Below are positions 1 through 41,028 of a stretch of 41,028 nucleotides of DNA, piece after piece; positions within the stretch are counted from its first letter, which is position 1, and each line of letters starts with the position of its first letter. The DNA comes from Pseudolactococcus plantarum (GTDB lineage: Bacteria > Bacillota > Bacilli > Lactobacillales > Streptococcaceae), in the NCBI GenBank assembly GCA_030454995.1, contig JAKDQI010000002.1, positions 1-41,028 of the forward strand, given 5' to 3'. The position numbers were made by a program, and so were the translations under genes. The notes below the pieces were generated by a model. The model was not told the DNA's origin and ran no database searches. It saw nothing but the letters and a program-made list of their open reading frames with translations.

Positions 1-216
1 TGTTTCTAAGCAGACTACTTTTACTGATACGCAGTTCATACTGGATCTGCTAAGCAAAATCCCCTTGTTAACGATATTTATTCTACCCATAAATTCATAA
101 TGTTTAATCTCATATATTTTATCGGCAATTTTCAAAAGGCTTTCATCATGTGTCGCGTTAATAACAATTTTAGCTTTTATATTCATGATAGGCTGTTTAA
201 CACTTTTTAGTTATAA
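1..216 (-). pseudogene. C-terminal remnant of an ABC transporter ATPase, continuing past the window edge
   Basis: Manual minus-strand translation from the upstream stop: LKSVKQPIMNIKAKIVINATHDESLLKIADKIYEIKHYEF... The segment VINATHDESLLKIADKIYEI resembles the H-loop region of ABC ATPases. No Walker A or signature motif precedes it; an in-frame TAA lies just upstream. Confidence 0.4.
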
Positions 217-383
217 GTCATATCTAAAGTCGTTTTAGCTACCCAAAGATGTTAAAAAACCAAACCGTCAAAGAAGCCTAAGCACCTGATAAGTACCGAT
301 TATTTCTATAATAACTGATTTGCGCCGGACTATGTAGTATATTTCCAGTTTTATATACTTTTATTTGTTTGAGATATCAATTT

Positions 384-965
384 TCATTTCATCATCAGTT
401 TCAAAGCTGTTTTGATAAATCCTTCAGTGGTATCTAGTGTACTGTCTAGTTGTTTTTCAACTTTCTTAAGTTCAGCCGGTTTATATCCTAACGCACGCAA
501 CGCTTCTAGTGCATCACTTAAGGAAGTATTAGACTCTGAATTAGCATTGGATCTCTTTGTCGCAACCTGCTCAAACTTACCTTCAAGATCTAACACCATC
601 TGGCTAGCTGTTTTTTTACCAACACCCGGAAATTTTGTCAGATATTTGATGTCACCACTATCTATGGCGGTCACAAGCCCAACATTATCATCTGCTGCGA
701 TGATAGCAAGTGCTGATTTTGGCCCGATCCCAGAAACGGAAATCAACTGTAGAAAAAGTTGTTTTTCAGTCTCATCAGAAAATCCATATAATGTATGGGC
801 ATCCTCACGTACCACTTGATGCGTATAAACTTGTATGACAGCATTGACAAGTGTTGAAAATGAATAAGGATTTGCAACATGAATCAGAAAGCCTATCCCT
901 GAAACTTCCAATACAATATAGGTCGGCGTAATTTTGACTAGTGTGCCTTTTAGATATTCGTACAT
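384..965 (-). CDS. ruvA: Holliday junction branch migration protein RuvA
   Basis: MYEYLKGTLVKITPTYIVLEVSGIGF start, HhH motifs (VSGIGPKSALAII, FPGVGKKTASQMVLDL). Confidence 0.96.
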   Translation of the reverse strand: MYEYLKGTLVKITPTYIVLEVSGIGFLIHVANPYSFSTLVNAVIQVYTHQVVREDAHTLYGFSDETEKQLFLQLISVSGIGPKSALAIIAADDNVGLVTAIDSGDIKYLTKFPGVGKKTASQMVLDLEGKFEQVATKRSNANSESNTSLSDALEALRALGYKPAELKKVEKQLDSTLDTTEGFIKTALKLMMK

Positions 966-1035
966 AACTTCCTTCTATAACTTATATGCTACACCATACT
1001 ACTTAAACTGCTGATATAGCAAGACTAATTAGCGA

Positions 1036-2976
1036 TTAAAACTGAGTATGCCATCCACCTTGATGTCCTTGTTGAATACGTCTGAACATCTTTTCAAGAT
1101 CAAGATTCGAAAACGTGACAAGTGCTGGTCGACCATGCGGACAATTGTAAGGATTCTCACAGTTTGCAAGTTGGCTGAGTAAATCCCGAGCACTGGCTGG
1201 ATCAATAAACATATTTGCTTTAATTGAACTCTTACATGCGATCATAATCGCTAAATCTTCCCTGTATTTTTTAACAGATACTTCTTGATCATCTAAAAGC
1301 AGATCGATTAGTTCATACGTCGCTTTTTCGATTTCATTATCATTCATCCAGATAGGATGCTCACGCAAGATAAGCTGATTTTCTCCATAAGCATCTAAAA
1401 ACACACCAGCTTCAGCGAGTAATGCTTTTTTCTCAAGCACTAGTCCAACTTCATCTTGGGATAACTTGATCAAAATCGGTGTTAAGAGTTGTTGTTGGTC
1501 ATAATTAACCTGTCCTATTTTTTCACGATAATACTCATATTTGACACGCTCTTGTGCTGCATGTTGATCCACAATGTACAAGCCATCAGGTGATTGACAA
1601 AGGAGATAGGTCCCATGCATTTGAGCTAAAAATTCTAATTCAGGAAACGATTTATGCACTTCTTTAGACGTATCAGTTTCAAAATAAGCCGTCTCATTTA
1701 CTGCAATAAACTGATCGTCTTTAGCGCTATCAGAGATATAGTTATCTTTAGTATCAATCAACTCAGAGAGCGTCGTTGGTACTTTTTCAACTGTCGGCGC
1801 TACGCCATCCGAAGACTTTTCTTGCACATAAAAATCTTGCTTTTCTGCATCATAATACAATTGCTTACTCGTTAAGGGTAGACGCGTTTGGTGAGAGCTA
1901 ATGGTTGACTGAGTAGCCTGTTTTGGTTGATTCAAATTGTCTAAAGCATTAGGAATTAAAGTTTCTGGTTGTAAGGCTTGTTTGATTGCACTAGTAATCA
2001 GCAACATTAAGTCCTTTTCTTTAGAAATTCTAACTTCCTGTTTGGTCGGATGTACATTGACATCAGCTAAAAAAGGATCAATTTTGATATCAATCACCGC
2101 AATAGGGAAACGTCCTACCATAAGTTTTGAGCCATAGCCATCCACAATAGCCCGGTTAATGAGGTAATTTTTGATATATCTACCATTCAGTAACACAGTA
2201 ATATAATTACGGTTTGCACGCGTCAACTCCGGTAGGCTGACATAACCCGTCACTTCAAAATCCAAATCAGCATTTGATATACGCAACATCTTCTTAGCTG
2301 TCGAAATGCCGTAGACGCCTGCGATAGCTTGACGCAAATCACCGCTGCCTGCTGTTTTCAGCATCTCACGACCATCATTGATTAAAGTAAATGCGACCTC
2401 TGGATGTGCCAAACTCAATCTGTTGATGACATCTGTAATATGACTTAATTCAGCTTGTAAACTCTTAATATATTTAAGACGAGCTGGCGTATTAAAAAAT
2501 AGATTTTCTACTTTGATTTGGGTGCCAACACGTTTAGGTGCAGGATTATTTTGGAGCACTTGTCCACCTTTGGCTACCAATAAAGTACCACTTACATCAC
2601 CATTATCGGCTACAGCGGTGTTAATGGTCAACTCACTAACACTGGCAATCGATGGTAGTGCCTCTCCTCTAAAGCCCAACGTTCTAATCCGAAATAAATC
2701 ATCTACATCTTTGATTTTACTCGTTGCATGACGTTTCAGGGCTAACGCAACCTCGTCACGCGCAATCCCCTCACCATTATCGGTGATTTCGATCGATTTC
2801 AGGCCTGATTCTTCGATGCTAATCGTGATTTGTGTTGCTGCTGCATCAATCGCATTCTCTAATAATTCTTTGACAACACTAGCTGGCCTTTCAATCACTT
2901 CACCAGCAGCAATTTTATTGGCTAATTCTTCACCAAGTTCAATAATTGTACTGTGTTTTTTTTCCTGTATACTCAT
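1036..2976 (-). CDS. mutL: DNA mismatch repair protein MutL
   Basis: GHKL ATPase motifs ([35 protein letters not shown]) and C-terminal MutL dimerisation domain ([11 protein letters not shown]). Confidence 0.97.
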
Positions 2977-3054
2977 GACTTTATTATACCATTTTTTTAA
3001 ACTCCCTTTTGTTTCAATTTTTATATCAGAAGTTTTAATCGTATAACACTATAA

Positions 3055-3090
3055 AAAAGCACCATCACTTGCATGATGATGGTTGCTTTT
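3055..3090. terminator. Rho-independent terminator-like hairpin
   Basis: AAAAGCACCATCA-cttgcatga-TGATGGTTGCTTTT inverted repeat downstream of the 3097-3996 ORF. Confidence 0.6.
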
Positions 3091-3096
3091 GATACG

Positions 3097-3996
3097 TTAG
3101 GATTTTATACGGATTTTTTTAACAGCATGTGACCCTTTTTGGCTCGTCGTATTTAATCTTGTCCCAATAGCTAAATCAAATCCAAATAAAATTTTTATGA
3201 CAAATCCGAAAACGATAAACGTTAGAATAGGAATCACACAAGTTGTCACGATCATTCTGGTGACCTCTTGTGTTAACGTATTTAACATATTAACTGCTTT
3301 CTCTTTCCCAGCAGTCAATACACGACCTGTTTTAGAGAAAAAATCTGTAATACCTGATTCGATTTTTTGCAAAAAATTCTGATCAGTCTCTATCTTTTTT
3401 TGTTTGACTTTAATATCTGCATCATCTGCCTTTACTTTTTGACTCGTTTCCTGAATCTCGGTCACGAATTTTTGATCTACTAGATCAGAAATCTGGAGTG
3501 ATGCGGGGACAAGTGCAACAAAGAATAAGGCAAAAATTGTGACTTTAATTGCTAATACTTTAAAAATGGCTTGCCGTCTATAAATATAAAATAGTCCTAA
3601 GCCGATTGCAATCGGTAGTAAGTAAGTAAAGGTCATCGTCCCAGCTATCGACAGTAAAAATTTCTCGATAATCAAAACGCCTAATACCACCATAAACTTA
3701 CCAGAAAGTTGGGCAAGTTGTTCTGACACTGCACTGCCAACATCACCAGGCAATAGGGATACTGTTACAGATCCTGCAGTCGTTGCCCCCATCAACTCAA
3801 GTGATACTTTTTGTTTTTGTGAGATAGATTTCTCAAAATGAGCATTAACTTTTTCTGATCTTGATATGGGTGATAAAACAAAAATAGAGATCAACCCAAT
3901 GATAACAAGTATAATCGCTTGTTTGTGTCTTTTTTTTAGTGACGGTTCTTCAAACTCACCACCAGGTTCATAATATGTTTCTATTACATCTGTCAC
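3097..3996 (-). CDS. Hypothetical multi-pass membrane protein between mutS and mutL
   Basis: 299-aa ORF with several hydrophobic segments and a charged helical region (QETSQKVKADDADIKVKQKKIETDQ); no family assigned. Confidence 0.8.
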   Translation of the reverse strand: MTDVIETYYEPGGEFEEPSLKKRHKQAIILVIIGLISIFVLSPISRSEKVNAHFEKSISQKQKVSLELMGATTAGSVTVSLLPGDVGSAVSEQLAQLSGKFMVVLGVLIIEKFLLSIAGTMTFTYLLPIAIGLGLFYIYRRQAIFKVLAIKVTIFALFFVALVPASLQISDLVDQKFVTEIQETSQKVKADDADIKVKQKKIETDQNFLQKIESGITDFFSKTGRVLTAGKEKAVNMLNTLTQEVTRMIVTTCVIPILTFIVFGFVIKILFGFDLAIGTRLNTTSQKGSHAVKKIRIKS

Positions 3997-4054
3997 GATA
4001 CTCTCCTTTCATAAGTCAAAACTTATTTTTGCTCATCTGTAACAAAAATAGTTG

Positions 4055-6610
4055 TTATACTAATTTTTTTAATTCATACAGTTGATTGATCGCATCCATT
4101 GGCGTCAGATTCATTACATCAATTTGTTTAACAGCAGTTACTAGTTCATCAGATTGCCCAAATAAACCAAGTTGTTCAGCTTCTTTTATGGGCGCTTCAA
4201 GCACATGTTGCGTAGACGAATTTTCTAGTTCTGATAAAATCAGCTTAGCTCGACTTAATAATGGTTGTGGCAAGCCTGCAATTTTAGCAACATGAATCCC
4301 GTAAGATTTATCTGCCGGCCCTGGTTCTATCTTATGCAGGAACGTCACTTCCCCAGCATTTTCAAGTGTGGCAACATGAACATTTCTAACTTTAGATAAC
4401 TGACTCTCAAGTACAGTCAACTCATGATAGTGTGTCGCAAATAAGGTTTTAGCACCAACCTGTTCATGGATATATTCTACAATAGACTGTGCTAACGCAA
4501 TCCCATCATAAGTCGCAGTCCCACGTCCCAATTCATCAAATAAAATTAAAGACTGTGGTGTGGCTCTTCTGATCGCATGATTAGCTTCCATCATCTCGAC
4601 CATAAAGGTTGATTGACCACTGATTAGATCATCAGCAGCGCCAATTCTTGTAAAAATAGCATCAAAAATAGGCAAGTCAATCTGATCTGCAGGTAGATAA
4701 CAACCTATCTGTGCCATGACTACACTCAAGGCTAGTTCACGCATATAGGTCGATTTACCTGACATGTTAGGCCCTGTGATAAGTTGTATCATGGTATCCT
4801 GATCAAAGTCAATAGAGTTTGGTACGTATTGTTGCGCACCCATTACTTTTTCAACAACAGCATGGCGGCCATTTTTGATGTGAATCTCTTGACTGTCTTC
4901 GTGAATAGCTGGTCTGATGTAGTGATTGTTTTCCGCGACGACTGCTAAAGATTGGAGCACATCAATTTCTGCTATTATTTTAGCTAGTTTTTGAATACGT
5001 GAAATAAACGTTGCTGCTTGTTCTCTTACTTCTAGAAATAAATTATATTCTAAACTAGCAGCATTTTCACGAGCATCTAACATTTGAGTTTCTATAGCTG
5101 ACAGCTCTTGCGTGCCATAGCGTTCTGAATTTTTTAAAGTCGCTTTACGAAAGAAATGACTAGGTACTTGTGACAGATTACCATTCGTTACATGAAAATA
5201 GTACCCATCTTTCTTGTTGTAATCTATTTTTAGATTATTAATACCTGAATTCACACGCTCTTTTGCTTCAAGTTCAGTTATCCAACTTGTCCCATCACGC
5301 AAAATAACACGATAATCATCTAAAGTCTCATTAAATCCATCTTTAATGATATTACCTTCTGTAATACTGGCAGAAGCACTACTATCGATGGCACACGTAA
5401 TCAACTCGAGTAAGTCAGGCATATGATCTAATTGGTTGATTAAAGATACCAAGACATCTGAGGACATCTGAGTTAAGACTGTGCTAATAGCAGGAACATT
5501 TGACAAAGTCTGTGCTAACTGCAGTAAGTCTTTTGGCGATGCTTTCCCAAAAGAAATTCGAGAAGCTAGTCGTTCAATATCATAGACACCCTTAAGCGCC
5601 TCAGACAAGTCAGAGCGTTCAAAAAAATGATCCAAAAAGACTTGACTAACATCCTGACGTTTTTTGATTGCGTTTAGGCTCACTAAAGGGCGATCTATCC
5701 ACATCTTCAACATCCGTGTTCCCATAGCTGTTTTCGTCTCATCTAACAGCCAATAAAGACTACCATATTTCTTACCTGTTCTAGCATTATAAAGCAAGTC
5801 TAGACTTTTTTTGCTCGATGCATCCATCAGTAAAAAATCTTTTATTTCATAGTGCTGAACTGCTTGTAAATGTGACAAGTGTCTTTTTTGTGTACCAATC
5901 ACATAATTTAAAAGCTTAGCTGCTGTCCTAGCTTCCAAGCTAGACAACTCAGCGCTGATTAACTCACTAGCTTCGACACCTATCAATTCAGATGACACCA
6001 AAACATTTAGCTGTACTTCTAAGATCTGCAGTTGTGGATCAGTTTCTGATAACGTATAGCCAACGACTACCTCACGCGCCTTAAGTGATGCAATCTCATC
6101 TACGACGGTTTCAAAATTTTCTAGACTAGTGACAAAAAATTCACCTGTTGCTAAGTCTAGATAACTAAGTGCATACTGTGCTTCGTCTCGATCTATCGCG
6201 ACTAAAAAATTATTATCTTTACCTGAATTCAGAGCATCTACAGCCGTGCCTGGTGTGATCACTTGGACAACGTCACGTTTAACAACACCAACAGCTTGTT
6301 TAGGGTCTTCCATCTGTTCTGCAATTGCGACTTTATAGCCTAGATCAATCAAAATATCTATATATTGTTGGACGCTATGGTGTGGTACACCTGCCATTGG
6401 AATCGGATTCTCTGAATTTTTATTTCTAGAAGTTAGTGTTAATTCTAGTATCTGAGCGGCTTTAACAGCGTCATCATAAAATAATTCATAAAAATCACCC
6501 ATTCGAAATAGCAAAAAAGCATCTGAATAAGCTTGTTTGATATCCAGATACTGTCTCATGCCCGGTGAAATTTTTTCGGCAGGTTTTGATGATAGATTCT
6601 CAGTTCTCAC
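4055..6610 (-). CDS. mutS: DNA mismatch repair protein MutS
   Basis: Mismatch-binding [13 protein letters not shown], Walker [27 protein letters not shown]. Confidence 0.98.
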
Positions 6611-6980
6611 GATGAAGTTCCTCGTTAATTTGTGTCTCTAAATTTTGTAAAAGATACTGCAACAACTCAGTTACTGCAGTTAGTTTACGGCGATAATCAA
6701 TTAAGATAGGCTCATCATTTAGTTGCGCCTCAATCACTTTTGAGCGTGCAATCGTTTCTTGATAAGCTTTTTCTTTTCCTATTTTTTTATACAAAATAGC
6801 ATCTTTTGCTAGTGATTTCATCTCAACTTCGAGCTCATAGAGTTCCGTGCTATTTTTTAGTAAGCTTTCTGCAGCTTGAAACTGGATGACTGTTGGATGG
6901 TCTGCCAATTCATTCAAAAAAAGGCTCAGCGTGTGATCGTAATCAGACTGCTCACTATCTATTTGCGTTTCTAGCATCAT
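6600..6980 (-). CDS. YlbF/YmcA family (DUF964) protein
   Basis: Small helical protein; [48 protein letters not shown] is typical of the family. Confidence 0.75.
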
Positions 6981-7434
6981 TCATTTCTCTTTCAAATTTT
7001 TCCGCACTTGCTTCATCTCGACAAGTGATGAGTAACGTATCAGCTCCTGCGATAGTACCCAAAACTTCTTGCTTATTAGCACCATCGATCGCATTGGCTA
7101 ATAAGTCAGCTTCCCCCAGACCTGTATGGACAATAATGATAAACGCAGCTCGACTCACACTTAAAATATATGCTGAAAAGACATCTACCAAATCCATGTT
7201 GGCACTGACAAAGTTAGGATTATCTAACACATCATCATATTCAAATAATGCATAAAAGTTGCCGTCATCATAGCGATTTTTAATGATCCCCAACTCCCGA
7301 ATATCTCTAGATAAAGTTGCTTGTGTTGTAGACACACCAAGTTTTAACAGACGTTGTGATAACTCTTCTTGTGTATCTATCTTATTATTACGGATTAATT
7401 CCCGAATAATCTCTTGCCGTTTTTGTTTTTTCAT
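6955..7434 (-). CDS. argR: Arginine repressor ArgR/AhrC
   Basis: MKKQKRQEIIRELIRNNKIDTQEELSQRLLKLGVSTTQATLSRDIRELGIIK winged HTH and C-terminal TIAGADTLLITCRD. Confidence 0.95.
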   Translation of the reverse strand: MKKQKRQEIIRELIRNNKIDTQEELSQRLLKLGVSTTQATLSRDIRELGIIKNRYDDGNFYALFEYDDVLDNPNFVSANMDLVDVFSAYILSVSRAAFIIIVHTGLGEADLLANAIDGANKQEVLGTIAGADTLLITCRDEASAEKFEREMNDARNANR

Positions 7435-7496
7435 ATGTCTAATTATACCACAAATTGACTGATTATCTTATTTAACGATGATATTTAGACAATCAC

Positions 7497-9191
7497 TTAC
7501 ATTTCTTCTGGTGCTTCAACACCCAAGAGTCTAAGGCTTTCTTTTAATACAACACCTGTTGCATAAGCTAAAGACAATCGTGCTGCTTTTTCGCTACTTT
7601 CTTCTAAAATACGTGTATGGGCGTAATATTTATTAAAGGCTTGGGCAAGATTAATCGCATATTTGGCAATAGCTGAGGGCTCAAATAATCTAGCAGCTCG
7701 ATTAATCACATCAGGAAAAGCTTGTAATAATTTGATAATTATCCAACTCTCATCATCTGAAAGTGAGAAACTTTGGCCAATGACCGCTTCTGGTTTAAAG
7801 TCAGCCTTCTTGAGGATAGACTGAATTCGAGCGTGCGCGTATTGAACGTAAGGTCCTGTTTCGCCTTCAAATGATACCATCTCTTCAAGATTAAAATCAT
7901 ACCCATTCAATCGTTCATTTTTTAAGTCATAAAATTTAATCGCACCAACACCAACTTCATGTGCAACTACATCTTTGTTTGGTAAATCAGGATTTTTAGC
8001 CTCTATTTGCGCCTGAGCTCGTTTAACTGCTTCTTGAATCGTTGGTTCTAATAAAATCACGTTACCTTTACGTGTTGATAGTTTTTTACCTGCTTTTGTA
8101 ACTAGGCCAAAAGGTACATGATAGATATCCTCAGACCACGCGTATCCCATCTTATCAAGTACAGCTTTAAGTTGTTTAAAGTGTCCTGACTGTTCTTGTC
8201 CTACCACATAAATTGATTTAGCAAAGTCATATGTCCGCTTACGATAAAGCGCTGCTGCTAAGTCACGTGTGATGTAAAGTGTTGCCCCATCAGATTTTTT
8301 AATCAAGGCAGGGTTTTCAAACCCTTCCAATTCAACAACAGTAGCTCCTTCTGACTCAGTTAGTAGCTGTTTATCGGCAAGTATATCGATAATTTCTGAC
8401 ATTTTATCATTATAAAATGCCTCACCGTTCATACTATCAAACGTTACACCTAATTCTTGATAGATGCGATCAAATTCAACTAAAGACTCATCTCTGAACC
8501 ATTGCCAGAGTGCTAATGCTTCATCATCGCCATTTTCCAGTTTTAAGAACCATTCCCGCGCCGATTCATCGATGGTAGGATCCTCAGCTGCCTCAGCATT
8601 GATTCTAACATAAAGTTTCAACAACTCTGAAATTGGGTGCTTGCGGATAGCCGCTTCATCGCCATATTTTTTATAGGCAACAATCAACATGCCAAACTGT
8701 TTGCCCCAATCGCCTAAGTGATTGATTCGAACAGGTGTGTAGCCAATCTTACAGTAAATTTCTGCTAAAGCATCTCCGATAACGGTTGAACGTAGATGTC
8801 CAATTGAAAATGGTTTAGCGATATTTGGAGATGACATATCGATAGCAACTTTCTCTCCATTCGGCGCTAGTGTTGCATAGGATTCACCTTGTTTTAGAAT
8901 CGTTGTTAAAACTGATGTCATTGTCGCTGATTTATCTAAGAAAAAGTTAACATATGGCCCAGTGGCAACGATTTTCTCAAAACCATCTTGAGATAGTTTA
9001 TCCACGATATCAACTGCAATCATATTTGGTGCTTTTCGTAGGGTTTTAGCTAATGAAAAGACAGGAAAAGCCAAATCCCCCATCTCTGGTTTCTTTGGTA
9101 TTTCTAGTAAGTTAGTGATCTCAGACTCAGTCAGTGCATTATCTAAAACAGCTACTAATGCTTGAGTTGCTAATTGTTTATCATTTGTCAT
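7497..9191 (-). CDS. argS: Arginyl-tRNA synthetase
   Basis: [23 protein letters not shown] (HIGH-type), GEQ-like [13 protein letters not shown], anticodon domain; next to argR. Confidence 0.97.
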
Positions 9192-9378
9192 TTCATCATG
9201 TCCTTTAAATAAGTAGTCATTTCTATTTTATCATATTTTAGCGCTTGTAGGGGATGAATTCGTGTATTACTACTGCTAGGTTAGGCTATCCTAAGTATAA
9301 AAAAACAAGGATTAAAAAACAGCAAATCAAATAGATGAGTTGCTGTTAAGAAAAAATTGATTTTTATATACTACTGTA

Positions 9379-10410
9379 CTACTCAGACTTATTGCCAAAT
9401 CTGAACATTACCATACCAAATCCAACATATGCTAACAACACAATCAACGGTTGGTTGATCGCATGACCTTCAAAGAAAGCGATATTTCTCAGTAAAGTAC
9501 CCGTTGCACCAGGTGGTAATAATTGTCCAAATCCTCCCCAACCACTCGGTAGTAGCTCGGGTGCTGATACTAACCCAGATAATGGATTCCCTAATAAAAT
9601 CAAAACGATTGCTGCAATGCCAAGCCCCGGCAACGCAAGCACCTCTAATATACCTAATACAAAGAAACTAGTTGCCATAATCCCCAACATTGCCCCTAAG
9701 GATGTGAGCAGATAATTACCATCAAATGTCCCTATACCAAATTGAATCATAGCGATAAGACCAAGTCCTCCGATGATTGAAAAACCAATAACGGCTATAA
9801 ATTTTTGTTTTTTTCCTTTGATTAATTGGCTAATCGCAACCGTACCAATCCAACCACCGAGTGCGATGGGTAGCGCACCTGCTGCTAATCCCGACCCTTT
9901 TTCATCAGCTTTTGGAAATGATTTGACATCCGTGACTTTGACTTGTTTACCTGAAATTGCTACTAGTTTTTGAGTGAACCCCTTAAGTTTGATACTATCT
10001 GTTGTTTTTGCCATCAATTGCGTCAGCTGTGCTTGTGCAGCTGATTTTTGTTGTGTGAGCATATCCTTAGCTACATCTGTTAATAGTTGGGCAACCGTGG
10101 CAGATGCGGCTGTCGCTTTATACAACTCTAAATTAACTATTGTATCAATCGAAAATGCACCATATAATTTTCTTTGTTTAATCTCTGTTGTAGCTTCTTT
10201 CTCAGTATCAAGGCGTGTGACTTTAAACCCTTTTTCTTGAAGCATAGTACTTAATTTTTCATATGTTACATCATCTTTTTCTATCATACCAATAGGTACT
10301 TTGTGGATACCAGAATGCACAGCAGGTAAAGCAAAAGCTGCCATCATAATTGCTAGTATTGCCGTAAGTATCACGACTAATGATAAAATAAAACGCCAAG
10401 TTGATTTCAT
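9379..10410 (-). CDS. ABC-2/YhgE-like membrane protein
   Basis: N-terminal TM, extracytoplasmic region (PIGMIEKDDVTYEKLSTMLQEKGFKVTRLDTEKEATTEIKQRKLYGAFSID) then C-terminal TM cluster. Confidence 0.7.
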   Translation of the reverse strand: MKSTWRFILSLVVILTAILAIMMAAFALPAVHSGIHKVPIGMIEKDDVTYEKLSTMLQEKGFKVTRLDTEKEATTEIKQRKLYGAFSIDTIVNLELYKATAASATVAQLLTDVAKDMLTQQKSAAQAQLTQLMAKTTDSIKLKGFTQKLVAISGKQVKVTDVKSFPKADEKGSGLAAGALPIALGGWIGTVAISQLIKGKKQKFIAVIGFSIIGGLGLIAMIQFGIGTFDGNYLLTSLGAMLGIMATSFFVLGILEVLALPGLGIAAIVLILLGNPLSGLVSAPELLPSGWGGFGQLLPPGATGTLLRNIAFFEGHAINQPLIVLLAYVGFGMVMFRFGNKSE

Positions 10411-10544
10411 TTCTTAACTCCCTTTGTTTTGATATTTAAATCTTATCAAACAAATATATAAAAAAATACCATCAATATCCCACAAGTGTTGGATAGTGAT
10501 GATATTTATTAACTTCACACAGATAAAAACAAAGATAACACGAC

Positions 10545-11120
10545 TTAATCAATTAAAAGCCGCATCGTTTTAGGTAAAATGCGACTAACGATTTTAGACA
10601 ATTCCTCTGGTGTCTCAATAAAATCCCGTTCAATCCATTTTTGGATTAGATTAAACATCATGCTTTGAAAAATAGAAAATACATATACATCTGGTATATT
10701 GATAGCTTGAACGATATTTGCCTCAATCAAAAATTGCTCAGAAAATACTGAGAAACGTGATAAAAATAATCCATCCGACTTGGGACTTAAAAATAATTTG
10801 ATGATTTTTTTATGCTCATAAATCCGTTTGATGAGTAAATTAATCCGAGAGTTGACAAGTTCATGATCATCTAACTTAAGTATAGTCACCTCAGGTAGAC
10901 CTTCTATAATTTCGGTGATCAGTCGAATTTGAACTTGTGCCATCAAATCTTCCTTATCTAAAAAATGTTCATAAAAAGTAGACCGATTAATTGTTGCTTG
11001 TCTAACGACCATACTCACGCTAATCTTGTGATAGCCTATCATATCTAATAAGGCTAAAAATGTTTCTGTTATTTTTTTATCTGTTGTGACATAACGCAGG
11101 TCATTTTTTTTAGTTATCAC
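10545..11120 (-). CDS. TetR/AcrR family transcriptional regulator
   Basis: ITETFLALLDMIGYHKISVSMVVRQATINRSTFYEHFLDKEDLM N-terminal HTH. Confidence 0.88.
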   Translation of the reverse strand: MITKKNDLRYVTTDKKITETFLALLDMIGYHKISVSMVVRQATINRSTFYEHFLDKEDLMAQVQIRLITEIIEGLPEVTILKLDDHELVNSRINLLIKRIYEHKKIIKLFLSPKSDGLFLSRFSVFSEQFLIEANIVQAINIPDVYVFSIFQSMMFNLIQKWIERDFIETPEELSKIVSRILPKTMRLLID

Positions 11121-11122
11121 GT

Positions 11123-11641
11123 CTAATTACCAAGTACATGTTTAAGCATCTGTTCAGTACTCAAAGTGACAGTTGCATCTGTTGCCTCATTGGCACCATA
11201 AGCAATAAAAGGCTCCTCAAAAATCATACCGCAGAGTTGACTGGTCATCTCAAGTGGTCGCAATACTTCTGTCATCGTATGTTGTTTACGCCCGTCTGGC
11301 TGATAGTCAGCTTCTGAAGACCCTGCAGATAATACCAACATGAACGATTTGCCATGCAAATAAGTCCCGGTTGACCCATGTGCAAAACCTCGAGTTAATA
11401 CCACGTCTTGCCACTGTTTCAGCAAAGGTGGTGTGCTATACCAGTACAAAGGAAATTGGAAAACAACCCGATCATGTTGCTTTAGTAATTCCTGCTCTTT
11501 TAGATAGTCAATCTTACCATCTGGATAAGTCGCGTATAAATCGTGATGCGTCACATCTGCTTGTTTCAGCTCACGCTGCCACGCTCGGTTAAACCGAGAC
11601 TGTGATATATTTGGATGAGCCATGATAATTAGTGTTTTCAT
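11123..11641 (-). CDS. NAD(P)H oxidoreductase, flavodoxin-like fold (KefF/MdaB type)
   Basis: MKTLIIMAHPNISQSRFNRAW..., QFPLYWYSTPPLLKQWQDVVLTRGFAHG. Confidence 0.9.
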   Translation of the reverse strand: MKTLIIMAHPNISQSRFNRAWQRELKQADVTHHDLYATYPDGKIDYLKEQELLKQHDRVVFQFPLYWYSTPPLLKQWQDVVLTRGFAHGSTGTYLHGKSFMLVLSAGSSEADYQPDGRKQHTMTEVLRPLEMTSQLCGMIFEEPFIAYGANEATDATVTLSTEQMLKHVLGN

Positions 11642-11777
11642 ATTTTCTTCTTTCTAAGTTGTCATTTACTACATATATTAAGCAATATTAGGTAAAACAT
11701 TAGTTTATATATACTTCTAGTTTACACACAAAAAATAAAAAAGTATACGCCAAAGCATTTTATTTTTTCAAAAAAAG

Positions 11778-11786
11778 CAGTATACT
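11778..11786. promoter_or_regulatory. CAGTATACT motif, copy 1 (candidate regulator site)
   Basis: 9-mer recurs at 12363-12371; both copies lie upstream of genes in the LytTR cluster. Confidence 0.3.
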
Positions 11787-11881
11787 AAAATGACCATAAT
11801 TTATGATTGACTGATGTCAAAGCATAATTTAAATACGACTAGATATAAAATAGAGAAATTATAATGGAAATGGCGGAGTAA

Positions 11882-12346
11882 ATGGCAAACAAGAATCTTA
11901 AAATTATCATGAATCAGTTAAAGGATATAACCGCGCAAGAATCTGTCATATTTAATTTATTTCGTACAAATAGTACAATCAATAAAGTCATTGATATGTT
12001 ACGTCAATCTAGCTCAACTATTCTAGCAACTGAGCTGCAAACAGCTGTACAGTACAAAGTCAAATTCGCAGATATTTTATATCTTGATTACGTTGACAGA
12101 AATGTGTGTTTGTACACTAAAGATGCGAGTTATTGGGTTAAAATTTCTTTTATCAAAATTTTAACCCAACTGCCAAGTCACTTCGTTCAGATTTCTAAAA
12201 ACAACGCTGTCAACATCTATGAGGTTCAATCTGTAGAAACTAATATCGGTGGCAATTTAATCATCAAACTCTCTACTGATGAAAAACTGGTCGTTAGCCG
12301 TCGCTATATCAAGAATTTTAAATTATGTTTGATTGAACAAACATAA
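11882..12346 (+). CDS. LytTR domain DNA-binding regulator
   Basis: C-terminal LytTR-like region: KFADILYLDYVDRNVCLYTKDASYWVKISFIKILTQLPSHFVQISKNNAVNIYEVQSV...LVVSRRYIKNFK. Confidence 0.88.
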   Translation: MANKNLKIIMNQLKDITAQESVIFNLFRTNSTINKVIDMLRQSSSTILATELQTAVQYKVKFADILYLDYVDRNVCLYTKDASYWVKISFIKILTQLPSHFVQISKNNAVNIYEVQSVETNIGGNLIIKLSTDEKLVVSRRYIKNFKLCLIEQT

Positions 12347-12362
12347 TTTAGCCGAATGTGTT

Positions 12363-12372
12363 CAGTATACTG
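12363..12372. promoter_or_regulatory. CAGTATACTG palindrome, copy 2 of the shared motif
   Basis: 10-bp perfect palindrome upstream of a TATAAT -10-like element (about 12415-12420). Confidence 0.35.
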
Positions 12373-12453
12373 CCACATGTGTCAACTGCTATTTCTTTTT
12401 ATGTCTGACATACCTATAATAAAAATATAGAAAGAAAAGAGGTTATACATCAC

Positions 12454-12963
12454 ATGACAGCATTATTAACTATCATCGTTCAAATCCTATCACACACACC
12501 GGTCTGGGTATGGATTATTCTCCTAATTTTGATAAAAAGAGGGATAAGTTTACAGACAGATTCCCCTGTGTCCCTCGCCAAATCCTTTATCATGCCAATT
12601 ATCTTTATACTGTGGGGACTAGATACAATTGCCACCAAATTCCACTTTCCGCTTTATCTTCTAACGACATACCTGCTATGTTTAGTTTTGGGCGCTTGTG
12701 CTAGTCTTTATCTCTATCGCAACAAAAGATTTTATGTCCAAAACACTGTTTTGATGCAAACCGGTAGCAAGATTCCCTTATGCATCATGATGAGTAATTT
12801 TTCTATTAAATATTGTTTAAATGTACTATTATCTACTCATTCTTCACTCTATAGTGTATTAAGTTTCAATATCACCTATGGTATCATCTCTGGATTTACA
12901 GTTGGGCTATTTTGGGGTGGCATTATTAAATCATCCCAAGCCAAAGCACGCCTAAGCGCTTAA
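12454..12963 (+). CDS. DUF6622-like membrane protein
   Basis: IVQILSHTPVWVWIILLILIKRGISLQ start and multiple hydrophobic helices; assignment from memory of the family pattern. Confidence 0.65.
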   Translation: MTALLTIIVQILSHTPVWVWIILLILIKRGISLQTDSPVSLAKSFIMPIIFILWGLDTIATKFHFPLYLLTTYLLCLVLGACASLYLYRNKRFYVQNTVLMQTGSKIPLCIMMSNFSIKYCLNVLLSTHSSLYSVLSFNITYGIISGFTVGLFWGGIIKSSQAKARLSA

Positions 12964-12997
12964 ACTTAACTCACAATTCATAGCAAGGAAAATTAAG

Positions 12998-13381
12998 ATG
13001 TCTATTTTACAACGCTGTTTCAAAGCTTTAGGGATTGGTTCTTTTATCTACTTATTAATCCTGTTCATCAATAACGGTATAGTCGTCTACACGTCAGGAG
13101 TTATCTATGTCTTTGCAATCTCTATCTTTATTGCATTGACAAGTTATATTTTTAATATAGATGCCCTAAATTTTATCACTTGTTTAGTTATCCATTATAT
13201 ATTGGTTAATATATTTGTGATTGTTGGCAATTATGCCATGCACTTCACAGGTAACTACACCAACTTGTTTTTTTCCATTTTTATCATCTATGTAGTCTCT
13301 TTTATCGTGACAACAATTCAGACAAGACTGACCGTTAAACAGCTCAACTACTTAATTGATCAAGTTCATCACAAACACTAG
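12998..13381 (+). CDS. DUF3021-like four-TM membrane protein
   Basis: About 127 aa with four hydrophobic segments, C-terminal VKQLNYLIDQVHHKH; close to a LytTR regulator, as is typical for DUF3021. Confidence 0.65.
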   Translation: MSILQRCFKALGIGSFIYLLILFINNGIVVYTSGVIYVFAISIFIALTSYIFNIDALNFITCLVIHYILVNIFVIVGNYAMHFTGNYTNLFFSIFIIYVVSFIVTTIQTRLTVKQLNYLIDQVHHKH

Positions 13382-13441
13382 GTCACGATAACTAATTTCA
13401 TTTTCCAATTTTTGTGTCTATCTTATCTTTTACAGCAAACT

Positions 13442-13469
13442 AAAAAAGTTACACAAAGGTAACTTTTTT
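13442..13469. terminator. Bidirectional terminator-like hairpin
   Basis: AAAAAAGTTAC-acaaag-GTAACTTTTTT between convergent genes. Confidence 0.8.
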
Positions 13470-13478
13470 AGTTTTCAC

Positions 13479-15161
13479 TTATTCAACTGAGAATAAATAA
13501 GGATAAACAGGTTGTCCACCATCAAATATCTCGATTTCAACATCAGGGTACGTCTCTGATAATTCATCTGATAACCTATCAGCTAATTTACGTGAGCCAT
13601 CAGCACCGATATAGAGACTAATAATTTCAGCATCTTCGTTATCAGCGAGCATCTTCGCAAACGTTTGTGTCAAGACATCGTGTATGTCTTTTTCTGAGAC
13701 CACAATCTTATTATCGATCATACCAAGCCAGTCATTTTCATGGATGGCAAGTCCATCGATAGAAGTATCTCTGACAGCATTTGTCACTTGACCACTCATC
13801 ACTTCTGAAAGATTTTCAGTCATATCTGATACATTTTCATCTAATGTTTTACTTGCTTCAAAAGCTAATAAAGCCGTTAGACCTTGTGAAACTGTTTTAG
13901 ATTCAACTACCTTAGCAGGCACATCGACAACATCAGCTGCTGATTGGGCTGCCATAAAGATATTTTTATTATTTGGTAGAATAATCACATTTCTAGCATT
14001 CACAAGATCAATCGCTTTAACGATATCCTCCGTAGAAGGATTCATCGTTTGACCACCAGAAATAACGTAATCAACGCCCATATCTTTGAAGATTTTAGCT
14101 AAACCATCTCCTGCTGCGATTGCGATAATACCAAATTCTTTAGGCTCAGCCGCTTTTACAGGTGCTACTTGCTTTTCTTCTTTGATAATTTGTGCATCGT
14201 GTTGCTCACGCATATTATCAACTTTGACTTTAACTAAAGCACCGTATTTGAGTCCTTCTTGCATAACAAGACCTGGATCTTCAGTATGCACATGGACTTT
14301 AACGATTTCATCATCATTAACGACTAATAAAGAATCACCGATTTCATTCAAGTAATTTCTAAACGTCTCATAGTCAAAAGATTTACTCGCTGTAGGCCCT
14401 TGACCTAATCCAACCATGATCTCTGTACAATAGCCAAATTTGATATCTTCGGTTGCAATGTGACCTGCGACTGATTTATGATGTTCAGCATTAACCATCT
14501 CATCCATAACAGCAGGTGTTGCTTCAAATTCTGCTGAATCTAAATATTCACCAGTTGCTGCAGCAACAAAACCCTCTAAGATATAGACAAGACCTTGACC
14601 ACCAGAGTCAACGACACCGACTTCTTTTAAGACAGGCAACATATCAGGTGTTTTAGCAAGTGCTACTTTAGCCCCTTCAAGAGCTGCTTTCAAGACAACT
14701 ATCGCATCATCAGACTCATTTGCTGCTTTACCTGCAAAAGCTGATGCCCCACGAGAAACTGTTAAAATTGTTCCTTCTACTGGTTTCATAACCGCTTTAT
14801 AAGCGACTTCTACACCATTTTGGAAAGCTTTTGCTAAATTTTCTCCAGTAAATACTGTTTCTTCTTTGATAGCTTGACCAAATCCACGGAAAATTTGCGA
14901 CAAGATAACACCTGAGTTACCTCGCGCACCCATCAAAAGTCCTTTAGCAAGAATAGCCGCAACTTCACCTACTGTAGTCGCTTGTTTATCAGAAACGGCT
15001 TTTGCACCATTTGTGATCGTCATCCCCATATTAGTACCTGTATCGCCATCTGGAACAGGAAAAACATTAAGTGAGTTAACATACTCAGCTTGGCTATTTA
15101 ATCTGGTACTAGCAGCCTGAATCATTTCCTGAAATTGGCTTGCATTAATTGTATTAGTCAT
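13479..15161 (-). CDS. fakA: DAK2/DhaL domain protein, fatty acid kinase FakA-like (YloV)
   Basis: NSLNVFPVPDGDTGTNMGMTI, GARGNSGVILSQIFRGF, VDSGGQGLVYILEGF. Confidence 0.92.
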   Translation of the reverse strand: MTNTINASQFQEMIQAASTRLNSQAEYVNSLNVFPVPDGDTGTNMGMTITNGAKAVSDKQATTVGEVAAILAKGLLMGARGNSGVILSQIFRGFGQAIKEETVFTGENLAKAFQNGVEVAYKAVMKPVEGTILTVSRGASAFAGKAANESDDAIVVLKAALEGAKVALAKTPDMLPVLKEVGVVDSGGQGLVYILEGFVAAATGEYLDSAEFEATPAVMDEMVNAEHHKSVAGHIATEDIKFGYCTEIMVGLGQGPTASKSFDYETFRNYLNEIGDSLLVVNDDEIVKVHVHTEDPGLVMQEGLKYGALVKVKVDNMREQHDAQIIKEEKQVAPVKAAEPKEFGIIAIAAGDGLAKIFKDMGVDYVISGGQTMNPSTEDIVKAIDLVNARNVIILPNNKNIFMAAQSAADVVDVPAKVVESKTVSQGLTALLAFEASKTLDENVSDMTENLSEVMSGQVTNAVRDTSIDGLAIHENDWLGMIDNKIVVSEKDIHDVLTQTFAKMLADNEDAEIISLYIGADGSRKLADRLSDELSETYPDVEIEIFDGGQPVYPYLFSVE

Positions 15162-15162
15162 G

Positions 15163-15525
15163 TTAGTCAGCCACCACTTTCACATTCTGTACGAAAACAT
15201 TGACTGAATTTGCTGTTACACCCAGTTGGTTTTCTAGATTAAACTTGACACGCTCTTGTACATTTTTAGCAACTTCAGAAATCTTGACACCAAAAGATAC
15301 AATCACATAAATATCAACATCAACACCATTATTTGTCGCTGAAATCACAACACCTTTAGCATAGTTTTCTTGACGTAGTAGTGTTTTGAAATTATCTTTA
15401 ACAGCATTTTTACTAGTCATACCGACTACACCGAAAATTTCAGTCGTTGATGCACCAACTATGGTAGAAATTACATCATTTTCAATGTCAACTGTTCCAT
15501 TTTTTGTATTAATTGTCACAGACAT
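15163..15525 (-). CDS. Asp23/Gls24 family envelope stress protein (YloU-like)
   Basis: Asp23 pattern ending VKFNLENQLGVTANSVNVFVQNVKV; adjacent to the fakA-like gene. Confidence 0.9.
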   Translation of the reverse strand: MSVTINTKNGTVDIENDVISTIVGASTTEIFGVVGMTSKNAVKDNFKTLLRQENYAKGVVISATNNGVDVDIYVIVSFGVKISEVAKNVQERVKFNLENQLGVTANSVNVFVQNVKVVAD

Positions 15526-15675
15526 ATTTTATCCTCGCTTATGATGAGTTTTGTGAAGCTTACTTAAAAGCAAAACTCCTGTGTTTAAAAGCCTAACAAC
15601 CATCTATAACCTACTCATGGTCACAAATATCAAAGGCCCTTTCACTTATTTTAACATAATCTAATCAATTAAAAA

Positions 15676-15695
15676 ACCGTGAAGTCTTTTCACGG
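15676..15695 (-). terminator. rpmB terminator
   Basis: ACCGTGAA-aaga-TTCACGGT then T-run on the minus strand. Confidence 0.7.
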
Positions 15696-15709
15696 TAAAT
15701 TTATAACAA

Positions 15710-15898
15710 TTAAACGCGTTCCACTGAAAGGTTTTTAAGTGCACGAGCTGATGCCCATACTGATTTCACTTTACCATTTTCAACGATTTTAATTTTTTGT
15801 AAGTTTGGTTTAACTTGTTTTTTCGTTTTGTTCATCGCATGCGAACGGTTGTTAGCAGATGAAGTCTTACGACCTGTAAAGTAACATACTTTAGCCAT
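15710..15898 (-). CDS. rpmB: 50S ribosomal protein L28
   Basis: [34 protein letters not shown]; the ORF track start is 12 codons upstream of the likely true start. Confidence 0.96.
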
Positions 15899-16049
15899 GA
15901 TATATTTCTCCTGTAGTATTTTTTTGTTAGTCATTTCATAACATACTAGAACATTATATCATATCTCACTTTAAAATCAAGCCATTTTAATGATTTTTTT
16001 CAGGTATTACCCACAACGTTAAACACACATCTATCAATACAATACTCTA

Positions 16050-17033
16050 TTAATATCCTGTCGGATGATTTTTATGCCATTGCCAAGCATTCGTGATAAT
16101 GTGTTCAATATCATGTTTAGCCGACCAGCCTAAGACTTTTCCTGCTTTACTTGCATCTGCAACCAAAGCATCTGGATCACCTGCACGACGTTCTCCTATT
16201 TGACTAGGAATGGCGCATCCTGTAACTTTTCGTGCAGTTTCAAGCACTTCTAAATTGGAGTATCCTTTACTTGAGCCTAGGTTAAATGCATCCGATTGAC
16301 CACCTGCTTTAAGATATTCCAACGCCTTGATATGCGCATCTATCAGATCTTCCATATCGATATAATCTCGGATACAAGTCCCATCAGCTGTCTGATAATC
16401 ATCACCATATATAGTAATCACGTCACGTTGTCCTAATGCAGTTTGCAAGATAATCGGAATCAGATGTGTTTCATTTTTATGGGCTTCTCCAATAGACCCA
16501 TCGCCCTTAGCACCAGCTACATTAAAATAGCGAAGTGCTACATAAGTCATATCAGTTGCTTCAGATTGCCACTTCATCATTTTTTCCATAAGAAGCTTGC
16601 TCTCACCGTAAGGATTAATCGGATTTTGAGGCGTTAGTTCAGAGATTGGTGACTTTTCTGGTATACCAAATGTAGCAGCTGTAGAAGAAAATACAATATG
16701 TTTTACATCAAATGCTTGCATGGTCTCCAAAATAGAGATACATCCGCCTACATTATTATCAAAATACATCATTGGGTTCACCATAGATTCCCCAACTAAA
16801 GAATACGCACAAAAATGCATAATCCCTTCAATAGTGTTTTCTGAGTTAAAGACGTGTGCTAAAAATTCACGATCTAAAACATCCCCTTCATACAAACGAA
16901 CGTTCTCTGGTATAGCTTGTCGATGACCTGTAACGAAGTTATCTACCACTGCTACATCATACCCTTTTTCCATCAACATGGATACAGCGTGACTACCAAC
17001 ATATCCTGCGCCACCAAGTACTAAAACCGTCAT
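16050..17033 (-). CDS. galE: UDP-glucose 4-epimerase
   Basis: VLVLGGAGYVGSHAVSMLMEKG, YGESKLLMEKM, downstream of galT. Confidence 0.96.
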   Translation of the reverse strand: MTVLVLGGAGYVGSHAVSMLMEKGYDVAVVDNFVTGHRQAIPENVRLYEGDVLDREFLAHVFNSENTIEGIMHFCAYSLVGESMVNPMMYFDNNVGGCISILETMQAFDVKHIVFSSTAATFGIPEKSPISELTPQNPINPYGESKLLMEKMMKWQSEATDMTYVALRYFNVAGAKGDGSIGEAHKNETHLIPIILQTALGQRDVITIYGDDYQTADGTCIRDYIDMEDLIDAHIKALEYLKAGGQSDAFNLGSSKGYSNLEVLETARKVTGCAIPSQIGERRAGDPDALVADASKAGKVLGWSAKHDIEHIITNAWQWHKNHPTGY

Positions 17034-17206
17034 ACTTTTCCTCCTTAAACTTTCGCAACTGATAGTTATTCATGATATTTGTCATCTAACTCTCATTTTT
17101 TAACAATACTTTAATTATACAATTTTACTTGTTTAAAATCTATCACATTTTAAGTTAATTATATCAGAACACTCATTAAATCATAGCAAGCAATCAATAG
17201 TACATC

Positions 17207-18763
17207 TTATCTATCATTAACAGCCGCTATGAATCTGTCAAATCCTATTTGTCCATTATGATTATCTTTAAAAACACCCGCATCTTGTAAAACTTGCTCA
17301 AATACTGCACCAACTGCTTGTTGAACTTTTTCATGTACGTCTTGGGGAGTAACAGCTAGTGTATTTTTCAAATGATTTGCCCAACTAAGATGACTATCAG
17401 CAATCTCATTTGATTGATTCAGCAAGTACTTTTCAACTTCGTTAAGTTCATCTTTTAAACGCGGTGGTAAAATGGCAAGTCCCATCACTTCAATTAAACC
17501 AATATTTTCTTTTTTGATGTGATGTAGCGTCTCATGTGGATGAAAGATACCATCTGGAAATGCTTCACTTGTATTATTATCTCTAAATACTAAATCAAGC
17601 ACATAATCAGTACCTATTTTTCTAGCAATTGGGGTAATCGTATGATGCAATACATTATCCTCAGTTTTCGAGACAATCTGTAGCGATTTGTCATCATATT
17701 GTCTCCACTTTTCTAATATTTCGCTACTCGCAGCCAACAGAACATCCCTTTTCGTACTTCTTAATCGCAAAACCGACATCGGCCAATTCACAATCCCTGC
17801 TTGAATATCTGGATAGTTTTGTAATTGAACAGTTTTTCGGATATGTGCTTTCATCATCGGAAAGTCATAGCACCCTGCTTGATAATGGTCATGTGTTAAA
17901 ATAGAGCCTCCAACAATCGGTAAATCAGCATTTGAGCCTATCATATAATGCGGGAACACATCCAAAAAACTGAGTAAATTATCAAATGTTTGCTCATTAA
18001 TGACCATCGGCTGATGTGTTTCATTAAACACAATAGCATGTTCTTGATAATAAGCATATGGCGAATATTGAAACCCCCATTTTTGATCACCCAGTCGCAT
18101 TCTAATGACACGATGATTACTTCTTGCTGGATGATTACCTCCACCATACAGACCTTCATTTTCAAGACACAAAGCACACTTAGGATAGCCTGACGATTGT
18201 TTCATTTTCTCCAAAGCGATCATTTTAGGATCTTTTTCTGGTTTGGAAAGATTAATAGTAATCTCTAACTCACCGTATTTTGTTTGATGTATGAAGCCAA
18301 TATTTTTAGCAATATCTCTTGTTTTGACTTGGTCAACTTGACGTGCCAATTGATAAAAATAACTGGTTGCAAGTTCAGGTTGTTCATCATATTTTTCCCA
18401 AAATTCCTGGTTAATTTGACTTGGTTTTGGTGTGATGAAATTCATCAATGCAGCCTCATAAAAAGACGCATCTTCCTCAGTAAATTGCTTATTTATTTTT
18501 GCAATCTCCAGTAAATCGTCCATCAAGATAAGTGCACTATGTTTTTCACCACCAACTTTTGGTTCTTGCCAATCATCAACACCTAAAAAATGAAGCAACT
18601 GATTCCGCAAGTAGACTTTATCTATTGCATTAATCGTCCCATTTTCTTCTGCTATATCTATAAAATTTTGAATGGTTTGATACTTTGACATGTCTAATTC
18701 CAATCTAGATTTATTTTCATTACCTTTATCATTTACTTCAATTGACATGTATCTGTTTGTCAA
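17207..18763 (-). CDS. galT: UTP-hexose-1-phosphate uridylyltransferase (Gram-positive GalT)
   Basis: YPKCALCLENEGLYGGGNHPARSNHRVI, TEHAIVFNETHQPMVI-like region, LTHDHYQAG. Confidence 0.96.
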   Translation of the reverse strand: MTNRYMSIEVNDKGNENKSRLELDMSKYQTIQNFIDIAEENGTINAIDKVYLRNQLLHFLGVDDWQEPKVGGEKHSALILMDDLLEIAKINKQFTEEDASFYEAALMNFITPKPSQINQEFWEKYDEQPELATSYFYQLARQVDQVKTRDIAKNIGFIHQTKYGELEITINLSKPEKDPKMIALEKMKQSSGYPKCALCLENEGLYGGGNHPARSNHRVIRMRLGDQKWGFQYSPYAYYQEHAIVFNETHQPMVINEQTFDNLLSFLDVFPHYMIGSNADLPIVGGSILTHDHYQAGCYDFPMMKAHIRKTVQLQNYPDIQAGIVNWPMSVLRLRSTKRDVLLAASSEILEKWRQYDDKSLQIVSKTEDNVLHHTITPIARKIGTDYVLDLVFRDNNTSEAFPDGIFHPHETLHHIKKENIGLIEVMGLAILPPRLKDELNEVEKYLLNQSNEIADSHLSWANHLKNTLAVTPQDVHEKVQQAVGAVFEQVLQDAGVFKDNHNGQIGFDRFIAAVNDR

Positions 18764-18779
18764 ATTTCAACACCTTACT

Positions 18780-19979
18780 TTAGTTTACATCTAATTTTGT
18801 TGCACCAGAACCAATCTGAGCAACATAGAAACTTGCAGGATAACCGATTGTCTTTTCATAAATGTCACCGACTGTCTTTTCAAAAGCAGCAACTCTATCA
18901 TGCGCAACAAGCGCGATAGCACACCCACCAAAACCTGCGCCTGTCATACGAGCGCCTAACGTACCTGGTTGTTTTTGAGCCGATTCTGCTAAGGTATCCA
19001 ACTCAATTCCTGTCACTTCATAATCATCTTTTAGCGATGCATGAGAAGCGTTTAAAAGGTCTCCAAATTTCGTTAAATCACCAGAAACAAAAGCTTTTTG
19101 GGCGATTTTAGTCCGATTATTTTCATAAACTGCATGGCGCGCACGCTTAATTAGCGTTGGATCATTAATTAAGTCTACATTTGCATCAAATTCCTCGTTA
19201 GAAAGCTCTGCAAGTGCAGTAATCGGCATTTTAGTTTGTAGACGTTTAAGTGCTTCTCTTGTTTCTGAAAATCGCTCATTATATTTAGATTCGGCTAAAG
19301 CACGTGGTTTGTTTGTATTCATGATCACGATATCGTAATCACGTAATTCTACAGGCACCATTTCATATTTTAATGTATTGCAGTCAAGTAAGATAGCTTT
19401 TTTAACTTCACCAAACCCAATTGCAAACTGATCTAGAATACCTGAGTTGACACCAATAAACTCATTTTCTGTTTTTTGTCCTAGTTGCACAAGTTCCAGA
19501 CGTGGGACATTTAACTTAAATAAGTCATCTAGTGTTACACCGACTAAAAGTTCAAGAGAGGCTGAAGATGATAGCCCTGATGCTGTAGGTATCTCCCCTT
19601 GTATTAAAAATTCAAATCCCCTATCAATTTTATACCCTGCCTCTTTTAATACCGTTATCATGCCTTTGACATAATTTGACCAACTATTGCCATCTTGTAC
19701 ACCACTGTCTGCTAAATCAAATTCAATGATGCCTATTTCTGGAAAATTTTCTGAATAAAGCCTAACTTTATGATCATCTCTTAGTCGTGCTATAGCTGTT
19801 GTACCAATGGTAATTGATGCTGGAAAAACATAGCCTCCATTATAATCTGTGTGTTCTCCAATTAAGTTAATCCGCCCAGGAGAGAAAAAGTATGAAACTC
19901 CTCGTTTATCTCCAAATACGGATACAAATTTGTCTGTTAAACCTGACAAAACTTGACTATTATCTACAACTGTTGACAT
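18780..19979 (-). CDS. galK: Galactokinase
   Basis: SPGRINLIGEHTDYNGGYVFPASI, GLSSSASLELLVG, GARMTGAGFGGCAIAL; likely start MSTVVDNS. Confidence 0.96.
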   Translation of the reverse strand: MSTVVDNSQVLSGLTDKFVSVFGDKRGVSYFFSPGRINLIGEHTDYNGGYVFPASITIGTTAIARLRDDHKVRLYSENFPEIGIIEFDLADSGVQDGNSWSNYVKGMITVLKEAGYKIDRGFEFLIQGEIPTASGLSSSASLELLVGVTLDDLFKLNVPRLELVQLGQKTENEFIGVNSGILDQFAIGFGEVKKAILLDCNTLKYEMVPVELRDYDIVIMNTNKPRALAESKYNERFSETREALKRLQTKMPITALAELSNEEFDANVDLINDPTLIKRARHAVYENNRTKIAQKAFVSGDLTKFGDLLNASHASLKDDYEVTGIELDTLAESAQKQPGTLGARMTGAGFGGCAIALVAHDRVAAFEKTVGDIYEKTIGYPASFYVAQIGSGATKLDVN

Positions 19980-20032
19980 TTTATTCTCCTCTAACTGTTT
20001 ATCATTATACGACACTTAATACTTACGACAAG

Positions 20033-21052
20033 CTAATTTACCTGTAATTGGTAAACTGTTTTCGCGTGATAAGTATCTCCAGCAACTAATGTAATATCTC
20101 CAAGTTCTGGAATTTGCTGTGAACCTGGTGATACTTGACATTCAAACGTTATCCCACCATGGTTTACTTGTTGCCTACCATGATAGACAGTCCCTAATTC
20201 TCCAAAATTGGCTGTAAAAATGACAATACTCGGACGATCTGTGTGAACTTAAATACTTAACTCTCCCAAACTCAGTCGTGCTTGTTCTTTTTCAAGTGTC
20301 ACCTCATCTAATAAGAAAGGATGATCGATACCACCAACAAGCTGCACTTGTGCCATAGCAGAATTTAATGCCTGACTCAGTAATTTAGGCTGATGAAAAT
20401 CTAAATCAGTCCCTTCTAGATCAACAATATCTCCTCGTACAATCTCTGTTTTATCTTTTAATGTGACAAATCGTGATGCTGACATTTCAAGCATATGCTG
20501 ATCAATTGTTTGGCTAGCATCGCCAGTCAAATTAAAATAGACATGCCCAGTCGGATTAAAAACAGTATCTTTGGTTGTTGTTGCCTGATAATCAATTGTC
20601 CAATTATTGTCTTCGTCATAGGAATGGGTCACAGTCATACTAAGTTGACCTGGGTAACCATTCTCTCCATCATTAGAGATGTAACTAAACTTAACTTGGG
20701 CTTTACTTTCCGTTTCAGAAATATCATACTGCCAAAGTTTTGTATGTATACTTGAGTCTCCACCATGTAGTGTTTGTGGACCTTCATTTTGATTCAGTTG
20801 TACTTTCTCTCCAGAAATCTCAACCACTCCATCTTTAATTCTCCCGGCTGTTCGGCCAATAGTTGCACCAGGATAGGCATCTTTTTCAAGATATTCTTGT
20901 GCAGAATCGAATCCTAAAACTAAGCTTTTACCATCTTTTTGCCAATCCACAATACGCGCGCCAAAGTTAGTAAAACTAATACTCACACCCTGTTGATTGG
21001 TCAGAGTAATCAGGTTACTGCCCAATCCAAAATCCCTTATCTTAATATCCAT
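20033..21052 (-). pseudogene. galM: galM (aldose 1-epimerase) interrupted by an in-frame TAA at 20249-20251
   Basis: ORF MDIKIRDFG...LSLGELSI* (267 aa) is followed in the same frame by VHTDRPSIVIFTANFGELGTVYHGRQQVNHGGITFECQVSPGSQQIPELGDITLVAGDTYHAKTVYQLQVN*, the canonical GalM C-terminus. Confidence 0.9.
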
Positions 21053-21139
21053 ACTGTTCCTCCTAAAACAGATGCTACTACTCAAAACAACTAAGCAGTA
21101 GCATCTGTTTAACAACACCTTGATAAGCAAGGCGTTTAA

Positions 21140-22528
21140 CTATTTAAAACGTTCTTCAAGTTCCTTGACAATTTCTTCATGTCGTTTTTCAGTTAGTTTC
21201 ACTATGAATAAGTAAATCGTTAGTGAGATGATCATCAAAACTGCTGGGACAATAAAGGCATATAATTTAAAAGTTGCAACACCATAAGTATGCCCACTAA
21301 TATATTTTGAACCTGTCATGCCTGCTGCGATGGCAACAAATCCATAAATCCCATTTGAAAATGCACCAGCAATTTTATCAAGTAATGGTCGCATGGCAAG
21401 TGTTACTGCCTCATTACGCACACCATTTTTCCATTGCCCATATTCAACAGAGTCAGTAATCGTCATTAAAACAGATAAGAAAACTAATTGATAAGGTGTT
21501 GTTAAGAAAATTAACCCAGCTACCGTCATAGGCACAGATGTACCTACAGTAAAAATGACGTATCCAACAAGCATTGAGATGATGGCACCTGTCAAAACTT
21601 TACGACGACCGAACTTCTTAGCTAAGATTGGAAATAGTGGTACTAAAATAATCGAACCGATAAAGCCAACAATACCAGTGATTGAATACAAGCTGACATT
21701 ACCAATGACAAAGGTAAAGTTTAAAATCAGTGTTGCTGTTGTTGCCACATAAGCAATTGCAAATAAAATGTATGAGAGCGACAACCACATCAATTGATCA
21801 TTTTTTACTAACGCTTTAAATACATCTAATGTATTTGTTTTTGTCCCTTGTTGTCTAATTGTTGATTCTCGTTCTTTGGTTCCCCAAGCTGCTACTAAAG
21901 CTGATATGCCTTGAACTAGTGCTGCAATGACACCAAAAGCAAAGAAACCACGTGCTCCTTGTGTATGACCACCTTTTGTAAAAAATAGTGTGATTGGGAT
22001 TGCAAGAATCGTCGCACCTTGTGCACCAATAGCTGATCCAAAACGCGCAAATGTGCCTAAAGTTTCGCGTTCTGAGTTTTTTTCTGATAGCGCTGGAATC
22101 ATTGACCAAAATGCAATATCCTTAAATGAATAAAAAGCATCTAAGATGATAAATGAAATAATAAAGACGATCGTAAATAACGTCCGATTGCCACTTTTTG
22201 CTAACCCAAAAAAGTCAGAGAACATTAGCATAATCATTAACGAAGACATAAGCCCGCCAACAACTAACCAAGGTTTAAATTTTCCCCATCGTGTTTGTGT
22301 ATTATCAATGATTGACCCAATAATTGGATCAAAAATAATTTCTACGAGACGTATAATCACAACTAAACTTGTCACAAGTGCAATCATTGCATCTTCATGA
22401 GGTGTCCCAGCAAACATCTGTGCTGTGACAAAGGCAATAAAGAATGTACTAATTGAGTAATAATAGACATCGTGCCCGAGTGCACCGAATCCATACGATA
22501 AAAGTTGCTTCATTTTTCCACTGTTCAT
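21140..22528 (-). CDS. galP: GPH-family galactoside/galactose:cation symporter (GalP-like)
   Basis: SYGFGALGHDVYYYSISTFFIAFVTAQMF, FDPIIGSIIDNTQTRWGKFKPWLVVGG; first gene of the gal operon. Confidence 0.9.
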   Translation of the reverse strand: MNSGKMKQLLSYGFGALGHDVYYYSISTFFIAFVTAQMFAGTPHEDAMIALVTSLVVIIRLVEIIFDPIIGSIIDNTQTRWGKFKPWLVVGGLMSSLMIMLMFSDFFGLAKSGNRTLFTIVFIISFIILDAFYSFKDIAFWSMIPALSEKNSERETLGTFARFGSAIGAQGATILAIPITLFFTKGGHTQGARGFFAFGVIAALVQGISALVAAWGTKERESTIRQQGTKTNTLDVFKALVKNDQLMWLSLSYILFAIAYVATTATLILNFTFVIGNVSLYSITGIVGFIGSIILVPLFPILAKKFGRRKVLTGAIISMLVGYVIFTVGTSVPMTVAGLIFLTTPYQLVFLSVLMTITDSVEYGQWKNGVRNEAVTLAMRPLLDKIAGAFSNGIYGFVAIAAGMTGSKYISGHTYGVATFKLYAFIVPAVLMIISLTIYLFIVKLTEKRHEEIVKELEERFK

Positions 22529-22553
22529 GGTAATCCTCCCAGTAATTACGATT

Positions 22554-22567
22554 TGAAATCGCTTACA
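22554..22567. promoter_or_regulatory. cre (CcpA) site upstream of galP
   Basis: TGAAATCGCTTACA matches TGWAANCGNTNWCA at every position. Confidence 0.8.
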
Positions 22568-22587
22568 TAATTAGTTTAACATGTACT

Positions 22588-22606
22588 CTTAGGAAAATAT
22601 TTCCAA
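22588..22606. promoter_or_regulatory. Candidate regulator operator, copy 1
   Basis: CTTAGGAAAATATTTCCAA, an imperfect palindrome repeated 32 bp away. Confidence 0.5.
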
Positions 22607-22619
22607 GTTATAGATATTA

Positions 22620-22637
22620 CTTAGGAAATGCTTTCAA
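22620..22637. promoter_or_regulatory. Candidate regulator operator, copy 2
   Basis: CTTAGGAAATGCTTTCAA, similar to copy 1; start-to-start spacing 32 bp. Confidence 0.5.
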
Positions 22638-22641
22638 TATT

Positions 22642-22666
22642 AAAAAGATACTAAAAGTATCTTTTT
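22642..22666 (-). terminator. Terminator of the RpiR-family gene
   Basis: AAAAAGATACT-taa-AGTATCTTTTT hairpin. Confidence 0.7.
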
Positions 22667-22693
22667 AATCAAGTAACCTTTGTCTATGATCAA

Positions 22694-23449
22694 TTAATCC
22701 TTATTTTTTTGATAAATCGAATAGCCATCTATCAAAACCCGCCCCAAAATAAAAAGCGGTAATCTGCTATGCACGTCTAAATCAAAATGATTAATCTCTA
22801 ATCGACTTTTATATCCTATCAGACAAACATCAGATAAACACACAAGTTCGCTATCTTGGTTAGTCGTTAATGCTAAAATATTACCTGATTGTCGATTCAC
22901 TTGTTTTAATGGTATATTGATTTCAGCATTTTCGCCAGATAATGAAAGTGCAATGACAAGCTGATGTTCTTTAACAAAACGTGTATAATAAAGCATTTGT
23001 TGTGGATCATCATAAAGACTCACACTTTTATGAAACAGCTGTAGTTTTCTTAATAACTCATTTGCAACATTTATCGTCAGGCCCCGGGCAAAAAGTAAAA
23101 TTTCCTCAGCCTCATCTATTAATTTTACTGCTGCCTCTACGTCGGTAGCAGATATACTATAAATCGTCTGTAATAATTCTTCCTCATTTTTAGCAATAGC
23201 CTCTAAAAATTCTCTAGAAAAACCGGTCCTATCAGGTAACTTTTTCTCACGAATTGAATATCTAAATTCACCATATCCTGAAAATCCTTTTTTTCGTACT
23301 GTACGATTGACTGTAGAAATAGATACGTGAGCCAAATTTGACAAATCTGAAATTGATAACTTTGGAATATTGTCATAATTTTCTTGGATGATTTCCCAAG
23401 TACAGCGTTCTGCGTTTGTAAGATTTGACATATGATTAATCAACTCCAT
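22694..23449 (-). CDS. MurR/RpiR family transcriptional regulator
   Basis: HTH ISDLSNLAHVSISTVNRTVRKKGFSGYGEFRYSIR and SIS domain (EILLFARGLTINVANELLRKLQL, LVIALSLSGENAEI). Confidence 0.9.
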   Translation of the reverse strand: MELINHMSNLTNAERCTWEIIQENYDNIPKLSISDLSNLAHVSISTVNRTVRKKGFSGYGEFRYSIREKKLPDRTGFSREFLEAIAKNEEELLQTIYSISATDVEAAVKLIDEAEEILLFARGLTINVANELLRKLQLFHKSVSLYDDPQQMLYYTRFVKEHQLVIALSLSGENAEINIPLKQVNRQSGNILALTTNQDSELVCLSDVCLIGYKSRLEINHFDLDVHSRLPLFILGRVLIDGYSIYQKNKD

Positions 23450-23483
23450 TAAATTTTATGTTTCTATTTAACTAAAGTATATC

Positions 23484-23497
23484 ATGAAGCGCTTACA
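23484..23497. promoter_or_regulatory. Degenerate cre-like site upstream of the RpiR-family gene
   Basis: atgAAGCGCTTACA: right half matches cre, left two bases do not. Confidence 0.35.
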
Positions 23498-23629
23498 ATT
23501 GATATAAGCAAACTAGAGACTCTCTCTAAACCTGTTCGTTTGTCATAAGCAAGCTATTTAAAAATGAAACCAGTCTCATTTATTCGAAATACTAATGAAA
23601 AGTTCAACTTTTTCTGTTAAAATAAGATT

Positions 23630-24301
23630 ATGGAAAATTATATTGATCAATTAACAGGAAAAAATAGCGAATACGTACATATCATCACGCGTGAACTTGT
23701 CAAAATAGGTAAGACAGATGAAGAAATAAAAGCTATTTTATCAGAAATATTGCCACAAATTGTAGCCGCACAGGAGCAACGTGTGCTCGCTAAAGATCTG
23801 CTTGGTACGCCTTCAGAATTCACAGCTAAATACACACCACAAACTCAAGTCAGCAAAAATACAAAAGCTGACCAATACGATAACGAAACACCTGTATTAA
23901 TGTGGCTAGATAGTGCTCTCTTAATGTTAGGGTTCATCACTATCTTAAACGCTATTATGGCTACCTTTAATAAAGGTGCTCGCGCATATGGGATCGTTAC
24001 ACTCGTTACGATGAGCTTTGCTGCTGGTTTTGTCATTTATCTCATGTACCGACTTGTATATAAACCACAAAACGAAGGTAAAAAAAGACCCGGATTCAAA
24101 TCTTATGCAATCCTCACGCTAGCATTTCTGGCTTGGATTGTTTTGTATAGCTTGTCTGCCTTATTACCAGCTAGTCTTAATCCTTCACCAAATAGCTATG
24201 TTGTCGGTGTGATTGGTCTTATCGCTTTAGGGATTCGTTACCTCCTCAAACGTAAATATCATATCAGATCTGCTATGGCTACATCACCAAAGAGAAACTA
24301 A
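23630..24301 (+). CDS. DUF1129-like membrane protein
   Basis: N-terminal helical domain then four hydrophobic segments, overall DUF1129 pattern. Confidence 0.7.
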   Translation: MENYIDQLTGKNSEYVHIITRELVKIGKTDEEIKAILSEILPQIVAAQEQRVLAKDLLGTPSEFTAKYTPQTQVSKNTKADQYDNETPVLMWLDSALLMLGFITILNAIMATFNKGARAYGIVTLVTMSFAAGFVIYLMYRLVYKPQNEGKKRPGFKSYAILTLAFLAWIVLYSLSALLPASLNPSPNSYVVGVIGLIALGIRYLLKRKYHIRSAMATSPKRN

Positions 24302-24330
24302 TCCTTTCTTATCTATGATCTACTCAGACT

Positions 24331-24362
24331 AAAGACAAAGTATGAAAAGCTTTGTCTTTTTT
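24331..24362 (+). terminator. Terminator of the DUF1129-like gene
   Basis: AAAGACAAAG-tatgaaaag-CTTTGTCTTTTTT. Confidence 0.8.
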
Positions 24363-24445
24363 GTGTCGTTTTCTCCGAATTCTTGTCATGTTTCGAGATA
24401 GCTACCTTATAAGAAACTGTTGCTATTCCCTATTCTAGTTGATGT

Positions 24446-24487
24446 TTATATGTCAAAAAACCGCTTGTTGAGCGGTTTTTGGCATAT
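24446..24487. terminator. Bidirectional hairpin terminator
   Basis: AAAAACCGCT-tgttg-AGCGGTTTTT with further pairing of flanking TATGTC/GGCATA. Confidence 0.7.
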
Positions 24488-24536
24488 AGGTTACAGCTCA
24501 TCATATGGACCTATCCTTACAATGTTAATAGATGAA

Positions 24537-25877
24537 CTAATTGGAAAGTGGCGTTTGTCTGACTTTCAAAACACCGTCAGCTTCGATCAAGGCCACACCA
24601 TCAACTTGACTGATCTGTGACACTCTCTCTTGAATCGCTGTTACTGTCTCTGGATCAGCTAATTTTGGTCGACCACGCTTGCTGGGGCGGTCATGCGTCA
24701 ACTGCAAATCAATCGGAATCAAGTGATAATCGAATGTCTCTTGGTCTGCATTTAAGTCAAAACTAATCAAAACGCTTTGACTAAACCTATCTTCAGCATT
24801 AAAGCCTTGCCAGTTACCAGCTTTGTCTTTAGCCCGATTAGCATGTAATGTTGAAGGTTTTGAGTTTGCTGGATAGCCATATGCTTCATACATTTCTGGT
24901 GGGATAATTGATTCTCCCGACTCAAATTCCATCACCAGACTATGAATATTATAGAAAATAGGTTTGCCTTGATGCAGCGCTATACCTTTTAGAAAATGCG
25001 CACCATGTCCGATAACTGCATCTGCGCCATAATCAATAGCTGATTTAGCAAACTTTTCGATAAACGCTGCAGGCTCATCAGCATACCAATCTTCATTTAA
25101 TCCTTCATGAGCATGGAAATTTACAAAAACATAATCAGCACGATTTTTAGCATCGGCGATATCAGCTAATATGTCAGCTTGGTCCTGCTCATTCGCTTTG
25201 GTGCGAACAGCATAATCGTCACCCAACTCGATTGATACATGTTCTTGCCAGAGAGAGCCAAATTTAAAAGCGCTATCATCTGGTCCTGACCAAGTTTCTA
25301 CACGACTACCCTGCTCTGTACTAGCTCGTGTTCCAAGTTTATGATCTATCTCAGCTAAGGCATCAAATGCAGACTTAGGTAATACATAGCTGCGGTCCCA
25401 ACGCAAGGGATTAACACCGGGTCGAGCTGGCACACCATTACCAGCATCACTTGCAGCAAATACCTCACTTCGTGTGACAGCTACAGTGATAATGGCAATT
25501 CGACCATCTCGTGTATCTATAAACTGTGGTTTTCTAGCATCAAATAAACTTTCGCCTAGACCCAAAGGATGTAACCCTCGACTTCTAGCTGCTGCCAAAG
25601 TATCTAACATCCCTGTGATACCAAAATCACCCGTATGATTATTGGCAAAAGAGAGATATTTCATATTTAGATCCGTAAATTCGTCAAGCGTTTCAGCTCG
25701 AACTGCGGTTACATATCCTCTTCCAGCAGCAGGTGGGGTATCTTTTTTAGGGGTTACAAATTCTGCGTTGGCCACAACTGCGTCTGCTGACTGTAACAAC
25801 TCAACAAGTTTAGGATCTATCGTCTCTTTCAAATTACGACTTGAAAAGAGCAAATCCCCTGCAACGATTAACTGCAT
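24537..25877 (-). CDS. CapA family protein (poly-gamma-glutamate synthesis type metallophosphatase)
   Basis: VAGDLLFSSRNLK, SFANNHTGDFGITGMLDTL, VNFHAHEGLN, VIGHGAHFLKGIALHQGKPIFYNIHSLV. Confidence 0.88.
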   Translation of the reverse strand: MQLIVAGDLLFSSRNLKETIDPKLVELLQSADAVVANAEFVTPKKDTPPAAGRGYVTAVRAETLDEFTDLNMKYLSFANNHTGDFGITGMLDTLAAARSRGLHPLGLGESLFDARKPQFIDTRDGRIAIITVAVTRSEVFAASDAGNGVPARPGVNPLRWDRSYVLPKSAFDALAEIDHKLGTRASTEQGSRVETWSGPDDSAFKFGSLWQEHVSIELGDDYAVRTKANEQDQADILADIADAKNRADYVFVNFHAHEGLNEDWYADEPAAFIEKFAKSAIDYGADAVIGHGAHFLKGIALHQGKPIFYNIHSLVMEFESGESIIPPEMYEAYGYPANSKPSTLHANRAKDKAGNWQGFNAEDRFSQSVLISFDLNADQETFDYHLIPIDLQLTHDRPSKRGRPKLADPETVTAIQERVSQISQVDGVALIEADGVLKVRQTPLSN

Positions 25878-25894
25878 CGCTTGGTCCTTCCTTA

Positions 25895-26749
25895 TTATTG
25901 ATTAATTTCTTTTTCATCAGGTAGATAGCTAGCGCCCAACTGTTCTTGACTAATTTTTTCGAGCGTACCATCTTTGTATATTTTTTTAATTTGCTGATTG
26001 ACTACTTTTAAGAGCTTGTCGCCGTCTTTAGTTTTAGGTAAAAGCAGGTAGGCATCAGGATAGATACTTGGATCTGAGAACGGAACAATTTTCAGTTTAA
26101 ACCCATGCTCTTTAATCGCTTGTTTTGCTGAAATAGTACTGATAATCCGTACATCATATTTCCCCTCTTCAATATTCTGAAATTGTTTGATAAAATCTTG
26201 ATCTGTGTATTGAATATCAATTTTACCACTATGATTTTTATTATAATTTTCTAGTAAAGTCGCACCACTATTGCCGACCTCTGTCACTGCTTTTTTGCCT
26301 GTCAAATCATCTAAAGATTTGATTTGGTTGTCATTTTCTCGGACTACTAAAACATAAGGATTTTTAGTAATTGGCAATGAGAAGTTATACTTTTTAGCAC
26401 GTTCTGCGTTATACGAAAAGTTATTTGCACCTAGTTGATAACGATCGGTATCCAAACCAGCCAAAATTGATTCGAATTCCGTCGTTTCAAGATCGACCTT
26501 ATACTCCTGCTTCAATCCAGAAAATAAAGCCTTAACCACCTCAACATCATAGCCTGTCAGCTTTCCGTTTTCTCTATAGCTAAAGGGCTTGCTGACCCCA
26601 GACGTACCAATATGGAGGACTTGAGGGGCAGATGCCGGCTGACCTGATGATTTCGTTTCTTTTTTTTGCTGACCACAAGCGACCAAACTACCACCAATGA
26701 CAGCAAGCGCTAACCCACTCACGATTAAACGTTTCACTTTTGACTTCAT
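25895..26749 (-). CDS. Amino acid ABC transporter substrate-binding lipoprotein
   Basis: Signal peptide with lipobox GSLVACGQQ, SBP_bac_3 pattern (GTSGVSKPFSYRENGKLTGYDVEVVKAL). True start likely MKSKVKR. Confidence 0.92.
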   Translation of the reverse strand: MKSKVKRLIVSGLALAVIGGSLVACGQQKKETKSSGQPASAPQVLHIGTSGVSKPFSYRENGKLTGYDVEVVKALFSGLKQEYKVDLETTEFESILAGLDTDRYQLGANNFSYNAERAKKYNFSLPITKNPYVLVVRENDNQIKSLDDLTGKKAVTEVGNSGATLLENYNKNHSGKIDIQYTDQDFIKQFQNIEEGKYDVRIISTISAKQAIKEHGFKLKIVPFSDPSIYPDAYLLLPKTKDGDKLLKVVNQQIKKIYKDGTLEKISQEQLGASYLPDEKEINQ

Positions 26750-27058
26750 TTTATTATCTTCCAATCTAAATATTTTTTCTATACACCTAATCATACTATG
26801 TTTAGGTGACACTAGCGTTTGCGTTTATTTATAACCGTTATTCATTTTTTATAACAAGTCGTCAAATGATTGAATTATTAGCATATGGCACTAAAACAAT
26901 TGTAATAACTGACAAATTAACTGAAATTCATCTAATAAGATCAAGATATAAATAACATGTTTCTGATAAGATTACTTGCTGATGAGTCGACACGGTTTTC
27001 TATATAATTGACTAGTTTTATCAGTTTCCTTGGCATTCCCTGTTATCATACCCACACA

Positions 27059-27089
27059 AAAACCCTAGCGATAGTTACGCTAGGGTTTA
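27059..27089 (-). terminator. polA terminator
   Basis: AAACCCTAGCG-atagtta-CGCTAGGGTTT. Confidence 0.8.
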
Positions 27090-27127
27090 TTCAGCCTGAC
27101 ACAAACCAATTGGTCTGTGTTTTAGAA

Positions 27128-29743
27128 CTACTTGGCATCGTACCAAGTTTTACCATTATTTTCGTCTACTAATAAAGGAACCGAGAGAGAAATTGCTTCT
27201 TCCATCGTCTTTTTAACTAATGTTTGCATCACTGCTAACTCTTCATTTGGTACATCTAAAACGATCTCATCATGTACCTGAAGTAACATTTTACTTTTAT
27301 ACTTACCTGCTGTCAAAGTATGATCTAGATTAATCATGGCAACTTTAAGAATATCAGCTGCTGAACCCTGAATTGGGCTATTAATAGCTGTGCGTTCTGC
27401 AAATGATCGAACGGAAAAATTTCTAGCATTAATATCTGGTAAATTTCGACGTCTGTGGTAAAGCGTTTCGACAAATCCTGTATCCTTAGCACTTCGCACG
27501 ATATCTTCCATATACTTTTTAATATCTGGATAGCGTTCAAAGTAAGTATCGATATATGTCTTTGCTGCTTTTCTTGAAATACCTAGATTATTTGATAACC
27601 CAAAGTCTGATATCCCATAGACAACACCAAAGTTTACTGCTTTAGCATTTCTACGATCATTTGCTGTCACATCTTCTGGCTTATCAATACCAAATACGCG
27701 CATCGCTGTCGATGTATGGATATCTGCGCCATCATTAAACGCTGAAATCAAGTGTTCATCTCCGGATATATGTGCTAATACACGTAATTCAATCTGAGAA
27801 TAGTCACTTGATAATAGAACTGAATCTTCATTTTCAGGCAAAAAGGCCTTACGAATCTTACGTCCTTCAGGCAACCGAACCGGGATATTTTGTAAGTTAG
27901 GTTGTACACTAGACAAACGGCCTGTCTGTGTTAAATCTTGGACATAACGTGTATGGATCTTACCATCAGGCATGATTTCTCCAAGTAAGCCTGTAACATA
28001 GGTAGACTGAATCTTTGAAATCTGGCGATACTTCAAAATCTTATCAACAATCGGTGCTTGTGGGGCAAGTTGCTCTAGTACATCAACTGCTGTAGAATAA
28101 CCCGTTTTCGTTTTCTTAATAACAGGTAATCCCATTTTTTCAAATAAAATCACCCCTAGCTGTTTAGGAGAGTTGATATTAAAGCTTTCTCCTGCAAGGT
28201 CGTAGATTTCTTCGGTCAATCCTTTAAGTACTTGCTCATTCTCAAGCCCAATTTCACTTAAAACACCACCTGAAACTTTTATCCCCGAAATTTCCATCTT
28301 AGCCAATACATCAGCTAAAGGAAGTTCAATCTGACCTAAGAGATCCACTTGATCATTTTCTACCAACTTTTCAAGTAACGGTGCTTGCGTTTTCACTAAG
28401 ACATCTAGTTTTCTAGCAAGATGGTCAAATAAAATAGCATCTTCAGGTACTGCACGTTTAGCTCCCTTGCCATAGACTAACTCATCATCTGGCAACTCAA
28501 AACCAAATAACTCAGCAATGGTTGAAATTTTATTATTTTCTATCGTAGAATACAAGTACTTGGCAAGCATAGTGTCAAAGCTGACTACCGGGTAATTAAT
28601 ACCTTGACGTGCTAGTAAGACTTTATTCTTCTTAAAATCAAAGGTATTTTTGGGAAACCGTACATCACTAAGTAAGGCAACATTTTTTGACACATAAATC
28701 TGCTTCGCATCACCCCAAGTAAATCCGATGATCGTATCGCGATGATAATCTTCTCCTAGGATTTCAAGATAGAAAAACTGATCATCATGAAACATATCAT
28801 CACTAAGATGTTCTTCCACGATGTTAAACTCAATAGCTTCGACTACTTTCTCGGTAGCCCCTTCCAAGTTTTCTAGAAATTTATGGAAGCCCATCTCCTT
28901 ATAGAAAGCTTTTAATTTATCGTAGTCACTTCCCTCATATAGTGTGTCTGCTAAGCTGATTTCGATCGGTGAATCAAGATCGATCGTTGCAAGCTGTCTT
29001 GACAAAAACGCTTGTTCTCGGTCATTGATCAAGTTTTCTTTGAGCTTAGAGGTTTTCATCTCATCTATGTGATTGTAAATCCCATCTAACGACCCATGCT
29101 CAAGTAATAATTTGATACCTGTTTTTTCACCTACCTTAGTCACACCAGGAATGTTATCAGATTTATCCCCCATGAGTGCTTTTAAATCGATGAATTGCTC
29201 AGTTGTTAATCCTAATTTCTCATATAAATAGGTCGGCGTATAAGTTTCAAGCTCTGCAACACCTTTAATTGTAATCTCAACTGTTGTTTTTTCAGTTGTC
29301 AGTTGTGTTAAGTCACGATCTCCGGATACCACTGTGATTTTATCAAACCCAGATTTTTCTGCCTGACTGGCTAAGGTACCAATAATATCATCTGCTTCAT
29401 AGTTCACAAGTTCATAATGCCTAATCCCTTGTGCTTCAAGCATCTCTTTAATAAAAGGCATCTGCTCACGAAACTCATCTGGTGTTTTGGCACGGCCGCC
29501 TTTATACTCCGCATACATGTCAGTTCTAAACGTTGTTTTACCTGCATCAAAAGCAACCAAAACGTGTGTAGGTTGTACAGCTTCTAAAACGTTCCCTAAC
29601 ATCGTATGAAAAGCAAAAATCGCATTTGTATGAAGTCCTGATGGTGCAACAAATCGATCAATCTGTGTATAAAGTGCAAAAAAAGCACGAAAAGCGATGG
29701 AAGACCCATCTATCAAAAGTAGTTTTTTCTCTGTAGTTGTCAT
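27128..29743 (-). CDS. polA: DNA polymerase I
   Basis: 5'-3' exonuclease N-terminus (LLLIDGSSIAFRAFFAL), polymerase motifs (SSDYSQIELRVLAHISGD, RRNAKAVNFGVVYGIS, LLQVHDEIVLDVP). Confidence 0.98.
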   Translation of the reverse strand: MTTTEKKLLLIDGSSIAFRAFFALYTQIDRFVAPSGLHTNAIFAFHTMLGNVLEAVQPTHVLVAFDAGKTTFRTDMYAEYKGGRAKTPDEFREQMPFIKEMLEAQGIRHYELVNYEADDIIGTLASQAEKSGFDKITVVSGDRDLTQLTTEKTTVEITIKGVAELETYTPTYLYEKLGLTTEQFIDLKALMGDKSDNIPGVTKVGEKTGIKLLLEHGSLDGIYNHIDEMKTSKLKENLINDREQAFLSRQLATIDLDSPIEISLADTLYEGSDYDKLKAFYKEMGFHKFLENLEGATEKVVEAIEFNIVEEHLSDDMFHDDQFFYLEILGEDYHRDTIIGFTWGDAKQIYVSKNVALLSDVRFPKNTFDFKKNKVLLARQGINYPVVSFDTMLAKYLYSTIENNKISTIAELFGFELPDDELVYGKGAKRAVPEDAILFDHLARKLDVLVKTQAPLLEKLVENDQVDLLGQIELPLADVLAKMEISGIKVSGGVLSEIGLENEQVLKGLTEEIYDLAGESFNINSPKQLGVILFEKMGLPVIKKTKTGYSTAVDVLEQLAPQAPIVDKILKYRQISKIQSTYVTGLLGEIMPDGKIHTRYVQDLTQTGRLSSVQPNLQNIPVRLPEGRKIRKAFLPENEDSVLLSSDYSQIELRVLAHISGDEHLISAFNDGADIHTSTAMRVFGIDKPEDVTANDRRNAKAVNFGVVYGISDFGLSNNLGISRKAAKTYIDTYFERYPDIKKYMEDIVRSAKDTGFVETLYHRRRNLPDINARNFSVRSFAERTAINSPIQGSAADILKVAMINLDHTLTAGKYKSKMLLQVHDEIVLDVPNEELAVMQTLVKKTMEEAISLSVPLLVDENNGKTWYDAK

Positions 29744-29762
29744 ATTTCTATTTTAACACAAA

Positions 29763-29790
29763 AATACCTGTCTCATCTATGACAGGTATT
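29763..29790 (-). terminator. Terminator of the DUF6440-like gene
   Basis: AATACCTGTC-tcatctat-GACAGGTATT with a T-run on the minus strand. Confidence 0.7.
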
Positions 29791-29850
29791 CATCAATTTT
29801 GAACTTATGCTGTCAAAAACGCGATGATAAATATGCGTATCATATCGTGA

Positions 29851-30081
29851 TTAAAACGGTGACACATCTTTATCCGAAACAGATTTCTCTTCAACTATTT
29901 CCGTTTTTGATAAGACAGGTTTTCCATCACCGTCAATCAAGGGAGTTAATCCCGCCCCAGTATCTCTGGTTGCTAATAAATATTGAACGCCTGTCACCTT
30001 ATCTGTGATAACATCAATCCCTTGAAAGGCACCACCTGTCGTTCTTTCAAAACGTTTTTTTATATCATTTTTAGTAAACAT
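29851..30081 (-). CDS. DUF6440-like small protein
   Basis: MFTKNDIKKRFERTTGGAFQGIDVITDKVTGVQYLLATRDTGAGLTPLIDGDGKPV; start moved to MFTKND. Confidence 0.65.
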   Translation of the reverse strand: MFTKNDIKKRFERTTGGAFQGIDVITDKVTGVQYLLATRDTGAGLTPLIDGDGKPVLSKTEIVEEKSVSDKDVSPF

Positions 30082-30306
30082 TTCTATCCTCCTTTTAGCC
30101 AATAGGCTGTGTTTCAAAATTTGTCAGTCCATCTTTTACTGCAGCTAACTTAGACTTCATCTCATAATATTGCTCAAAGATAAGTTTACCTTATTTTAAA
30201 TTAAAAATAAACCCTTATACTACCACATAAGCTGACAAAATAGTTTTACTTTACATCCGCCCACAGACACTGTATAATCATGACAAGATAGAAAAGGAGT
30301 CAACAA

Positions 30307-30594
30307 ATGATCGTTATTAATGTATTTTTTCACATCAAACAAGAACAAAAAACAGCTTATTTAAAAGCAATGAATGAACTTGTGAATCAGTCTAAGACAG
30401 AAGAAGGTGCTATTTTTTACGACCTTTTTTCTGACCCAAAAGATGATACAAGATATATTATAGTTGAAAATTGGGCAAGTCAAACAGCCCTTTCAGCACA
30501 TAATGAAACAGCTCATTTTAAAGCATTTGCTAGCCAAATTAATGAATTTCTAGTTGAACCTTTCAGACTAGTCGTTAGTACTGAACAAGTATAA
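30307..30594 (+). CDS. Putative quinol monooxygenase (ABM domain)
   Basis: YLKAMNELVNQSKTEEGAIFYDLFSDPKDDTRYIIVENWASQTALSAHNETAHFKAF. Confidence 0.9.
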   Translation: MIVINVFFHIKQEQKTAYLKAMNELVNQSKTEEGAIFYDLFSDPKDDTRYIIVENWASQTALSAHNETAHFKAFASQINEFLVEPFRLVVSTEQV

Positions 30595-30612
30595 GCTAAA
30601 TGCTAAACAAAT

Positions 30613-30643
30613 AAAAAGTAACAGCTATCTGCTGTTACTTTTT
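30613..30643. terminator. Bidirectional terminator
   Basis: AAAAAGTAACAGC-tatct-GCTGTTACTTTTT. Confidence 0.85.
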
Positions 30644-30659
30644 ATTTATAATTGACTCA

Positions 30660-32090
30660 TTATTTATCGAGTTCAGCGTACAACAATTCTTGCACAACTT
30701 GTGGATTTGCTTGTCCTTTAGTTGCTTTCATAAGTTGACCAATCAAAGCCTTAGCTGAATTTTTGTTGCCACCTTTGTAGTCGCTAACAGCTTTTTCATT
30801 TTTAGCCAAAACATCTGAAATGATTGGGATAAGCACAGCTGGATCTGAAATTTGAATCAAACCAGCTTTCTTAACAAACGCCTCTGCAGAACCACCATTT
30901 TTAGCTAATTCTACAAATACTTTTTTAGCAATCTTAGATGAGATCGTCCCATCAGAAATTAATTGCAACATTTCAGTCAAGTTTTCAGGTGTTAACCCTA
31001 TTTCTGTAAGAGTTTTACCTTCAGCGTTAAGATATTGTGCAACCTCACCTTGCAACCAGTTAGATGCAAGTTTAGCATCAGCACCAGCTTTAATAGCTGC
31101 TTCAAAGAAATCAGCTGTTTCTTTAGAAGCTGTCAATTGTGCTGCATCATACTCTGATAAGTCTAATTCAGAAACATATCTTGCACGACGTGCTTTAGGA
31201 AATTCTGGTAATGTTTTACGCACATCATCAATCCAGTCGTCAGAGATTTCAAAACGAGGTAGATCAGGTTCTGGGAAATAACGATAATCTGATGACCCTT
31301 CTTTGACACGCATCAAAGTCGTTTCACCTGTTTTTTCGTCATAACGACGTGTTTCTTGCTGAATCACACCGCCAGCACGCAAGATTTTAGCTTGACGTGC
31401 AACTTCATATTCTAATCCTTTACGAACAAAGTTGAACGAATTCAAGTTTTTAAGCTCTGTTTTTGTACCAAATTCTTCTTGACCATAAGGACGTAATGAA
31501 ATATTAGCGTCACAACGCATTGATCCTTCTTCCATCTTGACATCAGAAATACCTGTATATTGGATGATTTCTTTGATGGCAGTTAAGTAGGCATAAGCTT
31601 CTTCAGGAGAACGCATATCAGCTTCTGATACAATTTCGATCAAAGGTACACCTTGACGGTTCAAGTCAACATAAGAATATCCATCTGTACCGTGTGTGTT
31701 TTTACCAGCATCTTCTTCTAAATGGGCACGTTCGATACGTAAAGTCTTTTTAGTTCCATCTGCTAATTCGATTTCAATGCTGCCATTATACCCAATTGGT
31801 TCATCAAATTGAGAGATTTGGTAAGCTTTTGGATTATCCGGATAAAAATAATTTTTACGGTCAAAGTGCATACTTTGATGGATATCCATATTAAGTGCAA
31901 GCGAAGCCTTAATACCTGATTCGATAACCCCTTTATTCATGACTGGTAAAACGCCTGGAAAGCTCCAATCAACGATATTCGTGTTTTTATTTGCGCCTTC
32001 ACCAAAGTGAGCCGGTGCTGGTGAAAATATTTTTGAGTTAGTATTTAACTCAACATGGACTTCAAGTCCGATGACTGTTTCAAAATTCAT
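30660..32090 (-). CDS. gatB: Asp-tRNA(Asn)/Glu-tRNA(Gln) amidotransferase subunit B
   Basis: [30 protein letters not shown] and C-terminal GatB/YqeY domain. Confidence 0.98.
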
Positions 32091-32106
32091 AGATTAAAGT
32101 CCTTTC

Positions 32107-33549
32107 TTAAAAAATAATTGGTTTTGCTTTATGGAAATCAGTTGTCGCTTCAAAGGCTGCAGCAGCTTGATAAATTGTCTCTTCATCAAATGCTTTACCA
32201 ATAATTTGCAAGCCAACTGGTAAGCCTTCTACTTGTCCAGCAGGAATTGAAATACCTGGTAGACCAGCTAAGTTAACAGGAATTGTTAACAAGTCAGCTA
32301 AATACATGGCAACTGGATCATGACCTTGTGTATCTAGATCATACGCAACACTTGGTGCTGTTGGGCCAATAATTAAGTCATAGGTTTCAAATACTTTTTG
32401 GAAATCTTGCATGATAAGCGTTCTGACTTGACCTGCTTTTTTGAAATAAGCATCATAATATCCAGATGACAAGCTAAATGTCCCTAGCATAATCCGACGT
32501 TTCACTTCTTCACCAAAGCCTTGTGAGCGTGTTTTAACATAGATATCCTCTAAATCAACAGCGTCCTCAGCACGGAATCCATAACGAATACCGTCAAAAC
32601 GTTGTAAGTTAGAACTTGCTTCAGATGAGGCAATAATATAATAAACCGCTACACCATATTTACTATGTGGTAAGCTAACCTCTTCAACAGTTGCCCCAAG
32701 TTTTTCAAACTGTTTAGCTGCAGCTAATACTTGCGCTTTAACTTTAGGATCAATCCCTTCACCCAAATACTCTTTTGGCAAAGCAATTTTAAGCCCTTTG
32801 ATATCTTGACCGATTTTAGATGTAAAATCAGGAATCGCAACTTTTGAAGATGTAGAATCTTTAGGATCATGTCCTGAAACAGCATTTAATAATAAAGCAT
32901 TATCTTCTACGTTTTGTGAAAATGGACCGATTTGGTCAAGTGATGAGCCAAAGGCAATCAATCCAAAACGTGAAATACGACCGTAAGTCGGTTTCAGCCC
33001 AACCACACCATTAAATGACGCTGGTTGACGAATTGAGCCACCAGTATCAGAACCTAGTGAGAGTAGAACTTGGTTTGAAGCGACCGCTGTAGCAGATCCA
33101 CCTGATGAGCCACCTGGTACTTTAGTTTGATCCCAAGCATTTTTCGTTACTTTAAAAGCTGAGTTTTCAGTTGACCCACCCATAGCGAACTCATCCATGT
33201 TGGTTTTCCCTACAACGATCATGTCATTGCTGTATAATTTTTCTACAGCTGTTGCATCAAAAATGGGTTCGTAATTATAGAGCATTTTTGATGCTGCAGT
33301 CGTAAGAATCCCTTTTGTTGAGATGTTATCTTTAAAAGCTAATGGAATACCAGACATTGGGTTTGTCGCATCGATACCACGTGCATCAATTGCAGCAGCT
33401 TGAGCAAGTGCTGCTTCTTCAGTGATCGTGATAAAACTATCTACTTTACTTTCACGATCCGCTATATTTTTCAAGGTCTCTTGTGTTAATTCAACCGCTG
33501 AAATATCTTTGTTCACCAATTTTTCATGGAGTGATTTAATTGTTGTCAT
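32107..33549 (-). CDS. gatA: Asp-tRNA(Asn)/Glu-tRNA(Gln) amidotransferase subunit A
   Basis: Amidase signature [46 protein letters not shown]. Confidence 0.98.
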
Positions 33550-33843
33550 TTAGTTATCCTCCATAATTGTTGGTACTTTGATAAAGCCATCTTCAGTTTC
33601 AGGAACATTTTTAAACAATTCATCTCTATCCCAACCAGCGACAGCAACGTCTTCACGCCAAGTGTTAATATTATCCGCAACATTTGATGTAAATGCTACA
33701 CCAGTTGTATCGACTTCTTCTAATTTTAAAAACATATCAACTATTTTGGTTAATGATCCAGCAAATTCTGCTGTTTCTGTCTCGTCAAATGACAACTTAG
33801 ACAAATTAGCCACATGTTTAACATCTTCTTTTGTAATTTCCAT
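33550..33843 (-). CDS. gatC: Asp-tRNA(Asn)/Glu-tRNA(Gln) amidotransferase subunit C
   Basis: [23 protein letters not shown]; immediately upstream of gatA. Confidence 0.95.
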
Positions 33844-33912
33844 GTATTCTTCCTTTTTTATTTGTCAGATTATTTACTGATTGCAAGCTTATTATATCAA
33901 TTTATCACTAGG

Positions 33913-35676
33913 TTAGTCAAAATCAATATCTAATACCAACTTCAACTCTGATAGCTGTTTTGGTTCAACGTCACTTGGTGATGCCATCATCAAGTCAACA
34001 CCTGCAGCACTTTTTGGAAAGGCAACGACTTCACGGATATTGTCTTCTCCCGTAAGCACCATAAAGATACGTTCTAAACCAAATGCACAGCCAGCATGCG
34101 GTGGCGCACCAAACTTGAAGGCTTCAAGCATGGCACCAAACTTCTCTTCTACAAAGTGTTCATCATATCCTAATATGCTGAAAGCTTTATACATCACTTC
34201 TGGATTGTAATTACGTACAGCGCCTGAACAAATTTCATAGCCATTCATGACCATATCGTATTGGTCAGCTTTAATCGCTAATTTATCAGCATCTGTCTTA
34301 GCAGCTTCTAATACAGCTACGCCACCTTTAGGTAATGAAAATGGATTATGTCCAAAGTCAACTTTACGATTTTGCTCATCATATTCATAGAATGGAAAGT
34401 CAACAACCCAACATAATGCGACTTTATTTTTATCTTTCAGATCATAAAAATCAGCAAACTCATTACGCATTCTACCCAATACTTTATTAACTGTCGCAGG
34501 TTTTCCAGCACCAAAGAAGACGATATCGCCATCTTCAGCACCTGTTTTTGCCGTAATTTCTGCTAATTCAGTTTCGCTCAAGAATTTTGCGATAGGCGAT
34601 TTGATACCACCATCTACAAAAGTGAGGTAGGCAAGACCACCAGCTCCTTCTTTTTTGGCAATTTCAGTAAAGTGATCAATTTGAGAACGTGACATACTCG
34701 CTGCACCTTTTACACAAATTGCTTTGACTTTTTTAGCGTTCTTGAAAACAGCAAATTCAGTCGTTGCTAGCGTTTCATCTAAATCAACTAGTGTCATACC
34801 AAATCGCAAATCAGGTTTATCACTACCATAAATATTCATCGCATCTTCATAAGCAATACGTGGAATTTCTGCTGATACTAAATCTTTTCCAGCAAAATCT
34901 TTAACTAAGTTTTGGATAAGCACTTCCATCTCACGACGAATTTCTTCGCCATCTTCGACAAAGGCACGTTCTACATCAAGTTGGTAAAAATCACCATAAA
35001 GACGATCAGCACGTGGATCTTCATCACGGAAACATGGTGCAATTTGATAATATTTATCTACACCACCTACCATAAGCAGTTGTTTGAACTGTTGTGGTGC
35101 TTGAGGTAGTGCATAGAATTTACCAGCATGAATACGACTTGGTACTAGAAAGTCGCGCGCACCTTCTGGAGAAGAATTCGCTAAGATCGGTGTTTGGACT
35201 TCCAAGAATTCTTGATCTTCCATAAAACGACGAATAAATGACAAATATTTTGCACGGCGTTTTAAAGTTTCTTGCATTTTAGCACGACGTAAATCTAAAT
35301 AACGATATTTTAGTCGTAATTCTTCACTAGATTTATTGGCTTCATTTAATGAAATTGGTAATGGTTTTGAGGCATTCAAAATCGTGAATGTTTCTGCCAC
35401 TAATTCTATTTTACCAGTTGTGATATTTGGATTTTCTAAGCCTTCACCACGCTCGCGGATTAAACCTGTCACAGCAATTGCGTACTCATCACGTAAGTGT
35501 TCTGCTGCTGAAAAATTAGCAACATTTTCAGGTTGGATAACAACTTGTAGTAATCCTGCATCATCACGTAAGTCGATGAAAATTACCCCACCATGATCTC
35601 GGCGTGAATTAACCCAACCTTTTACGGTTACTTGTTCACCTTGTTTTGTAATTGTGCTAGTTGTTTTTGTTCTCAT
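33913..35676 (-). CDS. aspS: Aspartyl-tRNA synthetase
   Basis: VKGWVNSRRDHGGVIFIDLRD, class II motifs (FRDEDPRADRLYGDFYQLD, GAPPHAGCAFGLERIFMVL). Confidence 0.98.
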   Translation of the reverse strand: MRTKTTSTITKQGEQVTVKGWVNSRRDHGGVIFIDLRDDAGLLQVVIQPENVANFSAAEHLRDEYAIAVTGLIRERGEGLENPNITTGKIELVAETFTILNASKPLPISLNEANKSSEELRLKYRYLDLRRAKMQETLKRRAKYLSFIRRFMEDQEFLEVQTPILANSSPEGARDFLVPSRIHAGKFYALPQAPQQFKQLLMVGGVDKYYQIAPCFRDEDPRADRLYGDFYQLDVERAFVEDGEEIRREMEVLIQNLVKDFAGKDLVSAEIPRIAYEDAMNIYGSDKPDLRFGMTLVDLDETLATTEFAVFKNAKKVKAICVKGAASMSRSQIDHFTEIAKKEGAGGLAYLTFVDGGIKSPIAKFLSETELAEITAKTGAEDGDIVFFGAGKPATVNKVLGRMRNEFADFYDLKDKNKVALCWVVDFPFYEYDEQNRKVDFGHNPFSLPKGGVAVLEAAKTDADKLAIKADQYDMVMNGYEICSGAVRNYNPEVMYKAFSILGYDEHFVEEKFGAMLEAFKFGAPPHAGCAFGLERIFMVLTGEDNIREVVAFPKSAAGVDLMMASPSDVEPKQLSELKLVLDIDFD

Positions 35677-35740
35677 TTCTTCTCCTATATACGTATTGCC
35701 TTCTAATCAATGTAACACACGACGTTATCAATACATGTCA

Positions 35741-35940
35741 TAAAAAAATAGCACCACATCTCCTGTCTAAAAAGGACGAGAGTCGTGGTGCCACCTTAAT
35801 TTGTCATTTATCTATTCAGTAAATGACCTCTTTTTTTTATTCACAATAATTTAAAAATAGTGTTCTTCATCTTATCCATCTGACACCATTTTCAGCAACA
35901 GGTGTTCTCTAAACAGATTTTTGATAAGATTACTGCTATT
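35741..35940 (-). promoter_or_regulatory. T-box riboswitch leader upstream of aspS-gatCAB
   Basis: Minus strand: stem I AATAG-CAGTA-ATCTTATC ... GATAAGAT-GAAGAACA-CTATT, T-box AAGGTGGCACCACG, terminator hairpin GCACCAC...GTGGTGC followed by T7. Confidence 0.93.
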
Positions 35941-35951
35941 TTGTAATGAAT

Positions 35952-36740
35952 TTAGAAGTTGCGTCCTTCAAGTTTTTCATAAATACCTGAATTAACAACT
36001 TTCAAATAAGTTCCCTTCATACCTAGAGAACGAGATTCGATAATCCCTGCTGATTCAAGCTTACGCAAGGCATTAACAATAACCGAACGTGTAATACCAA
36101 TTTTATCAGCAATAACAGAAGCAGTCAAACGTCCTTCTTCTCCACCCAACTCTTCAAGGATTGCCTTAACAGCTTTCATCTCAGAGTAAGATAGTGTGCT
36201 AACTGCCATATTAACAGCTGCTGATTTACGGATGCTTTCTTCCATTTTTTCAATTTGAAGGTTAGATAGTTGAATACCAATGACAGTCGTTGCAATCTCT
36301 ACAAGCACCAAGTCATCTTCATCAAATTCACCCTCGTTACGCCAGATAATAAATGTACCCAAACGCAACCCACTACCATAAATCGGTGCCACAGTCGTTT
36401 TACCATTCGGGAAGTCTTTGATAACTTCTTGTGGGTAGAGTGACAATACCGCATCAGCTGGCAAGTTAGCTTCAGTATCGTAAGTACGTGAAGCAACTTG
36501 TACATACTCAGCTGAAAGCTTTCTCTCATCAAACATCGCTTCTACACGATCATTATTTGTTTTATAAGGCATCGCATAGCCTAGTACATCACCATGTCCA
36601 TCGATGACTAATGAATTACAATCGATGACACCTGAAAGACGTTCAGATAATCCTTTGTAAGGGAGTACATCACCTGAATTGTTCAATCCTTCTTGTAAAA
36701 TCGCTGTTATCTTTCTAGTATTTTCTAATAAAGTAGCCAT
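35952..36740 (-). CDS. codY: GTP/BCAA-sensing global regulator CodY
   Basis: [19 protein letters not shown] region, C-terminal w[44 protein letters not shown]. Confidence 0.98.
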
Positions 36741-36803
36741 GATTCTCCTGTTTTTTTAAAGTTTAGATATCTCAATTATAACAAATTAAACCAAAAATAC
36801 AAC

Positions 36804-36818
36804 AATATTCAGAAAATT
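36804..36818. promoter_or_regulatory. CodY box upstream of codY
   Basis: AATATTCAGAAAATT versus consensus AATTTTCWGAAAATT: 14/15 match. Confidence 0.75.
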
Positions 36819-36844
36819 ATTTATTGTTTTGTTTTAAGACACAA

Positions 36845-38266
36845 TTACCTGCAGTATTGGTGTAAAAATCGTGTCATCTTCTCTTGGATCATAGCCAATT
36901 CATCTAATCGCGGCATATACACGATACGGAAATGATCTGGCTCTTTCCAGTTAAACCCACGTCCTTGAACAAGCATTACTTTTTCTTGCTTGAGAAAATC
37001 TAAAACAAATTGCTCATCATCTTGAATGTCATACATATTCCTATCGATTTTAGGGAAAATATAGAAGGCTGCTTTTGGTTTAACAGCTGAGATACCAGGG
37101 ATTTCATTCATCGCTTTATAAATAAACTCACGTTGTTCATAGATGCGTCCTCCCGGCAACAACAGCTCATCTATTGACTGTGTCCCACCTAAAGAAGTCT
37201 GGATAACTTGTTGCGCTAAGACATTTGAACACAAACGCATACTAGCCAACATGTCTAAACCTTCAATATAGCCTTTTGCATGTTTTTTCTCTCCAGAAAG
37301 CACCATCCAACCGACACGGAATCCAGCAATTCTATGTGATTTAGATAGTCCACCCATAGTCACAACAAATAAATCTGGTGCTAAACTAGCAATGGGTACA
37401 TGCTGTAAACCATCCATAATCACACGATCATAAATCTCATCTGAAAAAATGATCAAATTATGTTGGCGCGCTACTTCTGCAATCTCTAACAATAACTCTT
37501 TTGGATAAACAGCTCCCGTAGGATTATTAGGGTTAATGATGACAATTGCTTTAGTATTTGAGGTAATTTTAGACTTGATATCTGCGATATCAGGAAACCA
37601 CTCTGCTGATTCATCACAAAGATAATGTACCGCATTACCGCCTGCCAAACTTACTGATGCTGTCCATAATGGATAATCTGGCATAGGGATTAATACCTCA
37701 TCTCCATTATTTAACAGTCCATTCATTGACATAGAGATTAACTCACTCACGCCATTGCCGGTATAAATATCGTTCACATCAACATTTGGAAACCCATGCA
37801 GTTGACAATACTGCATAATTGCTTTTCTAGCACTAAAGATTCCCTTACTATCTGAGTAGCCTTCACTATCACGTGCATTCATAATCAAGTCGCGTAATAC
37901 TTCATCCGGTGCTGTGAAGCCGAATTCTGCCGGATTACCTGTATTAAGGCGTAGGATTTTCTCACCGTTTGCGCGCATCCGGTTTGCTTCATCTAATACT
38001 GGGCCACGAATATCATAGGCTACATGATCCAATTTACTTGATTTTTCAAATTTGTCCATTCTTTCCCCTAACTCGTTAGTTTCTTTTGTAATCTCTATTA
38101 ACTCAACACCATATAATTCAGCTAATTTTCTGAGACTTTCTTCCTTAGGTTTTGCGTTCCCTTTTTCCCAAGCCCAGTAAGAAGGCTTTGATACACCGAT
38201 ACTTCTGGCCACCTCTGCTTGACTTAGACCAGATTTTTCTCTTAGTCGAATTAGATTGTTTTTCAT
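36845..38266 (-). CDS. XRE-family HTH fused to an AlaA (YfbQ)-type alanine aminotransferase
   Basis: Residues about 1-60: LIRLREKSGLSQAEVARSIGVSKPSYWAWEKGNAKPKEESLRKLAELYGVEL (HTH_3). From about 75: HVAYDIRGPVLDEANRMRANGEKILRLNTGNPAEFGFTAPDEVLRDL ... INPNNPTGAVYPKELL ... GLSKSHRIAGFRVGWM (PLP lysine). Confidence 0.93.
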   Translation of the reverse strand: MKNNLIRLREKSGLSQAEVARSIGVSKPSYWAWEKGNAKPKEESLRKLAELYGVELIEITKETNELGERMDKFEKSSKLDHVAYDIRGPVLDEANRMRANGEKILRLNTGNPAEFGFTAPDEVLRDLIMNARDSEGYSDSKGIFSARKAIMQYCQLHGFPNVDVNDIYTGNGVSELISMSMNGLLNNGDEVLIPMPDYPLWTASVSLAGGNAVHYLCDESAEWFPDIADIKSKITSNTKAIVIINPNNPTGAVYPKELLLEIAEVARQHNLIIFSDEIYDRVIMDGLQHVPIASLAPDLFVVTMGGLSKSHRIAGFRVGWMVLSGEKKHAKGYIEGLDMLASMRLCSNVLAQQVIQTSLGGTQSIDELLLPGGRIYEQREFIYKAMNEIPGISAVKPKAAFYIFPKIDRNMYDIQDDEQFVLDFLKQEKVMLVQGRGFNWKEPDHFRIVYMPRLDELAMIQEKMTRFLHQYCR

Positions 38267-38280
38267 ACCTTTACCACTTC

Positions 38281-38308
38281 CGTTAGTTTTATTTAACTAA
38301 CGTTAGTT
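38281..38308. promoter_or_regulatory. Palindromic operator with an additional half-site upstream of the HTH-aminotransferase gene
   Basis: CGTTAGTT(38281-38288)-ttattt-AACTAACGTTAGTT(38295-38308, perfect 14-bp palindrome). Confidence 0.75.
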
Positions 38309-38333
38309 TAACACTTCTATCCTCATTCGTCAA
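38305..38333 (-). promoter_or_regulatory. Sigma-A-like promoter of the HTH-aminotransferase gene
   Basis: Minus strand TTGACG - 17 bp - TAAACT. Confidence 0.65.
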
Positions 38334-38414
38334 GTTTTTATAAGGCATCGTTATAAATGATTGATAGGCTGATGACAAGGCTAACTGATGCCACTTAACG
38401 CAAAAGTAAATCAA

Positions 38415-38446
38415 AAAAACTATCTGATTTAAAATCAAATAGTTTT
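38415..38446 (-). terminator. Terminator downstream of the DUF1292 gene
   Basis: AAAACTATCTGATTT-aa-AATCAAATAGTTTT with T-run on the minus strand. Confidence 0.7.
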
Positions 38447-38452
38447 GCTAAC

Positions 38453-38764
38453 TTAATCCTGCTCTTCAACAAATGTGTTAAAGACTTCTTCAATCATGTC
38501 CCATTCTTCATTTGCATCTTCAGGAATTGGAATCAAGTCACCTTCTGTACCATCTTCACTTTGTGTATAAGCGTAAGCTTGAATTTCTACTTCGCCATTC
38601 TCGTCTTCCTCAGCTCCTGCCGGTACGACCAAGACGTAATTTTTACCAAATTCTTCTTGCCCATCAATAGTCAAAAGAATCTCAAATAATGTTTCATTAC
38701 CTTGATCATCAACTAATGTAATAAATTCTTGTTCATGGTCGTGATTATGTGTATGTTCAGTCAT
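38453..38764 (-). CDS. DUF1292 family protein (YrzB-like)
   Basis: [39 protein letters not shown]; in ireB-ruvX-DUF1292 order. Confidence 0.92.
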
Positions 38765-38782
38765 TTTTTCTCCTAGATAGTG

Positions 38783-39208
38783 TTAAAAAGCTTGGCTGTC
38801 AAGATAGTTCTGCAAAATTAATACCGCTGCTAATTTATCGATATACTTTTTACGATTTTCTCGACGCGTATGCCCTTGGATCAGTATTTTTTCTGCTTGA
38901 GCAGTAGTCAAGCGCTCATCTTGATAAGCAACTGGTATACCAAACTCAGCTACCAATAAGTCACCATAATGTCTGCTCGCTTGAGCCCTGATGCCTTCAT
39001 CATTATTCATATGTTTAGGTAAGCCTAAAACAAACTTAGCTGGTTGGTATTCTTTGACTAACTCAGCTAGACGTTCAAACCCATAATCTTGCTTTGCTTC
39101 GTTAATTCGGATCGTTTCAACTGGCTGCGCTGTGTACCCTAAAAGATCACTTACCGCAACGCCAACAGTTACACTCCCAACATCTAATCCCATTATTCGT
39201 TGCATCAA
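38783..39208 (-). CDS. ruvX: Putative pre-16S rRNA nuclease / Holliday junction resolvase-like YqgF (RuvX)
   Basis: [44 protein letters not shown]. Confidence 0.95.
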
Positions 39209-39480
39209 AGATCTACACCTTGTTGTTTCAGATAGTTTTTGATCAACTCCTCAACAATGTCATCACGATCAAAGCGACGAATTTTATTACGTGCATCATT
39301 ATGACGTGGAATGTAGGCAGGATCTCCTGACAATACATAACCAACCATCTGATTAATGGGATTGTACCCTTTTTCTCCTAAAGATTTATAGACACTGGCA
39401 AGGGTTTCACCAATCTCTTTTTTGTCCGAGTCATCAAACTCGAAACGTACAGTTTCATCTGTAAAACTCATATTTGCCAC
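39205..39480 (-). CDS. IreB family regulatory phosphoprotein (DUF965)
   Basis: [79 protein letters not shown]. Confidence 0.95.
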
Positions 39481-39606
39481 CTCACTTCTGATTTATGTAG
39501 TTAACCTAATTATATGTTATTTTTGCTAAAAATTCAAATAATAGTCCTTATAATACAACTATACAAGTGTATACACGTCCTATCATCTGCAACTCTCAAT
39601 TTTCAA

Positions 39607-40528
39607 TTAAGGTAGTACATTCCCTGCTGCTTGATACAATGAATACCATTCTTCACGTGTTAATACGATATCTGATGCCTCTGTCACTTCCACAATACGT
39701 GAGGTATTCATCGTACCAATAATTGTTTGCATCTTAGCCGGATGTCGATTAATAAACGCAATCGCTATACCTGATGGTGTACTATCATACTGCTCCGCCA
39801 ACTCTATTAGGCGTTTGTTAAGCTCAGGAAATTTTTTCCATATTTCCCACAAAAGGACCTTCAAAAAAACCATATTGGAACGGCGACCAAGCTTGAATCG
39901 TCACATTTTCTATTCTTGAATACTCTAAAATACCACTATCACGCACTAATCCAGCTTGATTTGTCATATTAACATTAATTCCTGAATCAACCATACCCGT
40001 ATACATTAAGCCAAACTGCAACTGATTAATATTCATCGATTGCTGAATGGCTGTTTTCAACAACTCTATTTGGCCTGGATTTTGATTTGATACACCGAAT
40101 GCACGAACTTTACCTGCTTTTTCCAGTTGCGTAAATGCTTCTGCTACCTCTTCAGGCTCTACCAAAGTATCTGGTCTATGTAATAATAAAGCATCCAGAT
40201 AATCAGTATCTAGTCTTTTTAAACTACCTTCAACGGCTTCGATGATATGTGCTTTTGAAAAATCAAATGCTATACCGGGTCGGATCCCCACTTTAGACTG
40301 TATGTAGATATCTGATCGAGAAATAGTGGTTGCTTTTAAGGCCTTAGCAAAAATCGTTTCACAAGTGCCACCACCATAGATATCCGCATGATCAAAGAAA
40401 TTCACACCGTTATCATAAGCTGTTTGAATAATTGTAGCAACATCTAGACTAGGTTCATTCATCCTCATACATCCAAGTACGACTTGACTGGCCTTAATTT
40501 CTGTATTTGCAATTTGAATTTGTTTCAT
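39607..40528 (-). pseudogene. Aldo/keto reductase split by a frameshift at an A-run (39832-39837)
   Basis: ORF 39824-40528 carries the N-terminal AKR half (NFFDHADIYGGGTCETIFAKAL, LHRPDTLVEPEEVAEAF). ORF 39607-39873 carries the C-terminal half (EKFPELNKRLIELAEQYDSTPSGIAIAFINRHPAKMQTIIGTMN) in another frame. Confidence 0.88.
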
Positions 40529-40546
40529 ATCATCCTCCTACATACA

Positions 40547-40561
40547 TGGTAACCGGTTTCA
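40547..40561. promoter_or_regulatory. LacI/CcpA-type operator upstream of the aldo/keto reductase
   Basis: TGGTAACCGGTTTCA with AACCGGTT palindromic core. Confidence 0.4.
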
Positions 40562-40640
40562 ATTATATCAAAAAAAATAGAAATTAACCTAAAGTAAAAA
40601 TGGAAACCCTTGCTAGTATTGCTGTTTTCTCTAAATATAA

Positions 40641-40677
40641 AAAAAGAACATGGACTCGAGTTTCCATGTTCTTTTTT
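40641..40677. terminator. rpmH terminator
   Basis: AAAAAGAACATGGA-...-TCCATGTTCTTTTTT. Confidence 0.85.
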
Positions 40678-40680
40678 ATG

Positions 40681-40815
40681 TTATGCAGTTAAAACTGCAC
40701 GGCCTTTACGACGACGGCTAGCGACTACGCGACGACCATTTTTAGTTGCCATACGTTTACGGAAACCATGTGTTTTTTGACGTTTACGTTTACTTGGTTG
40801 AAAAGTGCGTTTCAT
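40681..40815 (-). CDS. rpmH: 50S ribosomal protein L34
   Basis: Manual translation: [44 protein letters not shown]; below the size cutoff of the ORF track. Confidence 0.98.
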
Positions 40816-41028
40816 AAATATTTTCCTCCTGTACAGAATTTTGGGTTGTAAGTATAACCTACAATCTTTATGTCTAGCCTAGGCTTTTGATCAGTTACTA
40901 AACATACCTTAATATTATATCGTTTTTATAGTCCGCTGTCAATATCATCTTATGTTTCTGATTTGATTTTATTTTAAGTATAAAAAATCTCTTGAATACT
41001 ATCAGCTCAGTGAGGGGTTTTCTGATAC

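Follow-up and report, generated by a model that had tools for sequence, protein, structure and literature searches.

In Pseudolactococcus plantarum (L. plantarum below), the reading frame of an AlaA-type aminotransferase begins with a helix-turn-helix (HTH) domain, which raises the question of what a metabolic enzyme would do with a DNA-binding domain and whether the gene that it acts on is its own. The locus lies in a window of 41,028 nucleotides, the whole stretch of DNA that was analysed (features in Table 1), from a genome that, at 99% protein identity to DSM 20686, belongs to L. plantarum or a very close relative. It was compared with a genus group of 12 genomes including L. plantarum, L. 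piscium, L. chungangensis, L. raffinolactis and L. insecticola, as well as with more distant relatives; many of the genomes compared are draft assemblies. The reading that we favor, with a probability of about 0.7, is that the protein is a bifunctional trigger enzyme, that is, an AlaA aminotransferase carrying an XRE-type HTH, a dimer of which would sit on a 14-bp palindrome and repress its own gene only.

Table 1. Features of the alaA locus (positions in the window)
Feature	Position	Strand	Basis
-35 element TTGACG	38328..38333	-	promoter inspection, alignment of relatives
-10 element TAAACT, 17-bp spacer, overlaps palindrome	38305..38310	-	
Palindromic operator AACTAACGTTAGTT (predicted)	38295..38308	not applicable	conserved in relatives
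Third half-site AACTAACG, 20 bp from first, adjoins ribosome-binding site	38281..38288	-	core CTAACG in all fused genomes
Fused ORF: XRE HTH, linker, AlaA-type aminotransferase, 473 aa	36845..38266	-	orthologous fusion in 10/12 genus genomes
HTH_3 (XRE) domain, residues 6-58	38093..38251	-	Pfam, AlphaFold2
Inter-domain linker, residues 59-69	38060..38092	-	low AlphaFold2 confidence, amino acids poorly conserved
Half-site AACTAACG within linker-coding DNA	38074..38081	-	6/7 species-level lineages
SD-like AGGGG before Met70 codon	about 38064-38068	-	
Putative internal start codon ATG (Met70), in frame	38057..38059	-	matches stand-alone AlaA start
AlaA aminotransferase part, residues 70-473	36848..38059	-	orthology, invariant residues
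CodY-box-like AATTTTCTGAATATT, 1 mismatch, alaA-codY gap	36804..36818	-	
codY, next gene downstream	35952..36740	-	

The first-pass annotation had described an XRE HTH and a complete AlaA aminotransferase with its PLP lysine in one ORF, and each of these was found. The protein matches HTH_3 (PF01381) with an E-value of 7e-13 and 48.8 bits against a gathering score of 23, which places the domain in the XRE family, and Aminotran_1_2 spans residues 103-453 (E 7e-51). The closest solved structure is that of the E. coli glutamate-pyruvate aminotransferase AlaA (PDB 4CVQ), an enzyme without an HTH, which aligns with residues 69-471 (E 5e-180) and also ranks first in a Foldseek search with the AlphaFold2 model, at 64% identity in the alignment. 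The PLP lysine is K309 in the motif GLSKSH; like D276, Y279, N248, R317 and R447, whose roles, as that of K309, we presume from what is generally known of fold-type I aminotransferases, it is invariant across 30 orthologues. In the AlphaFold2 model confidence is high for the five N-terminal helices (pLDDT about 86-91), low for the linker (below 45) and only moderate for the enzyme part (mean pLDDT 70.6). The recognition-helix region, KPxYWAWEKGNA, is invariant within the genus. The score against the NCBIfam alanine aminotransferase model NF006230 (339 bits) lies under its cut-off of 534, and the assignment of the C-terminal part to AlaA is made on orthology and on its PLP- and substrate-binding residues, from which the enzyme part is probably an intact, catalytically competent AlaA of the glutamate-pyruvate aminotransferase type. 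That the fusion is a sequencing artefact, or represents two separate genes, can be rejected because the identical frame runs uninterrupted through both parts in 10 genomes.

Enzymes that repress their own genes are known, PutA and BirA being trigger enzymes in which catalysis and DNA binding reside in one polypeptide. The fusion would share this one-polypeptide plan, its DNA binding being predicted, but differs from both in enzyme class and fold. A closer resemblance in layout is to the MocR/GabR/PdxR group of GntR regulators, which likewise consist of an N-terminal HTH, a linker and a fold-type I aminotransferase-like domain and are controlled by ligands, PLP and an amino compound, and GabR, which is dimeric and represses its own gene (PMC6917764), may be regarded by analogy as the nearest functional parallel. 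The C-terminal part of the fusion does have the aminotransferase fold of the MocR proteins (Aminotran_1_2, with 4CVQ as best match). However, the N-terminus matches HTH_3, HTH_31 and HTH_19 alone in Pfam, with no match to the GntR-type winged HTH (PF00392) of MocR proteins, and whereas the latter carry an aminotransferase-like sensor, the fusion carries an AlaA-orthologous part with the active-site residues kept. Lacking a GntR domain, and with an enzyme part that looks intact, the fusion is not a MocR protein, as had been surmised from the sequence at first sight. No description of an XRE-aminotransferase fusion was found in the full text of the open-access papers covered.

If the HTH acts on its own gene, its site should be sought at the promoter, where a palindrome overlapping the -10 element of TTGACG-N17-TAAACT and a further half-site copy, CGTTAGTT, six bp 3' of it had been pointed out; both were found as described. 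Allowing up to two mismatches, the 14-mer has a single match in the window, and at least one such match occurred in 26 of 100 shuffled windows, so that the palindrome by itself is weak evidence. Its significance comes from comparison. The arrangement TTGAC-N18-TAAACTAACGTTAG, that is, promoter plus palindrome, is kept upstream of the fusion in 10 of 10 fused genomes, so that the outcome named beforehand as refuting the idea, orthologous fusions without the palindrome, did not occur, and in an alignment of eight species-level sequences anchored on the -35 element, 14 consecutive columns (TAAACTAACGTTAG) running from the -10 element through most of the palindrome are invariant, as against none of the 60 columns in the 60 bp upstream of the promoter. 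In all fused genomes the third half-site follows the first at a distance of 20 or 21 bp, about two helical turns. Searches for a wider regulon, which was therewith rejected as a candidate, gave no conserved second site either with a genome-wide pattern or across the genus: each fused genome has one site at alaA, the ACTAACGTTAGT motif is conserved in the genus at alaA only, and those near-matches of the operator in L. plantarum itself that were inspected fall within coding sequence. The absence of a conserved second site in these searches gives the system the appearance of a one-target autorepressor.

The distribution of the fusion within the genus group allows domain and operator to be followed together. 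The HTH is present in 10 of the 12 genomes; the other two (G005 and G006) encode the enzyme alone, and neither has an operator match at alaA with up to one mismatch. Since in the enzyme tree their alaA genes are nested in the fused clade at two different places (support 99/97 and 84/81), the simplest account is two losses of the HTH, each accompanied by that of the operator. An operator at the own promoter that co-occurs with a DNA-binding domain is what marks a self-repressing trigger enzyme, and here the count is 10 of 10 against 0 of 2 (Fisher 0.015, uncorrected for genome relatedness, the joint loss resting on two events only). Operator and HTH thus appear to have been gained and lost together, which makes autogenous control by the enzyme probable. 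Both domains are under constraint, with dN/dS values of 0.01-0.03 for the enzyme part (very strong purifying selection) and of about 0.06-0.31 for the HTH, indicating purifying selection there too; a hint of low synonymous divergence of the HTH in some species pairs is not borne out by others. The amino acids of the linker are far more variable, and near neutrality in some pairs. In Streptococcus, in Enterococcus and in the L. lactis group the enzyme stands alone, is about 404 aa long and starts, with MxxFEKSxKL or similar, at a position corresponding to Met70 of the fusion. In Lactobacillales as a whole the enzyme is present in 161 of 398 sampled genomes and, judged by where the match starts, no fusion except that of L. 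plantarum itself was among the matches listed for these 161. An intermediate with adjacent but separate XRE and alaA genes was also considered and found no example, a search of the fetched loci with HTH models returning only the fused copies and two S24 repressors.

Outside the order, AlaA was found behind other HTH domains in a Clostridia MAG (L115/L139) and in seven further genomes (L142-L144, L156-L159). L115 passes the Pfam cut-off for HTH_3, which L142 and L144 narrowly miss. In the enzyme tree L139 stands apart from the seven other Clostridia fusions, and both stand apart from Lactococcus, which implies at least three origins of the HTH fusion; AlaA would thus have gained an HTH independently at least two further times, in (gut) Clostridia. 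The larger Clostridia group also has a leader motif of its own, TTGAACTTT: two to four copies of TGAACTT/AAGTTCA are present in the leaders of seven of the eight fused loci, whereas none of 29 unfused Clostridia loci has two or more (Fisher 8e-7, relatedness uncorrected), and in the eighth fused locus, L139, repeats of the AAGTTTAAA type take their place. Enzyme, HTH and motif are therefore associated in a second lineage as well, and autoregulation through the palindrome, as first proposed for L. plantarum, is well supported by comparison. Six of the fused Clostridia genes (L142, L143, L144, L156, L157 and L158) in addition have a AAGTTCAA copy about 1007 nt past the KSxKL motif, inside the enzyme-coding region, which could be either an additional site or a by-product of protein sequence that they share. 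It would seem that, on several independent occasions, an enzyme of central metabolism whose active site is intact was made its own repressor by acquiring an unrelated DNA-binding domain, and the repeated gain and loss of operator and domain amount to natural experiments on the evolution of trigger enzymes.

From these comparisons we infer that the fusion binds DNA and represses transcription as a dimer. The enzyme dimer would pair two HTHs on the palindrome over the -10 element, the bound dimer would block RNA polymerase and thereby repress its own gene only, and the third half-site and the half-site in the linker DNA could strengthen or extend binding. What tunes binding can be guessed at: it may be the ligand state of the active site (PLP or substrate aldimine) or mere protein concentration. 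Sensing of PLP, alanine, pyruvate or glutamate is only plausible, and simple concentration feedback would explain the sequence equally well as control by the state of the active site. Under such feedback, a sub-case of the autorepressor reading whose likelihood overlaps with it, the HTH would bind the palindrome independently of any metabolite and repression would rise with protein concentration. We regard this as a serious contender at somewhat less than even odds. There is a single target site only, no sequence feature shows a sensing role, and the enzyme part is constrained as strongly as expected for a plain enzyme; on the other hand, the PLP-bound aminotransferase fold of MocR proteins can couple ligand state to the HTHs (PMC6917764), and the gain of an HTH at least three times by one enzyme family hints at an advantage of coupling. 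Either way, the locus would allow a test of whether an amino-acid enzyme can adjust its level with no regulator besides itself.

The DNA between the two domains carries signals of its own. The half-site ACTAACG recurs in the linker-coding DNA of six of seven species-level lineages, being missing in the Nc350 MAG, and the half-site copies near the 5' end of the coding sequence are spread over two reading frames but share one orientation; that they are kept in two frames while the linker amino acids vary suggests selection on nucleotides rather than on protein. Most fused genes moreover have a start codon at the position of the stand-alone enzyme's first residue. The SD-like signal before it is strong in six of eight Clostridia (combined Fisher p 9e-8) and in three of seven Lactococcus species including L. 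plantarum (combined p 0.016 over all seven); L. insecticola and members of the chungangensis/raffinolactis group have a weak one. In L142, ACTGAACTTTTGGAGG precedes the first and the internal start alike. With an SD-like sequence and an in-frame start in the linker, one gene may make both the full-length fusion and the stand-alone enzyme, and one might guess that heterodimers with a single HTH bind poorly. The linker itself is possibly a relic, the translated former leader of alaA. These linker signals, the recurrence of the half-site in most Lactococcus species and the Clostridia fusions with their own leader motif go beyond what had been noted for this locus. A more sweeping scenario, which we think rather doubtful, would be that AlaA became its own metabolite-gated repressor at least three times through captured XRE HTHs, that one frame yields a full-length repressor-enzyme and an internally started stand-alone enzyme whose heterodimers set the level of repression, and that the linker, once the operator and ribosome-binding site of alaA, came to be translated and so preserves a record of the fusion's origin.

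It could also be that the CTAACG repeats act in the mRNA, where half-sites 2 and 3 would pair into a 5' hairpin by the SD and, with the copy before the internal SD, control translation. These two half-sites do form an inverted repeat (8 bp in L. plantarum), in which L. insecticola shows one compensatory change, and the in-ORF copies share one orientation in two frames. However, C-A mismatches occur in two lineages, the motif overlaps the -10 element, a transcription start about 7 nt past the latter would exclude the greater part of the 5' arm from the transcript, and no Rfam element was found above chance at the locus, so we consider control at the mRNA level improbable. Quite improbable, too, is binding of the operator by another XRE protein while the fused HTH does something else. 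The candidate would be an HdiR-like repressor, as the closest HTH in the genome (52% identity over residues 4-68) belongs to an HTH-Peptidase_S24 protein beside a umuC-like gene, differing from the fusion in its C-terminal S24 peptidase; nothing usable on the HdiR operator was found in the open-access literature. Yet the ACTAACGTTAGT motif has no conserved copy in the genus away from alaA and is gone in both genomes where alaA lost its HTH. That the HTH is a decaying passenger of an old gene fusion and the palindrome a fossil is very improbable, for although at least two losses of the HTH left the enzyme intact, the HTH is under purifying selection, the operator is invariant across the genus and parallel fusions exist in Clostridia.

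The adjacency of codY, which the first-pass annotation pointed out, says little. The gene starts 104 bp downstream of the fused ORF on the same strand, but the same gene order is seen for alaA genes without the HTH, in several streptococci and in the L. lactis group, and in L. insecticola about 1.3 kb lies between codY and a retained fusion; the neighborhood is therefore older than the fusion, and codY as a functional partner was discarded. The CodY-box-like AATTTTCTGAATATT upstream of codY is similar in relatives, HTH-less ones included, and probably reflects CodY self-regulation independent of the fusion. A weaker CodY-box-like match (2 mismatches, 38124-38138) lies in the HTH coding region and is not obviously conserved. 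In L. insecticola (L012) a further CGTTAGT copy is located just past the alaA stop, and the Nc350 MAG has three ACTAACGTTACT copies 42 bp apart (G002:C4:24112-24207), probably a tandem repeat unrelated to alaA. Finally, two overlapping aldo/keto-reductase-like ORFs of 234 and 88 aa at 39607-40528 on the minus strand look like one frameshift-split gene, either a pseudogene or an assembly error.
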